In this document: positions 1 to 64,000 of the stretch, piece after piece
Numbering within the stretch: the stretch's first letter is position 1
Layout: every line of letters begins with the position of its first letter
Assembly (NCBI GenBank): GCA_019637295.1
Contig: JAHBVX010000018.1
Location: 1 to 64,000, forward strand
Source of the DNA: Polyangiaceae bacterium
Lineage (GTDB): Bacteria; Myxococcota_A; Polyangia; Polyangiales; Polyangiaceae
Reading direction: 5' to 3'
Length of the DNA: 64,000 nt
Translations under genes and position numbers: made by a program
Notes under the pieces: generated by a model
The model's database searches: none
Told to the model about the DNA's origin: nothing
Seen by the model: only the letters and a program-made list of their open reading frames with translations

Positions 1-158
1 CCGCGTGAGCGCGCGGCACTCGCTCGTGCGCTCGAGCCGCCCGCAGCCGAGCGAGCATACGGCGCCAAGCGCGAGCCAGCAAAGCAATCTCATGGGCGCA
101 GACCTTAACCCTGTCCGCTCGCCGAGGTGAGCCGAGGCGCGGCGCATGCGCCAGCAGG

Positions 159-1553
159 TCACGGCTGGGGCGCGCCGAGGGAGGCGATGGACACCCGCAC
201 GATGCTGCTCACGCCGTTGGCGGTGCCGGGCACGTGCTGGACGTTGGCCCACACCTCGCCGTCGATCACCGCGAAGGGCTCGATCCAGCCCTTGTCCTTG
301 GGGGGCGGCATGTCGACCCAGTGTCCGTCGCTGATGCGCACGGCGCGCAGCGTGTCGATGTCCTTGCGGTACACCCACCAGCCCTCGCCGAAGGCGGTGT
401 CCACGAACTTGCCGCTCGCGCTCTCCACGACGCGCACGAGCTTGGGTTGAAACGCGGTCACCGGCTTCGTCAACGGGCTCGTCCACAGCTCCAGGACGCC
501 GGTGTCCGAGAGCTCTTGCCAGACGTAGTGGGAGCCGTCGGTCCTGAGCTTGGCCGCCCAAGCCGTCGGCTTGGTGTGGAGCACGTCCATGTCCCCGTTC
601 GCGCGGCGTACCGCGAACCCCGTGCTGGTGGGGCTGCCATACCGGGTGAAGACGACCTCGCTACCAACCACGATGGGCGAGTGCTGCTCGGAGACGTCCG
701 CGGGCTTCGGGACTTGTACGGGTTTGCCCGAGTACGGCCACACGTACACCTGCATGTTGAAGGCAGTCCACAGCGCCAGCACGCTCGAGGAGAAGCGGAC
801 ATGGTTTACCGTGAACAGCTCGAGTCCCGTCACGGACTTGTCCATGTCCAGGTACGTCGGAGCCGCGCCGAGCAACACCGGCAGATCGCCGTAGATGATG
901 CGGTGGGCGCGCTCACCCGGGACCACCGGATAGCCGAAGCGCGAGCTCACGCCACCGTCCTCGCCGAACGTCGAGTCCCCCACCGAACACCCGACGAGTG
1001 TGTCTGCAGCCCTCCAAACCGCGAGCGGCGTGGCGTCCAGCGCGAACACCGCCGCCACGTGGTCATACGTGCCCAGCATGAGCGCCGTGGAGAACCGCGT
1101 GACGCCGGCCTTGCGCTCGACATGGTTCAAGCCGCCGAGCTTGCTGTGTGCCACTGTCGCGCGCCCCGGTACCAACGTGGTGTCCAGCATCTGGCACCCC
1201 GTGACCCCGTTGCCGCAACCCACCCAGGGCGTCGCCGGGATCGCCTTCTCCGGATCCGTGGCCTGAAGGAAGTTGCACCCCGGCGGGTTCCAGGCCGGCG
1301 TCTTCCACACGGTAGGGTCCACGGGCCAGCCGCCGTCGGTCGCGCTGCCGCCGGTGCCGCCCGTAGGCGGCGTACCGCCGGTGCCGCCCGTGGTCCCGCC
1401 GGCGGCGCTGTCCCACTGCCAGCCTCCCGTGCCGCCCGTCGCGCTCCCTCCTCCGGCTGCGGCGTCGGCGGGCTTGGCCGGCGGCGACTCTCCGTCGCAC
1501 GCGGTGCAGCTCGCGAGCAGGCCCAGCGCGGCGGCGCGGATCAGTCGGATCAC
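159..1553 (-). CDS. Predicted surface lipoprotein, function unknown
   Basis: About 464 residues. A short basic N-terminus and a hydrophobic stretch end in a lipobox (LLASC, Cys about residue 16), so export and lipid anchoring are likely. A GGTGG-rich low-complexity linker follows to about residue 75, as in many myxobacterial surface lipoproteins. The remaining 390 residues are rich in short hydrophobic strands with W/Y and could form a beta-propeller, but no family is recognised. The start is taken as GTG 1553 because it overlaps the TGA of the upstream frame (GTGA), which suggests translational coupling; GTG 1565 is an in-frame alternative. It was probably the second gene of an operon whose first gene is now truncated. 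Confidence 0.7.
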   Translation of the reverse strand: MIRLIRAAALGLLASCTACDGESPPAKPADAAAGGGSATGGTGGWQWDSAAGGTTGGTGGTPPTGGTGGSATDGGWPVDPTVWKTPAWNPPGCNFLQATDPEKAIPATPWVGCGNGVTGCQMLDTTLVPGRATVAHSKLGGLNHVERKAGVTRFSTALMLGTYDHVAAVFALDATPLAVWRAADTLVGCSVGDSTFGEDGGVSSRFGYPVVPGERAHRIIYGDLPVLLGAAPTYLDMDKSVTGLELFTVNHVRFSSSVLALWTAFNMQVYVWPYSGKPVQVPKPADVSEQHSPIVVGSEVVFTRYGSPTSTGFAVRRANGDMDVLHTKPTAWAAKLRTDGSHYVWQELSDTGVLELWTSPLTKPVTAFQPKLVRVVESASGKFVDTAFGEGWWVYRKDIDTLRAVRISDGHWVDMPPPKDKGWIEPFAVIDGEVWANVQHVPGTANGVSSIVRVSIASLGAPQP

Positions 1554-2067
1554 TGCAGCGGCCACAAGAGCGGACCTCCGTGGGGTGGCGCGAGAGCGCT
1601 CACGGGCAGCTCGCGCACCTGCAGCGTATTGCCCGGCCCCGCTACGCCGATGCTGAGCGCGCGGCGCGTCAGGAACGGCGGCGCGGCCAGCGTTCCGCTC
1701 GCCTGCAGCCGGCCGATGGCGTGGGCCACCTGTCCGGTCACCGACAGCTTCGCGATGCGATAGCGACTCGGGTGGCTACGCGAGCCCGAGAGCAACAGCG
1801 CGCCGTCCTCGGTGGGCGTGAGGTACACCTCCGAGCCAAGCGCGCCGCCGCCGGCGATGGCGAGGCGCTTCACGACGCCGCTCAGGCCGATGCGATAGAG
1901 GTGGACCGCGCCCGCGCCGGGCCCGTGCTCTTTCCCGACCGCGAAGACCGCGTCGTGCTGGCTCAGGTACGTGAGCGCCAGGGGGTGCTCCGGGAGGTGC
2001 TGGCCGGCGAGCGGAGTCTCGCGCCACAGCTCGTAGACGTGCAGCCGCGCGTGGGGCTCGCCCGCGG
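1550..2067 (-). pseudogene. 5'-truncated propeller-like protein, C-terminal part only
   Basis: The minus frame reads as good protein (alternating V/L/Y strands, G turns, a SGSRSHPSRY-type segment) from the stop at 1550 back to about 2067, then hits a stop at 2081-2083. The only late start is GTG 1873, which would give 107 residues and cut the fold. The protein-like frame continuing upstream of any start, next to a fragment of an unrelated gene on the other strand at 2068, indicates loss of the 5' end by rearrangement. The content resembles the C-terminal blades of a beta-propeller, and it is coupled by GTGA to the downstream lipoprotein gene. The propeller assignment is inference. Confidence 0.5.
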
Positions 2068-2127
2068 CGCTTCGATCCCATCACCGGCGCGGGCGAAGTG
2101 GAAATCTGGATCCCGATCCGGCAGTGA
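2068..2127 (+). pseudogene. GyrI-like / effector-binding domain C-terminal remnant
   Basis: The plus frame reads RFDPITGAGEVEIWIPI and a stop at 2125-2127. The 'G-EVEIW-P' ending is the hallmark C-terminus of GyrI-like small-molecule-binding domains (AraC effector-binding family). Only about 19 residues survive. It starts where the minus-strand propeller remnant loses coherence, so the two broken genes meet at about 2065. Confidence 0.5.
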
Positions 2128-2134
2128 CCGGCGG

Positions 2135-2182
2135 GCGGCAGGGCGGCAGGGCGGCAGGGTGGCAGGGCGGCAGGGCGGCAGG
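2135..2182. repeat. 8-bp tandem repeat, six units
   Basis: Six head-to-tail copies of GCGGCAGG; the fourth has GT in place of GC. It lies in non-coding DNA between the GyrI-like and HxlR remnants and is probably a slippage product. Confidence 0.85.
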
Positions 2183-2264
2183 GCGACACTGACGAGCCTA
2201 CACATCTCGCGTACCGCCCACGAGTGGACCAAACCCGATGTGGGCGTTGGCGCACTTGGCGTGA

Positions 2265-2450
2265 GGCCCGACGACGGAGAGGGCACAGGAAGGGTTGCGT
2301 CAGCTGGAGAGCGACGGCGTGGTGCGTCGGGAAGCCTTCGACGAGACGCCACCGCGCGTCGAGTACTCGCTCACGCCCGCGGGCGCCGAGCTGAACGACG
2401 CCACGCACCGCTTGTCGGAGTGGGGCACACGCTTCGCCCGCCCGAAGTGA
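2265..2450 (+). pseudogene. HxlR-type regulator, C-terminal remnant
   Basis: About 61 codons after an in-frame TGA at 2262, with no plausible start. The reading LRQLESDGVV, then PPRVEYSLTPAG and a helical end matches the wing and C-terminal helix of HxlR winged-helix regulators. The N-terminal half, including the conserved Cys and the first helices, is missing. It lies just upstream of the VOC/PadR operon and is a second decayed regulator in this 400-bp stretch. Confidence 0.65.
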
Positions 2451-2473
2451 GAGAGCGGCACGTGCAGCTGGAC

Positions 2474-2497
2474 ACACTAGTCAGAGTTGACTAGTGT
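2474..2497. promoter_or_regulatory. Palindromic operator of the VOC-PadR operon
   Basis: A perfect inverted repeat with 10-bp arms (ACACTAGTCA / TGACTAGTGT) around a 4-bp GAGT centre. It ends 6 bp before the GTG start at 2504, so a bound protein would block translation initiation or promoter clearance. The PadR protein encoded by the second gene of the operon is the obvious candidate ligand (autoregulation inferred). Confidence 0.7.
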
Positions 2498-2503
2498 TGC
2501 TGG

Positions 2504-3226
2504 GTGCCGACGACCACCATTCCGGTTCTGCCCTGCGTCGATGCCGAGAGCACCGAACACTTCTACACATCGCTCGGTTTCACCACGACGCACCGCCAGG
2601 ACCGTCCGTACCTGTATCTGGCCCTGACTCTCGACGACATCGACGTGCACTTCAAAGCAGCGTCACCGACACTCGCTGCCTCCGACGAGAACTCGGGAGG
2701 ATTCTTGACCATGGTCGACGACGTTGCGTCGTTCCACGTACGGTTCGTCGACGGTCTGCGTCGACGGATGGGTCGGGTGCCTGTGGTCGGCCTGCCACGT
2801 CTGACGCGGTTGCGCCCCGGACAGACTCGGTTCTGCATCTACGACCCTTCCGGCAACTGCATCGCCGTCATCAATCGGGGCGAACCCGATGTCGAGTACG
2901 GCGGCTCAACCCAACTCTCGGGCCTTGCCAGGGCCCACGACAACGTACGCATTTTTCGCGACTTCAAGAACGACGACGCCCTCGCAGCGCGCGCGCTCGA
3001 TACCGCTCTGCGTCGGCACGGCGGTACAGCGTCCCGGCTCGACCTCGCCCGCGCGGTGGCCGATCGAGCCGAACTCGCTGTTGCGCTCGGCGACCACGCC
3101 CAAGCCGCCGCCTCCCGCGCGGCGCTGACGGAGATGACCCTGACGGAAGACGAAGAGGCACAGCTGTCCTCCGAACTCGTCGCGTTGGAGCGCATCGAGG
3201 GCGGGATGTGCGGGCAAGCGGGATAG
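2504..3226 (+). CDS. VOC-family (glyoxalase/bleomycin-resistance-like) protein
   Basis: 240 residues. Residues 5-115 show the VOC pattern: a beta strand IPVLPCVD, helix ESTEHFYTSLGF, then DIDVHF, and a second module ending FCIYDPSGNCIAVIN. Family members bind a metal or sequester or convert small electrophiles and antibiotics; the substrate cannot be told. Residues 145-238 form a helical, Ala-rich tail that most single-module VOC proteins lack. The start is GTG 2504, just after the palindrome. Its TAG stop is followed directly by the ATG of the padR-like gene, so the two are coupled. Confidence 0.85.
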   Translation: MPTTTIPVLPCVDAESTEHFYTSLGFTTTHRQDRPYLYLALTLDDIDVHFKAASPTLAASDENSGGFLTMVDDVASFHVRFVDGLRRRMGRVPVVGLPRLTRLRPGQTRFCIYDPSGNCIAVINRGEPDVEYGGSTQLSGLARAHDNVRIFRDFKNDDALAARALDTALRRHGGTASRLDLARAVADRAELAVALGDHAQAAASRAALTEMTLTEDEEAQLSSELVALERIEGGMCGQAG

Positions 3227-3778
3227 ATGTCGACGGTCCGCCTGCTCGTTCTGGGTGTGGTGCGCGCCCGCGGCGAAGCGCACGGCTACGCGGTGCACCG
3301 CCAACTGATGAGCTGGCGCGTCGACACGTGGACAGCGGTCAAGCCGCCGTCCATCTATCACGCGGTCAAGCAGCTCGACCGCGAAGGAAAGCTTGTCACA
3401 CCGGGTCTGGCGACCAGCCCCAAGGGCCCGAACCGAGTGCTGTACCGGATCACGGAAGAGGGCCAGCGTGAGTACTTTGCTCTGCTGGAGGCGGCCCTAC
3501 GTAGCCCGGACATCGAGGAGTTCGGGGCGGGAATCGCCTTCATGCAGAGTCTGCCGCGGCGCCGGGTGCGGGAGCTGCTGACGGAGCAACTGGCGACCAC
3601 CCGCCAGATCGACGCAGACCTAGAGGAGATGAAGGCGCAGTGGCCCGATCCCGGCGCACCGCCGCACGCTCAACACCTACTGGAGTTGTGGCGAGGGGTG
3701 TTCCGGTCCAATGCGGAATGGGCGATGGATATGCGTGAGCGCCTGGCCGCGGGAGAGTTTTGCTTTGCCGAGGATTGA
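3227..3778 (+). CDS. PadR-family transcriptional regulator
   Basis: 183 residues. The N-terminal 85 residues form the PadR winged helix: LLVLGVVRARGEAHGYAVH, a recognition region with KPPSIYHAVKQLDREG, and a wing RVLYRITEEGQ. The C-terminal part is helical and Trp-containing and should mediate dimerisation. PadR proteins usually repress a neighbouring gene until a phenolic or drug ligand binds. The ATG follows the VOC stop with no spacing, so the two are co-transcribed, and the palindrome at 2474-2497 is the likely binding site. VOC-PadR pairs are common in Actinobacteria, so transfer is possible but not shown. Confidence 0.9.
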   Translation: MSTVRLLVLGVVRARGEAHGYAVHRQLMSWRVDTWTAVKPPSIYHAVKQLDREGKLVTPGLATSPKGPNRVLYRITEEGQREYFALLEAALRSPDIEEFGAGIAFMQSLPRRRVRELLTEQLATTRQIDADLEEMKAQWPDPGAPPHAQHLLELWRGVFRSNAEWAMDMRERLAAGEFCFAED

Positions 3779-3813
3779 ACTTGGAGTGACAGCCGGCGTG
3801 CCATCCCCGCGTC

Positions 3814-4845
3814 TCACGGCTGCTTCAGTTCGATGCCATCGATGTACATCTGGCGGCTACCCTGCGCGAAATCGTCGTCGCGAAGGCGCAGGCTGAAGCG
3901 CACTGCGGTGGTTCCGGTGGGCAGCTGCGCTGGGGTGTAGGTCATGGGCCCGGTGGTTTCGTGGGTGCCCACGGTGGCGTGGAACCAGGTGTTGGGCTGG
4001 GCGCCGGCGGTCCCTAGCCGCACGTCCCAGTCGGCGTTCTCGAGGTTGCCGGTCAAACGATTTGCAGTCGAGCTTGCGTCCACATCCGCCTGGCAGGTGC
4101 ACACATCGGCGTAGAACGTGGGGTTGGCGCGGACACGCAGGGCGTTCGAGACGGCCGTGACCTGCGGGTAGACGTAGTAGCTGAACGAGAGAGCCTTGGT
4201 CGGGTCGAGCTTGACGCAGCGATCGATGCGATTGTCTCCGAACGCGTTGCTCAAGGTCGAGAAGTTGAACACGTGCGTTCCGCTCTGCGCTGTGAAGCCA
4301 GTCGGCTGCGCGACGACGGCTTGCGCGGACGCGGTCACGACCTTCCACGCGCCCAGGATGTTGGTTGCCGTCCCCATGTTGGCGCCGACGGCGTACGTGC
4401 CCGCCAGACCGGTGAAGTTCTCGTTCACGAGGGTAGCGCCGAGGGTGCCGGTGTCGTTGCAACCCCCGCTGCCGCCCGAGCCCGCAGCCCCTGCGCTGCC
4501 TGCCGAACCGCCGCTGCCTGCCGAACCGCCGCTGCCTGCCGAACCCGCTACCCCGCCCATTCCCGCTGCACCGCCCATTCCGGCTGTGCCGCCGGAGCTG
4601 GTGCCGCCGGAACTGGTGCCGCCGGAGCTGGTGCCGCCGGAGCTCGTGCCACCGGAGCTTGTGCCACCGGAGCTCGTGCCACCGGAGCTCGTGCCACCGG
4701 AGCTCGTGCCGCCGCTCGAGACTCCGCCCGTGGCGCCACCGCCGCTACCGCCGCCGGGGCTGTCGTCGTCTCCCCCGCAGGCCACCAGGGCCAGGGCTGC
4801 GAGTGAAGGAAGCAGAAATCGGGTAGCGCTGAAGGAGTGGGACAT
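3814..4845 (-). CDS. Lipoprotein with TSSGG linker and jelly-roll-like domain (paralogue 1)
   Basis: 343 residues. The signal peptide ends in a lipobox (LALVAC, Cys about 23). Residues 30-130 are low complexity: eight TSSGG units, then GM-GG and AGSGGSG units that would extend the domain from the membrane. Residues 135-343 form a beta-rich domain opening with LVNENFTGLAGTY and ending FAQGSRQMYIDGIEL, resembling carbohydrate-binding jelly rolls. Two Cys pairs (RC.., CTC) are conserved in the paralogue at 7741-8619; both share QSG..VF.F, NRIDRC/SRIDRC, RVR.NP.FYAD and the end of the domain. It lies downstream of the porin-like gene on the same strand. Ligand unknown. Confidence 0.75.
   Translation of the reverse strand: MSHSFSATRFLLPSLAALALVACGGDDDSPGGGSGGGATGGVSSGGTSSGGTSSGGTSSGGTSSGGTSSGGTSSGGTSSGGTSSGGTAGMGGAAGMGGVAGSAGSGGSAGSGGSAGSAGAAGSGGSGGCNDTGTLGATLVNENFTGLAGTYAVGANMGTATNILGAWKVVTASAQAVVAQPTGFTAQSGTHVFNFSTLSNAFGDNRIDRCVKLDPTKALSFSYYVYPQVTAVSNALRVRANPTFYADVCTCQADVDASSTANRLTGNLENADWDVRLGTAGAQPNTWFHATVGTHETTGPMTYTPAQLPTGTTAVRFSLRLRDDDFAQGSRQMYIDGIELKQP
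4588..4707. repeat. 15-bp tandem repeat encoding (TSSGG)8
   Basis: Eight 15-bp units inside the lipoprotein gene. The first units read GCCGCCGGAGCTGGT on the plus strand, with later units drifting to GCCACCGGAGCTCGT. The near-identity of neighbouring units implies recent expansion by slippage, so linker length may vary among strains. Confidence 0.9.
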
Positions 4846-4862
4846 GAGTTCCTCGTGGTGTC

Positions 4863-6092
4863 TCAGAAGCGGTGAAGCCCGCTAGCCTGTAGGGTGATGA
4901 GCAAAGAGTGAGTGAGGGAAGCCTCGGGTGCTCCGGGCAGCGGTCCCGCGGCGTCGCCGTAGCTCTCGCGCCGGTAAGCGGCGTGAAGGCGAAGTCGTCG
5001 GAGGTTGCGCTCGACGTACGGGAAGAGATCCGAGAAGACGCCCGCCGTCAGTCGAGTGACCGTCGCGTCTTCCACACTCGTGTCTTGATCGACTCGGTCG
5101 AACTTGAAGAGCAGCCCGAGGTACGGAGCGAGCAAGTGACCGCTCGCCCAAAAACCTAGAACCGTGGAGCGGCGTTCGGGTTGCCCCTCTACCCCTGTTG
5201 CGCGAACGTACTCGGCACCCGCGTAACCGTAGCGACTCGCGAAGGTGACGGCGCCCGCGGCGCGATGGTTCTGCACGCTGGCGACGCCCAGGGAGCCGTC
5301 GCGATAAGCCGCGTGCAGCGCGAGGGTGGTCGGCCCAGATGCGGACTCGAGCATGAGGGGTCGCACGGTGAGCATCACGGTGGAGTTCTTGCCCGTGTTC
5401 TGCTCACGCTGGGCTTGGCCCTCGCCGTTGACGTACTGGAGATCCAGCTCGACCATTCCGTTCAGCGCGCTTGCGGTGAGTGTGGCGCCCAGGTCCGAGC
5501 GATCGAAGAGCAGTCGGTCCGACGTCAACGCATCGATACCGCGAAGGTCGTAGCCTTTGCTCACCTGCTCGACCCAGCGCTCAGGGAGCAGTCCGACCCG
5601 CACGCCTACGTCGACAGGGCCCGCGTGCAGCGCGCCGTGGCCGTAGGCCTCGAGCATGCGCACCACCATGGAGTCCCCGTCGACGCCGATCAAGCTCTGC
5701 GGTCCCGCCGATCGGATGGCTTCGACGCCCCAGTTCACTCCGCCATCGATCAGCGCGCTGTGACGCCACACGAGCCCAAGCCCGGCGTCGGCTCGGTCCA
5801 GGTCGAACTCCGTGGCCGTGTCGCCGCCGACGCGGGCGTAGCGATAGCCGCCGATGGCCTCGGCGCGAAGCGTGGCGCAACTCGGAGAGTCGTCGGTGGT
5901 GGTGCAAGCTTGTCGCACCGGCCAGCGCTGGGGGACGCCAACGGAGTCCGTGGCTTTCGCTGCAGCCTCGGTGTCCTCGGCCTCCGGCTGCGTGACAGCA
6001 GCCGCTGGAGGTGCCGCAGCGCCGGGAACTGCCTGCGCGTTCGGCGCGCCAAACACCAGCGCAATCGCAGCGAGCCACGGGATCTGCATCAT
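4863..6092 (-). CDS. Porin-like outer-membrane beta-barrel protein
   Basis: 409 residues. A signal peptide (cleavage near AQA, residue 21) is followed by a Pro/Ala-rich stretch with one CTTTDDSPSC loop (about 63-72). From residue 75 to the end the sequence alternates polar and hydrophobic residues in strand-length segments and closes with an aromatic residue (LHRF), the usual C-terminal signal of outer-membrane barrels. The length suits a 14-18-strand barrel of the phosphate-selective porin (OprP) type; the exact family is not certain. Its start overlaps the DUF2252 stop by 4 bp (ATGA), so it is translated from that mRNA, and the TSSGG lipoprotein gene follows 17 bp downstream. Confidence 0.75.
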   Translation of the reverse strand: MMQIPWLAAIALVFGAPNAQAVPGAAAPPAAAVTQPEAEDTEAAAKATDSVGVPQRWPVRQACTTTDDSPSCATLRAEAIGGYRYARVGGDTATEFDLDRADAGLGLVWRHSALIDGGVNWGVEAIRSAGPQSLIGVDGDSMVVRMLEAYGHGALHAGPVDVGVRVGLLPERWVEQVSKGYDLRGIDALTSDRLLFDRSDLGATLTASALNGMVELDLQYVNGEGQAQREQNTGKNSTVMLTVRPLMLESASGPTTLALHAAYRDGSLGVASVQNHRAAGAVTFASRYGYAGAEYVRATGVEGQPERRSTVLGFWASGHLLAPYLGLLFKFDRVDQDTSVEDATVTRLTAGVFSDLFPYVERNLRRLRLHAAYRRESYGDAAGPLPGAPEASLTHSLLITLQASGLHRF

Positions 6093-7624
6093 GCTCTCCG
6101 GTACCCCAGACGAAAGCCACGTGCGTCGATCAGACGACGAAGACGCTCGCGGTCACCCAGAACCACTGGGGTGTAGCGCCGCACGAAGGACAGCGTCTCC
6201 CCCGCGAACCCGTCGACATCTCCACGGAGCGCGCTCGCAATGCGGGGACCTGCGAGGGAGCCTGACTGCGTGGGTGCGCGGGCGTGGCTGCGAGCGAGTA
6301 TCCGCCCCGCCAGCGCGGAGAACTCGAAGACGTCCGTCGCCGTCAGCTCGCCGTCGTGCAGACCTTCGGCCATGCGAACGATGGCAAAGTTGCGTTGGAA
6401 TCCGCTGCGTTCGCGCACACGAAAGCTCTGACTGCCCGCAGTTGCCCAGCCCAGCCATGGATCGGCGTCCACGACGCCCTGCAAGCGACGCTGCTGGCGG
6501 GCCACTCGCTCCGCATTGCTGGCGAAGGGCGCGTCGGGAAAGCGCTCGAGTCCGGGCAGCTGCGCCGCGTCGCTCACTTCCTTGAACTCGAGCAACACGG
6601 CCTCGTCTGGCTCCGGACCCACCCCATAGACCAGCACGTAGTACCGAGGGTTCGGATGGCTCGAGACCCCCGCGCCGAGACGTCTTCCAAAACCCACGAG
6701 CCGCGCCACGCCGGCGGGGATTAGGCTGGGTTCGATGAGAGTGGTGCGGTACTCCTCGAACAAGCCGCGCACCAGTTCCTGCTCCGCCTTCGAGATCGGC
6801 ACGACGGTGTCCGAGAACACGACTTTCTCGTGACCCCCGACGCGCACGGTCCGCTTCGGCGCGATGTCCTTGAAGGCGAGCGAGCGGACACCGTCGGCGA
6901 GCACGGTGTAGTCCCGCAGCCGGTCCTTCTGCTGGCCCCGCAGCGCAGCCCGCTCCAAGAGCTCGTCGGCGATGGCGCCCCAGCTCGACTGGTGATCGAC
7001 CAGGATACCGGGCTCTCCGCCGGCGATTCGCGCGACTTCCTCGGCGTAGGCGCGGACGCCCGCGTCCACGACCTGCTCTCGGTCGGCCTCCGCGGGCACG
7101 GCGCTGCTACCCGTGAGAGACAGATCGATACGCGCTTGTTCGACAGCCATCCACATCGACAGCGCGAAGCGGCGCACGTCGAGGAGGTAAGGACCGTAGG
7201 TCGCGCCGTCGAAGTCGCCGAAGTCTAGAGTCATGACGCCCGCGGCGGTGCGGTACGAGCTGAGGTTCTCCGGGTGCGGATCGCCGATGATGGCCACGGT
7301 TCGTGTGTCGGAGGTCAGGTAGTCGCTTCGTAGACGAGCAGCACCTCCAGGCAGCATGCAGTCCGCGTTGAACTGCGGGACGGTGCCGCGCACCAACGCG
7401 AACAGCGTCTCCGACATGACGGCGAATTTGCCCTCGGTCAGGTCGGTCTCTCGCTCCAGGAAGACTTGGTTGTCCAGCACAAGAGTGTGGTGCAGCCAGC
7501 GCGCGCGAGGGTCGTCCACTTCCGCGGCGCAAGCCGGGAGCGCTGCCAGCAGGCCAGTTGCCAGCAGGTCGCGTCGCGACAGTGCGGTGGCGGGCCTTCG
7601 CCCCGGGACCCTGCTGGTCTGCAT
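6089..7624 (-). CDS. Exported DUF2252 protein (kinase-like fold)
   Basis: 511 residues. The core shows DUF2252 motifs: FALVRGTVPQFNADC (about 90-105), IIGDPHPENL (about 130-140, like the catalytic loop of aminoglycoside-type kinases) and LDFGDFDGATYGPYLLDVRR (about 150-170). Function is unknown, though the fold is related to phosphotransferases. The N-terminus is unusual: SRRDLLATG followed by a hydrophobic run and LPAC looks like a Tat signal with a lipobox, so the protein should be exported folded and anchored. It is the first gene of a minus-strand group with the porin-like gene (4-bp overlap) and the TSSGG lipoprotein, and diverges from the second lipoprotein paralogue at 7741. Confidence 0.85.
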   Translation of the reverse strand: MQTSRVPGRRPATALSRRDLLATGLLAALPACAAEVDDPRARWLHHTLVLDNQVFLERETDLTEGKFAVMSETLFALVRGTVPQFNADCMLPGGAARLRSDYLTSDTRTVAIIGDPHPENLSSYRTAAGVMTLDFGDFDGATYGPYLLDVRRFALSMWMAVEQARIDLSLTGSSAVPAEADREQVVDAGVRAYAEEVARIAGGEPGILVDHQSSWGAIADELLERAALRGQQKDRLRDYTVLADGVRSLAFKDIAPKRTVRVGGHEKVVFSDTVVPISKAEQELVRGLFEEYRTTLIEPSLIPAGVARLVGFGRRLGAGVSSHPNPRYYVLVYGVGPEPDEAVLLEFKEVSDAAQLPGLERFPDAPFASNAERVARQQRRLQGVVDADPWLGWATAGSQSFRVRERSGFQRNFAIVRMAEGLHDGELTATDVFEFSALAGRILARSHARAPTQSGSLAGPRIASALRGDVDGFAGETLSFVRRYTPVVLGDRERLRRLIDARGFRLGYRRA

Positions 7625-7740
7625 GAAGTTGGCGGACAGTGCGGGAGGGTCATGACGGCACCGTTTCGGGTCTGCAACAAATCCCTGATCCGCCGACAGG
7701 GTCCGTGCTCGGCGGGCCCCGCTCCACTAGGAGGGGAGCC

Positions 7741-8619
7741 ATGACGTACCTCGGACCTCTCTTGCTTCTCGCCATCGCCTCGGCCCACGTGCTCGGCTGC
7801 AGCGAGGCTTCGACCACGGATGAACCGGGCACCGGCGGTACCGGTGGGGGCAGCGGCGGCAGCTCCAGCGGTGGCGCAGCGTCGGGAGGCGTTGGCGGTG
7901 GCACCGGAGGCTCGGCGGCGTCCGGAACCGGCGCGACGGGAAACGGAGGAACCGCGGGGGCCGGCGCGGGCGGACCGGTCACGGTGTTCTTCGAGGACTT
8001 CGCTGGACTGCAAGGCGACTACGTCCAAGGCAGCACCTTCGGTAGCGAGAGCGCCACCCTCGGGAAGTGGACGACGATCGCCACGGCAGGAGCCGCCACG
8101 GTCACGGTTGCCTCTACGGTGGGTGCCACCGCGCAGAGCGGGGACAACGTGTTCCACTTCGCGCCCCCCACCGAGAACTTCGGCACGAGTCGCATCGATC
8201 GTTGCGCCGTGTTCGATCCCACCAAGCCCATGCACTACAGCTACTTCGTGTACGCTGCGGTGGCGGACATCACCGACGACTTGCGCGTCCGTGTGAACCC
8301 GAACTTCTACGCCGATCTGACCACCTGCCAGAGCGATCTGGACGCCGGCATCAACGACAACCGCCTAGACGGCGACTTCGCCAATCAGGACATGGATGTG
8401 CGCCTGTTCGCGGCGGGAGTGACCCCGAACCAGTGGTTTCACGCCACCGCTACGACGCACGGCGACGTCGAAGGAGCCATGACCCACGACGTGACGGCCT
8501 ACCCAACCGGCGCAACGGTGCTCCGCTTCAGTATCCGCGCGCGGGACGACATCTACGCTACGGACAACGCACGCCGCCTGTATTTGGACGCAATCCATGT
8601 GACGCAGCCGTCGGACTGA
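7741..8619 (+). CDS. Lipoprotein with Gly-rich linker and jelly-roll-like domain (paralogue 2)
   Basis: 292 residues. ATG 7741 is chosen because a strong ribosome site (AGGAGGGG) sits 6 bp upstream and the signal peptide begins there, ending in a lipobox (HVLGC, Cys about 20). Residues 25-80 are a GGTGGGSGGSS-type linker. Residues 82-292 match paralogue 1 throughout (FEDFAGLQGDY, QSGDNVFHF, SRIDRC, YFVYAAV, RVRVNPNFYADLTTCQ, RRLYLDAIHV). It diverges from the DUF2252-porin-lipoprotein group, so the two paralogues bracket that group. Confidence 0.8.
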   Translation: MTYLGPLLLLAIASAHVLGCSEASTTDEPGTGGTGGGSGGSSSGGAASGGVGGGTGGSAASGTGATGNGGTAGAGAGGPVTVFFEDFAGLQGDYVQGSTFGSESATLGKWTTIATAGAATVTVASTVGATAQSGDNVFHFAPPTENFGTSRIDRCAVFDPTKPMHYSYFVYAAVADITDDLRVRVNPNFYADLTTCQSDLDAGINDNRLDGDFANQDMDVRLFAAGVTPNQWFHATATTHGDVEGAMTHDVTAYPTGATVLRFSIRARDDIYATDNARRLYLDAIHVTQPSD

Positions 8620-8680
8620 GGTCCCCTCGACCCCTGGCACATCGGTTGCACCACTGGCCCTCGGACGTCTGAGAGGAGCC

Positions 8681-9175
8681 GTGAGCTCCGAGGAGCGAAC
8701 GATGCACCCATGGATAGCAGGAACTATCGCCGGCACGGCAGCGACGGTACCTATGACGGCGGTCATGTTCGCTTGGCGCGGCATGCTTCCGCCCCAAGAA
8801 CGCTACGAGGTTCCGCCAGAGGAAATCACCACGGAGCTGGCTGAGCGCACCGGAGCGGCGGACGCCCTCGATCACGATCGGACTGCCTTGAAAGCCGCGT
8901 CAGTCGTCAACCACTTCGGCTACGGCGCCGCCATGGGGCTCGGCTACGGCATCCTGGCGGCAGTCGCTGTGAAACCACGGCTGTGGAGCGGCGTGGCGTT
9001 CGGAACCGGCGTTTGGGCAGCGAGTTACCTAGGTTGGCTCCCCTTGTTGCACATGCGGGCCGCGGCGGAGCGCCAGCCTACGGGACGCAACGCGATGATG
9101 ATCGCTTCTCACCTGGTGTGGGGCGCTGCCTTGGGTGGCATCACGGCCTGGCTCGCGAGCCCCCGTCGCACCTGA
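8681..9175 (+). CDS. Small integral membrane protein, function unknown
   Basis: 164 residues with about four hydrophobic segments: HPWIAGTIAGTAATVPM, a Gly-rich VNHFGYGAAMGLGYG helix, a FGTGVWAASYLGWLPLL helix and a C-terminal IASHLVWGAALGGI helix. It resembles DUF1440/YagU-like or DUF6789 membrane proteins, but assignment is tentative. Two starts are possible: GTG 8681 (after GAGAGGAGCC) and ATG 8702 (after GAGGAGCG); both have a ribosome site. Confidence 0.65.
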   Translation: MSSEERTMHPWIAGTIAGTAATVPMTAVMFAWRGMLPPQERYEVPPEEITTELAERTGAADALDHDRTALKAASVVNHFGYGAAMGLGYGILAAVAVKPRLWSGVAFGTGVWAASYLGWLPLLHMRAAAERQPTGRNAMMIASHLVWGAALGGITAWLASPRRT

Positions 9176-9233
9176 GTCGAGCGCGACCGACGAGGCAAGT
9201 CGCCTCGTTGTGGCGTTTTGCCCTGTCGAAAGT

Positions 9234-9359
9234 TCAACCCTCGCGCGACAGCGTCTGCGCCAACGCCCGCAGCCGCCGCCGGGTCTCCCAGCGGAAGACC
9301 CAAGCGAGGATGGGCTCGAGCACGAACGCCAACAGACGAGGGCGTGCGCGGAAGTTGTA
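9234..9359 (-). pseudogene. SRPBCC (polyketide-cyclase-like) C-terminal remnant
   Basis: A 41-codon minus frame from 9359 to the stop at 9234 reads YNFRARPRLLAF then EPILAWVFRWETRRRLRAL, the strand and final amphipathic helix typical of SRPBCC ligand-binding proteins. There is a stop three codons upstream and no start. It joins out of frame to the integrase remnant at about 9360, so it marks a recombination boundary. Confidence 0.5.
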
Positions 9360-9501
9360 CGTGCATCAGAAACTGCCGGACCTCGAGCTCGCCCATCTCC
9401 TGCGGCGGCCGGCGGTGGTACGCTACGAATGTCCGCGCGCAGGCGACGTACTGCTTGCACGTACCTCGGGCGTAGTTGCGAAGCTGAAGGTCCTCGATCA
9501 T
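9360..9501 (-). pseudogene. IS91-type tyrosine integrase, N-terminal remnant
   Basis: From ATG 9501 the frame reads MIEDLQLRNYARGTCKQYV and continues through a FVAYHRRPPQEMGELEVRQFL segment, the SAM-like N-terminal domain of the XerC/D-type integrases that accompany IS91 transposases. Coherence ends at about 9360 (LMHVQ), after which the frame runs out of phase over the SRPBCC remnant. The catalytic domain (R..HxxR..Y) is absent, so it cannot be active. Confidence 0.65.
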
Positions 9502-9505
9502 CTGG

Positions 9506-9592
9506 TCACGAAGCCTCGGCCCGCTCGAGGAACGCGGGCCAGTGCTCCGCCACGGCCTGGTACAGCGTGCGCGAGGGCGCGTACGTCCTTCT
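9506..9592 (-). pseudogene. IS91-type transposase, N-terminal remnant
   Basis: The minus frame reads YAPSRTLYQAVAEHWPAFLE then RAEAS and a stop at 9506. The 'LYQ.V.EHWPAFLERAE' pattern is the start of IS91-family transposases. Nothing of the zinc-binding or HUH/Tyr catalytic parts remains. It lies 5' of the integrase remnant on the same strand; integrase normally precedes transposase in these elements, so the order here is rearranged. Confidence 0.5.
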
Positions 9593-9905
9593 CGAAGAGC
9601 CCGACCTTTGGAAGCCGTGCCTCGACCCGAGCTCGGGTCGCGGCATCAAGACCCGCGAGCAGGACGGTTGCGCCGGCTCCGGCTGAGGTCGCTCTCAGCT
9701 TCCGTGCCGCGGTGATCAGCGCGAAGAGCCCGCAGGCGTAGTCGCCGTCACCCTGCTTTGCGACTCGCAGCGTTTGCAGCGCCGGGGGCACGGTCGCCGT
9801 CGAGCGGGTCGGCTCGATGAACGGCCCGCGCTTTCCCGTCACCGTGCGTCTACCCGGCCTGGCCGACGCTGTAGCGCGATGGCGGCCAGGGGCCGCGCCG
9901 GTCAT
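9593..9905 (-). CDS. Fragmentary protein of unknown function
   Basis: An ATG at 9905 opens about 104 residues before the frame enters the transposase remnant at about 9592. Residues 45-75 (ALQTLRVAKQGDGDYACGLF and following) have the Q...D.AC pattern of papain-like or C39-like cysteine peptidase N-termini, but a matching His/Asp region is not present. It is probably a 3'-truncated gene. Confidence 0.35.
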
Positions 9906-10036
9906 ACTTGCCGCCGTGCTTCGCCACCTTCGCCCACGCGCGAGGACTCACGCTGTGAGAGGCCCGGCTGCGGTCGCGGCGTTCTCGGTGCTCGCTGGCT
10001 GCGGGGGCGGGCCCGCAGTTTGCTGGCTCATCGCGC

Positions 10037-11374
10037 TCACCCGTCAACGCCGCGGCGACCGTGGCGAGGCTGGGACCCACTGTTGCATCCGAGACGCACA
10101 TCATCACGGCGAACGGCGGGGCCTCGGCGGCCTTGGCCTGCGCCGGCTCGACCAGGCGGTCGCGAGCTCGTGATCCCCGGGTAGACCCAGCGCAAGATTG
10201 GCGTGGTGGCAAAGGTCGTGACCAGCGCCATGATCACCAACATCGTGAACATCGTCGCTGAGATCACGCCGAGATCCAGCCCGAGATTGAGCACGATGAG
10301 CTCCATCAGCCCGCGGGTGTTCATGAGGATCCCGATCTCCCCCGCCTCCCGCCACCGCAGCCCGGTCAGTCGCGCGGCCAGCGCGCTGCCGCCGAACTTA
10401 CCGGCGGTGGCCAACAGGATCACGATGCCGGTCACGAGCCATTCTCGTGGTTGACTGACGAGACCGATCTCCGTGCGCAGGCCGCTGTGGGCGAAGAACA
10501 GCGGCAGGAGCAGTACGATCGCGACGGTCTCGAGCTTGTCGGCCAGCGCCTCCGCGAGCTTGCCATCCTTGGGCAGGATGGCGCCAAACATGAAGGCTCC
10601 GAAGAGAGCGTGGATCCCGATCAGCTCGGTCACTGTGCTCGAAAGGAGCAAGAAGAGCAGCGTGATCGCGACGACGGTGGGCGTGAGCCCCTCACGGCTG
10701 GCGACTCTGGACGCGAGTCGACCGAGGAAGGGCCGCGCGACGAACAGCATCGCGACGATGAAGGCGCCGGCGAAGCCCGAGGTCCACACTGCGTGCACGA
10801 GGCCTTGTGCGCGAGCCACCGCCACGACGAAGGCGAGGATGCACCAGGCGGTCACATCATCGATGGCGGCGCAAGCGATCGCGATGGCACCAACCCGCGA
10901 CGTGAGCAGGTGGCGCTCCGAAAGGATCCGTGCCAGCACCGGAAATGCCGTCACGCTCATGGCGGCACCGAAGAACAGAACGAAGGAGACGAACGGGGCG
11001 TCGGGAGACGAGTAGGAGTCGTAGAGCCACCACGCCGCTCCGGCGCCCAGCGCGAAGGGAAAGATGATGCTGGTGTGGCTGATTGCGATCGATGAATGCG
11101 TCCGCCCGCGCAGCAGCTTCGGGTCGAACTCGAGGCCGACCAGGAACATGAAGAGCACGAGCCCGATCTCGCTCAGCATCTTCAGTACCGGCAGTGAGGT
11201 GGCCGGGAACAGCCCTGCCATTCCCTCGGGCCAGAGCCAGCCCAAGAGCGATGGCCCGAGTACGATGCCCGCCAACACCTCTGCGATGACGAGCGGTTGA
11301 CCGAGCCAACGTCCTCGCCGTCCGTCCTGCTTCGCTCCGTTCGTCGCGTTGCTCGGTGGTACCGCCGCTCTCAC
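10037..11374 (-). pseudogene. Cation:proton antiporter (CPA2/Kef type), damaged at both ends
   Basis: The central 370 residues are a clear CPA2 antiporter: GQPLVIAEVLAGIVLGPSLL, FMFLVGLEFDPKLL, GAAMSVTAFPVLARIL, IDDVTAWCILAF (the DD ion-binding motif), IGIHALFGAFMFG and GILMNTRGLMELIVLN. Two defects are visible. The first transmembrane helix expected before GQPLVIAEVLAG is replaced by a short unrelated stretch (AVPPSNATNGAKQ), next to a mobile-element segment. After WVYPG the frame becomes nonsense, while another frame (10161-10039) reads APPFAVMMCVSDATVGPSLA, the start of the C-terminal Usp-like domain usual in this subfamily. A frameshift at about 10180 and loss of the rest of Usp are inferred. 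Confidence 0.7.
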
Positions 11375-11449
11375 GACGGAGACGGCGAGGTTCCTGGGGG
11401 ACCCTCGCGTGCATGCCCTGCTCTCAGACCCCGGTGGAATCCTCTCGCC

Positions 11450-11818
11450 CTGACCTGTGAGGACAATCCTGTTCAGGGGAGTCGCCGTTGCTGGCGGCTT
11501 TCGCCTTCTGCCAGTGCCTCAGTCCTGCCCAGGGTCGCTGTCTCGCCGCCTCGCGGCTCGAGGATACTGCCTTCCGCCAAAACGACTGCGTCGGCTTCCA
11601 CGATGGCATAGCTTTCGGGGCTCCATCACACGGCCTGTCCGCTCGCTGTCTACGCTTCGCAGCATTCCTTCCCGGTCTCCCGGTCGTACGGCCACGCAAG
11701 ACTCGCTTGCCAGCTGGGGGTCAGCCTTTGCTGCGCCGGCTTATCTCCGGCTCGGGTCCCTGATGAAGTTTCAGCCTTCGTTTACATCGCGTTCTCCTCA
11801 CCCAGGCTTTGCCTAGCG
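11450..11818 (+). mobile_element. Non-coding segment, probably the end of an IS91-type or related element
   Basis: About 370 bp without a believable gene, between the broken 5' end of the antiporter gene and a truncated PilZ gene. The plus strand contains the run CATGGCATAGCTTTCGGGG and ends with TTTGCCTAGCGCA. I associate similar text from memory with repeated, non-coding ends of IS91-like elements in Myxococcota; no transposase is present here. Short frames that can be read in it have unnatural composition. Confidence 0.35.
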
Positions 11819-11830
11819 CACCATTCCACC

Positions 11831-12001
11831 TATGCGCCGGCCGTCCCGCAGCCGGTCGCAGCCGTCGACGTCTCCGGCAGTGGCCTGTCCATCGCGGTGG
11901 ACGTACCCTTCGAGGTGGGCGCCATCGTGGAGGTCTACTTCGAGCTACCCATCGGCTACGCCGTGGAGGCGCGCGCCGAGGTGGTGCGGCAAGCGAACGG
12001 C
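11831..12001 (+). pseudogene. PilZ domain remnant
   Basis: The plus frame reads AVDVSGSGLSIAVDVPFEVG, then a VEVYFELPIG and VEARAEVVRQANG segment: the second half of a PilZ c-di-GMP-binding domain, including the D-S..G motif. The RxxxR part that should precede it is missing. The frame runs out after VRQANG, where barrel coding starts in another frame. The remnant is cut on both sides. Confidence 0.6.
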
Positions 12002-12009
12002 CCCACGGC

Positions 12010-12309
12010 GCCAAGACACCCAGCGTGCGGCCCTACCTCGAAGCAGGCGTGGGACTCACGTATGGCATGGCGGAAGTGCCGACGGCCATCGGCGACGTGG
12101 ACTACTCCGGCGTGGGCTGGCATGTGTCCGTGGGCGCGGGCATCGGCGGCGCCGTGAGCGACAGCGTGGGGTTGTTCGGCGGATTGCTGTGGCACCGGCA
12201 GCAAGCCAAGCGCACCGCGGAGGAGACGGTCGGCGGCGCCAACGTCGAGGCCGAGTTCACCGGCACCGCCTGCCGTTTCCTGCTGACCGCCGGGGTGGAG
12301 TTCTTCTGA
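12010..12309 (+). pseudogene. Outer-membrane beta-barrel, C-terminal remnant
   Basis: About 99 codons read VRPYLEAGVGLTYGM, GVGWHVSVGAGIGGA, VGLFGGLLWH and RFLLTAGVEFF before the TGA at 12307. The alternating strands and terminal Phe are those of a small OmpA/OmpW-like barrel, but only the last four or so strands exist and there is no signal peptide. The 5' neighbour is the PilZ remnant in another frame, so this is a fusion of two gene pieces. Confidence 0.55.
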
Positions 12310-12330
12310 CCCGCCGGGCCCGGGCGCGAC

Positions 12331-12348
12331 ACTGACGTCGCTGTCAGC
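12331..12348. promoter_or_regulatory. TetR-like operator, distal copy
   Basis: ACTGACGTCGCTGTCAGC: 5-bp inverted arms CTGAC/GTCAG around a 6-bp centre. It shares the pattern ACTGACGYCGSTGTCAG with the copy at 12463, 115 bp further on, and precedes the activase gene. Confidence 0.4.
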
Positions 12349-12462
12349 TCAGGGGGCCCGGCGGCTTCCCCGGGGGCAGCGAACCGCTGGTAAATCGAGG
12401 CAAATTCCGGGATGACCCCACAAAGACGCCGGGCGCCTTGCCCTCCAGCCGCTACCCCGTAG

Positions 12463-12480
12463 ACTGACGCCGGTGTCAGT
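12463..12480. promoter_or_regulatory. TetR-like operator, proximal copy
   Basis: ACTGACGCCGGTGTCAGT: 6-bp inverted arms (ACTGAC/GTCAGT) with a CCGG core, the style of many TetR-family operators. It ends 30 bp before the ATG at 12511, so it should control the activase gene. No TetR gene is in the window, so the regulator would be encoded elsewhere. Confidence 0.5.
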
Positions 12481-12510
12481 CCACGGCTGGCGCGAGCGAG
12501 GGCACGAGAG

Positions 12511-16170
<3,660 letters not shown>

Positions 16171-16244
16171 CGGGTCAGGCCTCCAACAAGAACGACGCGA
16201 TTGGCGATGGTGTAGTCGTCCGCCATCCGTTGGAGTCCGATCGG

Positions 16245-17291
16245 CTACTCGTCGTCGTTGCCGTCGTCGTCCGCCGCTGCCGGGTCGGCGCGGGGCGCCG
16301 CGCGGCGCGGCCCGAGCAGGCCGCGCGTCATCCGGCGAGGTGGCTCCGTGAGCCGCTGGGCCAGCTTCTCCCTCTGCTCGGGCGTGAGGATCGCGGTCAG
16401 CTCCCGCACTTGCTCGATCATCTTTTCGGCGCCAGCTCGACCCATGGCACCTGGCAAGGGGGCGGAGGACAGCTCCACCTTCGTCGCGTCGAAGTCGTCC
16501 TTCTCGAAGGCAACGAGCAGCGCTTCGCCCTGCTTCCTGTGCTCCTCGCGCAGCGCCTCGAGGTCTGGCTTCGCCTTGTCGCTCCGCGCCTTCTCCTTCA
16601 GCGCGTTGACCTTCGTCTCTTGCTCCGCCGTCAGGGCGAGATCTTTGGTCAGTCCCTCGAGGCTTCCGGCCCAAGCCCCCTCGCCCGCGCCGCGGCCGGC
16701 TGCCTTGCCGCGCCACGCTCCCGGACCGCCTCTGCCCATGCCCGGCCCGGCCGCCGGAGCTTTGTCGCCGTCCCCGCCGCGCTCGGCGCGCGCGACGTGA
16801 CTCTCTCGCACGCTGGCCACGACGGACTTACGCTGCTCGGCATTGAGCAGCTTGTGCAGCTCTGCGAGCGCCGTGACCTCGGCGTCCCGCCGACTCTTGG
16901 CTGCGGCGTCGAGCGCGCCGAGCTCGGTCTCGAGCTTCGATGCCTCCACCGTGCCCACCTTCACGGCCGCCGCCAGGCTCTCGTTCAGCTTGCGCACCGC
17001 CTGTCGGGTGGCGTCGTCCTTCAGCGAGGTTCGCAGGCCGTCGACCTTCGTCTTCTGGGCGTCGTCGAGGGTCAGCGTGGCGGCCGCGGCCAGCATCATG
17101 CCCACGGGAGACAGTCGACCCCGCGCACCCCGCAAGCCGCGCGGCTTGTCCCCGCGCTCCTTGGGCTCGGCCTTGGCCGAAGCCGTTGCCTGCGCGACGG
17201 GCTCCCCGGTGGTCTCGGGCGTCGCGCCCTTGTCGCAGGCCAGGGGCAGGGTGAACGCGATGGCAAGCGCCAGTCGGCTGATGTGAGTCAT
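16245..17291 (-). CDS. Spy/CpxP-like lipoprotein with repeated LTxxQ motifs
   Basis: 348 residues. The signal peptide ends in LPLAC (Cys about 19). The rest is charged, Ala-rich helix with several LTxxQ-type motifs: TLDDAQKTKV (about 75), LNAEQRKSV (about 153), LTAEQETKVNAL (about 220) and LTPEQREKLAQ (about 308). These mark two Spy/CpxP-type helical modules; single-module relatives are periplasmic chaperones or metal-stress sensors. A Gly/Arg-rich stretch (about 180-210) joins the two halves. No sensor kinase is adjacent. A repeat element lies upstream at 17379-17557. Confidence 0.75.
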   Translation of the reverse strand: MTHISRLALAIAFTLPLACDKGATPETTGEPVAQATASAKAEPKERGDKPRGLRGARGRLSPVGMMLAAAATLTLDDAQKTKVDGLRTSLKDDATRQAVRKLNESLAAAVKVGTVEASKLETELGALDAAAKSRRDAEVTALAELHKLLNAEQRKSVVASVRESHVARAERGGDGDKAPAAGPGMGRGGPGAWRGKAAGRGAGEGAWAGSLEGLTKDLALTAEQETKVNALKEKARSDKAKPDLEALREEHRKQGEALLVAFEKDDFDATKVELSSAPLPGAMGRAGAEKMIEQVRELTAILTPEQREKLAQRLTEPPRRMTRGLLGPRRAAPRADPAAADDDGNDDE

Positions 17292-17378
17292 GTCGTCTCC
17301 TCGGTGATCCGGTGGCGCCGAGCGTAGCAGCTCGGGCGAGCGTGTCGTAGGCGCTCTAGATTCCGCCCCGTAGGGCGC

Positions 17379-17557
17379 GCGCTACAGCGGCTTTCCACTG
17401 CATGAAACAGCAGCGGCGCGGGGTTGGAGACCCCGCGCGGGGTGTGGGGCGGCAGCCCCACCGGGGACTTCCGGCGAGGCCGGCGCCGGCTGCTCCCCGG
17501 TCGCGTCAGTCGCAGGGCACGCACAGGTTACGACCCAATGAAAGCCGCTGTAAGCGC
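17379..17557. repeat. MITE-like structured element, copy 1
   Basis: About 179 bp bounded by near-perfect inverted ends: left GCGCTACAGCGGCTTTC (17379-17395), right GAAAGCCGCTGTAAGCGC (17540-17557), differing by one extra base. The interior has several GC hairpins (GGGGTTGGAGACCCC, CCCCGCGCGGGG). Its first 74 bp (17382-17455) recur inverted at 28596-28669 with a few mismatches. It ends one base after the stop codon of the FGE lipoprotein gene. Confidence 0.7.
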
Positions 17558-17558
17558 C

Positions 17559-18461
17559 TCAATTCGCCGAAGTCGCGTCGCGACAACAGCGAAAGCCCGT
17601 ACTGTAGTCGTGGTAGTTCTTGCCATGACCGGGGGTCAGGTAGCTGCAGCCATCGCCATGCTCGCTGACGTTGCCGTAGAAGCCACCCATGAAGATGGCG
17701 TGACCTAGGTTCACGTTCAGCTTCTCCAGGATCTCGTGGTGCAGCGGCACCTTGTTCGGCAGCTCCTGATCGACGGTGTCGCTCACCCACTCGTGCAGGT
17801 TGCCGACCATGTCGAAGGTGCCGTGCTCGTTCGTGCACCCAGCGTACTCTGCCGTCTTGGCCAAGAACCCGGGCGTCGAGTTGAGCTCGGGGCTGTTGAA
17901 GTGCTCCATGTACTTCCATTTGCGCGAGTCGCGGCCGTAGAGCTTGGTCAGCAGGTGCGGCTTGCCGGAGTTGCACACTCCGGCGCGATAGCTCGCGCCA
18001 TACGGGAAGACCTGACCAGAGCGCGCGCGGCAGGCGGCGAACCACTGCCGCAGGGTGCACAGTCGCTTGCCCGCTTGCTCGCAGGCAGCGGCGGCCTCGA
18101 GCCGATTGACGTAGGCTTGGGGCATCACGTCCGGCGCGGACTTCGCAGTGTACGTCACGCCGCGCTCGGGGCGCGCCGTGTGCGGGTGGGCGCCCCCGTC
18201 CGCGGCCACCAGGTGAGCCTCCCAACGGTCCACGCAGTTCTTGCCCACGTGCGCCATCTCGGGTGGACACGGCGTCGCCCTCGGCGGGGCGACCGTGGCG
18301 CTCGTCTTCGCGACCGGTGGCGCCGACGCGACAGGTGCGCTCGACAGCGACGGGAGCGCGCTCGCGTTGGGCGGCGCCGGCGAGACAGTACCGGCGCGCG
18401 CGGTCTCGCAGCCCAGGGTCGCGCCCGCGAGCAGACAGAGCAGCTTGAGCGGGAGCGACAT
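17559..18461 (-). CDS. FGE-sulfatase (SUMF1)-domain lipoprotein
   Basis: 300 residues. The signal peptide ends in GATLGC (Cys about 18) and a Ser/Ala/Pro-rich linker runs to about 62. The domain shows FGE/SUMF1 features: CPPEMAHVG..CVDRWEA at the start, AAACEQAGKRLCTLRQW (the 'GKRLPTEAEW'-like helix), FDMVGNLHEWVSD, GGFYGN and TGFRCC at the end. Most bacterial members outside the true formylglycine-generating enzymes are binding or accessory proteins. Several Cys suggest disulfides outside the cytoplasm. Its catalytic status cannot be judged from sequence alone. Confidence 0.85.
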   Translation of the reverse strand: MSLPLKLLCLLAGATLGCETARAGTVSPAPPNASALPSLSSAPVASAPPVAKTSATVAPPRATPCPPEMAHVGKNCVDRWEAHLVAADGGAHPHTARPERGVTYTAKSAPDVMPQAYVNRLEAAAACEQAGKRLCTLRQWFAACRARSGQVFPYGASYRAGVCNSGKPHLLTKLYGRDSRKWKYMEHFNSPELNSTPGFLAKTAEYAGCTNEHGTFDMVGNLHEWVSDTVDQELPNKVPLHHEILEKLNVNLGHAIFMGGFYGNVSEHGDGCSYLTPGHGKNYHDYSTGFRCCRDATSAN

Positions 18462-18572
18462 CGTCGCACATCATGACATCGCCGGCGGCTCGTGGAAAAC
18501 TCCGGACTCGGCCGGCAGATCGCTGGTCTTATGGTGCTTCCCTGCCCGGCGGCGTGGGGTATCGTGCGAGCC

Positions 18573-19844
18573 ATGACGGTGGGTACTTACCGAACAGGGG
18601 GCGGATTGGGTTGGGCTGCGATTGGCGCGGTCGTCGCGCTGTCCGTCGCGGGTTGTCAGTTCTCTGCCAGCGCGTCGGGCGAAGCCAAGACCGGCGGCGA
18701 GAGCAAGCTCGAGGGCGACGCTTCGCTCACGGCAGGCACCACGAAGCCCGCCCCTAGCGACGACAAGCCCCGGGAGGCCATCCGCTACGAGCAAGGCAAG
18801 CTCGACTACGAAGGCGTGATCAACTTCGAGTACAACAAGGCGAACTTGCGCAACGATGCCGCCACGACCAAGACCCTGAGCGAGTTCAAGGAGTTCTTGC
18901 AGAAGTACGCGGACGTGAACATTCAGGTGGAGGGTCACACGGACTCACGGGGCTCGAACGAGTACAACCGCAAGCTGAGCGACCGCCGCGCCGCTAGCGT
19001 ACGAAAATGGCTGCTCGACAACGGCATCGCGGACTCTCGCGTGACGTCCGTCGGCAAGGGTGAGGACGACCCGCAAGTGCCCGAGCCGGCGGAGTGCCAC
19101 AACCAGGAGCCCGAGGACACGACGCCGTGCGAGGGGCCCTGGGCCACGAATCGACGCGTCGTCTTTCGCGTGACGGACGGCGGACAGAGCCTGCCGCAAG
19201 CCGAGCCCGAGCCCGCAGCCGAACCCGAGCCCGAACCCGAACCCGCACCCGCGCCTGCGCCCGTCGCCGAGAAGAAGTGCAAGTGGCTCGTCGGCCCGCA
19301 CCTGAACATCATCGGCCCCAACTCGTGGGTCGGCTTGGCCGGCGCCGTCGAGCCATGCCTCGACTGGCTCGAGCTGAGCCTGGGCGTCGGCCTCGGTCTG
19401 GGTGACGCCGACGCGGACGCGGGCGGGATCGAAGCCGACGGCAGCTACTGGTCGCTCACGGTGCCGCTGCGCGCGCGCTTCTGGCCGTTCCTCGTGCACT
19501 CGCCGATCGCGGATCTGGGCATCGGCTTCACCCACTACCGCATCTCCGCCGAAGCAGAGGACGGCACGGGTAACGCTTTCGACTACGAGCGCAACACCAC
19601 GCCGTTCATCGCGCACCTGGGCCTCGGCTACGGCTACCGACCGAACGGCGGCGATGGTGGCTTCCGGCTCGCGGTGATCGTCGGCCTGCTCGCTCACCTC
19701 AGTGAGCTCAAGGGCTCGGGCGTCGACGCGCCGGGCTTCGCGGCTGCACAGGCGGCGGCGCTGAAGCAAGCCCTCGACGACGAGACGGACGATTTGAAGA
19801 AGCTCGAGCCCTACGCCGAGCTCTCGCTCGGCTGGCTGTTCTGA
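18573..19844 (+). CDS. OmpA-domain lipoprotein with C-terminal beta-barrel
   Basis: 423 residues from ATG 18573, chosen because the signal peptide and lipobox (SVAGC, Cys 28) follow directly; the frame is open further upstream without a signal. Residues 83-195 are an OmpA-like peptidoglycan-binding domain (INFEYNKANLR, VEGHTDSRGSNEYNRKLSDRRA, NRRVVFRV). An (EP)n/(AP)n linker runs to about 228. The last 190 residues are beta-barrel-like (LELSLGVGLGLG, FIAHLGLGYGY, ending SLGWLF). The usual order is barrel then OmpA domain; here it is reversed. The SDR gene starts 7 bp downstream. Confidence 0.8.
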   Translation: MTVGTYRTGGGLGWAAIGAVVALSVAGCQFSASASGEAKTGGESKLEGDASLTAGTTKPAPSDDKPREAIRYEQGKLDYEGVINFEYNKANLRNDAATTKTLSEFKEFLQKYADVNIQVEGHTDSRGSNEYNRKLSDRRAASVRKWLLDNGIADSRVTSVGKGEDDPQVPEPAECHNQEPEDTTPCEGPWATNRRVVFRVTDGGQSLPQAEPEPAAEPEPEPEPAPAPAPVAEKKCKWLVGPHLNIIGPNSWVGLAGAVEPCLDWLELSLGVGLGLGDADADAGGIEADGSYWSLTVPLRARFWPFLVHSPIADLGIGFTHYRISAEAEDGTGNAFDYERNTTPFIAHLGLGYGYRPNGGDGGFRLAVIVGLLAHLSELKGSGVDAPGFAAAQAAALKQALDDETDDLKKLEPYAELSLGWLF

Positions 19845-19851
19845 GGCGCGC

Positions 19852-20505
19852 ATGGCGAAGATCGCGATCGTCACTGGCGGCTCCGGCGCGCTCGGTCGCG
19901 CCGTGGTGCAGGAGCTCGCGGACGCGGGCTATGTTCTTCACGCTGCTGTCTTGACCGACGCGGAGCAGAGCGCTTGGCGGGGAGCCGGCAGCGCGCACGT
20001 GGTGGATCTCCGGGATCTCGAGGCGACCCGCCGGTGGCTGCAGGCGGTGGGTCGAGTCGACGCGGCGGCGCTTTGTGCCGGCGGCTTCGCGATGGAATCG
20101 CTCGAGGCCCTCAGCGCGGAGCACCTCGACGGCCAGCTCGACGTGAACCTGCGCACCGCGGTCAACACCCTGAGCGCGCTCGTGCCCGTGCTCAGGCCCG
20201 AGGCGTCCGTGGTGCTCGTGGGCACGCAGGCCTACCGCGGCGCCGCCGGCAAGGCCATCTACGCCGCGTCCAAGGCGGCGGTCGTGAGCTTGACCCGCAG
20301 CGCGGCGGCGGAGCTCCGCGAGCGAGGCGTGCGGGTGAACGCCATCTTGCCCGACACCATCGATACGCCGGCCAACCGCGCCGCGATGCCCGACGCGAAC
20401 TTCGACGCCTGGGCAAAGCCGGCGGAGCTCGCGCGAGTGATTGCCTTCCTGTGTTCGGACGCCGCGCGGGTCGTCAGCGGCAACGCCATCGCCGTGGGCC
20501 GCTGA
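19852..20505 (+). CDS. Short-chain dehydrogenase/reductase (SDR)
   Basis: 217 residues. A Rossmann fold opens with IVTGGSGALGRAV (GxxxGxG cofactor site) and DLRDLEATR. The catalytic YxxxK is present as YAASK (about residue 142), and the C-terminal part has NAILPDTIDTPANR and ends VVSGNAIAVGR. It is short for the family. The substrate is unknown. The start ATG lies 7 bp after the OmpA-barrel gene, so the two are probably co-transcribed. Confidence 0.88.
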   Translation: MAKIAIVTGGSGALGRAVVQELADAGYVLHAAVLTDAEQSAWRGAGSAHVVDLRDLEATRRWLQAVGRVDAAALCAGGFAMESLEALSAEHLDGQLDVNLRTAVNTLSALVPVLRPEASVVLVGTQAYRGAAGKAIYAASKAAVVSLTRSAAAELRERGVRVNAILPDTIDTPANRAAMPDANFDAWAKPAELARVIAFLCSDAARVVSGNAIAVGR

Positions 20506-20514
20506 ACGCTTTGC

Positions 20515-22482
20515 TCAGGCGTCGGCCTCTCCGGTGTGGGTCCGCACTCGTTGCCTGAGCACCAGCAGGATGATCAGCACGTTCAGCGTCGAGGCGAAGC
20601 CGAAGATGGGCGCCGCGTGCTCCGGCCACGCGCGCGTGCCGGCGAAGGCGACGCCCGAGAGCAGCGCGGACACCCACAGCCACGGGAGCAGCAGCACCGC
20701 TCCACCGGCGGTGACCGCGGCGAAGGTCATCGCGTCCGTCTGGAACACTCCCGCGACCGGGGAGCCGGTGAGCATCGCCGACACCCGATTGAGCAGGGTG
20801 GCGCTGAGGAGCACGAGCACCAACCAGCCGAGCTTGCGGTTGAACGCGCTGGCGAGCAGGGCCTTGCGCCCGAGGATGAGCACGGCGACCGCGAGCGCCA
20901 GCAGCGTCGCGCTGATGGCGACGAGGCGCTCGGCCGCGACGACGACGCCGCCCGCCAACAGGACGAAGCTGGAGAAGCTGGCGATCACGATGGTGGCGCC
21001 CGCGAGCAAGAGGGTACGGCCACGCGCGCCCACGGTCGGGTCCTGCTCCTTCGCCAGCGCGCGCATGCGCTCCTCGGCCTCGCGTCGTCGCGCCAGGGTC
21101 GCCTCCACCTTCTCGATCGCGACCACCAGCGCCGGAGAGGGCTCGTCGAGCTCGTCCAGCAAGGCCCGGGCCGTATCGGCGTGACCTTGACGCAGTTCGA
21201 GCTCGATCAGCGCGCGAACGCAGCGCTCGTGGGCTTGCTGCGCCGGGCGATTCGACGGCTGCTCGCGGCGGCTCTGGGCGATGCCGAAGCGGGCCTCCGT
21301 CGCCAATCGATGCGCGGCGGCGAGCTGCTCGGCGGTCAAGGCGCCGCTCTGAGCAGCGAGCAGCGCCTCTATCTGGTCGATGCTCGAGAGCGCCGCAGCG
21401 GCGAGCGCGTGAGCGCTGCGCCCCTGGACGAAGCCAGCGAGCTCCTGACGGAAGTGGCGCACGCTCTCGGGGCGCTGGGCTGGGTCGCGCGCGGTGGCGC
21501 GATTGGCCAGCTCCCCGAGCTGCGCTGGCAGCGCGGGCGGGTACGCGACGGGCGGCGAGAGCGCTGCAGCGACCAGGACCCCTTCGAGGCTCTGGCCGTC
21601 GTGACGGCACCTACCGGTCAGCACCTGGTGCAGCGTGGCGCCGAGCAGATACACGTCCGTGTGGGGACCCAGCGCGGAGCCGAGGACCATCTCCGGGGCC
21701 ATGTAGGCCGGCGTCCCGACGATACCACCGTCGCCCTGCGGCTCGCCGACCCGACGCGCGATACCCCAGTCCACCAGGTACACTTCGCCGAACGCACCGA
21801 CCATGACGTTCTCGGGCTTCACGTCGAGGTGCAACAAGCCGCGGCTGTGCGCGAACTCCACGGTCTCGCACACGCGCATCAGGATCTCCAGATTGCCAAG
21901 CAGTGGCTCAGCGCGCTGTCGCTCGCCCCACAGCACGTGCTCGGGATCCTCGAGCAACACGCGCCACTCGACGCCATCGACGCGCTTCATGACGAGCACC
22001 GGCCAGCCGCGGTCGTCGAGGCCGAGCGCGTGGACCGGGATCACGCCCGGATGCTCGAGCGCTCCGGTCGCGCGCGCCTCGTGCACGAGCGCCTCGGCGA
22101 TGCGCGCCGTCGCGCCGGGCTTGAGGCCCTTCACGGCCACCTCGCGGTCGAGCGAGCGCTGCCGGGCGAGGTGCACGGCGCCCATGCCACCTTCACCGAG
22201 GGTGCGGACGAGCGTGAGATCGGGCGCGTGCGGATTCGTCGTGTCGGGGTCGACCACGGCGTCCGCGAGGGGCCCGAGCGAGATGCGCGGCAGCGGCTCG
22301 ACCGAGGGCAACACGGGCTCGGTGCCGTCGGTCGCCAGTGCCGCGGTGGGCGCCGAGCCCAGCTGCCACTCCGCGAGCGCCACGGTGTGCGGTTTCAGAG
22401 TCACGTCCGGGCGCAGCGCGGCTCGATCCAACTCCAGCGCCGTGATGCGCGCCCGAGCACGCAGCTCCACCTCGGTCGTCAA
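20515..22482 (-). CDS. Membrane Ser/Thr protein kinase (PknB type)
   Basis: 655 residues. Kinase domain about 90-355: Gly loop LGEGGMGAV (95-103), catalytic Lys118 in REVAVKGL, HLDVKPEN (218-225) in place of HRDLKPEN, VDWG (237-240) in place of DFG, and GTPAYMAPEM. The Asp of both motifs is kept, but the Arg of HRD is Leu, so activation may not need activation-loop phosphorylation. A helical region (370-480) precedes about six transmembrane segments (490-645), putting the kinase in the cytoplasm. The proposed start is TTG 22482; a later GTG is possible. It diverges from the lipoprotein methyltransferase across 48 bp containing a palindrome. Confidence 0.88.
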   Translation of the reverse strand: MTTEVELRARARITALELDRAALRPDVTLKPHTVALAEWQLGSAPTAALATDGTEPVLPSVEPLPRISLGPLADAVVDPDTTNPHAPDLTLVRTLGEGGMGAVHLARQRSLDREVAVKGLKPGATARIAEALVHEARATGALEHPGVIPVHALGLDDRGWPVLVMKRVDGVEWRVLLEDPEHVLWGERQRAEPLLGNLEILMRVCETVEFAHSRGLLHLDVKPENVMVGAFGEVYLVDWGIARRVGEPQGDGGIVGTPAYMAPEMVLGSALGPHTDVYLLGATLHQVLTGRCRHDGQSLEGVLVAAALSPPVAYPPALPAQLGELANRATARDPAQRPESVRHFRQELAGFVQGRSAHALAAAALSSIDQIEALLAAQSGALTAEQLAAAHRLATEARFGIAQSRREQPSNRPAQQAHERCVRALIELELRQGHADTARALLDELDEPSPALVVAIEKVEATLARRREAEERMRALAKEQDPTVGARGRTLLLAGATIVIASFSSFVLLAGGVVVAAERLVAISATLLALAVAVLILGRKALLASAFNRKLGWLVLVLLSATLLNRVSAMLTGSPVAGVFQTDAMTFAAVTAGGAVLLLPWLWVSALLSGVAFAGTRAWPEHAAPIFGFASTLNVLIILLVLRQRVRTHTGEADA

Positions 22483-22504
22483 GCCCCGAGCATACCTTCC
22501 CGCG

Positions 22505-22516
22505 CGTCAGCTGACG
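22505..22516. promoter_or_regulatory. 12-bp palindrome in a divergent promoter region
   Basis: CGTCAGCTGACG is a perfect palindrome in the middle of the 48-bp gap between the divergent kinase and methyltransferase genes. One regulator could act on both. The short length makes chance possible. Confidence 0.35.
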
Positions 22517-22530
22517 ATGGGACCTGTGCT

Positions 22531-23361
22531 ATGCCGACGGTGATGCTCCAAACGGTCGCCGCTTGCGCGTTCAGCACCGCTCTCGTCCTCTCGTGCGCGT
22601 CGGCGCCGGTGCCCGCGCCCTCCGCGTCGCCGAGGCCAGGGAGCCCGACGGCGACACCACCTCCGTCCGAGCCCGCGCCGCTACCGCGGGCTCACGACAA
22701 CGCTGGCGAGCAGGGTCACGCGCACGGTCACGATGACGCTCACGCCCACGGCCACGAGCACGACGACACCCACCCTACGGCGACGCATCGCTTCGACGAC
22801 GTGACGCACTGGGTTCGTGTCTTCGACGATCCGAGCCGAGACGCCTGGCAGCGGCCGGCCTACGTCGTGGGTCTGCTCGCGCTGTCGCCCAGTGACACGG
22901 TGGCGGACCTGGGCACCGGCACGGGCTATTTCGTACCGCACCTGTCGAAGGCGGTGCCGAAGGGGCAGGTGCTGGCCGTCGACGTCGAGGAGAAGCTGCT
23001 CGAGCACGTGCGGCAGCGCGCTCACAAGGCCGGCCTCGGCAACGTGCGCACGGTGCTCGCCAAGACCGATGACGCGACCCTGCCGGGCGGCGTGAGCGTA
23101 GTGCTGCTGGTCAACACCTACCACCACATCGGCAAGCGCATCGCGTACTTTCGCGCCGTCGGGGAGCGCCTCGGGCAGACCGGCCGGGTGGTCATCGTGG
23201 ACTTCAAGCTCGGCAAGTTTCCCGTGGGCCCGCCGGACTCCCACAAGCTAGCTCCGGAGAAGGTGGAGCAGGAGCTGACCGCCGCGGGCTTCGGCCGCTG
23301 CAAGCGCGACGACACCCTGCCCTACCAGTACGCGCTGGTGTTCTCGCGGGCTTGCCGCTAG
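22531..23361 (+). CDS. Lipoprotein with His-rich segment and SAM-methyltransferase domain
   Basis: 276 residues from ATG 22531. A hydrophobic N-terminus ends in VLSC (Cys 22), then a Pro/Ser linker and a His/Asp-rich segment at about 54-85 (HAHGHDDAHAHGHEHDD) that looks like a metal-binding patch. Residues 95-276 are a class I methyltransferase: VADLGTGTGYFVPHLS (SAM motif I), VLAVDVEEKLLE, NTYHHIGKR and GRVVIVDFKLG. Export of a SAM-dependent enzyme is puzzling because SAM is cytoplasmic; related myxobacterial proteins with the same layout may have lost catalysis or act elsewhere. It is divergent from the membrane kinase. Confidence 0.8.
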   Translation: MPTVMLQTVAACAFSTALVLSCASAPVPAPSASPRPGSPTATPPPSEPAPLPRAHDNAGEQGHAHGHDDAHAHGHEHDDTHPTATHRFDDVTHWVRVFDDPSRDAWQRPAYVVGLLALSPSDTVADLGTGTGYFVPHLSKAVPKGQVLAVDVEEKLLEHVRQRAHKAGLGNVRTVLAKTDDATLPGGVSVVLLVNTYHHIGKRIAYFRAVGERLGQTGRVVIVDFKLGKFPVGPPDSHKLAPEKVEQELTAAGFGRCKRDDTLPYQYALVFSRACR

Positions 23362-23408
23362 CTGCCGCGCGGCATCCCGCGCCATCCCGCGCTATACTCG
23401 TGAGGCCG

Positions 23409-23594
23409 ATGCCTGACACGGAGGAGGCCCTAGGCCGACGGGTCGCCGTGCTCGAAGACGAGCTCGCGGCGGAGGAAGCGGAGACGACACACCTCGCAGC
23501 GGAGCGCGCCTCCGCAGCCTCGCCCAAGCAAACAGCGCAGAACCACGAGACAAGGGGCGAACCGAGCCCGTGCCCACGGAAGCAGGTGCAGTGA
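23409..23594 (+). CDS. Small acidic coiled-coil-like protein, unknown
   Basis: 61 residues from ATG 23409, beginning MPDTEEALGRRVAVLEDELA and continuing with a Glu/Ala-rich helix. Its TGA (23592-23594) overlaps the GTG at 23591 of the radical SAM gene as GTGA, which suggests a coupled small gene. Composition and position are the only support. Confidence 0.4.
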   Translation: MPDTEEALGRRVAVLEDELAAEEAETTHLAAERASAASPKQTAQNHETRGEPSPCPRKQVQ

Positions 23595-24526
23595 CTCGAG
23601 GCTGGCCCGCGTACCTCGACCTGTCGATGACGGAGCTCCGCAGGCGCAGCGACGCGGCGCTCGCGGCGCTCGCGCGCTGCGAGGTGTGCCCGCGCAACTG
23701 CCGCGTCAATCGACTGGTCGACGAGGCTCGCGTGTGCGCGACCGGGCGCTACGCCAAGGTCAGTACCTGGTTCGCGCACTTTGGCGAGGAAGACTGCCTG
23801 CGAGGCACCCGCGGCTCCGGGACCATCTTCTTCGCCTTCTGCAACTTGAAGTGCGTCTTCTGCCAGAACCACGACACCTCCCAGGCTGGTCAAGGTCGCG
23901 TGCTGTCGCCCGCCGAGCTCGCCGGCGCGATGCTCGACTTGCAGAGCCAGGGTTGCCACAACATCAACTTCGTCACGCCCGAGCACGTGGTGCCGCAGCT
24001 CCTCGAGGCTCTCCCCATCGCCATCGAGCGCGGCTTGCGCCTGCCCATCGTGTACAACACCAGCGCCTACGACGCGCTGGAGTCGCTGCGCTGGATGGAC
24101 GGCATCGTCGACATCTACATGCCCGACTTCAAGCTGATGAGCCGCGAGCGCTCGCGCCGCTACCTCAAGGCCAAGGACTACCCCGACGTGGCCAAGCAGG
24201 TTCTGCGCGAGATGCAGCGCCAAGTCGGGCCGCTCGAGCTGGGGCCGAGCGGGCTCGCCCGCCGGGGCGTGCTCGTGCGCCACTTGGTGATGCCGGGGGC
24301 CCTCGACGAGTCCGAGGCCATCTTCCGATTCCTGGCGGAGCAGGTGTCCCCCGCCACCTACGTCAATGTCATGGGCCAATACCGCCCCGAGTATCGGGCC
24401 AGCGAGCACCCGGAGATCGCGCGGCGCCCCACCGCCGACGAGATGGCGCGCGCGCGCGCGCTGTTCTTCGAGTCGGGCCTGTCCCGTCTCGACACGCGAG
24501 CCCCTCATCGGCTCGTCGTCGTGTGA
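23591..24526 (+). CDS. Radical SAM protein, COG1313 (PflA-like) type
   Basis: 311 residues from GTG 23591 (overlapping the small upstream gene); GTG 23570 is an alternative. An N-terminal CEVCPRNCRVNR cluster and a later CATGR segment match the extra Cys region of the COG1313 group. The radical SAM motif is CNLKCVFC (Cys 84, 88, 91), preceded by SGTIFFAF. Later motifs are NINFVTPEHVVPQ, PIVYNTSAYD, VDIYMPDFK and VRHLVMPGALDESEAIFRFL. The family is annotated as putative pyruvate-formate-lyase activating enzymes but the substrate is unproven, and no formate-lyase-like partner is adjacent. A large Fe-S activase is encoded 7 kb upstream. Confidence 0.88.
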   Translation: MTRGWPAYLDLSMTELRRRSDAALAALARCEVCPRNCRVNRLVDEARVCATGRYAKVSTWFAHFGEEDCLRGTRGSGTIFFAFCNLKCVFCQNHDTSQAGQGRVLSPAELAGAMLDLQSQGCHNINFVTPEHVVPQLLEALPIAIERGLRLPIVYNTSAYDALESLRWMDGIVDIYMPDFKLMSRERSRRYLKAKDYPDVAKQVLREMQRQVGPLELGPSGLARRGVLVRHLVMPGALDESEAIFRFLAEQVSPATYVNVMGQYRPEYRASEHPEIARRPTADEMARARALFFESGLSRLDTRAPHRLVVV

Positions 24527-24568
24527 CCTGGGCTGCCCCCAGGCCGCTGGAGTCGCTATGCTGACGGC

Positions 24569-25159
24569 GTGGCACTCTCCGGCTCCGAACGCAGCAACGC
24601 GCTGATCCACCTCTACCGCGCCGAGGTCGCGCGCATGACGGCGTATCGGGTCCGGCTCGATACCACTACGAACTGGGCGGTCGGCACCACCGCTGCCCTC
24701 GTCTCGTTTGCTCTGGGCAACGCGCGCATTCCCCACTACGCCCTCGGGCTGGCGGCGCTGCTGAACCTGCTGTTCTTGTGGATGGAGTCGCGACGCTTCC
24801 AGAGCTACCGACTCATCGAGCATCGGGTCCGTATCCTCGAGCAAGGGTTCATGACCGAGGCGGTGGACCCGCGTCGAGCCGCCGAGGGCTGGGAGGCGAA
24901 GCTCGCGGAGTCCCTGGCTCGTCCGAGCTTGCCGGTCCCACTCGCTGATGCGGTCGCCGTGCGCGCACGCCGCAACTACCTGTGGCTCATCCTCGTGATC
25001 TATGGCGGTTGGTTCCTCAAGCTCGAGCTGAGCGGCGGTTTCCCCAGCGGCGCCGCCGCGGGGTCCGTTCCCGGCGCATGGGTCGTCGCCCTCGCTCTCG
25101 TGCCGCTCCTTGGACTGCTCTACGTGTCCCGCCGCCGTTCACCAGAAGACCCGGGGTGA
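24569..25159 (+). CDS. DUF2270 integral membrane protein
   Basis: 196 residues from GTG 24569. The N-terminal helix NALIHLYRAEVARMTAYRVRLD leads into two membrane segments (WAVGTTAALVSFALG; YALGLAALLNLLFLW), followed by ESRRFQSYRLIEHRVRILEQ, then two C-terminal membrane segments (LWLILVIYGGWFLKL; WVVALALVPLLGLLYV). This is the DUF2270 layout; function unknown. Confidence 0.8.
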   Translation: MALSGSERSNALIHLYRAEVARMTAYRVRLDTTTNWAVGTTAALVSFALGNARIPHYALGLAALLNLLFLWMESRRFQSYRLIEHRVRILEQGFMTEAVDPRRAAEGWEAKLAESLARPSLPVPLADAVAVRARRNYLWLILVIYGGWFLKLELSGGFPSGAAAGSVPGAWVVALALVPLLGLLYVSRRRSPEDPG

Positions 25160-25196
25160 GCCCGCGCCCAGCGACACTCATCCTGCCATCCAGCAG

Positions 25197-25412
25197 ATGG
25201 TCATCCAGGGCTACCGGCGCATGTCACTCGCCGACAAGTTCCGCCAAGTGGAGCAGCTCAACCTCGCGGTGCTGCAGCTCGCCGCGGCGCGCATCGAGCA
25301 GGACTACCCGGGCATCTCCGAGCGGGGGCTGCTCTTGCGCCTCGCGGCCCGGTGGCTGCCGCGCGAAACCATGATTCGAGTGTTCGCCTGGGATCCGGAG
25401 CGGCCTGATTGA
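25197..25412 (+). CDS. Small protein, probable partner of a lost nucleotidyltransferase-like gene
   Basis: 71 residues from ATG 25197; the frame is open upstream to 25110. It reads SLADKFRQVEQLNLAVLQLA, then ISERGLLLRLAARWLP, a helical pattern I have seen in short proteins encoded just upstream of nucleotidyltransferase-like (AbiEii/MNT-type) proteins. Its TGA overlaps the TTG start of the degraded downstream gene (TTGA). Confidence 0.5.
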   Translation: MVIQGYRRMSLADKFRQVEQLNLAVLQLAAARIEQDYPGISERGLLLRLAARWLPRETMIRVFAWDPERPD

Positions 25413-25518
25413 GCGCGTTGGCCGAGCCCATCGCGGTCACGTTGGTGGTCGCTGGAGCACTCCACCTGGCCAGCATGTTCAAGGTCGATGTCTTCGTGTC
25501 GGACCGGATTGGTATGGC
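25409..25518 (+). pseudogene. Nucleotidyltransferase-like gene with internal deletion
   Basis: TTG 25409 overlaps the previous stop. The frame reads LAEPIAVTLVVAGAL and then jumps to HLASMFKVDVFVSDRIGMAQ. In the family I compare it with, about 80 residues, including the GSxAxxxxG..R.T.D nucleotidyltransferase motif, separate these two parts. After about 25518 the frame runs antisense into the neighbouring gene. The product cannot be active. Confidence 0.5.
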
Positions 25519-26010
25519 TCAACTCGGCGGCCGCTCCAGTTCTTCGAACACCAGGCCCAGCGCGGCGAGCGCGCGCCCTAGCCGCTCGAGCTGCGCGGGC
25601 GGAATGTGCTGTCGGGTGATGCGGTAGCCTTCTCCACGCGCGTCTCGGACCTGCAGGATGCGCACGCTGTAGTGGCTGTTGCTGGCCTCGGACCTCCGGT
25701 TCTCACGCCAGGTGCGCACCGTTGCCAGCTCGGACAGGGGGATCGACCACACGACCCGCTTGGACGCGAAGGTGTTCATCCGACTGACGAGGGAGATGGA
25801 CTCTTGCGTCAGCACCAGGTGACCGCTGGTGCCGATCGAGAGGACGAAGAAGAATGCCCCGGGCAGCGCGGTCAACACCGTGAGCAGGTAGACCTCCTCG
25901 AGCGCTGCGCCTCCGCCCATCAGCAGCAATACCAGCCCGAAGCCGGTGACCACCCACGGCCGGTCGGCCGTGTCGACCTCGGCCAGCACCCCGGCGTTGG
26001 CGTCACTCAC
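25519..26010 (-). CDS. Membrane protein with two central helices, unknown
   Basis: 163 residues from GTG 26010. Two adjacent hydrophobic segments (WVVTGFGLVLLLMGGGAAL; VYLLTVLTALPGAFFFVLSI) are followed by a soluble beta-rich part (LVLTQESISLVSR, KRVVWSIPLSELATVRTW, YSVRILQVRDARGEGYRI) that resembles the PH-like domains of small bacterial membrane proteins. Its stop lies at the end of the broken nucleotidyltransferase gene on the other strand. Confidence 0.6.
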   Translation of the reverse strand: MSDANAGVLAEVDTADRPWVVTGFGLVLLLMGGGAALEEVYLLTVLTALPGAFFFVLSIGTSGHLVLTQESISLVSRMNTFASKRVVWSIPLSELATVRTWRENRRSEASNSHYSVRILQVRDARGEGYRITRQHIPPAQLERLGRALAALGLVFEELERPPS

Positions 26011-26090
26011 CGACCGCAGTTTGCATCAACGGCGCCGGGGGGGCACCCGCCTTGGGTGGTTTTTGCGCGAGTGGTCATGGTAGACACCCA

Positions 26091-26444
26091 ATGATGATAC
26101 GCCTCGGGGTGTGGATTCCGCTCATCGCATTCATCGCAGCCGTGGGCGTCGCCTGCTCCCGCGAGAAGCGGAGCGCCACAGGAGCGTCGAGTGCCGAGCC
26201 GTCCGCCGCAGCTGCGCTGAAGGGATGCCCCTTCGACGTGAAGGAGCATGAGCAGGACTGCAAGCGCGCGTGGGCGAACTATCAGATCTGGTTCGATCAG
26301 AACAAGTGTGCTCAGGGCAAGCCCGACACCGAGTCCGAGTTCATGGACGACTGCAGCAAGAACTCGAGGGTAACGTACGGGTGCCTCGAGCTCTACGCTG
26401 GATGCGACGAGCTGAACTCCTGTGAGCAGGCGTGTAGCGAGTAG
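26091..26444 (+). CDS. Small Cys-rich lipoprotein
   Basis: 117 residues from ATG 26091. The signal peptide IPLIAFIAAVGVAC gives the lipobox Cys. After a Ser/Ala linker, the mature part has about eight Cys (KGCPF, QDCKRAW, NKCAQG, DDCSKN, YGCLELYAGCDEL, NSCEQACSE) and many charged residues, suggesting a disulfide-bonded helical domain. No family is recognised. Confidence 0.65.
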   Translation: MMIRLGVWIPLIAFIAAVGVACSREKRSATGASSAEPSAAAALKGCPFDVKEHEQDCKRAWANYQIWFDQNKCAQGKPDTESEFMDDCSKNSRVTYGCLELYAGCDELNSCEQACSE

Positions 26445-26461
26445 ATGCGCGCGCCCCAGCG

Positions 26462-27481
26462 CTATCGCGCCTGGACCGCGACGATCGTCCAAGTGTCGAC
26501 GCGCTCACCCGAGCCGCCGCTCATGAGTGACGGGCTGGCGCGGGTCTTGACGCGCAGCAGGGGCTGGCCGCGGTCGTCGAACGCGAGCTCGAGTCCGTCG
26601 ACGGAGAGTCCGGACCCGTCGCTCCTCGTGGCGCCAAGCTGCGGTGAGGCGGTCGTCTCGCCGCTGCGCTCGAAGGCGAGGGGCTGATCGTCGAGGAGGC
26701 CGAAGGCCACGACGGTGGTCGTGGTGAAGGCGCCTCGCTCTCGTTCTAGGAGCACGATCCCGGTCGGGCGCTTTGCGGTCGGCGGCAAGACGAGTTGGGC
26801 GCCCCGCTCCAAGTGGCGCGCTTCCTGGACGGCGAGATCCACGGCGTGGACTGCGACCACTCTGCCTTCGAGGGGCCGCGGCGGACCAGCGCAGGCTCCC
26901 TTGCTGCAGGGTCGGACGGCTGCCAGCGAATAGACGCCTGCGCCGCTGCGACCACCGCGCAGGCCATAGCGGCGCTCGTCCGAGACGGCGGCGCCTTCGA
27001 CGGGCTGTGGCTGCGCGGGAAGCGCCGGCGTAGCGGCTGCTGGCGGGACGGCGGAGCACTCGTGGGCGCGCAGGATCGGGGCGCAGGTCCCATTGTGATG
27101 ATGGCCCACGACGAAGTCGGAGCCGGGGCGGGGACCGAGGGTGGCGCAGCGTTCGAGGTACTCTCGCTCGAGCCGCCAGGTGACCGGCTCGAGCTCGCCT
27201 TTCCAGGTCACGGACACGTGGCCGCCATCCACGTCCTCGAGCGACAGGATGCGGGCAGTGAAGGCATTGTACGGCTCAGCCGAAGGTCTGCAGCGACCGC
27301 CGGACACTTGAACTCGCTCGGCAGGTTCGGGGGCGGTGACGACCCGCTCGGCCGGCGCGCACGCCGCGAAGCACAGGGCGAGGAGCCCGAACACCGCGCT
27401 GGTCCGACTCCGGACCGCTCGCTGACGGGTCGGCTGTTCGCGTTGGCTGACGTCGACTACTCCGCTCACTTTGGACAGCAT
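26462..27481 (-). CDS. Predicted lipoprotein, unknown
   Basis: 339 residues from ATG 27481, chosen because the signal-like stretch SAVFGLLALCFAACAPAE (lipobox Cys about 41) lies near this start; the open frame continues upstream only as antisense-like text over the next gene. The mature part has RILSLEDVDGGHVSVTWKGE, a TWRLEREYLERC segment and a late beta-rich region (VVAVHAVDLAV, TTVVAFGLL). Its start overlaps the 3' end of the small lipoprotein gene by 16 bp. Function unknown. Confidence 0.6.
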   Translation of the reverse strand: MLSKVSGVVDVSQREQPTRQRAVRSRTSAVFGLLALCFAACAPAERVVTAPEPAERVQVSGGRCRPSAEPYNAFTARILSLEDVDGGHVSVTWKGELEPVTWRLEREYLERCATLGPRPGSDFVVGHHHNGTCAPILRAHECSAVPPAAATPALPAQPQPVEGAAVSDERRYGLRGGRSGAGVYSLAAVRPCSKGACAGPPRPLEGRVVAVHAVDLAVQEARHLERGAQLVLPPTAKRPTGIVLLERERGAFTTTTVVAFGLLDDQPLAFERSGETTASPQLGATRSDGSGLSVDGLELAFDDRGQPLLRVKTRASPSLMSGGSGERVDTWTIVAVQAR

Positions 27482-27747
27482 ACGGAGCCCTCGACTCCGA
27501 TGGGACCGCCCGCAGGCGCGACGATGTTCGCGATCGGTGCGCTGCCTCCGGGGCACACATAGTCTTGCCGCTGGGTGGCGCCGTCGCCGATGTCGCCCAC
27601 CACGTGGGCCCCGCGCGTCTCGCACTGCTCGGCGGACAGCTGCTCGCGCGCGCCGCCGGAGGGACGCTCCGCAGCGGGCGGGCTCCCGCAGCCCATCAGC
27701 TCGAGCGAAGTGATGCCCAGCACACCCATCATCAAGAGGACTCGCAT
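27466..27747 (-). CDS. Small lipoprotein, unknown
   Basis: 93 residues from ATG 27747. A signal peptide VLLMMGVLGITSLELMGC provides the lipobox. The mature part carries CETRGAHVVGDIGDGATQ, YVCPGG and a final VCCPK, so four Cys could pair. It overlaps the start of the downstream lipoprotein gene by 16 bp; both are probably on one mRNA. Confidence 0.65.
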   Translation of the reverse strand: MRVLLMMGVLGITSLELMGCGSPPAAERPSGGAREQLSAEQCETRGAHVVGDIGDGATQRQDYVCPGGSAPIANIVAPAGGPIGVEGSVCCPK

Positions 27748-27811
27748 GGCCCATGGATAGGCCCGGCACCGGGAGCTGACAAGTCAGGCACCGAGGGACG
27801 CAGGGCGGGGC

Positions 27812-28456
27812 CTAGAGCTCGGGAAGCCAAGCGTTGCCCACGTTGGGCGGGCCACCTTCCATCACGACCTCGAGGGCTTTCTCGTAGCTCCAGCGGTGGT
27901 GCCCGTTCAAGGTCACCTCGCCCTGCGCTGCCTTGTGCAGCCGGTCCACGATGTAGTCCACCGTCTCTGCGCTGGCCAGCCGGATCAGTGTGTTGGGCAG
28001 GATCGCGTGGAGGGACAATGCCGAGCCCCCGATCGCGCGCGCGCTCTGGGACTCGAACCACTGGCAGATGCGCGGCACGTCCGAGGGCGAGCCGAGCTTG
28101 CCTACCAGCTCGAGCATGAACTTGTGGCGTCTGTCACCGTGATCCTTGCCTGCGAATAGCTGGTCGATGAGCAGCGGCACCACGTCACGCTGATTCATTC
28201 GGAGCAGCAGCCGCCCCGCCGCGAGGAACAGGCTCGCGCGCGAAGACTCGTGTTTGTAGTTCTTGGGAAAGGGCGTGCGAAACACCTCTGCCGCGCGTCG
28301 TCCCCACAGCGGATCCGGCGGCGCCTTGGACTTCGACGTGACGAGGTTCGCCAGGACGTTCGTCGCCGCGTCCATGCCCTCTGCATCCGTGAGCGCCTCG
28401 GGCTCGAACAGCGCCGCCGTCGCAGCAGGGTCCAACCTCCGGCGCCGGGCTGCCAT
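27812..28456 (-). CDS. Hypothetical helical protein
   Basis: 214 residues from ATG 28456; an upstream GTG at 28474 is also in frame. No signal peptide. Helical segments such as AGRLLLRMNQRDVVPLLIDQ, FMLELVGKLGSPSDVPRICQ and ILPNTLIRLASAETVDYIVD suggest HEAT-like helical repeats. No family recognised. Upstream lies the second copy of the structured repeat. Confidence 0.55.
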   Translation of the reverse strand: MAARRRRLDPAATAALFEPEALTDAEGMDAATNVLANLVTSKSKAPPDPLWGRRAAEVFRTPFPKNYKHESSRASLFLAAGRLLLRMNQRDVVPLLIDQLFAGKDHGDRRHKFMLELVGKLGSPSDVPRICQWFESQSARAIGGSALSLHAILPNTLIRLASAETVDYIVDRLHKAAQGEVTLNGHHRWSYEKALEVVMEGGPPNVGNAWLPEL

Positions 28457-28595
28457 GAGCCAAGCCTGCCACACCGCGGTGAGGTTTCCTCGTGAACCTC
28501 ACCCCCGTGTCGCCAGCAGCCAGCCATGCCGCTGCGCGGCGCGGTGAGCGCAAGGCCGAGTACTTCGGTCGAAATGGCCTCGTCACACTGGTCGT

Positions 28596-28669
28596 CTGCC
28601 GCCCCACACCCCGCCCGGGGTCCCCAACCCCGCGCCGCTGCTGTTCCATGCAGTGGAAAGCCGCTGTAA
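28596..28669. repeat. Structured repeat, copy 2 (inverted, partial)
   Basis: 74 bp matching 17382-17455 on the opposite strand with only a handful of mismatches, including CAGCGGCTTTCCACTGCATG and the GC hairpins. The outer inverted end of copy 1 at 17540-17557 is absent, so this is a partial copy. It lies 11 bp before the lipoprotein start at 28680. Confidence 0.8.
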
Positions 28670-28679
28670 CCTCGGGCCA

Positions 28680-29141
28680 ATGGTCATCGCCGACTTCATG
28701 GCCGCGTCGCTGCTGGTGAGTCTCGGCGCCGGAGGCTGCACTCCGCGGCGAGCCGCCCTGGCTCCGGACACGCTCCCACCCGCGACTGTCGGCAGCGCCG
28801 AAGCCGTACCCGGTGGAGCCGCGGGCCCCGCCCCGCTCGCGACTGCGGCGACGCGCTGCACGCCGGGCAGCTTCTCGTACCTGGGGTTCGAGGGAAGGGG
28901 CGTGCCCACGCGAAAGCAGGCAGAGGAGATCACCCGGCTGCTGCCGGGCGCTGCCGTGGTGCTCGTGGAGGAAGGCAAGCTCGGCGTCATCCTGGCAGGG
29001 GACTACTCGAGCGAGCTTCGAGCGCGGCACGAAGCGGCCGGGCGCGCCATCGGCTGGGAGGGCAACGTGGTCGACTTCCCGATGGTCGCCGCGGACTGCT
29101 CACTCCAGTTCAAGCAGCCACCACCACTGCCCTCGCCCTGA
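28680..29141 (+). CDS. Predicted lipoprotein, unknown
   Basis: 153 residues from ATG 28680; a second in-frame ATG at 28695 is possible. A short hydrophobic segment ends SLGAGGC (lipobox). After an Ala/Pro linker, the mature domain has YLGFEGRGVPTRKQAEEI, PGAAVVLVEEGKLGVILAG and a C-terminal MVAADCSLQF. It is a small alpha/beta-looking domain without a recognised family. Confidence 0.6.
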   Translation: MVIADFMAASLLVSLGAGGCTPRRAALAPDTLPPATVGSAEAVPGGAAGPAPLATAATRCTPGSFSYLGFEGRGVPTRKQAEEITRLLPGAAVVLVEEGKLGVILAGDYSSELRARHEAAGRAIGWEGNVVDFPMVAADCSLQFKQPPPLPSP

Positions 29142-29228
29142 CGACCTCGGCTTGCGGGCAAGTCGCGCGAAGTCTCGTGTACGATGATTCCAACGGCATC
29201 GCGGTTCGAGTATCCTGAACCGAACCGA

Positions 29229-29726
29229 ATGAACGACTCGACGGTGCGGCGCGCGGCGATCGCGATGGCGTTGCTGGGGCTACTGGCGGGCTGCGCGAGC
29301 TCCGGAACGAGCGCCGGGCGCCCTGCGCAAGGCGGCAAGTCCGGGGGCGGGTCGGCGGCGACGCTCGACGCCAGGGGCGGGTTCGGGGCCCTGCGGCTGG
29401 GCATGGCCGCTAGTGACATTCCCGGCTCTCCCGCCGAGCCAGAGGCGGGCTACACGGACTTGCTTCCGCTCGACTACGGCGGCATCGCGCTCGACGCCGT
29501 GTACTTCTTCAGCGCCGGGAAGTTGGACGGCGTGGCCTTCAACACCAAGCGGCCCGAGGACTGCGAGCTGTTGCGCAAGGCGCTCGAGGCGGAGCTCGGT
29601 CCGCCCGGCAAGACCGAGGCGACGGACGAGGGTGGTACCAGCTACGAGTGGCGCGGCAGCTCGGCGCAGCTGACGTTGGACATGATCGACGGCCTCTGCA
29701 TCGGCAGTTTCGGACCCAAGCGCTAG
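29229..29726 (+). CDS. Predicted lipoprotein, unknown
   Basis: 165 residues from ATG 29229. Signal peptide AIAMALLGLLAGC gives the lipobox. The mature part reads GFGALRLGMAASDI, IALDAVYFFSAGKLDGVAF and GGTSYEWRGSSAQLTLDMID, a pattern like small beta proteins that compare observed and expected strand pairs, but no family is assigned. Confidence 0.65.
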   Translation: MNDSTVRRAAIAMALLGLLAGCASSGTSAGRPAQGGKSGGGSAATLDARGGFGALRLGMAASDIPGSPAEPEAGYTDLLPLDYGGIALDAVYFFSAGKLDGVAFNTKRPEDCELLRKALEAELGPPGKTEATDEGGTSYEWRGSSAQLTLDMIDGLCIGSFGPKR

Positions 29727-29773
29727 GCCCGCTCGCCTCGGATGCCGCTCCGCCGACGCGGGCGAACGACGGC

Positions 29774-30757
29774 TCAGGGTTCGCTGCCTGCGCCCAGCGC
29801 GCGCCAAGCGGCCGCCAGCCGCAGACCGCGAGCGGCCTGTGCGACGCCGAGCAGCGGCCGATCCCGCTGCCAGCGCTCCCGCGTCTCGGCGTCCACGGTT
29901 GCCCATTCAGCCTCGCTCGAGGCCACGAGCGCCTGAGTTTGCGCGAGCAACCCCGCGAGCGCGACGTGCCCTTCCGGCGCGGACGGATCGAGCGCCGCCG
30001 CCCCCGTTAGGCCGAGCGCGATCGCGGCGGCCTGCTCGAAGAACGCGCGCGGCCAGCCGCTCCGCCCCGCCACGCCGACGAGCCACCCGAGGCAGGCGGC
30101 GTGCACGTGGATGTCCTCGATGGTGCGAAACGGTTTCAGATAGACGTCGTAGCCGTCCCCCGGGAGCACGTCTGTCGCCGTCACGGGCGCGTCGTGAAAC
30201 ACGACCTCCGCGTGACCGATCTCCGGCGCGAAGGGCAGGTCTGGTCGGCGAGTGATGCGCACGCCTGCGCCGCTGGTCCGAACGCGCACCAATCGCAGTC
30301 GATTCTTCCCGGACTCGAGCCGCCCCTCGCTCGCGACCACGAACAGGACATCCGCCTCGTCAGCGAGCGTCGCAAACGTCTTACTCCCGTCGAGCGTGGC
30401 CGCCCCGGTGGCATCGCGTCGCAGCAGCGTGGCGATCGAACTCGGGTGCGCGCCACCAGCCTCCGTCGCACACAATCCCGCGATCACACCTTCCGTCAAG
30501 CTCGGCACCAAGGCTCGAAGGGCAGCGCCATAGCCCGCAGCGAACGCGAGCCCGAGGCGATCGGCGAAGAAGCCTCCGACGACGGCGCGCTCCAGCAGGC
30601 TCATTCCCGCGGTGAATCGCTCGAGGCTCGCGAGCCAGCCCCGCACCGAGCCCTCCCACGGCAGCGGCGGCGGTGCGGGTGAAGCCAGTACGGCGTGGAG
30701 GGTGGCGGAGCCTGGCACGGGCAGAGTGTAGCCGACCGGGCTGGAGCGATGCGTCAC
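29774..30757 (-). CDS. Acyl-CoA dehydrogenase-like protein
   Basis: About 327 residues. Features of the acyl-CoA dehydrogenase fold: helical start (WLASLERFTAGMSLLERAVVG), CATEAGGAHPSS and GSKTFATLADEADVLFVV for the FAD/beta domain, VVFHDAPVTATDVLPG, and a C-terminal helical domain. The family is usually near 380 residues, and the catalytic Glu region (typically YGG..GY.E) is not recognisable, so activity is doubtful. GTG 30757 is taken as start because the frame further upstream is antisense to the small gene at 30807-31046; other starts are possible. Confidence 0.6.
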   Translation of the reverse strand: MTHRSSPVGYTLPVPGSATLHAVLASPAPPPLPWEGSVRGWLASLERFTAGMSLLERAVVGGFFADRLGLAFAAGYGAALRALVPSLTEGVIAGLCATEAGGAHPSSIATLLRRDATGAATLDGSKTFATLADEADVLFVVASEGRLESGKNRLRLVRVRTSGAGVRITRRPDLPFAPEIGHAEVVFHDAPVTATDVLPGDGYDVYLKPFRTIEDIHVHAACLGWLVGVAGRSGWPRAFFEQAAAIALGLTGAAALDPSAPEGHVALAGLLAQTQALVASSEAEWATVDAETRERWQRDRPLLGVAQAARGLRLAAAWRALGAGSEP

Positions 30758-30806
30758 GCGCGGACATGGCCCCGCCGTCACCGCGCCGCACCAACCCCAG
30801 GCAGCG

Positions 30807-31046
30807 TCAGCGCGTGGCCTGCATCGCGCGGGCGTGAGCGATCGTCGCTTCGGCCTCGGCGATGATGTCCGTGAGTAGCTGGGGGGCCTGGGGTGGTCCA
30901 GGGTTGCGCCATACACCTCGGAGCTGACCGAGGCGTCGCGTCACGACGCGCTGCACGTTCAGCGCAGAACCGAGCCTGCCGGCCAGAGCTCCGTCGTCCG
31001 TTCCGTCCGAGTCTCGGTCGTCGATGATGTCGCGGTCAGTCGGCAT
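30807..31046 (-). CDS. Small acidic protein, unknown
   Basis: 79 residues from ATG 31046, preceded by GGAGAA at a proper distance. The N-terminus is Asp-rich (TDRDIIDDRDSDGTDD), followed by two helices (GRLGSALNVQRVVTRRLGQL; LTDIIAEAEATIAHARAM). It diverges from the kinase-FGE gene across about 114 bp. Confidence 0.5.
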   Translation of the reverse strand: MPTDRDIIDDRDSDGTDDGALAGRLGSALNVQRVVTRRLGQLRGVWRNPGPPQAPQLLTDIIAEAEATIAHARAMQATR

Positions 31047-31160
31047 GGTTCGTTCTCCACGTTGGCGTGCGATCACGAGTTCGCTTCACTCGCAGCGCGA
31101 GTCAACGATACCCCGCCAGGAGGCTTACCCTCCCGGCACCGCGGATCTAACATCGCCTCG

Positions 31161-33707
31161 ATGGTGGATGGCAAGGGGAAACTCCCTCGAGTGATGGACC
31201 CTCACGCGGTGGTCCAGACACTCGTATCGGGCACCGCCCCGACGCCGTCCCTGACGTCGGGAGTTCGAGTCGTGACGGCGGATCCCACCGCGCCGACACA
31301 GGCTGCGGTCCCGCGTGCCGCACACGACGCCGTCCAGCGAGATGCGGTCACGGTCATGGCGGGACGCGCTGACGATGCTCGAGCGGACTCCGGCTCGCTC
31401 GCGCGCTACGATCCGCTCTCCGAGTTGGGTCGGGGCGGGATGGGCCTGGTGCGCGAGGCGTTCGATCGTTTGCTTGGGCGCCATGTGGCGATCAAGTCGC
31501 TGCTGAGCAGCGACCAAGACGATGCATCTCTGCTCGTCGCGGAAGCTCAGGTGTGTGCGCAGCTCGAGCATCCGAGCATCGTGCCGCTCTACGATCTCGA
31601 CTGCGACGAGAACGGTATCCCCTGCTACACGATGCGGGTCGTTCGAGGACGCAGCTTGAGTGAAGTGCTCGGCGAGCGTGCGTCGGGGGAAGCGCCCTTC
31701 CCGTTGGCTCGGCTGCTGGGCGTGTTTCGCCAAGTGTGTCTCGCGGTCGACTACGCCCACAGCCGCGGCGTCGTGCATCGCGATCTCAAGCCGGCCAACA
31801 TCGTCCTGGGCGAGTTCGGCGAAGTGTACGTCGTCGACTGGGGGATCGCGCGGGTGCTGGAGGGAGCGTCGGTGCGGCCCATCAGTGCGTCACCTCGGAT
31901 CGCGGGCACTCCAGGCTACATGGCCCCGGAGCAGGTGGAGGGCGACGACCTGGACGGTCGCGCCGACGTGTTTGCGCTGGGCGTGATGCTCTACGAGCTC
32001 CTCTCCGGTGTCCGTCCGTTCGAGAGCGATAGCCTGCGGTCCGTGGTCGACCGTCGAGCGGTCATGGTGCGCACCCCACCGAGCCGGGTGGACCCGGAAC
32101 GCCAGGTGCCGCCGGCGTTCGACATGCTGGTGCTCGCTTGCCTCAGCCCGGATCCGATCGGGCGACCGGGACGCGCGCGGGCGATCGCCAGCGCGATCGA
32201 CGAGTTCTTGGATGGCGAGCGGGCACGCGTCGAGCGGGAGCGGGAGGCCTGCGAGTATGCCGCCGCGGGGGATGGCGCGCGAAGCGAGCAAGAGGCGCTG
32301 GAGGCAAGGGCGGCCGCGATCGACGCTGAGGCGGAGCGAGCGCTCGCCGAGCTTCACCCCTGGCAGGACGCAGACGACAAGCTCGACGCCTGGCGAGCCA
32401 AGTCCCGAGCGCGCGCGCTGCGCGCAGACGCTGCCCGCGCCCGTGCCCGGGCCGAGACCGCATACGCTCGGGCGCTCGGGCGCGTGGCTGAGCATGCTCA
32501 GGCGCGCCGGGGACTCGCCCGCTTGTACTTCACGCAGCTGGTCGATGCGGAGCGCAACGGCGACGAAGAGAGCGTCGTCGAACTGCTGGACCTGGCCCGC
32601 GCTTACGACGACGGCGAGCTATCCCTGGAGCTGTCCAACGAAGGACGGCTCGTGGTCGAGTCGCAGCCGCGAAGCGCCGTCGTCACGATTCAACGCTACG
32701 AACCGGCCGGTCCGCTGTTGGTGCTCGGCGCGCCTCGCGAGCTGGGTCGGACGCCCACCTCTGCCGAACGGTTTGCCGCAGGGAGCTACCTGATCGTGGC
32801 GCGCACCGGCGACCAAGAAGTGCGTTATCCAATCGTTGTCAGGCGTGCACGGCAGCACTTGCTGCGACTGCGCGTGCCCGAGCCGGGTGAGCTACCACCC
32901 GACATGGTCCTGGTGCCTGGTGGGCCGTTCCTGGCAAGTCCGCGCGACGCCAAGCTCGAGACCCTCGAGCTGCCGGACTTCGCGATCGCGCGGTTCCAGG
33001 TGCGCATCCGCGAGTACACGCGATTCCTCGATGACCTCACGGAGGCGGAGCGAGCGCGTCACATGCCCGCCGCGATCGACGCGGGTCAGCCCTATCTGGT
33101 GCGCGGCGCCGGCGGTTGGTCGCTCGGGCCCACCGTGCTCGAGGGACCGGGTCGTGGTCGCGTCCCCGCCAGCACCGAGCTCGACCTTCCGGTCGCGAAC
33201 GTGCGTTGGTACGACGCGCTCGCTTACGCTCGGTGGCGGGCGCGACGCGAAGGGCATCCCTTTCGCTTGCCCAGCGATCTCGAGTGGGAGAAGGCGATGC
33301 GTGGCGCCGATGGACGGGTCTTCTCGATGGGCATGACGCTCGACCCGTCGTTCGCCAAGCTGCGCGAGTCCAGGCCCGAGGCCTCTCAGCCCGAGCCCGT
33401 CGGCAGCTTCCCTCTGGACGAGTCCCCCTACGGGGTGCGCGATCTGGCGGGAGGCGTGGGGGACTGGACCAACACGTCGCCCGACGGGGCGCCCCTGCCG
33501 TCGCTGGAGGAGGCGGGCACGCCGGAGGCCGACGAGCGCCAGGTGATTTGGCGCGGAGGTACCTGGTCGAGCACGGCGTACGCGCCGCGCGTCGCACGCG
33601 TCACGCAGCCCCTACGCTCCTGGGCGGGCTGGATCGGATTTCGTCTGGCGCTGAGCCTATCGGGACAGCCTAGCTCGAAGCTATTGACCGAGCCGATGCG
33701 AGATTGA
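31161..33707 (+). CDS. Ser/Thr protein kinase fused to FGE-sulfatase domain
   Basis: 848 residues from ATG 31161. Kinase domain about 80-340: LGRGGMGLV, Lys about 110 in HVAIKSLL, HRDLKPAN (about 206-213), VDWG (about 226), GTPGYMAPEQ. Residues 350-470 are Ala/Glu/Arg-rich coiled coil. A PEGA-like beta segment (SQPRSAVVTIQRYEP) lies at about 495-575. From about 582 an FGE/SUMF1 domain follows (DMVLVPGGPFLA, FQVRIREYTRFLDD, FRLPSDLEWEKAMRG, GVRDLAGGVGDWT, WRGGTWSS, GWIGFRLAL). The kinase with C-terminal FGE layout is recurrent in myxobacteria; the second domain probably binds rather than oxidises. There is no transmembrane segment, so it is a soluble cytoplasmic kinase. Confidence 0.9.
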   Translation: MVDGKGKLPRVMDPHAVVQTLVSGTAPTPSLTSGVRVVTADPTAPTQAAVPRAAHDAVQRDAVTVMAGRADDARADSGSLARYDPLSELGRGGMGLVREAFDRLLGRHVAIKSLLSSDQDDASLLVAEAQVCAQLEHPSIVPLYDLDCDENGIPCYTMRVVRGRSLSEVLGERASGEAPFPLARLLGVFRQVCLAVDYAHSRGVVHRDLKPANIVLGEFGEVYVVDWGIARVLEGASVRPISASPRIAGTPGYMAPEQVEGDDLDGRADVFALGVMLYELLSGVRPFESDSLRSVVDRRAVMVRTPPSRVDPERQVPPAFDMLVLACLSPDPIGRPGRARAIASAIDEFLDGERARVEREREACEYAAAGDGARSEQEALEARAAAIDAEAERALAELHPWQDADDKLDAWRAKSRARALRADAARARARAETAYARALGRVAEHAQARRGLARLYFTQLVDAERNGDEESVVELLDLARAYDDGELSLELSNEGRLVVESQPRSAVVTIQRYEPAGPLLVLGAPRELGRTPTSAERFAAGSYLIVARTGDQEVRYPIVVRRARQHLLRLRVPEPGELPPDMVLVPGGPFLASPRDAKLETLELPDFAIARFQVRIREYTRFLDDLTEAERARHMPAAIDAGQPYLVRGAGGWSLGPTVLEGPGRGRVPASTELDLPVANVRWYDALAYARWRARREGHPFRLPSDLEWEKAMRGADGRVFSMGMTLDPSFAKLRESRPEASQPEPVGSFPLDESPYGVRDLAGGVGDWTNTSPDGAPLPSLEEAGTPEADERQVIWRGGTWSSTAYAPRVARVTQPLRSWAGWIGFRLALSLSGQPSSKLLTEPMRD

Positions 33708-33708
33708 T

Positions 33709-33858
33709 CTAACTCGAAGGAGACGCCTCGGCGCGCCCCTCGAGGAACCAGAGCGGCAAACGCCCCTTGCCGTTGACCTCGACCTCACCGCGAAAGGCGA
33801 ACTCGCACTTCCCCTCTAGCAGCTCGTGCGTCGCCTCACTGACCTGGATTCGTTGAAC
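33709..33858 (-). pseudogene. Class III adenylate cyclase, C-terminal remnant
   Basis: The last 49 codons of the minus frame read VQRIQVSEATHELLEG, FAFRGEVEVNGKGRLPLWFL and a polar tail. This is the C-terminal end of class III nucleotide cyclase domains (R.Q.S..T...L, RG...VKGKG...T..L). Upstream the frame is not cyclase-like, so the catalytic core is gone. The stop lies 2 bp after the kinase-FGE gene end. Confidence 0.55.
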
Positions 33859-34046
33859 GCGGGGCGCGCGGCCTGGGCGAGCTCCTCGTCTGCGGCAACG
33901 CGCGCGAGCACCCAGTCGAACGTCGCCGGGCGTTCGCGCGCGACTGCCTCCCTCCCACCCCTTGCGTTCTGGCGGCGCCGGTGGCGTACTGTGGTCGGGC
34001 GCGGCGGAATCAGTGGGGCCACGGTGTTGCGAGCGAAGCCAAGACA

Positions 34047-34727
34047 GTGATTGCTCATCCGAGAGCCGCAGCGTGGTTCGCGCTGACACTGGTCGCACTC
34101 AGCGCCGAGGTCGCGCGCGCGGACGAGCCCACCGCGCCGCCGCCCGCCACCGCGGCGCCGCCCGCTACCGCGCCGCCGCCCGCTACCGCGCCGCCGCCCG
34201 CTACCGCGCCGCCGCCTCCTCCTGGCGCCGTGCCGCCAGCGTACCCGTACCCGTACCCGTACCCGTACCCGTATCACCCGTACCCGCAGCAGCCGCCCGT
34301 GGATCCGCGACCCAAAGTGCTGCCTTACGTCGAGGGCGAGCCTGCGCCCCAGGGCTACCGGCTCGAGTCGTCGAACCTGCGGGGAGCCGTCATCGCTGGC
34401 GGGATCCTGGGCGGCACCACCTATGGGGTGAACTTGCTGGTGGCCAGCGTCGTGTCGGCTTACTCGGACGAGTCGGACTGGCGCCTCGTCATGATGTACA
34501 CGCCCGGCTTGGGAACCTGGGGGTTCGTCCCCGACGTGTGCTCGGAAGAGCGGGGCGCCTGCTCCTGGCTGATTATTCACTCGGCCGCGCACACCACCGG
34601 TGTCCTCCTGTTCGTCTACGGTCTGGCAGAGCGCAAGAAGCGCTATGTGCTCGAGGCCTCGTCGCTGACGCTGGCCCCCGTGGTGGGCACCTCCACGGTC
34701 GGGCTCGGGCTCAGCGGTCAGTTCTGA
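34047..34727 (+). CDS. Exported Pro/Tyr-rich protein with membrane segments
   Basis: 226 residues from GTG 34047. A signal peptide ends near ARA|DEP. Residues 28-58 are PPPATA repeats and 66-83 are a YP-repeat (YPYPYPYPY), both encoded by tandem DNA. The following domain begins YRLESSNLRGAVIAGGILGG and contains hydrophobic stretches (NLLVASVVSAYS, WLIIHSAAHTTGVLLFVYG, LTLAPVVGTSTVGLGL). It probably sits in the envelope; no family recognised. Confidence 0.65.
   Translation: MIAHPRAAAWFALTLVALSAEVARADEPTAPPPATAAPPATAPPPATAPPPATAPPPPPGAVPPAYPYPYPYPYPYHPYPQQPPVDPRPKVLPYVEGEPAPQGYRLESSNLRGAVIAGGILGGTTYGVNLLVASVVSAYSDESDWRLVMMYTPGLGTWGFVPDVCSEERGACSWLIIHSAAHTTGVLLFVYGLAERKKRYVLEASSLTLAPVVGTSTVGLGLSGQF
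34138..34290. repeat. Tandem coding repeats (PPPATA and YP)
   Basis: 18-bp units (CCGCCCGCTACCGCG core) followed, after a Pro-rich spacer, by 6-bp TACCCG units encoding YP. Unit identity suggests recent slippage; the length may vary. Confidence 0.75.
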
Positions 34728-34799
34728 GGCAGCCAGCGGGGCCTGGCTGGGCACCGCCGGTGGACAGGGCTGCCCATTCGCTGGAACATCCCGGACGCG

Positions 34800-36074
34800 A
34801 TGCGCAAACGAACCCTGGTCGCGCTAGTCGCTCTCGCTTCGGCGATGGCGCTCGGTATCCTGGTGTACCGGTACCGGAGCTCCGGTCCCGCCGCCGTGGC
34901 CCCCGCCGAGCCACCCGCGGTGCAGGCGCTCACGTTGCCGAACGGACTGGCGGTGGAGTTGGTGGCGGCGGAGTGTGGTGACTCGGTGGCGCTGGCGGTC
35001 GCCTTCGGGGTGGGCACGGATCACGATCCACCGGGTCAGTCTGGAATGGTTCGCATTCTGGAGCGCGCTCTGGCCGCCTCCGTGGGAGGCGTGGCGACCG
35101 CCCAGTTCGAGAGCGGCTCGGCTCACTCACTCTACTCGGCGGTGGTGCCTCGGGACCAGGTGGACGCAGAGCTCGTGCGCATCGCCACCCGGCTCACCCG
35201 GCTGGAGCTGACCGAAGCGCAGTTCGCGGCGGCGCGCGCTGCGGTGCTTGCGGGTATCGAGCAGCGCAGCGGCGGGGATCCCGAGCTGACCGCCCTCACC
35301 TACGCCGCCGAGTCGATCCAGCCCTCTCCCGGCGGCGGTCGGCGGGGTGGCGTCGCCAGCGAGGTGGAGGGCATCGATCGCGACGCTGCGGTGGCCTTCT
35401 GGGCGGCGCACTTCAAGCCGCGCAACGCGCGCCTGGTGGTGCTGGGCAACGTGGACCGCGCCGCGGCGACCACCAGCATCGAGCAGGCGCTCACGCCCAT
35501 CGAGGCGGGTAAGCCACCGTCGCCCCGGCCGCCGGGAGAGTCGCGAGTGATCGGCACGCTGGTGATGGGCGAGACCCCCAGCGCGGTGGCCATGGCGGTT
35601 CCCGCGCCGCCGCCCGAGGACGAGCGGTTCTCGACCTTCCTCCTGCTCGCGGCGCGACTCTCGAGCGCGGCTCCCGGCGGCGGTTGGACCGCTCGCTACG
35701 ATCCCGTGCGCCTGCCCGAGACCCTGTTCGTCACGGGTCCGGTGGGGCCGGCCGAGGGCGCCGAGCCAGCAGCCGCGAGGATTCGCGCCGACGCGCTGCG
35801 CAAGCTCCAGTCACCGCTGGCGGCTGCGGATCGGGCGGCAGCGCGCGAGCGGTTCGGCGGCTTCGTCGGACTCGGAGAGCTACAGCCGAGAGAGTGCGCT
35901 GGAGATCCCAGGCAGCTGGCCATTGCCCGCGCGCGCCGCGGCCAACTCGAGCTGACGAAGCTGAAGCTGGCCGAGTCCCTTGACGCCACCACGCAAGACG
36001 CGTTCGCAGCAGGCACCAGCTTCTTCGACGCCAGCCGCACCACTACGGTGATCGCGGGCGGCGCCATCCGCTAG
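34800..36074 (+). CDS. M16-family peptidase homologue lacking the zinc motif
   Basis: 424 residues. One N-terminal membrane anchor (LVALVALASAMALGILVY). Residues 40-235 follow the M16 pattern: LPNGLAVELVA, VAFGVGTDHDPPGQSGMVRIL, LTEAQFAAARAAVLAGI, AAVAFWAAHFKPRNARLVVLG. At the place of the HxxEH zinc motif (usually HFLEH) the sequence is VRILER, so both His and the Glu pattern are lost and the protein should be inactive, like the non-catalytic subunits of M16 pairs. No active partner is adjacent. It converges on the giant repeat gene with a 4-bp stop overlap. Confidence 0.75.
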   Translation: MRKRTLVALVALASAMALGILVYRYRSSGPAAVAPAEPPAVQALTLPNGLAVELVAAECGDSVALAVAFGVGTDHDPPGQSGMVRILERALAASVGGVATAQFESGSAHSLYSAVVPRDQVDAELVRIATRLTRLELTEAQFAAARAAVLAGIEQRSGGDPELTALTYAAESIQPSPGGGRRGGVASEVEGIDRDAAVAFWAAHFKPRNARLVVLGNVDRAAATTSIEQALTPIEAGKPPSPRPPGESRVIGTLVMGETPSAVAMAVPAPPPEDERFSTFLLLAARLSSAAPGGGWTARYDPVRLPETLFVTGPVGPAEGAEPAAARIRADALRKLQSPLAAADRAAARERFGGFVGLGELQPRECAGDPRQLAIARARRGQLELTKLKLAESLDATTQDAFAAGTSFFDASRTTTVIAGGAIR

Positions 36075-39000
36075 ACGCGGTCCCTGCGCGAGATTCGCCG
36101 GCCGCCCAGGACCAGCAGCGCCAGCAGCGCGAGGAAGAGGCCGCCGCGGCTCGGCTTCGGCACCGTGAGGCAGCCGCAGCCCCCGTCGTCGCCGGTCGCT
36201 CCGCCAGCTTTGGGCGCGGCCTCTACCACCACCGAGAGCACGTTGCCGTAGGCCAAGCCCGCCTCGTTGGAGGCGATGGCGCACACGTAGTAGGTACCTG
36301 GGGCCGGCGCGGCGACGGACTCGAAGAACGACACCGGGGACCGACCATCCCCCAGGGCTTGTCCGTCCGCCACCGGCAGGCGAGTGCCGAAGGTGTCGTT
36401 ACAAGTGCCCGGGCTGGTCACGTCGTAACGGAACCAGGCGGTGGTCTCCGAGCCGCGGGGGTCGGCGCTGCCGCTCAGAGTGAGCGAGCCGTCTGCCTCG
36501 CGATCCGCCGCCACGGTCTGGACCACCGGGGGCGCGGCCTCGGTGGTGAAGGTTTGCACCTGTCCGAAGGCAGCGCCGCCGAGGTTGCTCGCCGCTGCGC
36601 AGAAGTAGTAGGTCGCGCTGGGTTCGAGGGCGGTCAGCAGCTCGGTGAACGCCATCGCCGCTGTCCCCGCTCCCAGGGCAATCCCGCCGACCGCCGGCAC
36701 GCGTTGGCCGAAGGCATCGCTGCAGGTCCCCGGGTTGGTCTGCCCGACGCGGAACCAGCCCTCGGCGTCGAGGCCGTTCGGGTTGGCCGTGCCCGCGGCC
36801 AACGCCTGGGTCGCCTCGATGCCGGTCGCCGGCTCGGTCGTCACGGTGGGCGGAGTGGTGCCGGGCGAGAAGGACACCACGTTGCCGAAGGCGATCCCCT
36901 CCGCGTTCTCGGCGATCGCACAGTAGTAGTAGACCTGCGTCGTGAGACCCGCGATGGCCTCGGAGAAGGGGACCGACGTGGTGCCGGCGCCCAGGGGCAC
37001 GTCCCCGGTGGCGGGAACCCGCACGCCGAAGCTGTCGTCGCACGCGCCCGGATCCGTGGCGCTGTAGCGGAACCAGCCGCCGGTGTCGGCGCCGTTCGCC
37101 ACCGCCGTACCGTTCAGCGTGGCGGAGCTGACGGTCACGTCGCTGGGAGCATCCGTGGTGACGCTGGGCGCCAGGGCCGAGGTGGTGAAGCTCAATACAT
37201 CCCCGAACCCGGTGCCTACCGCGCTGGAGGCGATCGCACAGTAGTAGTAGACGGTCCCCGGCTGGAGCCCGGTGATCGCCTCGCCGTAGGCCACCGGAGT
37301 GGAGCCAGCGCCGAGCGCGGTGCCGCCCGTCGCGGGAGTGCGGGTGCCGAAGGTGTCGTCGCAGGCGCCCGGATCCGTGCTGCTGTAGCGGAACCAACCG
37401 GTGGTGGCGGTGAGGTTCGGGTTGGCGGTGCCCTGGAGCGTGCCGCCGGTGTTGGTGACCGCAGTGGCCGCCTCGGTGACCACCACGGGTGGCTCTGGCG
37501 TCTCCGGCGTGGTGAAGGAGAGCACCGCACCGAAGGCCGTGCCGACTACGTTCTGCGCGATCGCGCAGTAGTAGTAGGTGCCGCCCGGCACCAGACCCGA
37601 TGCCATCTCGGCGAAGGGAACCGGAGCAGTGCCGTCGCCCAGGGCCGTGCCCCCGGTAGCGGGCACCCGGGTACCGAAGCTGTCGTTGCACGCACCAGGG
37701 CTGGTGGAGGCGATGCGGAACCATCCGGTGCTCGCACCAGCACTGGGGTTGGCCGTGCCTTCGAGGGTGGCCGCCGTGTTGGTCACCCCGGTAGCGGCCT
37801 CGGTGGTGACCACCGGCACGCTCGGCGTGGTGAACGACATCACGTCACCTACGCCGAGACCCTGAGCGTTCTGGGCGATGGCGCAGTAGTAGTACGTGGT
37901 GCCCTGGGCGAGGCCGGTGAGCGCCTGGTCGAAGGGGACCGCGCTGGAGCCGGCGCCCAGGGGCGTGCCGCCGCTCGCGGGCGCCCGGATACCGAAGCTG
38001 TCGTTGCAGGTCCCCGGGCTCGAGGTGGCGTAGCGGAACCAGCCGCTGGCGGTGGCGAGGTTGGGGTTGCCGGAGCCCTGGAGCGTGGCACCGGTGCTGG
38101 TGATCTGGGTGGCCGCGAGCGTGACCACTGCCGGCGCAGCCACCGTATCGAAGGAGAGCACCGCGCCGAAGCTGGTACCCCCGGAGCTGGAGGCGATGGC
38201 GCAATAGTAGTAGGTCGTGCCGGGTGTGAGGCCGGAGATGTCCTGGGAGTAGGCCACCGCCGAGGCGCCCGACCCGAGCGCTGCGCCGCCGCTCGTGGGA
38301 GCGCGGGTACCGAACGTGTCGTTGCAGGTGCCGGGGCTGGTCGTCGCGTAGCGGAACCAGCCCGTGGTGGTCGCGCCGCTCGGGTTGGCCGAGCCGTTCA
38401 GGGTGGCGGTGCTGGGCGTGACCAGAGTGGCCGGCGCCGTCACCACCACGGGCGGGCCGAGCGTGGTGAAGGAGAGTACCGCACCGAAGCTGGTGCCCAC
38501 CGCGTTCGACGCGATCGCGCAGTAGTAATACGTGGTGTTCTGCGTGAGGCCCGTCACCGGCTGGGAGTAGCCGGTCAAGGTAGAGCCGGAACCCAGCGCG
38601 CTGCCACCGCTGGTCGGAGCGCGGGTGCCGAAGGTGTCGTTGCAGGTGCCGGGGTTGGTCGTCGCGTAGCGGAACCACCCGGTGGTGGCGGAACCGTTCG
38701 GATTGGCGGCGCCCTCCAGCGTGGCGGACGTACCCGCGACGGCGCTGGCAGCCTCGGTGGTCACCGAGGGGGCCGCCGGAGTGGTGAAGGAGAGCACCGC
38801 GCCGAAGCCGGTACCCGTCGCGTTCGAAGCGAGCGCGCAGTAGTAATACGTGGCGCCCGCGGTGAGGCCGGTGAGCGCCTGGGAATAGGCTACCGCGGCG
38901 GAGCCGGAGCCGAGGGCGGTGCCCCCGGCGGCGGGCGCCCGGGTACCGAAGGTGTCGTTGCAGGTCCCCGGGTTGGTGGTCGCGTAGCGGAACCACCCGG

Positions 39001-42000
39001 TCGACGCCGTCCCGCTCGGGTTCGCCGAGCCGTTCAGGGTCGCTCCGTTGCTCGAGACGACGGTCGCCGGTTGCGTCACCACCACGGGCGCTGCCGGGGT
39101 GGTGAAGGAGAGCACCGCGCCGAAGCTGGTGCCCACCGCGTTCGAAGCGATCGCGCAGTAGTAGTACGTGGTTCCCGCGGTGAGGGAGGTGAGCGGCTCG
39201 GAGTACGGAACTGCGCTGGAGCCGGCGCCGAGCGCGGTGCCGCCCCCAGCGGGCACCCGGATCCCGAAGGTGTCGTTGCAGGCGCCGGGACTGGTCGTCG
39301 CGTACCGGAACCAGCCGGTGGCGTCGGACAGCCGAGGATTCGCCGAGCCGTTCAGGGTCGCGCCGCTGCTGGAGACACCGGTCGCCGCCAGGGTCGTCAC
39401 CGTGGGTGCGGCGGGAGTGGTGAACGACAGAACGGCGCCGAAGCGAACCCCCAGCGCGTTGGAGGCGACGGCGCAATAGTAGTAAGTCGCGCCGGCAGAC
39501 AACCCGGTGACCGTCTGGGAGTAGTCCACTGGAGCCGAACCGGCGCCGAGCGCGGCTCCGCCGCTCGAGGGCGCGCGAGTCCCGAAGGTGTCGTTGCAGG
39601 TGCCTGGACTGGTGGTGGCGTACCGGAACCAGCCCGTGGTGGCGGAGAGGTTGGGATTGGCCGAGCCATTGAGCGTGGCACCCGTGCTGGACACCGCGGT
39701 GGCCGGCTGCGTGACGACCGTGGGCGCACCGGTGGTGGTGAACGAGAGCACGGCACCGTAGCCGAGACCCGCGGCGCTGGAGGCGATCGCGCAGTAGTAG
39801 TAGGTGGTGGACGACGCCAGGCCCGAGAGCGTCTGCGCATAAGCAACCGCCACCGAGCCAGCCCCGAGCGCGGTGCCGCCAGTCGCGGGAGCCCGGGTGC
39901 CAAAGGTGTCGTTGCAGGTGCCCGGGTTGGTCGCCGAGTATCGGAACCAGCCGGTCGAGGCCGTGCCGTTGGGGTTCCCGGAGCCGTTCAGAGTGGCGCC
40001 GGTGCTGGACACGGCGGTGGCCGGCTGGGTAGTGACCGACGGCGCCGCGGTGTTGAACGACAGAACGGCGCCGAAGCCGACGCCGACCGAGTTCTCGGCG
40101 ATGGCACAGAAGTAGTAGGTCACGCCGGTGGTCAGGCCGCTGACGGTAGTGGCGTAGGCAACGGGCGTGCTGCCGCTGCCCAGGGCCGTGCCCCCAGTGA
40201 CCGGGGCCCGAGTCCCGAAGGTGTCGTTGCACGTGCCCGGGTTGGCCGTCGAGTACCGGAACCAGCCGGTGGTGGCGGAGCTGTGAGGATTGGCCGAACC
40301 ATTGAGCGTCGCCGACGTCCCCGAGACATCGGTCACGGACACGGTGGTCACCACCGGCTGGCTGGCAGGCGTGGTGAACGACAAGACCTGTCCAAAGCCC
40401 GTACCGATGGCGCTGGAGGCAATGGCGCAGAAGTAATACGTGGTGCCGGGTGTGAGCCCGGTGATCGGTTGAGAGTGACCGACCGCGATGTTGCCAGAGC
40501 CCAGGGCGGTGCCGCCGCTGGCGGGCGCGCGGATGCCGAAGCTGTCGTTGCAGGTGCCCGGGCTGGTCGTGGAGTAGCGGAACCAACCCGTGCTGGCGAA
40601 GCCGTGAGGATTGGTGGAGCCGTTGAGGGTGGCGGTGAACGCGGTCACCGGCGTCGCCGCCAGCGTGCTCACGGTGGGCGGACTGGTGGTCGTGAAGGAG
40701 AGTACCGCGCCGAAGGCCGTCCCCACCGAGTTCTGCGTGATGGCGCAGAAGTAGTAGAGGGTGCCAGGAGCGAGCCCGGTGATGCCCTGTGAGAAGGCGA
40801 CGCTGCTGGTGCCCGAGCCCAGGGCCGAGCCGCCGCTGGCCGGCGCGCGAGTGCCGAAGCTGTCGTTGCAGGTGCCGGGGCTGGTGGTCGCATAGCGGAA
40901 CCAGCCGGTGGTCGCTGCGCCCCCCGGGTTGCTGGAGCCGTTGAGCTGCGCCGTCGTCGGCGTCAGAGACGAGGCCGCGGTGGTCACGGCGGTGGGCGCT
41001 GCCTGCGCCGTGGTGAAGGAGAGCGGAGTCCCGAAGGAGGTCCCGTAGGCGTTGCTGGCGATCGCGCAGAAGTAGTACGTCGTGTTGGGCAGGAGCCCGC
41101 TGGCCGTGAATGCGTAGGGTGCCGCGGAGGTGCCCGCGCCGAGAGCGCTGCCGCCGCTGGTGGGCAGTCGGGTGCCGAACGTGTCGTTGCAGGTGACGGG
41201 GTTGGTCGTCGCGTAGCGGTACCAGCCGGTGCTGGTGGCGCCGTTCGGGTTGGCGGAGCCGTTCAAGACGGCCGACGTCGCCAGCACGTTGCTGGCCGGT
41301 TGGGTGGTCACCGTGGGCGCCGCGAGCGTCGTGAAAGACAGCACCTGACCGAAGGACAGACCCTCCGCGCTCGAGGCGATCGCGCAGAAGTAGTACGTGG
41401 TGCCGGGCGAGAGGCCGGTGACCGAGCGGGGAAAGGACACGGGCGAGTTGCCGGCCCCGAGACTCGTGCCGCCGGTGACGGGAGCACGGGAGCCAAACGT
41501 GTCGTCGCAGGTGCCGGGGCTGGTGGTCGCGTAGCGATACCAGCCGGTGGTCGCCGCTCCGTGCGGGTTACCCGTACCGTTCAGGGTCGCGGAGGTGTTG
41601 GCCACCGCCGTGGCTGCCAGGGTGACCACCGTGGGCGGCAGCGGCGTGGTGAACTGCTGCACGGCTCCGAAGGCCGTGCCCACCGCGTTCTGCGTGATGG
41701 CGCAGAAGAAGTAGAGCGTGCCCGGCGTGAGCCCGGTGATGCCCTGGGAGAAGGCGGCGGAGCTGGTGCCCGAGCCCAGGGCCGAGCCGCCGCTGGCCGG
41801 CGCGCGAGTGCCGAAGCTGTCGTTGCAGGTGCCGGGGCTCGCCGTCGCGTAGCGGAACCACCCCGTGGTGGCCGAGCCCCCGGGGTTGCCCGAGCCGTTG
41901 AGCTGCGCCGTGGTCCCGGTGAGCAGCGTAGCCGCGCTGGTCACCGCCGTGGGCGCCGCCGCCGCCGTGGTGAACGAGAGCGGCGCGCCGAAGGACGTCC

Positions 42001-44581
42001 CGTAGCTGTTGCTGGCGATCGCGCAGAAGTAGTACGTGGTGTTGGGCAGGAGCCCGCTGGCGGTGAACGCGTAGGCCGTCGCCGAAGTGCCTGCGCCCAA
42101 GGCGCTGCCTCCGCTGGTGGGCAGTCGGGTGCCGAACGTGTCGTTGCAGGTGCCCGGGTTGGTGGTGGCGTAGCGGTACCAGCCGGTGCTGGTGGCGCCG
42201 TTCGGGTTGGCCGAGCCGTTCAAGACGGCCGACGTCGCCAGCACGGTGGTCGCCGGTTGGGTGGTCACCGTGGGCGCCGCCAGCGTCGTGAAAGACAGCA
42301 CCTGGCCGAAGGACAGTCCCTCCGCGCTCGAGGCGATCGCGCAGAAGTAGTACGTGGTGCCCGGCGACAGCCCGGTGATGTTCTGGAAGTACGCGACCGG
42401 ACTGCTGCCACCACCGACGTTGGTGCCGCCCGAGACGGGAGCGCGAGAGCCGAAGCTGTCGTCGCAGGTGCCGGGGCTGGTCGTCGCGTAGCGGAACCAC
42501 CCGGTGGTCGTCGCGCCGTGCGGGTTGGCCGTGCCGTTCAACCGTGCGCCGACGTTGGTGACGAGGGTGGCCGCCGTGGTGGTCACCGTGGGCGGCAGCG
42601 GCGTGGTGAACTGCTGTACGGCTCCGAAGGCCGTGCCCACCGCGTTCTGCGTGATGGCGCAGAAGTAGTAGAGCGTGCCCGACGCGAGCCCGGTGATGCC
42701 CTGAGAGAACGCGACGCTGCTGGTCCCCGAGCCCAGGGCCGAGCCGCCGCTGGCCGGCGCGCGAGTGCCGAAGCTGTCGTTGCAGGTGCCGGGGCTGGTG
42801 GTCGCGTAGCGGAACCAGCCCGTGGTGGCCGAGCCCCCGGGGTTGCCCGAGCCGTTGAGCTGCGCCGTGCTCCCGGTGAGCAGCGTGGCCGCGCTGGTCA
42901 CCGCCGTGGGCGCCGCCGCCGCCGTGGTGAACGAGAGCGGCGCGCCGAAGGACGTCCCGTAGGCGTTGCTGGCGATCGCGCAGAAGTAGTACGTGGTGTT
43001 GGGCAGGAGCCCGCTGGCGGTGAACGCGTAGGCCGTCGCCGAAGTGCCTGCGCCCAAGGCGCTGCCGCCGCTGGTGGGCAGTCGGGTGCCGAACGTGTCG
43101 TTGCACGTGCCCGGGTTGGTGGTGGCGTAGCGGTACCAGCCGGTGCTGGTGGCGCCGTTCGGGTTGGCCGTGCCGTTCAAGACGGCGGAGGTCGCCAGCA
43201 CGGTGGTCGCGGGCTGGGTGGTCACCGTGGGCGCCGCCAGCGTCGTGAAGGACAGCACCTGGCCGAAGGACAGTCCCTCCGCGCTCGAGGCGATCGCGCA
43301 GAAGTAGTACGTGGTGCCCGCCGACAGCCCGGTGATGCTCTGGAAGTACGCGACCGGACTGCCGCCGCCACCGACGTTCGTGCCGCCGCTGACGGGCGCG
43401 CGCGAGCCGAAGGTGTCGTTGCAGGTGCCCGGGGCGGTAGCGCTGTAGCGAAACCACCCCGTGGTCGTCGCGCCGTTCGGGTTGGCCGTGCCGTTCAACC
43501 GTGCGCCCACGTTGGTGACGAGGGTGGCCGCCGTGGTGGTCACCGTGGGCGGCAGCGGCGTCGTGAACTGCTGCACGGCTCCGAAGCCCGTGCCCGCCGA
43601 GTTCTGCGCGATGGCGCAGTAGTAGTAGGTGGTGCCAGGTGACAGACCGGTGACGCCCACCGAGAACGGGACGCTGGTGTTGCCGGCGCCGAGGGCCGTG
43701 CCGCCGCTGGCGGGAGCACGAGCGCCGAAGCTATCGTTGCAGCTGCCGGGGCTGGCCGTCGCATAGCGGAACCACCCCGTGGTGGCCGCGCCCCCGGGGT
43801 TGCCCGAGCCGTTGAGCTGCGCCGTGGTCCCGGTCAGCAGGGTGGCGGCGCTGGTGGCGACTGAAGGCACCGCCGGCAGCACGGTGAAGGAGTCCAGCGC
43901 GCCATAGGAGGTGCCGTGGGCGTTGCTCGCGATCGCGCAATAGTAGTAGGTGGCGCCGGGGGTGAGGCCGGAGATCCCCTGCGTGTAGGCCACCACGCTG
44001 GTACCCGACCCCAGCGCAGAGCCACCGCTGACGGGCGCCCGGGTGCCGAAGGTGTCGTTGCAGGTGCCCGGGCTGGTGGTGGAGTAGCGGAACCAGCCGG
44101 TGGTCGATGCCGCCACCGGATTGGCTGAGCCGCCGAGGGTGGCGGCGGTGCTGGTGATGCCGCTGGCCCCGGTGGTGGCCGCCACGGGCGCCCCCGGGAT
44201 GGTGAACGACAGGACGTTGCCAAACGCCGTGCCCGAGGCGTTCGAGACGATGGCGCAGAAGTAGTAGGTGACCCCCGAAGTCAGACCGGTGGTGGTGATG
44301 GCGTACGGGACCGCTACCGCCCCGGAGCCCAGATCCGTACCGCCGGCGCTCGGCACGCGGGTGCCGAAGGAGTCGTTGCAGGTGCCTGGACTCGTGGTGC
44401 TGTAGCGATACCACCCGGTGCTGGCCTCCCCGGCGGGGGTGCCAGTGCCGTTCAGCACGGCCGAGCTGGTGGTCAGCGAGGTAGCCGGCGACGTGGTGGC
44501 CGAAGGCGGCGCCGCGAGCGCGCGCAGCGGGGCACCGACCAGAATCAAGAAGACTGCGATCCGCAGAATGGCGATGTGCAC
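36071..44581 (-). CDS. Giant Fn3-like repeat surface protein with MYXO-CTERM-like end
   Basis: 2836 residues from GTG 44581. A signal peptide (IAVFLILVGAPLRALA) is followed by 26 repeats of about 105 residues. Each reads roughly V.T.AAT.V..T.ATLNG..NP.G..TTGWFRY.T..PGTCNDTFGTR, then APASGG.ALG.G, a GLTPGTTYYYCAIASN segment and G..FG.VLSFTT. They are fibronectin-III-like modules, each with two conserved Cys (GTCND, YYCAI) likely to pair. Repeats 3-11 form three near-identical triplets; the last four are most diverged. The C-terminus GCGCLTVPKPSRGG, then a hydrophobic segment and RRISRR, resembles the MYXO-CTERM sorting signal, so surface display is inferred. A stalk or adhesion role is plausible. 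Confidence 0.9.
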   Translation of the reverse strand: MHIAILRIAVFLILVGAPLRALAAPPSATTSPATSLTTSSAVLNGTGTPAGEASTGWYRYSTTSPGTCNDSFGTRVPSAGGTDLGSGAVAVPYAITTTGLTSGVTYYFCAIVSNASGTAFGNVLSFTIPGAPVAATTGASGITSTAATLGGSANPVAASTTGWFRYSTTSPGTCNDTFGTRAPVSGGSALGSGTSVVAYTQGISGLTPGATYYYCAIASNAHGTSYGALDSFTVLPAVPSVATSAATLLTGTTAQLNGSGNPGGAATTGWFRYATASPGSCNDSFGARAPASGGTALGAGNTSVPFSVGVTGLSPGTTYYYCAIAQNSAGTGFGAVQQFTTPLPPTVTTTAATLVTNVGARLNGTANPNGATTTGWFRYSATAPGTCNDTFGSRAPVSGGTNVGGGGSPVAYFQSITGLSAGTTYYFCAIASSAEGLSFGQVLSFTTLAAPTVTTQPATTVLATSAVLNGTANPNGATSTGWYRYATTNPGTCNDTFGTRLPTSGGSALGAGTSATAYAFTASGLLPNTTYYFCAIASNAYGTSFGAPLSFTTAAAAPTAVTSAATLLTGSTAQLNGSGNPGGSATTGWFRYATTSPGTCNDSFGTRAPASGGSALGSGTSSVAFSQGITGLASGTLYYFCAITQNAVGTAFGAVQQFTTPLPPTVTTTAATLVTNVGARLNGTANPHGATTTGWFRYATTSPGTCDDSFGSRAPVSGGTNVGGGSSPVAYFQNITGLSPGTTYYFCAIASSAEGLSFGQVLSFTTLAAPTVTTQPATTVLATSAVLNGSANPNGATSTGWYRYATTNPGTCNDTFGTRLPTSGGSALGAGTSATAYAFTASGLLPNTTYYFCAIASNSYGTSFGAPLSFTTAAAAPTAVTSAATLLTGTTAQLNGSGNPGGSATTGWFRYATASPGTCNDSFGTRAPASGGSALGSGTSSAAFSQGITGLTPGTLYFFCAITQNAVGTAFGAVQQFTTPLPPTVVTLAATAVANTSATLNGTGNPHGAATTGWYRYATTSPGTCDDTFGSRAPVTGGTSLGAGNSPVSFPRSVTGLSPGTTYYFCAIASSAEGLSFGQVLSFTTLAAPTVTTQPASNVLATSAVLNGSANPNGATSTGWYRYATTNPVTCNDTFGTRLPTSGGSALGAGTSAAPYAFTASGLLPNTTYYFCAIASNAYGTSFGTPLSFTTAQAAPTAVTTAASSLTPTTAQLNGSSNPGGAATTGWFRYATTSPGTCNDSFGTRAPASGGSALGSGTSSVAFSQGITGLAPGTLYYFCAITQNSVGTAFGAVLSFTTTSPPTVSTLAATPVTAFTATLNGSTNPHGFASTGWFRYSTTSPGTCNDSFGIRAPASGGTALGSGNIAVGHSQPITGLTPGTTYYFCAIASSAIGTGFGQVLSFTTPASQPVVTTVSVTDVSGTSATLNGSANPHSSATTGWFRYSTANPGTCNDTFGTRAPVTGGTALGSGSTPVAYATTVSGLTTGVTYYFCAIAENSVGVGFGAVLSFNTAAPSVTTQPATAVSSTGATLNGSGNPNGTASTGWFRYSATNPGTCNDTFGTRAPATGGTALGAGSVAVAYAQTLSGLASSTTYYYCAIASSAAGLGYGAVLSFTTTGAPTVVTQPATAVSSTGATLNGSANPNLSATTGWFRYATTSPGTCNDTFGTRAPSSGGAALGAGSAPVDYSQTVTGLSAGATYYYCAVASNALGVRFGAVLSFTTPAAPTVTTLAATGVSSSGATLNGSANPRLSDATGWFRYATTSPGACNDTFGIRVPAGGGTALGAGSSAVPYSEPLTSLTAGTTYYYCAIASNAVGTSFGAVLSFTTPAAPVVVTQPATVVSSNGATLNGSANPSGTASTGWFRYATTNPGTCNDTFGTRAPAAGGTALGSGSAAVAYSQALTGLTAGATYYYCALASNATGTGFGAVLSFTTPAAPSVTTEAASAVAGTSATLEGAANPNGSATTGWFRYATTNPGTCNDTFGTRAPTSGGSALGSGSTLTGYSQPVTGLTQNTTYYYCAIASNAVGTSFGAVLSFTTLGPPVVVTAPATLVTPSTATLNGSANPSGATTTGWFRYATTSPGTCNDTFGTRAPTSGGAALGSGASAVAYSQDISGLTPGTTYYYCAIASSSGGTSFGAVLSFDTVAAPAVVTLAATQITSTGATLQGSGNPNLATASGWFRYATSSPGTCNDSFGIRAPASGGTPLGAGSSAVPFDQALTGLAQGTTYYYCAIAQNAQGLGVGDVMSFTTPSVPVVTTEAATGVTNTAATLEGTANPSAGASTGWFRIASTSPGACNDSFGTRVPATGGTALGDGTAPVPFAEMASGLVPGGTYYYCAIAQNVVGTAFGAVLSFTTPETPEPPVVVTEAATAVTNTGGTLQGTANPNLTATTGWFRYSSTDPGACDDTFGTRTPATGGTALGAGSTPVAYGEAITGLQPGTVYYYCAIASSAVGTGFGDVLSFTTSALAPSVTTDAPSDVTVSSATLNGTAVANGADTGGWFRYSATDPGACDDSFGVRVPATGDVPLGAGTTSVPFSEAIAGLTTQVYYYCAIAENAEGIAFGNVVSFSPGTTPPTVTTEPATGIEATQALAAGTANPNGLDAEGWFRVGQTNPGTCSDAFGQRVPAVGGIALGAGTAAMAFTELLTALEPSATYYFCAAASNLGGAAFGQVQTFTTEAAPPVVQTVAADREADGSLTLSGSADPRGSETTAWFRYDVTSPGTCNDTFGTRLPVADGQALGDGRSPVSFFESVAAPAPGTYYVCAIASNEAGLAYGNVLSVVVEAAPKAGGATGDDGGCGCLTVPKPSRGGLFLALLALLVLGGRRISRRDRV
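41010..43880. repeat. 957-bp higher-order tandem repeat, three copies
   Basis: Within the giant gene, the same landmark (GTGGTGAACTGCTG-type text) occurs at about 41646, 42603 and 43560, a constant 957-bp step (319 residues, three Fn3-like units). The copies are far more alike than neighbouring single repeats, which points to recent unequal recombination. This block is also a likely place for assembly error. Confidence 0.9.
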
Positions 44582-44825
44582 GCGATACCCCGAGGTTCCG
44601 ATTCTAGCGCAGCCCGGGACCCCATAGAGGGACTATCGGACTCGGGATGCGCCTCGCACTTCATGGCCGCGGGGCCCGGCCGCCGGGTCGCCCTGGGCCC
44701 CGAGAGGGACCTGACCGTCACGCACTACGCCCCCACTCGTGGGGATCTGCCCTGGTTGATGTCGATTCGAGTCCGAGCGCGGCACCGTCGATGCCAAGGC
44801 CCCGCAGCCCCCCCTCCGAACCCGG

Positions 44826-45731
44826 TCACCCCATCGCAAACTTCATCGCTTGCCCTGCCGCTTCCATCGCGTTGCTGAAGGGACGCGCCTTGCTCAGGTC
44901 GTTCACGGCGGCCCACTGCTCTTTGATCGCCTCGGGGCTGATCTTGTCCGTGGGGATACCGATGCCTTCGCCTTCGACGATGGCCACGCGGGAGAAGTAG
45001 CCGCCGCCGACGGCGTACACCTGGGCGCTGTCCTCGAGCTCTTCCGAGCAGAGGATGAGCACGAGCGCCGAGACGTACTCCGGGAGCAGCTTCTCGAGCA
45101 CGTTGGGCGGCATGATCGTCTCGGTCATGCGGCTCTTGGCGATGGGGGCGATGACGTTGGCCTTGATGTTGTACTTGGCGCCTTCGTGGCTCAGGGTCTT
45201 GGTCAGGCCCACGATTCCCAGCTTGGCGGCGCTGTAGTTGGCCTGGCCAAAGTTGCCGTACAGGCCGGCGGCGCTGGTGGTGTTCACGACGCGACCAAAG
45301 TTGTTGTTGCGCAGGTGCGGCCAGGCGGCCTTGCTGACGTTCATGGTGCCGGTCAGGTGGACCTGCAGCACCTTGTTCCAGTCCTCTTCGGTCATCTTCA
45401 CGAAGCTCACGTCGCGCAGGATGCCGGCGTTGTTGATGACGATGTCGAGCTTGCCGAAGGCGTCGATCGCGGTCTTCACGATCTTCTCGGCACCCTCCAA
45501 CGTGTCTACGCCGTCGTAGCTCGCGACGGCCTGGCCGCCGGCGGCCTTGATCTCGTCGACGATCTTGTCGGCGGCCTTCTGATCGCTGCCGCTGCCGTCC
45601 ACGCTGCCGCCCAGGTCGTTGACGACGATCTTCGCGCCGCGGCTCGCGAGCAAGAGCGCGTGGGAGCGGCCAAGGCCTCCGCCGGCGCCAGTGACGATTG
45701 CTACTCGGTTGTCCAAACGGATCTCGGCCAT
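44826..45731 (-). CDS. 3-hydroxyacyl-CoA dehydrogenase-type SDR
   Basis: 301 residues. VAIVTGAGGGLGRSHALLLA (cofactor site), VVNDLGGSVDGSG, NNAGILRDVSFVKM, catalytic Ser region NTTSAAGLYGNFGQ and YSAAK (Tyr/Lys). The NDLGG...GSG...AD.VV.EI pattern and NA/VIAPIA ending are typical of the dehydrogenase part of peroxisomal multifunctional enzyme type 2 (17-beta-HSD4). The C-terminal 60 residues (GGGYFSRVAIVEGEGIG) also match that group. A role in fatty-acid oxidation or polyester/lipid metabolism is likely; the hydratase partner is not in the window. Confidence 0.88.
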   Translation of the reverse strand: MAEIRLDNRVAIVTGAGGGLGRSHALLLASRGAKIVVNDLGGSVDGSGSDQKAADKIVDEIKAAGGQAVASYDGVDTLEGAEKIVKTAIDAFGKLDIVINNAGILRDVSFVKMTEEDWNKVLQVHLTGTMNVSKAAWPHLRNNNFGRVVNTTSAAGLYGNFGQANYSAAKLGIVGLTKTLSHEGAKYNIKANVIAPIAKSRMTETIMPPNVLEKLLPEYVSALVLILCSEELEDSAQVYAVGGGYFSRVAIVEGEGIGIPTDKISPEAIKEQWAAVNDLSKARPFSNAMEAAGQAMKFAMG

Positions 45732-45997
45732 GTCTCGTTCTCCTTCGGAAAGTCTCGGGTCACGCCGACACGTGAGCGTCGGGCGAGTCGGGTGCCGGAG
45801 TCCGGCGTGCCGGCGCTCGGGCCGGGGGACCCTAGTGCGGCGCGGGGCGGACCGCAGCGATTTTCGTCACGCGCCCGTCAGCGCCGCGCGACCCGCCGGT
45901 TCCGCGTCGGACCGAAATCACCAGCGCTCACGTCCATTGCTCAGTGAACGGGTGGGCGACCGTAAGCGCCCTGCCTGAGCTGCGTTGTCCTCGAGTC

Positions 45998-47239
45998 ATG
46001 CGAACACCCTTGCTTTCGCTCGTGCTGGCTACGGTCACGAGCGCCCCCGTCGCCCTGGCGACTCCCCCAGCTTCGGCGGCCGACGACATCGGGACGACCC
46101 CTGCGCGCAGTCCCGCGCAGCTCGTCGCCGCCGACGAAGAGCGGGTGTCCCACCGAGGCCTCGAGCGCGGCCCCGAAGCCAGCCCGCACCCCGCGATGCC
46201 AGCCCCCATCGCCACGGAGCCGCCGGGCGACTGGTGGGTGTTGCACGCCGGCGTGCGCCCGCGACTCGGCACCTTCGGTGGCATCGCCGCCCTCGGGCTA
46301 GCTCACGAGCGCATCGAGCGCTTCTACGGCGTGCTGTCCTTGTCCCTCATTCGCAACGACGCCGGAACGCACTACGGAGGCGTGCAGCTGGCCCTCGGTC
46401 GCAACTTGTCGGACGACTTCGGCGGCATCGCGCAAATCGGCGTCGGCGAGAATCGCGCGCGCAGCTTCGCCGGCGTGGGACAGCTGGCGCTGGCCTACAA
46501 TCGCACGCTCGACACGGCCGCCGTGTTCCAGGTCGCGGGCTACAACCGCGCCAGAGACTTCGCCGGAGCCCTGCAGCTCGGCGGCTACAACCGCACGGAC
46601 GACGCCTTCGTCGGAGCGCTTCAGCTCGGCGGCTTCAATCACTCGCGGGGGGACTTCACCGGCATCGGGCAGCTCGGCGTGGTCAACGCGCAGGGGCAAG
46701 ACCCGTTCGACTTCGACCTGCGCGGAGACGCGCGATTTGCGGGTCTGGTCCAGCTCGGCGCGGTCAACAGCGCGGGGCGCTTTCGCGGCCTGGTGCAGGC
46801 GGGAGTCTCCAGCTTCTCGCACGACTTCGCCGGCGGCCTGCAGCTCGGCGTCATGGGCGCGGGCGCGGCAGAGTTTCGTGGGCTAGCCCAGGTGGGCCTC
46901 CTGGCCATGGCCGGGAGGTCCTACGGCGCGCAGATCGGCGCGGCCGCCGTCGCTCTCGACAGTCACCGCGGGCTGCAGCTCGGGCTCGCCGCGAACTACG
47001 CCGAGTCGGTGCACGGCGCGCAGATCGGCATCGCGAACATCGCCAGCGAAGCCCGGGGCGTGCAGATCGGACTGTTCAACCACGCAAGGCGCCTGCGCGG
47101 CGTTCAGATCGGCCTGGTGAACTACGCCGAAGACGGCGTGCTCCCGTGGACTGCGATCATCAACATGGGCTTCGGGGACGAGCCGAGCTCCGACCCCGGC
47201 AACTACGCCCGCACCGCTCGCGCCGCCCACGATGGTTGA
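45998..47239 (+). CDS. Surface-repeat protein with GxxQLGxxN repeats
   Basis: 413 residues from ATG 45998; the frame is open upstream but the signal peptide (LLSLVLATVTSAPVALA) starts there. Residues 110-395 are about a dozen repeats of 20-25 residues: FGGIAQIGVGEN, FAGALQLGGYNRT, FTGIGQLGVVNAQG, and toward the end HGAQIGIANIAS, RGVQIGLFNHA, RGVQIGLVNYAE. This is the pattern of LA_2272-type surface repeats, probably a regular beta-solenoid. Function unknown; location at the cell surface inferred. Confidence 0.75.
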   Translation: MRTPLLSLVLATVTSAPVALATPPASAADDIGTTPARSPAQLVAADEERVSHRGLERGPEASPHPAMPAPIATEPPGDWWVLHAGVRPRLGTFGGIAALGLAHERIERFYGVLSLSLIRNDAGTHYGGVQLALGRNLSDDFGGIAQIGVGENRARSFAGVGQLALAYNRTLDTAAVFQVAGYNRARDFAGALQLGGYNRTDDAFVGALQLGGFNHSRGDFTGIGQLGVVNAQGQDPFDFDLRGDARFAGLVQLGAVNSAGRFRGLVQAGVSSFSHDFAGGLQLGVMGAGAAEFRGLAQVGLLAMAGRSYGAQIGAAAVALDSHRGLQLGLAANYAESVHGAQIGIANIASEARGVQIGLFNHARRLRGVQIGLVNYAEDGVLPWTAIINMGFGDEPSSDPGNYARTARAAHDG

Positions 47240-47290
47240 CGCTCGCGACCCCGCCACCAAGTCGGACCGCGGGCCCGTTCACACACCCGC

Positions 47291-48403
47291 TCACGACGGA
47301 CAGCAGTAGTAGGCGCCTTGGCGCTGCTTGCAGCCGGAGGGAATGGTCGCGCTCGGGTGGCAGGTGTACGAGTAGGGGGGCAGGCCGTCGAGCGCGCAGT
47401 TGTTGTCCCAGGGAGTGGCGCGCAGGCACGCCGCTTGCGGGCAACAGTGGGTCCCGCCGCCCGTCTTGTGCACGCAGCCGCTCAGGCCCGGCGGCCCTCC
47501 GCTCGAGGTGCACTGATAGCCGTACTGCGGCAGGCCACAGCTCGCGGAGCAGTGCACGCACGCCGTATAGGCGTCGAGGGGGAGGCAGTACTGGGCCGTC
47601 CCGCTGGAGGGCGCGCTGCTCGAGCACTGGGCGGGAGGCGTACAGCCGCCAGGGGCCGTGCACTGGCCCTGGGCATTGCAGCTCGTGCCCGATCCGCACG
47701 CCCCGCAGCTACCGCCGCAGCCGTTGCTGCCGCACTGCTTGCCGGCGCAGTTTGGCGTGCATTGACATTGACCACTGACGCAGGACGATCCGCTGCTGCA
47801 GGTTCCGCAGCTACCGCCGCAGCCATTGCTGCCGCACTGCTTTCCGGAGCAGTTCGGCTCGCACACGCAGCTGTTGCTCTGACAGGCGTACCCCGAGGGG
47901 CAGGTGCCACACACGCCGCCGCAGCCATCGGTGCCGCACTGCTTCCCTCCGCAGGCGGGCAGGCAGCACGAGCTGGTGTCGAACATACAGCTCGACGTGC
48001 AGCCCAGCGTGCCCGTGGCGGAGGGATCGAGCACGGTGGCGCAGGTGTGCCCCGCGACGTTGATGCCGTCGCACTGTTCGCCCACGCCCACGGCCCCATC
48101 CCCGCAGCCTCCCGCCCCGCCGCTGCCCGCGCTGCCCCCACCCGTACCTCCGCCGCCGCTGCCCGAGGTGTTGCCAAAGCCCCCGCCCCCCGCCGCGCCG
48201 CCGCTGCCCGCGGCGCCCCCGGATGGGGTGCCCGCCGCGCCCGCTGCCGCGCCGCTGCCAGCGGCGCCGGAGCTGCCCCCGGACGCGGGTGCGTCCGAGC
48301 CGCCGTCGAGCGCGGTCGAGGGCAGGTCGGTCCCGGAGCCGGAGCTGCAGGCGAACGACGGGGACACGAGCGCCGCGGCCAGGAGCAGGAGAGAGAACTT
48401 CAC
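47291..48403 (-). CDS. Cys-rich lipoprotein with knot-like repeats
   Basis: 370 residues from GTG 48403. Signal peptide with lipobox SPSFAC (Cys about 19), then a Gly/Ser/Ala linker to about 98. A CDG...C...C segment (GDGAVGVGEQCDG) resembles myxobacterial DUF4215-type Cys repeats. Next come three tandem units of about 33 residues with C.P.C.GKQCGSNGCGGSCG and .C.SG.SC.....C. The C-terminal 110 residues have paired motifs (PQYGYQCTSSGGPPGLSGC, PYSYTCHPSATIPSGC) ending CC. About 50 Cys suggest a heavily disulfide-bonded surface protein. Confidence 0.8.
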   Translation of the reverse strand: MKFSLLLLAAALVSPSFACSSGSGTDLPSTALDGGSDAPASGGSSGAAGSGAAAGAAGTPSGGAAGSGGAAGGGGFGNTSGSGGGGTGGGSAGSGGAGGCGDGAVGVGEQCDGINVAGHTCATVLDPSATGTLGCTSSCMFDTSSCCLPACGGKQCGTDGCGGVCGTCPSGYACQSNSCVCEPNCSGKQCGSNGCGGSCGTCSSGSSCVSGQCQCTPNCAGKQCGSNGCGGSCGACGSGTSCNAQGQCTAPGGCTPPAQCSSSAPSSGTAQYCLPLDAYTACVHCSASCGLPQYGYQCTSSGGPPGLSGCVHKTGGGTHCCPQAACLRATPWDNNCALDGLPPYSYTCHPSATIPSGCKQRQGAYYCCPS

Positions 48404-48446
48404 GTCGGCGTCCTACGCCTCAGTTCGCCGCAGCTTCCCTGCAGCG

Positions 48447-48908
48447 CTACTCGATGCTCAAGATCTCCACGTCGATCTCGCCCGCGGGCCGGCGCACGGT
48501 GACCACGTCGCCGACCTTCTTCTTCATGAGCGCTTGGCCGAGGGGCGACTTGAAGCTGAGCAGGCCCTTGCCCGGATCGGCCTCGTCCGGCCCCACGATG
48601 GTGTAGCGGCTGCGCTTGCCGTCCTCGTCTTCCACCTCCACCGTCGCACCGAAGTACACCCCATCTCGACGGCGCTCGTCGCCCTCGACCACGACCGCGC
48701 TGTCGACCCGCTTGGTCAGGAAGCGGATGCGGCGATCGATCTCGCGTAGTCGCTTCTTGCCGTAGATGTACTCGGCGTTCTCGCTCCGGTCGCCTTGCGC
48801 GGCCGCGTCCTGCACCTCCTGAACGACCCGCGGGCGCTCCGCGCTCACGAGGCGAGAGAGTTCGTCCGCCAGCGCCTTGTAGCCAGCCCGGGTCAGGTAC
48901 GTCGCCAT
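48447..48908 (-). CDS. greB: Transcript cleavage factor GreB
   Basis: 153 residues. The N-terminal coiled coil has the acidic tip (QGDRSENAEYIYGKKRLREI) and the GreB-type sequence DRRIRFLTKRVDSAVVV. The C-terminal FKBP-like part has GATVEVEDEDGK, TIVGPDEAD, SPLGQALMKKKVGDVVTV and ends VEILSIE. GreB enters the RNA-polymerase secondary channel and stimulates cleavage of backtracked transcripts. The YIYGKKRLREIDRR segment favours GreB over GreA. Confidence 0.92.
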   Translation of the reverse strand: MATYLTRAGYKALADELSRLVSAERPRVVQEVQDAAAQGDRSENAEYIYGKKRLREIDRRIRFLTKRVDSAVVVEGDERRRDGVYFGATVEVEDEDGKRSRYTIVGPDEADPGKGLLSFKSPLGQALMKKKVGDVVTVRRPAGEIDVEILSIE

Positions 48909-48970
48909 GCGCAGCGGGATCTACCACGGGATTGGTGGTGTTGCGTACGGCGAGCAGCCGGGCGGTGTCG

Positions 48971-49825
48971 CTACTCCTTGGGCTCAACGTCGACGCCGAG
49001 CTCGCGGAGCCGTGCGACGAGCGAGTCGGCGCGTGCCTTCTCTTCCTCGGCGCGTGCCTTCTCTTCCTCGGCGCGTGCCTTCTCTTCCTCGGCGCGTGCC
49101 TTCTCCCGTGCAGCGAGCGCGAGCGCTGCTTCGAGCTCGTCGGCGAGCGTCTGCTCTTTGGAGACGAGCTCTCCGACCATGGCCTCCAAGCGGTGAATCA
49201 GCTCGTCTGCGTGCGGCAGGGGCGCGGAGCCCGCGAAGAAGCGCACGCGACCGAGCTCGAGCGCCAGAGCGAGGCCCAGCACTCGCGACGTCCAGCGTCC
49301 AGCCTGCGGTAGGATCGGTTCGTAGACTCCACCCGAGCCCAGCTGATAGCCCAGGAGGCGGCGGAGCTTCAGATCGAGCACGAAGTACTCGGGAATGCCG
49401 AGACGAGCGTAGCGCTCGACGTTCGTCTCCAGGTCCTTCTTGCGGTCACCTGCCAGCGTCACTTCCAACGCGAAGTCCAGCCCCTTGCCCTCGTGAGAGA
49501 CCATCCAGCGCGAGCGCTGGTGTGGCTCGACGTCGAGTACGGCGATCAGATCGGGTGCGAATACGAGCTCGGCGGGGTAGTAGACCGGCAGCTCCGCGGA
49601 CAAGTAGACGCGTCTGCCCTGGCGCCGGTAGTACTCGCGCAACGCTTCGAGGGCTCGCTCCTTCGGATCCCGATGTTCGTCCCCTTCGGGCAGGCCCTCC
49701 CGGGGCAGCTCGGAGGGCAGCGCCGCGACCACCCGCTCACGTTCCTCTGCCGTCATCCGCCGCCACTCCTCCTCCGAGGGGGCGCGCGGCTGGGACGGGT
49801 CCAGCACGTAGGCGTCGGTCTTCAT
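48971..49825 (-). CDS. Uma2-family (PD-(D/E)XK-like) protein with coiled-coil tail
   Basis: 284 residues from ATG 49825; GTG or ATG codons up to 49840 are in frame. The Uma2 core runs from EEEWRRMTAEER through VYYPAELVFAPDLIAVLDV and LDFALEVTLAGDRKKDLETNVERYARLGIPEYFVLDL. It has the D and E-x-x motif residues (PDLI; EVTLAGDRKKD) of this PD-(D/E)XK-like family. The tail from about 240 is an EEEKARA-repeat coiled coil encoded by 21-bp tandem units. Uma2 proteins are putative endonucleases, often in multiple copies; no toxin partner is seen. Confidence 0.85.
   Translation of the reverse strand: MKTDAYVLDPSQPRAPSEEEWRRMTAEERERVVAALPSELPREGLPEGDEHRDPKERALEALREYYRRQGRRVYLSAELPVYYPAELVFAPDLIAVLDVEPHQRSRWMVSHEGKGLDFALEVTLAGDRKKDLETNVERYARLGIPEYFVLDLKLRRLLGYQLGSGGVYEPILPQAGRWTSRVLGLALALELGRVRFFAGSAPLPHADELIHRLEAMVGELVSKEQTLADELEAALALAAREKARAEEEKARAEEEKARAEEEKARADSLVARLRELGVDVEPKE
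49028..49105. repeat. 21-bp tandem repeat in the Uma2 coiled-coil tail
   Basis: Three full units of GGCGCGTGCCTTCTCTTCCTC at 49028, 49049 and 49070, and a partial unit to 49105, coding for EEEKARA on the minus strand. The units appear identical, so expansion is recent. Confidence 0.9.
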
Positions 49826-49936
49826 CGCGACTTCGAACACGGTAGCAGCCGACCGTGGGTCCGGGAAGGAGCGGCGCTGGACTCACGCTACACAAACCGA
49901 TTCCACCAGCCTTGGACGCAGCATAGCCTGCCGCCG

Positions 49937-51076
49937 ATGCGCAGCCTCGGCCTCGCGTTCGTGTTCGTCTGCGGGTGCGCCCCCGCGGCGGTCGTTGCGC
50001 CCGCGGCCGCGCCGGCGGCGCTGGTGCAGCCGGTGGCGCCCGCGTCCGAGCCCGGGGCGCCGCCGGCCTCTGCGGCTCCGAATCGCTGCGCCCGAGTGCC
50101 GGGGCCGAAGCCGGATCCAGACAGGGCGTCTGCGCGCCGCGGTCAGCTGTGCGTGGACCACCGCAAGATCGAGCGCACGCTGCGGCGAGATTTCGCCAAG
50201 GAGTATCGCAAGGCCAGAGCACACAATACGCTCGAGGTCGGCTTCGGTTGCGATCCGCTGATCACCGACGTGGAGTCGATCGTGGTGGAGCGCGGCAGCG
50301 GGCACGGCGGCTCGTTGACCATCTGGCACCTGACGCGGGCCAAGGACGACAAGACCGCGTTCGAGGTCCTCGGCATCGCGGGCAGCCGCTCGTACTTGCG
50401 CGCACCGACCATCGACGGGCAAGACGCGGTGCTCGTCGCGCGAGGTCGATTGGCCTCGCAGAAGCTCGACGCGGCGCTCGAGGTCGCCCGACCCGCGCTG
50501 ACGGCGCTGTTCCGGGAGCTCGAGCAGCCGACGCCCTTGCTGGGGCTCTCCGGGTACGGCTCTTCTGGCAATTTTCACCACTTCGTCGCGATCCGCGACG
50601 CCGGTGGTCACGAGCTGTCGCGACAGTTCACAGGCTACCCGTCCGGCGGAGCGCAGCATCACACCATCGGTCTCGGGCGGGCCGTCAACCAGCTCGGCCC
50701 GTTGCTCGACGGGTACGAGCTCGAGCCCGAGCGCGCGTCCGACGAGCTGCGTGAGTGGTTCTCGCTTCACCTGGCGGAGGCGTGGCCGCGAACCGGCGGA
50801 GAGTACGCCTGGTGGGTGCGCGAACGTCTCGTCACCATCGCCGGTCGCCTGAAGGATCGCACCGCCATCCCCATGGTCGTCGATCAGCTCGAGTGGGGCC
50901 TGGCGCAGCTCGAAGAGGCCGGGGAGCAGCGCGAGCAGCTCACCGAGCGCTACTTGCTCGAGCCGCTCACCATCCTCACGCGCCTCAGCGACTGGGATCC
51001 GCGAGTGGACTCGCGCGGAGACGCCGTCGGCCTCGTCAGTGCCGCTCGTGACGCCATCAGCGAGTGCCGTCGCTGA
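49937..51076 (+). CDS. Predicted lipoprotein, unknown
   Basis: 379 residues from ATG 49937. A short signal peptide LGLAFVFVCGC gives the lipobox at about Cys 12-14, followed by an Ala/Pro linker. The mature part begins CVDHRKIERTLRRDFAKEYR and includes VGFGCDPLITDVESIVVERG, GSLTIWHLTRAKDD, LGLSGYGSSGNFHHFVAIRD and a helical C-terminal half with several Trp. No family recognised. Confidence 0.65.
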   Translation: MRSLGLAFVFVCGCAPAAVVAPAAAPAALVQPVAPASEPGAPPASAAPNRCARVPGPKPDPDRASARRGQLCVDHRKIERTLRRDFAKEYRKARAHNTLEVGFGCDPLITDVESIVVERGSGHGGSLTIWHLTRAKDDKTAFEVLGIAGSRSYLRAPTIDGQDAVLVARGRLASQKLDAALEVARPALTALFRELEQPTPLLGLSGYGSSGNFHHFVAIRDAGGHELSRQFTGYPSGGAQHHTIGLGRAVNQLGPLLDGYELEPERASDELREWFSLHLAEAWPRTGGEYAWWVRERLVTIAGRLKDRTAIPMVVDQLEWGLAQLEEAGEQREQLTERYLLEPLTILTRLSDWDPRVDSRGDAVGLVSAARDAISECRR

Positions 51077-51104
51077 ACGTCGGCCGACCGTCCCGCTGTC
51101 GGTC

Positions 51105-51511
51105 CTACTCCACGAGATCGTTCAGATCCGCCGCGAGCGCGTACAGGAACAGGAAGAGGTACAGCACCGCCCCGCGCGCGGCGCCCTTTCCGGCTCGCTG
51201 CTTGGCGGTGGCCATTTCGCGTTGCACCGCCACAGCAGCCCAATACAGGCCGTAGACCGGGATGAACCAGTGCCACACGACCAGCTTGCTCCCCGCCACG
51301 GAGTTCAGCTCGCTGATCATCACCCTGGCGAAGGCAAAAGCGATGAAGATGCCCGCGAGGATCGCCGCGGTGGGTGCCATCCGAAACGCCGTGGTGCCCA
51401 AGAAGTTCGCGGCGCCACTGCAAAGCACACGGCGGGGACGAGCCACGTCGCCAGAGCGTTCCGCTTGGTGGGGCCTGTGGCGGCAACGGACGTCGTCATG
51501 GTCGCGTCCAT
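51105..51511 (-). pseudogene. Small membrane protein with frameshift
   Basis: From ATG 51511 the frame reads TTSVAATGPTKRNALATWLV then PAVCF; the continuation is in another frame from about 51420: AANFLGTTAFRMAPTAAILA, GIFIAFAFARVMISELNSV, WHWFIPVYGLYWAAVAVQRE and LYLFLFLYALAADLNDLVE. Joining the two gives one coherent protein of about 135 residues with three or four membrane segments. A one-base change near 51420 separates them; it may be a real mutation or a sequencing error. Family not recognised. Confidence 0.6.
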
Positions 51512-51787
51512 GGGCGATAGTCTGGGTGATGGCCGATGTCCACCGGGCCTCTGGCATGCAGCTGCATCCGAAGTGCCGGTGCGTCGGCCGTACCCGCGTC
51601 GGACCAACGAGACACCGAAGCCCTGGAGGCAGAGCGCGTATACTGGGGCATGGCGTACTTCGACTGGGATGGCAGGCTCCTGTGGCAAGACCCCTTGACC
51701 GGCCGCGGCATCGCGCCAATGTCGCTCGGCCTGCCCGGTAACGTCCGACACGCCGACCGGGATCGCTGAGCGGACGCCGAGGGTCCG

Positions 51788-53554
51788 ATGCTCAAGCGAC
51801 GTCCCACGCTGACGTTCCTCGCACCCCCCGCGATCTACCCGGGATATCCGGTCGAGGGGACGGTGGTCACGCGGGCGCTTCGTCCGCTGGACATCGACGC
51901 CCTCGACGTGTGGCTCGGCGCCGCCGAGAGGACCACGACCGGGCAGGGGAAGTACGAGGTGACCCAGATCACCCCACGGCTGACGCTGCGCGCTCGGCTC
52001 AGCTCCAGGGCGCTGCTCGCCGGCGAGCAGCATTTCGTCACGAACTTCACGATCCCCCACGACTGTCCGCCGAGCTACGCGGGGGCGCGCTCCTCGATGC
52101 AGTACATCGTCTCGGTGCTCGTGGACGTGCCTTGGTGGCCCGACGCCCGCGCGAGCTTCCGGCTCCTCGTGCTGCCGCCGCCGAGCAGCCCGAACGCCAA
52201 GCCAGCTCTGATGTCGTCCAACCCCCGAGGGCCCACGGCGGACGAGCCTCACGCGGAGGTGGCGCTCGCCGACACCTTCCTGGTGGTCGGCGGGGTGGTC
52301 GAGGGCGCCGTCGCGCTCTTCAACGTGGGCTTCCATCACTACACGGCAGTCACCGTAGCGTTGGTCGCCGAAGAGCTGCGCAGCCTGCGCACTTCCGAGT
52401 CGACCGAGCTTGGCTGCTACGAGCTGCAGCTCCCGCTCAGCCGCCCCAGTGAGGGCGAAGCGATCCCGTTCCAGTTGCGGGTGCCGAACGTGCAGCCGTC
52501 GGCGCGAGGCACCCACTGGCAGCTCGCCTGGTTCGTGGATGTCACGGTTCGTCGCGCCCGCGGCGCGTCACTCCGGGTGCGCACGCCCGTCGAGGTCCTG
52601 CCCGAGCGCTCCACCCGACCGGCGTCCACGCAGCCCCTCCGGCTCAGTGAGCACGTGGGGTCGCCACGGATCCTGGCCGCGTGGCGAGCCGTCGCGCAGC
52701 GCACCGGCGCTCACTTCGATGGGCAGACGCTGAGCGCGAGCGTCGGCCCGGTCTCCGTCGTGGTAGCCCGCGAGCACCGCGGGGAGCGTGGCGTGCACCT
52801 CACTGCGCGACTCGGCTACCCGCACCTGCGCCTCGGGCTCGACGCGGGGCGCCTCGGCAGCTTCGAGCGCTACTTGCCCGGCCATGCGCGGGTGCAGTGG
52901 CCGAACGCGGATCACTACTTCTCCGCTCGGGACCTGGCGCAGGCCACGAGCTTCGCGCGCGCCGCCGTTCCTCGCGACTTCGGCTACGGCATCGCGGACG
53001 CCGACGACGAGTGTTTGTGGCTCGAGACACGCGACCCGGGCTTCGATCACGGGAGTCTGGAGGCGTTCCTCCGGGCTGCGTGCGCTCTGGCGGCGCGCAT
53101 TCCGGCGGCCGCGCTCGCGCTGCCGTTTCCGTCGCAAGCGACGCCCGCGCTGCGGCAGGTGTTCGCGAGTCTGGCGCAGAGTCTGGGCGCCACGGTATCG
53201 GCGGCCGACGTGAGCGTTCGCGGGACGTGGGAAGGGCGTCCGGTCGAGGTCGCGACGGTCTGGTCCCCCGGCGGCGCACCCGTGCACACACGGGTGCGGC
53301 TCGACGCCGAGGTGCGACCGCCCGAGCGCTTCTGGGGCAGGTACTCGTCCGACGCGGTGCCATCACAGGTGCGCGGGGAGGCTCGGGTCGCGCTCACGGA
53401 GGTGCTCGCTCGATGCTGGGAGCTGGGCGTCGAGCCGGAGCGCCTCGAGGCCATCCTGCCCGCGCCGCTCGGCGCTCCGCCCCTCGCGCTCGATGCCCTA
53501 TCGGCACTCGGTCGTCTCGAGGTCGCGCTGCACCGCCGGGACGCGTATCGCTGA
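51788..53554 (+). CDS. Arrestin/Spo0M-like-fold protein, unknown
   Basis: 588 residues, no signal peptide. The N-terminal 290 residues look like two beta-sandwich lobes of the arrestin/Spo0M kind: IYPGYPVEGTVVTRALRPLD, ALLAGEQHFVTNFTIPHDCP, a YIVSVLVDVPWWPD strand pair, then VVEGAVALFNVGFHHYTAVT and WQLAWFVDVTVRRAR. The C-terminal 300 residues appear to be a separate alpha/beta module (LSASVGPVSVVVAREHRGER, FGYGIADADDECLWLETRD). Related proteins in other bacteria act in sporulation control or trafficking; function here unknown. The preceding 276 bp hold no convincing gene. Confidence 0.5.
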   Translation: MLKRRPTLTFLAPPAIYPGYPVEGTVVTRALRPLDIDALDVWLGAAERTTTGQGKYEVTQITPRLTLRARLSSRALLAGEQHFVTNFTIPHDCPPSYAGARSSMQYIVSVLVDVPWWPDARASFRLLVLPPPSSPNAKPALMSSNPRGPTADEPHAEVALADTFLVVGGVVEGAVALFNVGFHHYTAVTVALVAEELRSLRTSESTELGCYELQLPLSRPSEGEAIPFQLRVPNVQPSARGTHWQLAWFVDVTVRRARGASLRVRTPVEVLPERSTRPASTQPLRLSEHVGSPRILAAWRAVAQRTGAHFDGQTLSASVGPVSVVVAREHRGERGVHLTARLGYPHLRLGLDAGRLGSFERYLPGHARVQWPNADHYFSARDLAQATSFARAAVPRDFGYGIADADDECLWLETRDPGFDHGSLEAFLRAACALAARIPAAALALPFPSQATPALRQVFASLAQSLGATVSAADVSVRGTWEGRPVEVATVWSPGGAPVHTRVRLDAEVRPPERFWGRYSSDAVPSQVRGEARVALTEVLARCWELGVEPERLEAILPAPLGAPPLALDALSALGRLEVALHRRDAYR

Positions 53555-53603
53555 ACCGTCGCCGCGATTTGTCCTGCGGCCGCGCTTCGCGTAAGAGTGC
53601 AGC

Positions 53604-55052
53604 ATGACTCGCCGCCGGCTGCTGCTCGGGATCGCGGCATTCCTCATCGGTGTGGCGGTGGCCGCCATCGTCGGGGCCTTCGTGCTCTTCCCACCGTGGA
53701 TGCGGGATCGCATCGTGGAGGAGGCGAAGCAGCGCGGCGTGACCCTGCAGGTGGGCGAGGTGACCCTCGGGTTCGGCCGAGCCACGGTCAAGGACGCGAA
53801 GTTTCGGCTGATCGGCGTACAGGGGCTCGTGGGCAGCGCGGAGGTGCTCGACGTTCGCTTGGACTTCTTGACCATCAAGGGCGTCGAGGCGAGCGGGGTG
53901 AAGCTCGAGACCGCTGGCTCGGCGCCCCTGCTCGCGCTCGAGATCAGCACCTGGGCGCGCACCTACCCGCGCACGCTGAAGCTCCCGGCGGTCGCACGGG
54001 ACGTGCACTTCACCTGGCGCGAGCGTGTGGCGGACGAGCCGTGGCTCGTGGTCAGCGGCGGAGAGATCGCGCCGCAGCCCGGGGGTGCGGTCTTCCGCGC
54101 CAGCGACGTGAAGTTCTCCGGCATCGCCCTGGGTAAGGTCGGCGCGGCGTGGACCGGCGGGGACGTCGACGCAGCGCTCGCTTTCGGCGAGGACGACATC
54201 GCTCGCGCGCCAGTGCGCATCAAGATCGAGCACGCCCGGCAGCCCGCCCGCGCGACCATCGAGCTGTCGCCGGTACCGCTCGATCAGCTGTCCGCGCCCT
54301 TCGGCACCAAGCTGCCGCTGAAGAACGTGAAGGCGAGCGGCACGGTGGTGCTCGAGCTCGAGGCGGGTGGCGAACCGAGGCCCGTCACCGGCACGCTGTC
54401 GGCCACGCTGCATGGCTACATACCGCCGCACCCTCGCGAGCTCGACGGTATCGTGTTCGGTGATCGCACCACCTTCGACACCAAGCTACGCGTGAACCCC
54501 GAGCGGTCTCGCGTCGAGCTGACCGAGTCGAAGGTCAAGGCGGGCGCGTTCCAGCTCGGCGGTGGCGGGGTCATCAAGCGCGAGGAGACCCACGCCACCA
54601 TCTCGCTGGAGCTGCGCGGCAACCTGGCCTGCACGACCTTGGCGGGCGCCGCGGCGGAGACTCATCTGGGGCAGACCCTCGGCAAGATCGCCGGCGCCAT
54701 CGCCAAGCAGACCCTCAAGGGCTCGGTCGGGATCCTGGTCAAGGTCCTGGCGGATACCCGCGAGCTCGACAAGGCGAAGGTGCTCGAGACCATCGGCATC
54801 GGCTGCGGCCTGAAGCCACTCTCGATCCCGAACCTCGACTTCAGCGGCTTCGAGCTGCCGCCGGAGGTACAGAAGACGCTCCCAAAGGAGCTGCCGAAGC
54901 TACCGAGCGGCGGCGGCGTGCCGAGCCTGCCGAGCGGGTTGCCTAGCCTGCCGCTACCCAAGATCGACGTGGACTTCGGGAAGCCCAAGCCCAAGCCCGA
55001 GCCCACCACCACGCCGACGTCCGAGAAGCCGGCACCCGCGACGAGCGGCTGA
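53604..55052 (+). CDS. AsmA/YhdP-like inner-membrane protein
   Basis: 482 residues. One N-terminal membrane segment (LLLGIAAFLIGVAVAAIVGA) is followed by VTLQVGEVTLGFGRATVKDA, LVGSAEVLDVRLDFLTIKG and repeated amphipathic beta stretches, the pattern of AsmA-like proteins that form a periplasmic groove for lipid transfer. The C-terminus is a PKLPSGGG.PSLPSGLPSLP Pro-rich tail and a polar PKPKPEPTTT end. No DUF748 assignment can be checked here. The gene stands alone. Confidence 0.65.
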   Translation: MTRRRLLLGIAAFLIGVAVAAIVGAFVLFPPWMRDRIVEEAKQRGVTLQVGEVTLGFGRATVKDAKFRLIGVQGLVGSAEVLDVRLDFLTIKGVEASGVKLETAGSAPLLALEISTWARTYPRTLKLPAVARDVHFTWRERVADEPWLVVSGGEIAPQPGGAVFRASDVKFSGIALGKVGAAWTGGDVDAALAFGEDDIARAPVRIKIEHARQPARATIELSPVPLDQLSAPFGTKLPLKNVKASGTVVLELEAGGEPRPVTGTLSATLHGYIPPHPRELDGIVFGDRTTFDTKLRVNPERSRVELTESKVKAGAFQLGGGGVIKREETHATISLELRGNLACTTLAGAAAETHLGQTLGKIAGAIAKQTLKGSVGILVKVLADTRELDKAKVLETIGIGCGLKPLSIPNLDFSGFELPPEVQKTLPKELPKLPSGGGVPSLPSGLPSLPLPKIDVDFGKPKPKPEPTTTPTSEKPAPATSG

Positions 55053-55076
55053 GCGCCAGCAGCGGCTGCGGCACAG

Positions 55077-56177
55077 CTACCCGCCCCACGCCGCGACCAG
55101 CGCCTCGTGCGTCTGACGCACGCGCGCGACGTGGGCGAGCAGCCGGGGCAGCTCGGCGGGCAGCAGCGCTTGAGGCCCGTCGCACAGCGCCACGCCGGGC
55201 TCGGGGTGGAAGTCCACGAGGATCTGGGTCGCGCCGGCGATCACCCCCTGGCTGATGACGTGCACGATGTCGGGAATGCCGTCGGGGCCCGAGTCCCGAC
55301 GGCCGACCGAGTGCGACGGATCGATGCACACCGGCAGGCGAGTGAGCCGTCGCACCACCGGGACGTGGGCGAAGTCCACCAAGTTGCGGTGTGGCTCGCC
55401 CAAGTGCGTCTTCACACCGCGCAGACAAAAGACGATGTTCGGGTTGCCCTCGCTGGCGATGTACTCGCAGGCGTTGAGGGACTCCTCCAGGGTGATGCCC
55501 ATGCCGCGCTTGAACAGCACCGGGTGCGTCTTCTGCTGACCCACCTGCTTGAGCAGCTCGAAGTTCTGTGCGTTGCGCGTGCCCACCTGCAGCATCACGC
55601 CACAGGGGCGACCCGCCTGCCCGAGAGCCGCCTCGATCTCCTCGATGTGCCGCGCGTCGGTGACCTCCATGGCTACCACTTGCACGCCGTGCTTACCTGC
55701 GCTCTCGAACACCCAGGGCAAGCACGACTTGCCGAGCCCCTGGAAGTCGTACGGGCTGGTGCGCGGCTTGTAGGCGCCCATGCGCGTAGTGCGTAGGGCC
55801 GCGCCGCCGAGAGCCGCCATCATGCGCTGGACGTGCTGCTCGGAGTCCACCGCGCAAAGACCCGCGAACACGTTCACCGTGCAATCGTCGAAGCTCACGC
55901 CGCGGTACTCGAACCCCACGCTCGCCTCGGCTTGGTCGTGGCGGCCGATCAGGCGGTACTTCGTCGAGACGCGCACCACCCGCACCACGCCGGGCAGCGC
56001 CTCGAACGGGTCCGTGGGCACGTGCCGGGTCTGCCCGATCAAGTGCACCTCCGTGATCGACTCACGAGAGCCCTCGAAGGAGTAGCGTCGCGGCGCGACG
56101 CCCTCGAAGCGCGCCGCGATGGCCTCGACTTGGGCCAGCGTCGCCTCGGACGACCCGGGGGCCAGCGTGATGATCAT
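55077..56177 (-). CDS. aroF: 3-deoxy-7-phosphoheptulonate (DAHP) synthase, AroF/AroG type I-beta
   Basis: About 366 residues from ATG 56177 (MIITLAPGSS), where the family's N-terminal ferredoxin-like regulatory domain begins; an in-frame TTG at 56243 would add 22 residues. The catalytic TIM barrel has FAGLCAVDSEQ, GGAALRTTRMGAYKPRTSPY, VMLQVGTRNAQNFELLKQVG, HPVLFKRGMGITLEE, CLRGVKTH and LPVCIDPSHSVGRRD. These are the PEP/E4P-binding and metal ligands of type I-beta enzymes. It makes the first committed step of the shikimate pathway. It is divergent from the transporter gene at 56273. Confidence 0.9.
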   Translation of the reverse strand: MIITLAPGSSEATLAQVEAIAARFEGVAPRRYSFEGSRESITEVHLIGQTRHVPTDPFEALPGVVRVVRVSTKYRLIGRHDQAEASVGFEYRGVSFDDCTVNVFAGLCAVDSEQHVQRMMAALGGAALRTTRMGAYKPRTSPYDFQGLGKSCLPWVFESAGKHGVQVVAMEVTDARHIEEIEAALGQAGRPCGVMLQVGTRNAQNFELLKQVGQQKTHPVLFKRGMGITLEESLNACEYIASEGNPNIVFCLRGVKTHLGEPHRNLVDFAHVPVVRRLTRLPVCIDPSHSVGRRDSGPDGIPDIVHVISQGVIAGATQILVDFHPEPGVALCDGPQALLPAELPRLLAHVARVRQTHEALVAAWGG

Positions 56178-56272
56178 GGTCTTGCGTGTATCAGCAGGCG
56201 CCCGCGCTGGGTAGTAGTTCGCGGCCTGGGGCTCGGTGGTCAAGTCGCGCTCGGTGCTGTAGACCCTGTGTC

Positions 56273-58066
56273 ATGACTGGGCCGATGTGGGTCACCCTCG
56301 CGGTGACCGTGGTAGCGCTCGGGCTCTTCGTCCACAACCGCCTGCGGGTGGAGTTGGTGGGGCTGATGGTGATGGCGGCCCTGGTGCTCACTCGGGTCAT
56401 CACCCCAGCGGAAGGCATCGCCGGGTTCGCCAACGAAGCCGTCGCCACGGTGGCGGCCATGTTGGTGATGTCGACCGGGTTGGTGCGCACGGGAGCCATC
56501 GACGCCCTGGGACGCCTCTTGCGTCGCGCGGCGGGTGAGAGCGAGCTCAAGCTGCTGGTCATTTCGATGGCGTTCGTCATTCCGTTGAGCGCGTTCGTCA
56601 ACAACACGCCGGTGGTGGCGGTGATGGTCCCGCTGGTGATCGGGCTGGCCCGCAAGATGGGCGCCCAGCCGTCCAGGCTGTTGATGCCCCTCTCCTTCGC
56701 GAGCCAAATGGGAGGGACACTCACGCTGATCGGCACGAGCACCAACCTGCTCGTCGCAGGGCTGGTCTTGGACCTGGGCCTGCCGCGCATCGGGCTGTTC
56801 GACATCACCCCGGTGGCGGGGATCCTGACGGCGATCGGCGTGGTGTACTTGCTCAGCGTGGGTCGCTGGCTCACGCCGGTGCGGCAGACGGGCGGCGGCG
56901 TGCTCGAGGCGTACGAGCTGCGGGAGTACCTGACCGTGTTGATCGTGCAGCCCGAGTCGAAGCTCGTGGGGTCGACCTTGCGCGATGCGCACTTCGCAGA
57001 GACCTACGGCCTCGACGTGATCGCGCTCGAACGGGATGACCGTCGTCGCGTGGATGAGATTGCCACCACGCCGCTGCGGGCGGGGGACGTGCTCATCGCC
57101 CAGGGGCGCGTCGACGACATCGTGCAGCTCACTGACTCCGCGCATCTACGCGTCGCCGAGCCCACCCTGGAGCGTCATGGTCGCGAGGTCGCCTTCGAAG
57201 ACGCTCCGGACCAGGAGCTGGCAGAGTTGCTCGTGACCCCGCGTTCCCACGCCATCGGCCAAACCCTGCGCGATCTGAAGTGCCGTCAACGATACGGCGT
57301 CACGGTGCTGGGCATCCAGCGCCACGGCGCGTCTTTGATGCAGCGCATGCGCACGGTCAAGCTTCAGCCCGGGGATCTGTTGCTCGTGCGAGCCACGCCG
57401 GAGGCCTTGACCCATCTCCATCATCAAGAGCCCGACTTCGCGCTCCTGGGCGCGATGGATGCGCCCGTGCGGCGTCAGCGCAAGCTCGGGTGGGCCGTCG
57501 GGATCCTCGCTGCGGTGGTGCTCCTGGCGGCGGTAGGGGTGATGCCCATCCTCGTGTCGGCGCTGCTGGGGGTAGTCGCGATGTTCCTGACGGGTTGCCT
57601 CACTCCCGACGAGGCCTACCAGGACATGGACTGGATGGTGCTGGTGTTGCTCGGCACCATCATCCCCCTCGGTACCGCGCTTCAGAAGACCGGCACGGCA
57701 GCCCTGGTGGGGGAGGGGCTCGCCGGGCTGACGGTCCACCTGGGTCCGGCCCTCACGTTGGGCGTCTTCTACCTGATCACCTCGCTCATGACCGAGCTGA
57801 TCACCAACAACGCCGCTGCTGTCGTGCTCACTCCGGTGGCCGTGGCCGTGGCCGGTGCCTTGGGCGTTTCGCCACTGCCCTTCGTGATCGCCGTCATGCT
57901 GGCGGCCTCCAACAGCTTCATGACGCCCATCGGCTATCAGACGAACACCTTCATCTATCGGCCTGGAGGTTATCGCTTCTCGGACTTCGCGAGGGTGGGG
58001 ACCCCGCTCAACGTCCTCATGATGGTGGCAGCGATGCTCGTGATCCCGCTGTTCTTTCCCTTCTGA
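56273..58066 (+). CDS. SLC13/DASS-type transporter with two TrkA-C (RCK_C) domains
   Basis: 597 residues from ATG 56273. N-terminal membrane half: WVTLAVTVVALGLFV, VMAALVLTRVITPAEGIAGFANEAV, VIPLSAFVNNTPVVAVMVPLV (the NNTP motif of the superfamily). Residues 210-390 are cytoplasmic with two RCK_C repeats (SKLVGSTLRDAHFAETYGLD; SHAIGQTLRDLKCRQRYGVT). The second half has MDWMVLVLLGTIIPLGTALQ, a MTELITNNAAAVVLTPVAVA hairpin (NNAA) and FMTPIGYQTN. The substrate could be sulfate, dicarboxylate or another anion; it cannot be told from sequence. Confidence 0.88.
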   Translation: MTGPMWVTLAVTVVALGLFVHNRLRVELVGLMVMAALVLTRVITPAEGIAGFANEAVATVAAMLVMSTGLVRTGAIDALGRLLRRAAGESELKLLVISMAFVIPLSAFVNNTPVVAVMVPLVIGLARKMGAQPSRLLMPLSFASQMGGTLTLIGTSTNLLVAGLVLDLGLPRIGLFDITPVAGILTAIGVVYLLSVGRWLTPVRQTGGGVLEAYELREYLTVLIVQPESKLVGSTLRDAHFAETYGLDVIALERDDRRRVDEIATTPLRAGDVLIAQGRVDDIVQLTDSAHLRVAEPTLERHGREVAFEDAPDQELAELLVTPRSHAIGQTLRDLKCRQRYGVTVLGIQRHGASLMQRMRTVKLQPGDLLLVRATPEALTHLHHQEPDFALLGAMDAPVRRQRKLGWAVGILAAVVLLAAVGVMPILVSALLGVVAMFLTGCLTPDEAYQDMDWMVLVLLGTIIPLGTALQKTGTAALVGEGLAGLTVHLGPALTLGVFYLITSLMTELITNNAAAVVLTPVAVAVAGALGVSPLPFVIAVMLAASNSFMTPIGYQTNTFIYRPGGYRFSDFARVGTPLNVLMMVAAMLVIPLFFPF

Positions 58067-58138
58067 CGACCGGCGACTCGAATCGCGCGCCGGTGGGCAC
58101 TGTTCCTGCCGGGCCCGGGCGAGGCTATCCGTCCCAGC

Positions 58139-59056
58139 ATGGCGAACGACAACGCACTGGACACGGGCCGAGGGCTGCTGAAGGCAGAGCTCTTCTCCAT
58201 CGGGAACACCCCCATCACGGTCACCACCCTGGCGACCATGGTCGCGATCGTCGTGATCTCCTACCTGGTGGCGCGCGCCGTGCGCGCCGCCATCCGCAGG
58301 GCCGTCGAGCGGCGAGGGCTGACCGGCACCCACGGGAACCTCCGCGCCGTCGGGCGGCTCCTGCAGTACGCGATACTGCTGGTGGGGCTCGCGATCGCCC
58401 TGCAGACCGGCGGCATCGAGCTCAGCGCGCTGTTCGCGGTGAGCGCAGTGTTCGTGGTGGGCGTGGGTCTCGCGCTGCAGAACATCGCTCAGAACTTCGT
58501 GGCAGGTATCGTCCTCTTGTTCGAGGGCGCGATCAAACCGGGGGACATCATCGAGATCGACGGACGGCTTGCCAAGGTCGTGCGTATGGGGGCGCGAGCT
58601 ACGATAGCGCGCTCGTTGGACGAAGAAGATCTCATCATCCCCAATCACTCACTGATGCTGGCGACGATCAAGAACCTGTCGATGAACGACTCGCTCTACC
58701 GACTACGCGTGACGGTGGGGGTCAGCTACGGCTCGGACCTGGATCAGGTCGAGCGTTTGCTGACGGAAGCCGGCACCGGGTTCGCCAAGCGCGATCCGAC
58801 GTTCGAGCCCCGCGTGCTCCTGACGGAGTTCGGCAGCAGCAGCGTCGACTGGGAGCTGTCGGTCTGGATCCAGGACCCGTGGGTGCGACGATCGGCTGGC
58901 TCGGCGTTGCGCCGCGCGATCTGGAACACGTTCCGCGCGGAGGGCGTCGTGATCGCCTTCCCTCAGGTCGATGTTCACTTCGACGCCCCGGTCACGAGTG
59001 CGGTCGTCGCCCTCGGAAAGGTGACGAACGTGCGGCCCTCGACCGAAGTCGCTTGA
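58139..59056 (+). CDS. MscS-family mechanosensitive channel
   Basis: 305 residues. Membrane helices VTTLATMVAIVVISYLVA and LQYAILLVGLAIALQTGG lead to the pore helix LFAVSAVFVVGVGLALQNIA with the family QN..AG pattern, then FEGAIKPGDIIEIDGR, VRMGARATIARSLDEEDLII and PNHSLMLATIKNLS of the beta domain. The C-terminal alpha/beta domain follows to VIAFPQVDVHF. It probably relieves osmotic pressure or passes ions. It follows the transporter by 72 bp. Confidence 0.9.
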   Translation: MANDNALDTGRGLLKAELFSIGNTPITVTTLATMVAIVVISYLVARAVRAAIRRAVERRGLTGTHGNLRAVGRLLQYAILLVGLAIALQTGGIELSALFAVSAVFVVGVGLALQNIAQNFVAGIVLLFEGAIKPGDIIEIDGRLAKVVRMGARATIARSLDEEDLIIPNHSLMLATIKNLSMNDSLYRLRVTVGVSYGSDLDQVERLLTEAGTGFAKRDPTFEPRVLLTEFGSSSVDWELSVWIQDPWVRRSAGSALRRAIWNTFRAEGVVIAFPQVDVHFDAPVTSAVVALGKVTNVRPSTEVA

Positions 59057-59110
59057 TTTGCGCCCAGGCCGCGGCACAGTGTCGCTCGCAGCGCTCCCCG
59101 AAGGTGCACG

Positions 59111-59347
59111 GTGGTCTTCATCCTCGCTCGTTTGCTCGACATCTACTCGCTCGTGGTGCTCGTCGCCGTCGTGTCATCGTGGCTGCGGCTGAGTCCGGAC
59201 CATCCCGTGTCGCGGTTGACCGAAGCGCTGGTCGAGCCGGTGCTCGCGCCCATTCGCAAGATCCTGCCCAGCATGGGCGGCTTCGACTTCTCGCCCATGG
59301 TGCTGCTCTTCGGGCTGCAGCTGCTGCGGCGCATGATGGGGATCTGA
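59111..59347 (+). CDS. YggT-family membrane protein
   Basis: 78 residues from GTG 59111. Two hydrophobic segments (ARLLDIYSLVVLVAVVSSWL; MVLLFGLQLLRRMMG) frame the conserved LTEALVEPVLAPIRKILPSM and GFDFSPMVLLF text of YggT. Such proteins are associated with cell-envelope or cell-division loci and osmotic stress. The gpsA-like gene begins 3 bp after its stop, so the two are co-transcribed. Confidence 0.85.
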   Translation: MVFILARLLDIYSLVVLVAVVSSWLRLSPDHPVSRLTEALVEPVLAPIRKILPSMGGFDFSPMVLLFGLQLLRRMMGI

Positions 59348-59350
59348 GCC

Positions 59351-60406
59351 ATGGCCACGGTCACCGTCGTCGGCGCGGGCATGATGGGCAGCGCGCTGTG
59401 CCTGCCGCTGCTCGACGCGGGCCACCAGGTGCGCCTGGTGGGCACGCACCTCGATGGCGACATCATCGCGAGCCTCGCCGCATCGCACGTGCACCCGACG
59501 TTGAAGCTCGCGCTACCCGAGGCGATACGACCGTACGGCATCGAGCGCATCGACGAAGCGATGCAGGGCGCGGAGCTGATTGGCGTGGGCGTCTCGTCCG
59601 CGGGCATCGAGTGGGCCAGCCGAACCCTGGCGCCCTTCGTGCTCCCAAGCGTGCCCATCGTGATGATCACCAAGGGGCTCACCTGGGACGGCGAGCGGCT
59701 GGGCGTGCTGCCGGACGCGCTCACTCGGCACTTCCCAGCCGCGGTGGCCGCGCAGCTCGCGCCCGTCGCGGTGGCGGGGCCGTGCATCGCCGGTGAGCTC
59801 GCGCGTCGAGTACCGAGCGCGGTGGTGCTCACGGGCCGAGATCGGGTCGTGCTCGACGCGGTCACGGCGCTTCTACGTACGGACTACTACTTCCCCTTCG
59901 TCAGCGAGGACGTGGTCGGCGTGGAGACCTGCGCAGCGCTCAAGAACGCCTACGCCATGGGCATCGCGTTCCCGACCGGGCAGCACGAGGCCCAGGGCGG
60001 CCAGGCGGGTAGCGTGGCGCGGCACAACGCAGAGAGCGCGATCTTCGCCCAGGCGCTGCACGAGATGCGCGCGTGGGTCAGCGCGCTGGGGGGCGGAGTG
60101 GACAGCGTGCTCGGTCTCGCCGGGGCGGGGGATCTGGACGTGACCACCAACGGCGGACGCACCGGTCGCTTCGGCAAGTGGCTCGGCACCGGCCTGCCTC
60201 TCGCCGAGGCCATCGCCAAGATGGAGGGCGCCACCCTGGAGTGCCTGGAGATCTTGTCGGTGCTCCGCCAGGCCTTGCCCCGGCTCGAGGCCGAGGGCCG
60301 CGTGCGCCGCGAGGCGCTCCCCCTACTCCTGCACATGCAAGAGGTCGCCCTGGATGGCAAGCCCGTGCGGGTGCCGTTCGAGGCGTTCTTTCAAAGCGCG
60401 AAATAG
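59351..60406 (+). CDS. Glycerol-3-phosphate dehydrogenase-like protein (GpsA family)
   Basis: 351 residues. N-terminal NAD(P)-binding fold VTVVGAGMMGSALCLPLLDAG, substrate-side motifs MITKGLTWDG, AVAGPCIAGELARRVPSAV, and the C-terminal domain with ALKNAYAMGIAFPTG (the Lys of the active site in the family), LGLAGAGDLDVTTNGGRTGRFG and a helical end. It shares the GpsA layout but several strands differ, so it may be a paralogue rather than the main enzyme of phospholipid synthesis. The start ATG is 4 bp after the yggT stop. Confidence 0.8.
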   Translation: MATVTVVGAGMMGSALCLPLLDAGHQVRLVGTHLDGDIIASLAASHVHPTLKLALPEAIRPYGIERIDEAMQGAELIGVGVSSAGIEWASRTLAPFVLPSVPIVMITKGLTWDGERLGVLPDALTRHFPAAVAAQLAPVAVAGPCIAGELARRVPSAVVLTGRDRVVLDAVTALLRTDYYFPFVSEDVVGVETCAALKNAYAMGIAFPTGQHEAQGGQAGSVARHNAESAIFAQALHEMRAWVSALGGGVDSVLGLAGAGDLDVTTNGGRTGRFGKWLGTGLPLAEAIAKMEGATLECLEILSVLRQALPRLEAEGRVRREALPLLLHMQEVALDGKPVRVPFEAFFQSAK

Positions 60407-60657
60407 ACACGCGAGGAGCGCCCCGCAGCGAGCAACGCAGCCAGCGCCGATGGATCGGCCGGTCCGGCGAGCCACCGCGACACGCTCACGCCCCCGCCAC
60501 CGCCACACGCCCACGCCCACCCCATCGCCCACCGCGACACGCTCACGCCCCCGCCACCGCAACACGCCCACGCCCACGCAACCCGCCCACGCCCACGCAA
60601 TACGCCCACGCCCCCGCCCCCCCTCGCGCGCGCCGCGACCGCGCCGCACCGACAAGC
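60407..60657. repeat. Low-complexity CG-rich intergenic stretch with 57-bp tandem duplication
   Basis: 251 bp with no gene, between two converging genes. A unit starting ACCGCGACACGCTCACGCCC occurs at 60474 and 60531 (57-bp step), made of CACGCCCACGCC-type hexamers; degenerate copies continue to about 60625. No terminator-like hairpin is obvious. Text on either strand would read as Arg/Pro or Gly/Ala repeats, so any frame here is an artefact. Confidence 0.8.
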
Positions 60658-62607
60658 CTATTCGGCTTCGTCCACCCGCCGCATGCCCTCGAGCAGCAGC
60701 CCGTCCGGACTGTCGGCGATCACCCGCTGGGGCGCCTCGAAATTGGGGTCGAGGGTGAAATCCCCCTCACGCAGGCGCAGCATGGCGAAGAACGCTTCCT
60801 CGCCCCGGTGCTGATCCCACAGCGCGTTGTAGATGTTGCCGGCGACGAAATGGATCTCGCCGGTTCGTCCCGCCGAGCGGATCTTGAGCGCGCCGGTCTT
60901 CTTGCCGTGCCACAGCACCTGCACCATGTCGGGCAAGCTCATTTCCGTGAGCGACCCGGACACGCCGCGAGCGCGCGCGGATTCACCCGCTTCTCGCGCC
61001 AAGATCTGCTTGATCTTGGCCACCAAGAGGTCCGCGCTGCAGGGCTTGGTCACGAAATCTGCGGCGCCCGCGGCGAACGCGCGCTGAGCGTCGGCGCCCG
61101 CGGCGCGTCCGGTCAGGATGACCCAGGGCAAGCGGTGTCCCCACTCCTCGCGGCGAACCCGCGCGAGCAAGCCGATGGCGTCGTCGCCTCCGATGGCGAT
61201 TTCGCTGGCGACGAGCTCCACGTCTCCGCGCGAGATGATCTTGAAGGCCTCGTCCACCGTGCGCGCCGCGACCACCTCGAACCCCTGCTCGAGCAAGCGG
61301 AGCTCGAGCACCGTCGTCTCTTCGGGGTCCGGATCCAGGAGCAGCACCCGGTGACGAGTCGCGAGCAGGCGAGCGCGCAGATCCGCACCCGTGACCATCA
61401 TGCGAAACACGTCGACCAGGTTCGGATCGAAGACCGTGCCTCGATAGCGCGCCAGCACCTGACACGCCTGCACGGCGGGCAGCAGCTTGCGGTAAGGGTT
61501 CCTGGGGTTCTGGGTCAGATCCGCGTAGGTGTCGGCGATGGCCAAGAGCCGCGCGGCGATGGGGATCTCCTTGCCCGAGGTCCCGCCTGGAAAGCCGGTC
61601 CCGTCGTAGCGCTCGTACATGTGCTCGATGGCGCGAGCCGCCTCCGAGGCGAGGCCAACGGACTCCATCATGCGGGTCGGCGCGGTGTACAGCTTGTGCG
61701 CCGCAGCGCGGTGGGTGTCGTACTCCGCCACGTTCAGCGCGGTGACGTGATAGGCGCCCATCTTGCCGAGATCATGCAGATACCCGGCGATGATGGCCGC
61801 GTTGCGCTCGCCCTCGGCCAGGCCGATGCGCTCGGAGACCTGTCGCATGAGCCGCGCCACCAGCGCGCAGTGGCCGCGCAGGTCCGCCCGGGTGCTCTCC
61901 AATAGCGTGATGAGCACGTTCAAGGTCTCGAGGAACGCATCGATGGAGACGCCGCGGGTGCTGACCCCGGGCACGGCAGCCGCGGTGCCCTGCTCGATGT
62001 CGCCTCGGGTGAGGGTGCGCTCGCGTCCGGCACGCTCGGCGGCGAGCGCGCTGGCCAGAGACTCTTCGTCCACCAGATTTCGCTCGTAGACATCGAGCAT
62101 GTTGGTGAACTGGGCGTGGGCCGCGCGGTCGAGCACCGCGAAGGCGTGGATGTCTCCGCTGTACGCTTTGTTGATCGCCGCGTGAACGGCGCGCTGGCGC
62201 CCCACGAACGCCTTCACCTCTTTGGCGTTGGAAGCGAGCTGCACGTCCTGCAGCGCCTGGGCGTCGTCCGGATCTGCGGTGACGATCGACAGCACCGAGG
62301 TGTCCGCGTCCCACAGCACGGGGAACACGTTGTGCTTCTCGGCGACCTTCTTGGGCACCTTCTCGAGCGTGAAGCGGTCGATGTCCGCCTTGGACAGCTT
62401 CTCGGTGGAGACGAAGCGGGTCTGATGAAAGGCCGCGAGCCACTTGAGCAGCACCACTTCCTCGAGCGCCCGCAGCTCGAGCAGCGCCTCCTCGATGCGC
62501 TCACCCGTGCGCTGAACGTGGCTGAGCGCCGCCTCCTGCTGCTCGCGGCTGATCAGGCCGTCGGCCACGAGGCGCTCAACGAAACGGACGGGACCCGCGG
62601 ACTTCAA
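60658..62607 (-). CDS. Multi-domain regulator: MshEN-like + HD-GYP + REC + DUF4388
   Basis: 649 residues from TTG 62607. Residues 1-150 have the MshEN/T2SSE_N pattern ([40 protein letters not shown]), a fold that can bind c-di-GMP. HD-GYP follows (about 245-400) with HD at 278-279 ([10 protein letters not shown]) and the GYP-like YDGTGFPGG at 333-341; together these indicate c-di-GMP phosphodiesterase. A REC-like domain (418-535, [11 protein letters not shown] and [13 protein letters not shown]) and a DUF4388/PATAN-like C-terminus ([21 protein letters not shown]) follow. The second DUF4388 text [20 protein letters not shown] is typical of the family. The aspartate of REC appears retained as part of [14 protein letters not shown], but its role should be checked. 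Confidence 0.85.
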
Positions 62608-62750
62608 GGCCAGGGCTGGAGTATAGCCAAGGGAGCCTGGGCGCGAGACCCCGTGGCGCTCGCCAGCCGTTCAACTTGCTGAAAAGGCGCGACTTTTCCG
62701 AGCGGGCGCCCCACCCGGCGGCGCGCCTCGCCCCCGGTCGCTCGGCGAGC

Positions 62751-62779
62751 TTGACGGGACTGGGCGCAAAAGCTAGTAA
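62751..62779 (+). promoter_or_regulatory. Probable promoter of the rplM-rpsI operon
   Basis: TTGACG (62751-62756) and TAGTAA (62774-62779) are separated by 17 bp; the -35 matches sigma-70 consensus at five of six bases and the -10 at three. They lie 55 bp before the rplM start, where a ribosomal-protein promoter is expected. Confidence 0.45.
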
Positions 62780-62834
62780 AGCCGCCCCTTTCGGCGCGGG
62801 ACGCGAGCCCGCCCATTTCGAGGAAACCTTTTCC

Positions 62835-63269
62835 ATGCGGACGTTCAGCGAGAAGCCCGAGAACGCTCAGGCCACGCGCCAGTGGTGGGTCGTGGATGCC
62901 AAGGGCCAGCCCCTCGGTCGCCTGGCCAGCCGGGTCGCCAGCCTGCTCAGCGGCAAGCACAAGCCAACCTACACCCCCCACGTGGACACGGGTGACTTCG
63001 TGGTGGTCATCAACGCGAGCGCCGTTGCCCTCACTGGCAACAAGGCGACCACGAAGATGTACTACAAGCACAGCGGCTACATGGGCGGCATGCACTCGAA
63101 GAGCTTCGAGTACCTCGCCACGAACAAGCCCGAGATGCCGATTCAGAAGGCCGTCAAGGGCATGCTCCCGAAGAACGTGCTCGGCCGGCAAATGCTCGGC
63201 AAGCTGAAGGTCTACGGCGGCGCGGACCACCCACACACGGCGCAGAAGCCGCAGACGCTGACCCTCTGA
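62835..63269 (+). CDS. rplM: 50S ribosomal protein L13
   Basis: 144 residues from ATG 62835, with GAGGAAA upstream. The sequence has [55 protein letters not shown] and [15 protein letters not shown], all diagnostic of L13. It begins the core rplM-rpsI operon; L13 is an early assembly protein of the large subunit. Confidence 0.97.
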
Positions 63270-63286
63270 TTCCCCGAGACCCGATC

Positions 63287-63682
63287 ATGATTGACACGAG
63301 CTACACGTACGCAACGGGCAAGCGCAAGACGGCGGTCGCCCGCGTCTGGATCAAGTCCGGCACCGGCGGCATGACCGTCAACGGCGTCGACGCGGACAAC
63401 TACTTCGAGCGCATGACCACCCGCATGATCGCGCGGCAGTCCCTGGAGCTGCTCGAGCTGATCGACGGCTACGAGGTCCGCGCCACCGTCGCTGGTGGCG
63501 GTCACAGCGCGCAGGCCGAGGCCGTGCGCAACGGTGTGGCCAAGGCGCTCACCGCAGAAGATCCCGAGCGCCGTCGCGCCCTCAAGCGCGCCGGCTACCT
63601 GACCCGCGACGCTCGCAAGAAGGAGCGCAAGAAGTACGGTCAGCCCGGCGCTCGCAAACGCTTCCAATACAGCAAACGTTGA
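63287..63682 (+). CDS. rpsI: 30S ribosomal protein S9
   Basis: 131 residues from ATG 63287. TYATGKRKTAVARVWIKSG, TRMIARQSLELLELID, ATVAGGGHSAQAEAVRNGVA and the C-terminus KKYGQPGARKRFQYSKR are those of S9; the basic tail reaches the P-site tRNA in the ribosome. It follows rplM by 17 bp and is followed by a terminator hairpin. Confidence 0.97.
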   Translation: MIDTSYTYATGKRKTAVARVWIKSGTGGMTVNGVDADNYFERMTTRMIARQSLELLELIDGYEVRATVAGGGHSAQAEAVRNGVAKALTAEDPERRRALKRAGYLTRDARKKERKKYGQPGARKRFQYSKR

Positions 63683-63703
63683 CAAGTCACCCTGGTTCGG
63701 AAG

Positions 63704-63740
63704 ACGCGCGGTCCTCGCGGGCTCGCGCGTTTTCTCTTTT
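63704..63740 (+). terminator. Intrinsic terminator after rpsI
   Basis: Stem ACGCGCG (63704-63710) and CGCGCGT (63724-63730), 7 bp, around a 13-nt loop, then TTTCTCTTTT. It lies 13 bp before argC, so argC must have its own promoter or be read through. Confidence 0.8.
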
Positions 63741-63752
63741 GTGGAGTCGACC

Positions 63753-64000
63753 ATGAAGTCCGAGCAGGTTCGGGTCGGTATTCTCGGTGTCAGCGGCTAC
63801 ACGGGCGCCGAACTGGTTCGGCTCGTCGCCGGTCACCCTCGGCTCGAGCTGGCCTGGGTCTCGGCCAAGCAGAGCGCCGGCGCGCGCCTGGGGGAGGTGC
63901 TGCCCTCGGCCCGCGGGATCGCCGGACTGGCGGAGCTCGTGATCGAGCCCTTCGAGCCCAGCGACGCCGGGGCCGTCGCGGCGCGCGCCGAGGTGGTCTT
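63753..64000 (+). CDS. argC: N-acetyl-gamma-glutamyl-phosphate reductase (partial, runs off the window)
   Basis: The first 82 codons from ATG 63753, preceded by GTGGAG. VRVGILGVSGYTGAELVRLV is the NADP-binding N-terminus of ArgC, continuing RLELAWVSAKQSAG and GLAELVIEPF. The enzyme reduces N-acetylglutamyl phosphate in arginine synthesis. The C-terminal three-quarters, including the catalytic Cys, lie outside the window. The rplM-rpsI-argC order is common in delta-proteobacterial relatives. Confidence 0.9.
   Translation, partial: MKSEQVRVGILGVSGYTGAELVRLVAGHPRLELAWVSAKQSAGARLGEVLPSARGIAGLAELVIEPFEPSDAGAVAARAEVV

Follow-up and report, generated by a model that had tools for sequence, protein, structure and literature searches.

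An exported protein of the kinase-like DUF2252 family, whose members are otherwise expected in the cytoplasm, and the porin encoded next to it form what looks like an undescribed cell-envelope machine. The pair recurs across the phylum and is usually accompanied by a surface lipoprotein as third member. The widespread unit consists of a DUF2252 lipoprotein, a porin, and a lipoprotein with a Lamin Tail Domain (LTD).

The locus and its proteins

The window, i.e., the whole stretch of 64,000 nucleotides that was analysed, is the start of an 82 kb contig (C10) in a genome of 7.65 Mb. An earlier note on this DNA had described four genes between 3814 and 8619. All four open reading frames are found there, including the 4-bp overlap it reported between the DUF2252 gene (6089-7624, reverse strand) and the porin-like gene (4863-6092, reverse strand). 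The features of the locus are:

3814-4845, reverse strand: jelly-roll lipoprotein A, in the slot taken by the LTD protein in relatives (lipobox LVAC, Cys23)
3817-4470, reverse strand: putative jelly-roll domain of lipoprotein A (alignment; homology to the modelled domain of lipoprotein B)
4586-4714, reverse strand: 15-bp tandem repeat coding for the Gly/Ser/Thr linker of lipoprotein A (sequence)
4863-6092, reverse strand: porin, predicted to have 16 strands, with a C-terminal Phe (AlphaFold2 model; OmpF/OmpC-type match)
6089-7624, reverse strand: DUF2252 lipoprotein of 511 aa, predicted circularly permuted kinase-like fold (PF10009 profile; orthologues in relatives; catalytic residues)
6581-6583, reverse strand: beta-3-type Lys348 (K/R counts in exported and other DUF2252 proteins)
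7208-7216, reverse strand: metal-binding-type DFD, residues 137-139 (invariance of D137 and D139)
7265-7285, reverse strand: catalytic-loop motif GDPHPEN, residues 114-120 (invariance of D115, H117, and N120)
7529-7578, reverse strand: Tat-like SRRDLL (from residue 16) and signal segment up to the lipobox Cys32 (sequence)
7741-8619, forward strand: jelly-roll lipoprotein B, divergent from the operon (start; lipobox VLGC, Cys20; orthologue at the same place in genome G028)
7963-8616, forward strand: putative jelly-roll domain of lipoprotein B (AlphaFold2 model)

The 6089-7624 product matches Pfam PF10009 over residues 60-491 (E 3.8e-42), with 145.2 bits against a curated cut-off of 22.3 and positions 3-385 of the 392 in the profile covered. 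It is the single DUF2252 protein of the genome and has orthologues in 17 of 59 relatives. A flipped lobe order has been reported for this family (PMC9758233). The motif order of the window protein agrees with it: GDxHxxN and DFD (D115/N120/D139) precede the G-loop/Lys segment (G319/K348). Given the Pfam match and that report, the fold is predicted to be a permuted, kinase-like one.

The N-terminus of this protein (MQTSRVPGRRPATALSRRDLLATGLLAALPAC-AAE) carries a Tat-like motif followed by a lipobox, LPAC, with Cys32. SRRDLL fits the pattern S/T-R-R-x-hydrophobic ahead of a hydrophobic core, and the signal segment with its lipobox cysteine, assessed by regular expression and hydrophobicity, marks the product as a putative bacterial lipoprotein. 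A lipobox was also found by sequence criteria in 61 other DUF2252 proteins, in line with the earlier proposal of an exported DUF2252. The Tat-like part of that proposal is borne out for the window protein and ruled out as a trait of the family, since the motif is present in only 4 of the 62 exported proteins. In most of these 62, the lipobox cysteine lies about 77-83 residues ahead of GDxHxxN.

The window protein has all the residues expected of an active kinase: the catalytic Asp and Asn, the metal-binding Asp, and the beta-3 Lys. D115, H117, and N120, as well as D137 and D139, are present in every one of the 62 exported and 19 other DUF2252 proteins. Among the exported ones, R79, R152, G319, R327, and R373 are also invariant, and G80 and G114 nearly so. 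Position 348 is more variable: 46 of the 62 exported proteins have Lys and 16 have Arg, vs Lys in all 19 others, and the holders of Arg348 are one clade plus G014. At E-values up to 1, the DUF2252 protein matched PF10009 only, and thus showed no match to the CotH profile. Sequence searches returned no meaningful solved homologue of the DUF2252 protein, the porin, or the jelly roll. The open literature on DUF2252 yielded no test of function, nor any mention of COG4320.

The porin-like barrel proposed for 4863-6092 is supported by structure prediction. The AlphaFold2 model, built from 12 orthologues, has 16 strands and a mean pLDDT of 67 (mostly 70-90 in the barrel, with the first 98 residues disordered or low), and it aligns over the whole barrel with general porins of the OmpF/OmpC type (Z 23.8, rmsd 3.3, 302 residues aligned). 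Eleven of the 12 orthologues end in Phe and one in Tyr, as expected for outer-membrane barrels. None of the 12 porins matches Pfam, and the window porin has no NCBIfam match. The modelled product is thus best classed as a porin-fold protein outside the named porin families. It shares the 16-strand barrel and the C-terminal aromatic residue with OmpF/OmpC general porins and OprO/OprP phosphate porins, but differs from them by the lack of a Pfam porin match and by always adjoining DUF2252 in our sample. As a query it matched 13 of 59 relatives, with matches that adjoin those of DUF2252. Its start coincides with the DUF2252 stop (relative position 0) both in the window and in several of the relatives, which suggests that the two genes are translationally coupled.

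The outer genes encode the two paralogous lipoproteins on opposite strands that had been described before. For lipoprotein B, the most likely start is ATG 7741, which lies a few bases downstream of the strong Shine-Dalgarno-like AGGAGGGGAG, and not GTG 7639; the lipobox cysteine is then residue 20, compared with residue 23 in lipoprotein A. The paralogy of the two lies in the C-terminal domain (about 215 residues), which follows a linker rich in Gly and Ser (49% identity between the domain of B at 7963-8616 and that of A, E 6e-59). The AlphaFold2 model of the B domain, made from 5 sequences and of moderate confidence (pLDDT 73.6, pTM 0.75), resembles the jelly rolls of CBM4, MAM, and ephrin receptors (Z around 10), in agreement with the fold previously suggested. 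Compared with CBM4-2, this five-sequence model gives Z 10.7 over 155 residues, and the best Foldseek E is 4.7e-3. Neither lipoprotein matches the LTD profile in Pfam, and a profile-profile probability of 0.7% rules out that they are diverged LTDs.

A conserved operon of DUF2252, porin, and LTD lipoprotein

We gathered loci by single-protein and Pfam searches. The Pfam search across the phylum covered 235 genomes, of which 72 have DUF2252. The sample of loci was drawn by similarity, includes near relatives, and is non-random, so that the counts are descriptive. Lipoboxes were scored by hydrophobicity and sequence criteria (L029 by hand, L172 with a short segment).

The conserved order is DUF2252 lipoprotein, porin, and small lipoprotein, the last normally with an LTD. 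In most relatives, the gene after the porin encodes an LTD lipoprotein of 180-240 aa (PF00932, E 1e-9 to 1e-13), and twelve further loci from the class show the DUF2252-porin-LTD order. A search of solved structures with the LTD profile matches lamin tails.

The porin lies directly downstream of 54 of the 62 DUF2252 genes with a lipobox, vs none of the 20 intact loci among the 21 unsignalled rows; the row left over, L103, is truncated by the end of its contig and does have the porin. The eight lipobox proteins without a porin include two from the other DUF2252 group (L033 and L125), two at loci cut by contig ends (L156 and L168), one at a locus where a DUF2490 barrel replaces the porin and an LTD is present (L181), and three with no barrel (L182-184). 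The window protein is like other members of the family (PF10009, PKinase clan) in its full-length profile match, catalytic motifs, and flipped lobe order (PMC9758233). Unlike the other sampled DUF2252 proteins, which have neither signal nor porin, it is an exported lipoprotein with a porin.

An LTD follows the porin in 45 of the 55 porin-linked loci; the other ten comprise the two with jelly rolls, three at contig ends (L020, L167, and L177), and five from f46 genomes. A quick DUF2252 tree places the porin-linked forms in one group (SH-aLRT 99) that gathers 60 exported rows and G256. The latter lies inside the exported group and is devoid of lipobox, porin, and LTD: it lost the three together.

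The four genes of the window fare differently. The closest relative, G028, has all of them in the same order and strand (67% identity for DUF2252, 70% for the porin, and 64% for the divergent lipoprotein), which makes the arrangement more than chance. It is the only other genome with this bracket, which is therefore ruled out as a conserved unit. A lack of joint conservation of the four, which the earlier note named as a refuting outcome, clearly does not apply to the inner pair but almost applies to the two outer genes.

Full-length relatives of lipoproteins A and B occur in one other genome (G028) among the 59 relatives and in two others among the 235 genomes of the phylum. One of the latter, G185, lacks the operon: its lone jelly-roll lipoprotein has neither DUF2252 nor porin there, which rules out that these proteins are obligate partners of the operon. 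A third copy is present in G028. Both there and in the window, a jelly-roll lipoprotein comes next after the porin, with its paralogue divergent on the other side. These two genomes are sister, in the quick tree, to f18 copies bearing an LTD (SH-aLRT 91). The simplest history is thus that a jelly-roll lipoprotein replaced the LTD lipoprotein in this lineage. A two-sided layout is not restricted to jelly rolls: one operon copy in G108 is flanked on either side by LTD lipoproteins.

Phosphate-related genes beside the operon

The flanks of the window's own operon encode a VOC-like protein, PadR, DUF1440, and an antiporter, and no phosphate-related gene; a defence system was ruled out, as PADLOC gave no match. 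We made a census of the 142 nearest flanking genes at 49 loci, in which some gene calls are rough. Genes for phosphate scavenging (PhoX, purple acid phosphatase with an OprP-like porin, PhoD, and PhoU) are over-represented beside the operon. The commonest Pfam families, with three members each, include PhoX and the N-domain of purple acid phosphatases. PhoX genes adjoin the operon in G083, G305, and G232; in the last of these, PhoX precedes DUF2252 on the same strand at a distance of about 70 nt. PhoX is a rare family, with 17 genes in 57 genomes, and a count of 0.009 would be expected for the 142 flanking genes. The Poisson P is about 1e-7 (4e-5 when the two f48 loci are treated as one) and is only a guide, because we chose the families once the table was known and because the loci are not independent of one another.

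In two genomes, G041 and G053, OprP-like porins are additional neighbours of the operon. The order there is DUF2252, porin, LTD, OprP-like porin (just under the Pfam cut-off), and purple acid phosphatase, itself a lipoprotein. A PhoD phosphatase is upstream of the operon in G342, and an OmpR/PhoB-type regulator and PhoU follow the porin in G172. Beyond this phosphate group and pairs from related genomes, no further gene family is common to many flanks.

Bacterial LTDs occur with phosphoesterases, membrane-associated hydrolases, and oligosaccharide-binding domains (PMC6085458). The LTD proteins of the operon resemble ones such as ExeM in being exported LTDs beside phosphate-ester chemistry (PMC6085458), but they are separate small lipoproteins in a porin operon, and a jelly-roll protein stands in their place in the window.

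A possible envelope phosphotransferase

Sequence, models, or the census showed the parts of the locus, its export signals, the operon and how widely it is conserved, and the LTD/jelly-roll swap. An envelope system, as already proposed in the earlier note, stays the best reading of the locus, and we infer its function. Our tentative view is that the locus encodes a module of the envelope that transfers phosphate or binds nucleotides, works with a porin of its own, and is probably involved in the handling of phosphate or organophosphates. The module itself is supported by the porin link of exported and not of unsignalled DUF2252 proteins, by the overlap of the two genes, by the frequent LTD, by the invariant catalytic residues, and by the single well-supported group of porin-linked forms. 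Phosphate is the likeliest setting because scavenging genes adjoin the operon in other genomes.

In the mechanism that we propose, signal peptidase II and lipid modification would anchor the DUF2252 protein at a membrane, probably the outer one. The porin would pass the substrate, phosphate or nucleotide, and the small lipoprotein, with a beta-sandwich binding domain, would hold it or tether the complex. The DUF2252 protein would bind a nucleotide or phospho-compound through D115/N120/D139 and a metal, and transfer phosphate. ATP is not generally expected in the periplasm. This weakens our reading, as do the replacement of Lys348 by Arg in 16 of 62 proteins (mostly one clade), the presence of a phosphate-related neighbour at only about 8 of 49 loci, and the lack of one beside the window's own copy. 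A more specific version, in which a phylum-wide phosphotransferase outside the cytoplasm uses external phospho-compounds for phosphate acquisition, is doubtful.

It is possible, though rather unlikely, that the exported DUF2252 is instead a surface or periplasmic modification kinase like CotH or Fam20C, which would phosphorylate envelope proteins or glycans, with the porin and lipoprotein serving as substrates or for docking and the association with phosphate genes reflecting regulation only. The invariant catalytic Asp, Asn, and DFD, the company of hydrolases and oligosaccharide-binding domains that LTDs keep (PMC6085458), and the jelly-roll/CBM-like lipoproteins of the window lineage are in favour, and the protein would work like these enzymes as a kinase fold outside the cytoplasm. 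However, it differs from them by the absence of a CotH domain, the permuted fold, the lipid anchor, and the dedicated porin; K348R, the lack of a known phosphoacceptor, and the unexplained source of ATP also speak against this. Among five LTD proteins scanned in the window's own genome for LTD/CotH fusions, none has CotH, so that such fusions lend no support to an LTD-kinase theme.

Less probable still is that the lipoprotein has a kinase fold but no catalytic activity, and that its role is to assemble, gate, or anchor the porin. The tight translational coupling, the change of Lys to Arg in one clade, and the lack of ATP expected outside the cytoplasm would fit, but the invariance of D115, N120, D137, and D139 in 62/62 proteins is unusual for a pure scaffold, and L181 has a DUF2490 barrel instead of the porin. 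We prefer the phosphate module to both a surface kinase of the CotH kind and a porin partner without catalysis.

We find quite improbable a SusCD-like uptake of glycans, in which surface lipoproteins capture a sugar, the porin imports it, and DUF2252 phosphorylates it in the periplasm. The CBM4-like models and the porin fold are suggestive, and SusCD pairs also combine an outer-membrane barrel with surface-type lipoproteins. However, the four window proteins have no TonB-dependent receptor or SusD domain, and a kinase-fold lipoprotein instead; no glycoside hydrolase is among the commonest families of the 142-gene census, the jelly-roll lipoproteins are missing from nearly all operon copies, and sugar binding is not known for the LTD. 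Finally, a chance neighbourhood of unrelated envelope genes would fit the variable flanks, but is hardly tenable, being already contradicted by the census (54/62 vs 0/20) and by the joint loss in G256.

The kinase-clan family DUF2252 is widespread, but hardly any literature deals with it. That one large branch of it is, by sequence criteria, exported, lipid-anchored, and porin-linked gives this orphan domain a place in an envelope system that can be tested. It also prompts one to ask how an active site of the kinase type could operate with so little ATP available, and provides, with the DUF2252-porin-LTD operon, a context for the lamin-tail lipoproteins of bacteria.

Variants of the operon in other genomes

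One genome (G108) carries the operon twice, at loci L095 and L098, and LTD lipoproteins flank one of these two copies on either side. A second DUF2252 lipoprotein locus in genome G041 (L181, contig C87, 1651-5154) encodes a DUF2490 barrel in place of the porin, and the LTD lipoprotein still comes next. In G028, the closest relative, the porin gene of locus L022 (7318-8879) is broken across two frames, reflecting either a frameshift or a sequencing error.

Loci L193 and L194 (genomes G172 and G196) contain the DUF2252-porin pair without LTD, and their neighbours include ExbB/ExbD, a TonB-dependent receptor, an OmpR-type regulator, and a lipoprotein family common to both. The DUF2252 protein of L148 (G256, contig C23) falls within the exported group, yet lacks lipobox, porin, and LTD, all three. 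A jelly-roll lipoprotein of the same family as those of the window, with a long linker of Asp/Thr/Ser, is encoded at L191 (G185, contig C5, 7948-8997), with neither DUF2252 nor porin close to it.

Other long frames in the window

Two further frames of the window are listed here.

36074-44632 (-), 2853-codon open frame whose N-terminus is signal-like
12511-15999 (+), long frame beginning MSTRELVIGMDVGSTTVKAVVLD

The first gave weak Fn3-like (PF16656) matches and sits within a stretch of high GC skew. Judged by eye, the product of the second looks like an ASKHA-type CoA-enzyme activase with a further fused part.

Follow-up and report, generated by a model that had tools for sequence, protein, structure and literature searches.

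A 170 bp repeat with inverted TA ends and a GC-hairpin core in a Polyangiaceae genome, probably a non-autonomous miniature transposon

The stretch of DNA that was analysed (the window) comprises 64 000 nucleotides of contig JAHBVX010000018.1 of a Polyangiaceae bacterium. Comparison of copies places a full-length repeat of 170 bp, including its terminal TAs, between two genes on the minus strand (Table 1). The two TAs are spaced by 166 bp and the repeat has no gene of its own. No gene was placed on it by the gene caller, and the mechanical open reading frames 17424–17708 (+) and 17506–18474 (−) overlap the element, while none is contained within it. Its GC content is 0.71 compared with 0.69 for the window. 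The initial annotation let the element begin one base after a stop codon. This holds only for the minus-strand gene 17559–18461 (stop codon 17559–17561) and for an earlier end at 17557; from the element end as defined here the distance is 6 bp.

Table 1. Features of the window around the full-length and truncated copies of the element
Feature	Position	Strand	Remarks
LTXXQ/Metal_resist gene	16245–17291	−	Start 91 bp from the element
Full-length element	17383–17552	+	One of nine full-length copies in its own genome
Left terminal inverted repeat TACAGCGGCTTTC	17383–17395	+	Consensus from 14 left ends; its TA presumably a duplicated target
Hairpin H1, GCGCGGGG-loop-CCCCGCGC	17416–17438	+	
Hairpin H2, GTGGGGC-loop-GCCCCAC	17444–17461	+	H1 and H2 form the core common to other genera
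Hairpin H3, CCGGC-GAG-GCCGG	17471–17483	+	Consensus fold
Right terminal inverted repeat GAAAGCCGCTGTA	17540–17552	−	Consensus of 13 right ends
FGE-sulfatase-domain gene	17559–18461	−	Stop codon 6 bp from the element
Truncated copy (L012)	28596–28668	−	Left end to 5′ half of H2, without right end
Lipoprotein-like open reading frame	28680–29141	+	11 bp past the inverted-repeat end of the truncated copy; sequence read by eye

Two further repeats were noted in the window. An array of about 24 repeats at 36230–44530 has a period near 318 bp, with copies mostly 60–77% alike to the reference copies, and looks like a repeated protein domain. A 107 bp inverted similarity (76%) links 21755–21861 to 31746–31852 within the long open reading frames 20536–23361 and 31062–33707, which are possibly paralogous genes.

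The inverted ends, originally given as 17–18 bp, are indeed present, but the consensus end is only 13 bp long. The outer GCGC at 17379–17382 and 17554–17557 is seen only in the window copy. As it is missing from the other copies, it is flanking sequence and not part of the element. The interior carries three hairpins. The loop of H1 reads TTGGAGA in the window copy and TTGGGGN in the majority of copies, while the H3 stretch pairs slightly differently in single-sequence folds than in the consensus fold. The two strands of 17379–17557 fold with energies of −108.4 and −112.1 kcal/mol (z = −5.0 and −5.9), and none of 200 shuffled sequences did as well. The description of an interior filled with GC hairpins is thus in agreement with RNA folding on both strands.

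The inverted partial copy at 28.6 kb, reported as 74 bp, is recovered as 73 bp that are 96% alike in the opposite orientation (genome BLAST E = 2.3 × 10−27). Folding of this fragment shows no clear excess over shuffled sequences (z = −1.1 on both strands). Its placement 11 bp before a lipoprotein start is correct as to the ATG at 28680; the lipoprotein character was recognized by eye only, with no Pfam match. The fragment may influence expression of this reading frame, as first suggested. A mechanical open reading frame begins with GTG at 28653, inside the truncated copy.

Using the window copy plus flanks as BLAST query, the repeat is found at about 16 places in its own genome (G000; 7.65 Mb in 25 contigs), matches with E > 0.001 being left out of the count. 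Nine copies are full length (L001–L009, with the window copy among them) and about seven are partial or internally deleted. The partial ones include L010, L011, L015 and the second window copy L012, while L014 and L013/L016 (the latter pair identical to L050) are internally deleted with both ends kept. A pattern search added L049, a lone left end, and a covariance model added L134 (G000:C8:135225–135382), a distant relative of the core with a far longer H1 loop. Other single ends are chance-like: 6 of the 23 pattern matches were extra ends, compared with 4 in a reversed control. The nine full copies have pairwise identities of 0.88–0.98 (gaps not counted) and are 86–100% identical to the window copy, and homology among copies ends at the element ends. 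The family is therefore not confined to two copies without common ends, the case that would have spoken against the initial annotation.

The 13 bp consensus end is exact in six of 14 left ends and eight of 13 right ends, and the terminal TA is present in 12 and 11 of them, respectively. The base preceding the TA position is C or T in all 14 left ends, and an A or G follows the right end in 11 of 13 (ten of the 11 ending in TA). Both ends are present in 11 copies, of which nine read YTA...TAR and eight TTAG/CTAA. At the 781 TA sites of the window these contexts make up 5.1% (YTAR) and 0.5% (TTAG/CTAA), giving enrichments with P of about 10−10 and 8 × 10−17, values that assume independent insertions and come from a test picked after the ends had been seen. 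One terminal TA is altered in L004 and L008 (both counted as YTAR) and in L014 (not counted), and L010 lacks the left end as well as the last bases of the right end. Such YTA...TAR ends fit the duplicated TA of a YTAR site in the style of Tc1/mariner–IS630 elements, and judging from the terminal sequences a TA duplication is likely. In eight of 13 cases the right end reads GTAG, at the outer 3′ end. The T before and the G after may thus belong to the element as a fixed GTAG-type end, in which case the target-site statistics would mean something else. A CTAG target preference is reportedly named in the title of one study on an IS630-type element.

In G014, a genome from the same genus as G000, neither a DNA search (E ≤ 0.001) nor the covariance model gave any match to the element. 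At the L010 locus the matching stretches are 40 bp apart in G014 and 183 bp apart in G000. At the L009 locus the distances are 609 and 707 bp; this difference is smaller than the element, yet the G014 interval has no similarity to it. The comparison demonstrates absence of the element from these loci in G014 rather than a clean footprint, and the loci are too diverged to reveal a clean TA. The terminal TAs suggest a target duplication; the diverged G014 loci do not prove it. A syntenic counterpart of the sites of the two window copies was not found in G014, which gave only short or paralogous matches. The common sharp inverted ends together with the absence at the G014 loci point to insertion.

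We consider it reasonably probable that the repeat is a family of miniature inverted-repeat transposable elements (MITEs) that carries a conserved GC-hairpin core and is mobilized by a TA-type transposase that has been lost or has escaped notice. Acting in trans, this transposase would recognize and cleave the inverted ends (11 bp plus TA). It would then insert the unit at the TA of a YTAR site, mostly TTAG, with the TA being duplicated. We infer that the enzyme would be of the cut-and-paste Tc1/mariner–IS630 type, lost from or unseen in the own genome. With 170 bp and no coding content the element has the size (<200 bp) and non-coding nature of a MITE, although it is not A+T-rich. The deletion derivatives L014 and L013/L050 keep both ends. 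The non-autonomous, MITE-like nature first proposed is well in line with the genome-wide copies with common inverted ends, their absence from G014 and the TA at most ends. Against the MITE reading stand the lack of an autonomous partner in the three transposase families searched and the fact that three of the 11 two-ended copies have one changed terminal TA.

Relatives were sought in 108 genomes of the same family. By DNA search nine of them (own included) match at E ≤ 0.001, and a covariance model built from nine G000 and seven G020 copies matches three: G000 (at least 13), G020 (at least seven) and, unexpectedly, G015 (at least 25). These counts are lower bounds, as at most seven (DNA) and 33 (covariance model) candidates were scored per genome. 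Beyond the own genome, only G020 has good multiple copies in the DNA search (at least seven matches, 77–83%). The other seven matching genomes have short matches, some in coding-like sequence and some belonging to a repeat family that we call F2. Judged from identical flanks at L122 and L171, G015 is the metagenome-assembled genome (MAG) JACQWT01 (groundwater, deltaproteobacterial). The exact core pattern gave no match in 84 980 species genomes or in viral contigs. A looser pattern gave 84 stretches in the 84 980 genomes, and both scans may omit genomes near the window; all among the matches listed (80 of 84) lie in MAG JACQWT01, where these stretches (L145–L224) hold at least 82 exact core matches. 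No match to the element was found in phages and plasmids at E ≤ 0.01, nor the left-end pattern in viral contigs.

The G015 core is embedded in elements about 245 bp long that have several types of left end. Their distribution over 66 copies (drawn from the 82 exact cores by dropping those with short flanks or identical interiors) is 17 of type A, 17 B, 13 C, three D and two E, with 14 unassigned; the types were set by hand-made motifs, and two scripts differ (type C in 13 of 66 versus 17 of 49). Among the 17 type A copies 14 carry a matching right end; no matching inverted right end was seen for the other types. Ten of 17 type C copies begin immediately behind the stop codon of a long open frame (TGA in eight, TAG in two), and for six of 22 type A copies the distance to such a stop codon is at most 6 bp. 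The left ends read TACAGCGGC in G000, TATRCYGCGCGCGG in type A of G015 and TCTACYAGG in type C of G015.

The F2 family consists of repeats of about 290 bp with inverted arms of about 75 bp, beginning AGTCTTGG...CAGATCACGATCGGCG. Exact F2 cores number 21 in G074 and four in G075, and long arms are seen in four G074 copies (loci L089, L091, L095 and L100 in G074; L043, L034 and L047 in G075). In G000, L010 is a fusion of an F2-type left arm with the right half of the window family. This junction and the several partial copies would be expected if the window element had arisen by decay from a larger transposon or from F2 and were itself immobile. Against such decay, both ends and the full length are preserved in nine copies, and we regard this origin as very improbable.

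The hairpins of the core have been retained while their sequence changed. In the alignment of G000 and G020 copies both-sided changes occur at four of 30 predicted pairs, and the covariation term is small (−0.23). For H2 a set from three genera was used that contains 29 distinct sequences (36 given), 20 of them from G015 and chosen among 37 distinct cores. H2 is paired in 98.5% of cells and has both-sided changes at two of seven pairs: the outer pair is C-G in 13, G-C in 13 and A-U in two sequences, and the next pair is U-A in 26 and C-G in two. Its covariation score of 0.211 compares with 0.071 in shuffles, was not attained in any of 500 shuffles and exceeds that of every slid version. At least as many pairs with both-sided changes (two) and extra pair types (five) were seen in 109 and 104 of 500 shuffles, respectively; few independent events underlie these numbers, and the search pattern that yielded the G015 sequences itself prescribes part of the core. 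Because sequence alignment misplaces H1 between genera, its pairs were counted after anchoring on the structure. Going outwards from the loop, the fifth pair is C-G or U-A in G020, the sixth is G-C in G000 and A-U, G-U or G-C in G015, and the seventh is C-G in G000 and A-U in G015. In G015, three of 34 copies have two broken H1 pairs, and isolated broken cells are seen in each of the three genera. Compensatory changes preserve H1 and H2 in the three genera, and the two hairpins thus probably act as a signal for binding or folding during the element's life cycle, in the form of single-stranded DNA or RNA. That the H1–H2 core is a long-lived selfish signal read in single-stranded form, associated with at least three unrelated left ends in three genera with the fold kept, is an idea to which we give little credence.

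A strong fold with compensatory changes could also mean that the repeat is a structured RNA or a regulatory element, such as a terminator, an attenuator or an sRNA, and owes its spread or retention to an effect on nearby genes. Using a home-made gene caller, ten of 15 sites in G000 are wholly intergenic and in the other five the element overlaps a called gene at its start. In five of these 15 sites the right end lies 2–21 bp ahead of a called gene start, as would suit such an effect. Seven sites are divergent, seven tandem and one convergent, and the divergent ones fit poorly with a regulatory role. In G015 the 51 copies (16 and nine tandem, 13 divergent, 11 convergent and two unpaired) are near the background of the loci. 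Rfam contains nothing for the element or for one G015 relative: one match each was obtained (E = 2 and 9.4), with scores that fall far short of the gathering thresholds and are not above chance. A pattern scan around the full window copy detected neither a sigma-70-type promoter nor a T-tailed terminator. A role as a terminator was considered separately and is not supported, given the lack of a T-tailed terminator and the site orientations in G000 and G015. As the sharp inverted ends and the absence from G014 indicate insertion, we consider a regulatory RNA to be a quite improbable origin of the family.

Returning to a mobile element, the transposases of G000 were inspected for a partner. DDE_3 (PF13358) has no match in this genome, which encodes two DDE_Tnp_1 proteins and one Y1/RAYT-like protein (locus L230). 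Among these three Pfam families no transposase gene with element-type CAGCGGCTTTC ends was found in G000, and an autonomous element with the same ends, which the initial annotation proposed to look for, did not come to light there. Ends near transposase genes amount to two or three matches with three mismatches at one gene, about the chance expectation. A Y1 gene resembling REP_Tyr_transpos occurs once in G000 and once in G015 (NCBIfam E values of 4.6 × 10−9 and 2.1 × 10−10, both below the NCBIfam cut-off), with none at E ≤ 0.001 in G014 or G020. In G015 the RAYT-like open reading frame 874–1950 (L229, G015:C11) is followed about 200 bp downstream by a right-end hairpin of the G015 element in the opposite orientation and then by an N run.

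These genes raise the alternative of a REP/REPIN-like element moved by a RAYT (Y1, HUH) that reads single-stranded hairpins, with the right end GCCGCTGTAG as GTAG tag and without target duplication. The compensatory changes in the hairpins and the GTAG in eight of 13 right ends would suit this, as would the presence of one RAYT-like gene each in G000 and G015 but not in the copy-free G014. The ten of 17 type C copies of G015 directly behind a stop codon also resemble REPs; GTAG REP termini often provide stop codons and some RAYT genes are flanked by terminal inverted repeats, according to PMC3733652. The right-end hairpin close to the G015 RAYT-like gene may be due to chance, since, among 39 hairpins of this type within the 568 kb of loci analysed, five are unattached to an exact core. 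The RAYT-like gene of G000 has neither element ends nor core around it, and G020 has at least seven copies, yet no RAYT match at E ≤ 0.001. In REPs the GTAG tag precedes the hairpin, unlike the GTAG-like letters of the element, which are at the outer 3′ ends. L001 and L008 switch both flanking bases jointly (C...A), as an inverted TTAG target would. The element further has 170 bp, inverted ends and about 16 copies, compared with 20–60 bp and hundreds of copies for REPs (PMC3116915). Taken together, movement by a RAYT appears unlikely.

For the MITE family favoured here, the hairpin core common to three genera is the part worth following. If it reflects function rather than common descent, the genomes provide a natural series in which ends and interior evolve separately, and such a series would allow the purpose of a MITE interior to be addressed. 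G015, with many copies and several end types, is the better genome for this question.

Literature on myxobacterial MITEs, REPs and repeat families, with subscription journals largely outside the search, contained no similar element. Elsewhere, the closest resemblance is to systems of three kinds. According to PMC2229807, the Correia/NEMIS and RUP MITEs are likewise shorter than 200 bp, non-coding and mainly intergenic, with inverted ends, terminal TA and hairpin folds. Unlike them the element is GC-rich and of low copy number; the same review describes bacterial MITEs as mostly A+T-rich, with an exception listed. RUP is there tied to IS630-Spn1, whereas no partner insertion sequence was found for the element in the three families searched. 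The element also differs from these MITEs in that its hairpin core is found in other genera in combination with other ends. The IS630/Tc1-mariner elements, represented by ISY100, share the TA at the ends and a YTAR-like context; IS630-type elements duplicate TA, and their in vitro behaviour is described in PMC2170065. In contrast to them, the element has no transposase gene and its genome has no DDE_3 gene. With REP/REPIN sequences and their RAYTs, as portrayed in PMC3733652 and PMC3116915, it has in common multi-copy extragenic hairpins, a RAYT-like gene in G000 and G015 and the stop-codon contact in G015, but it is not a 20–60 bp unit, has about 16 copies and does not flank the RAYT-like gene of G000. 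As a MITE family the repeat is unremarkable, apart from its hairpin core, which is found with different ends in two related genera.
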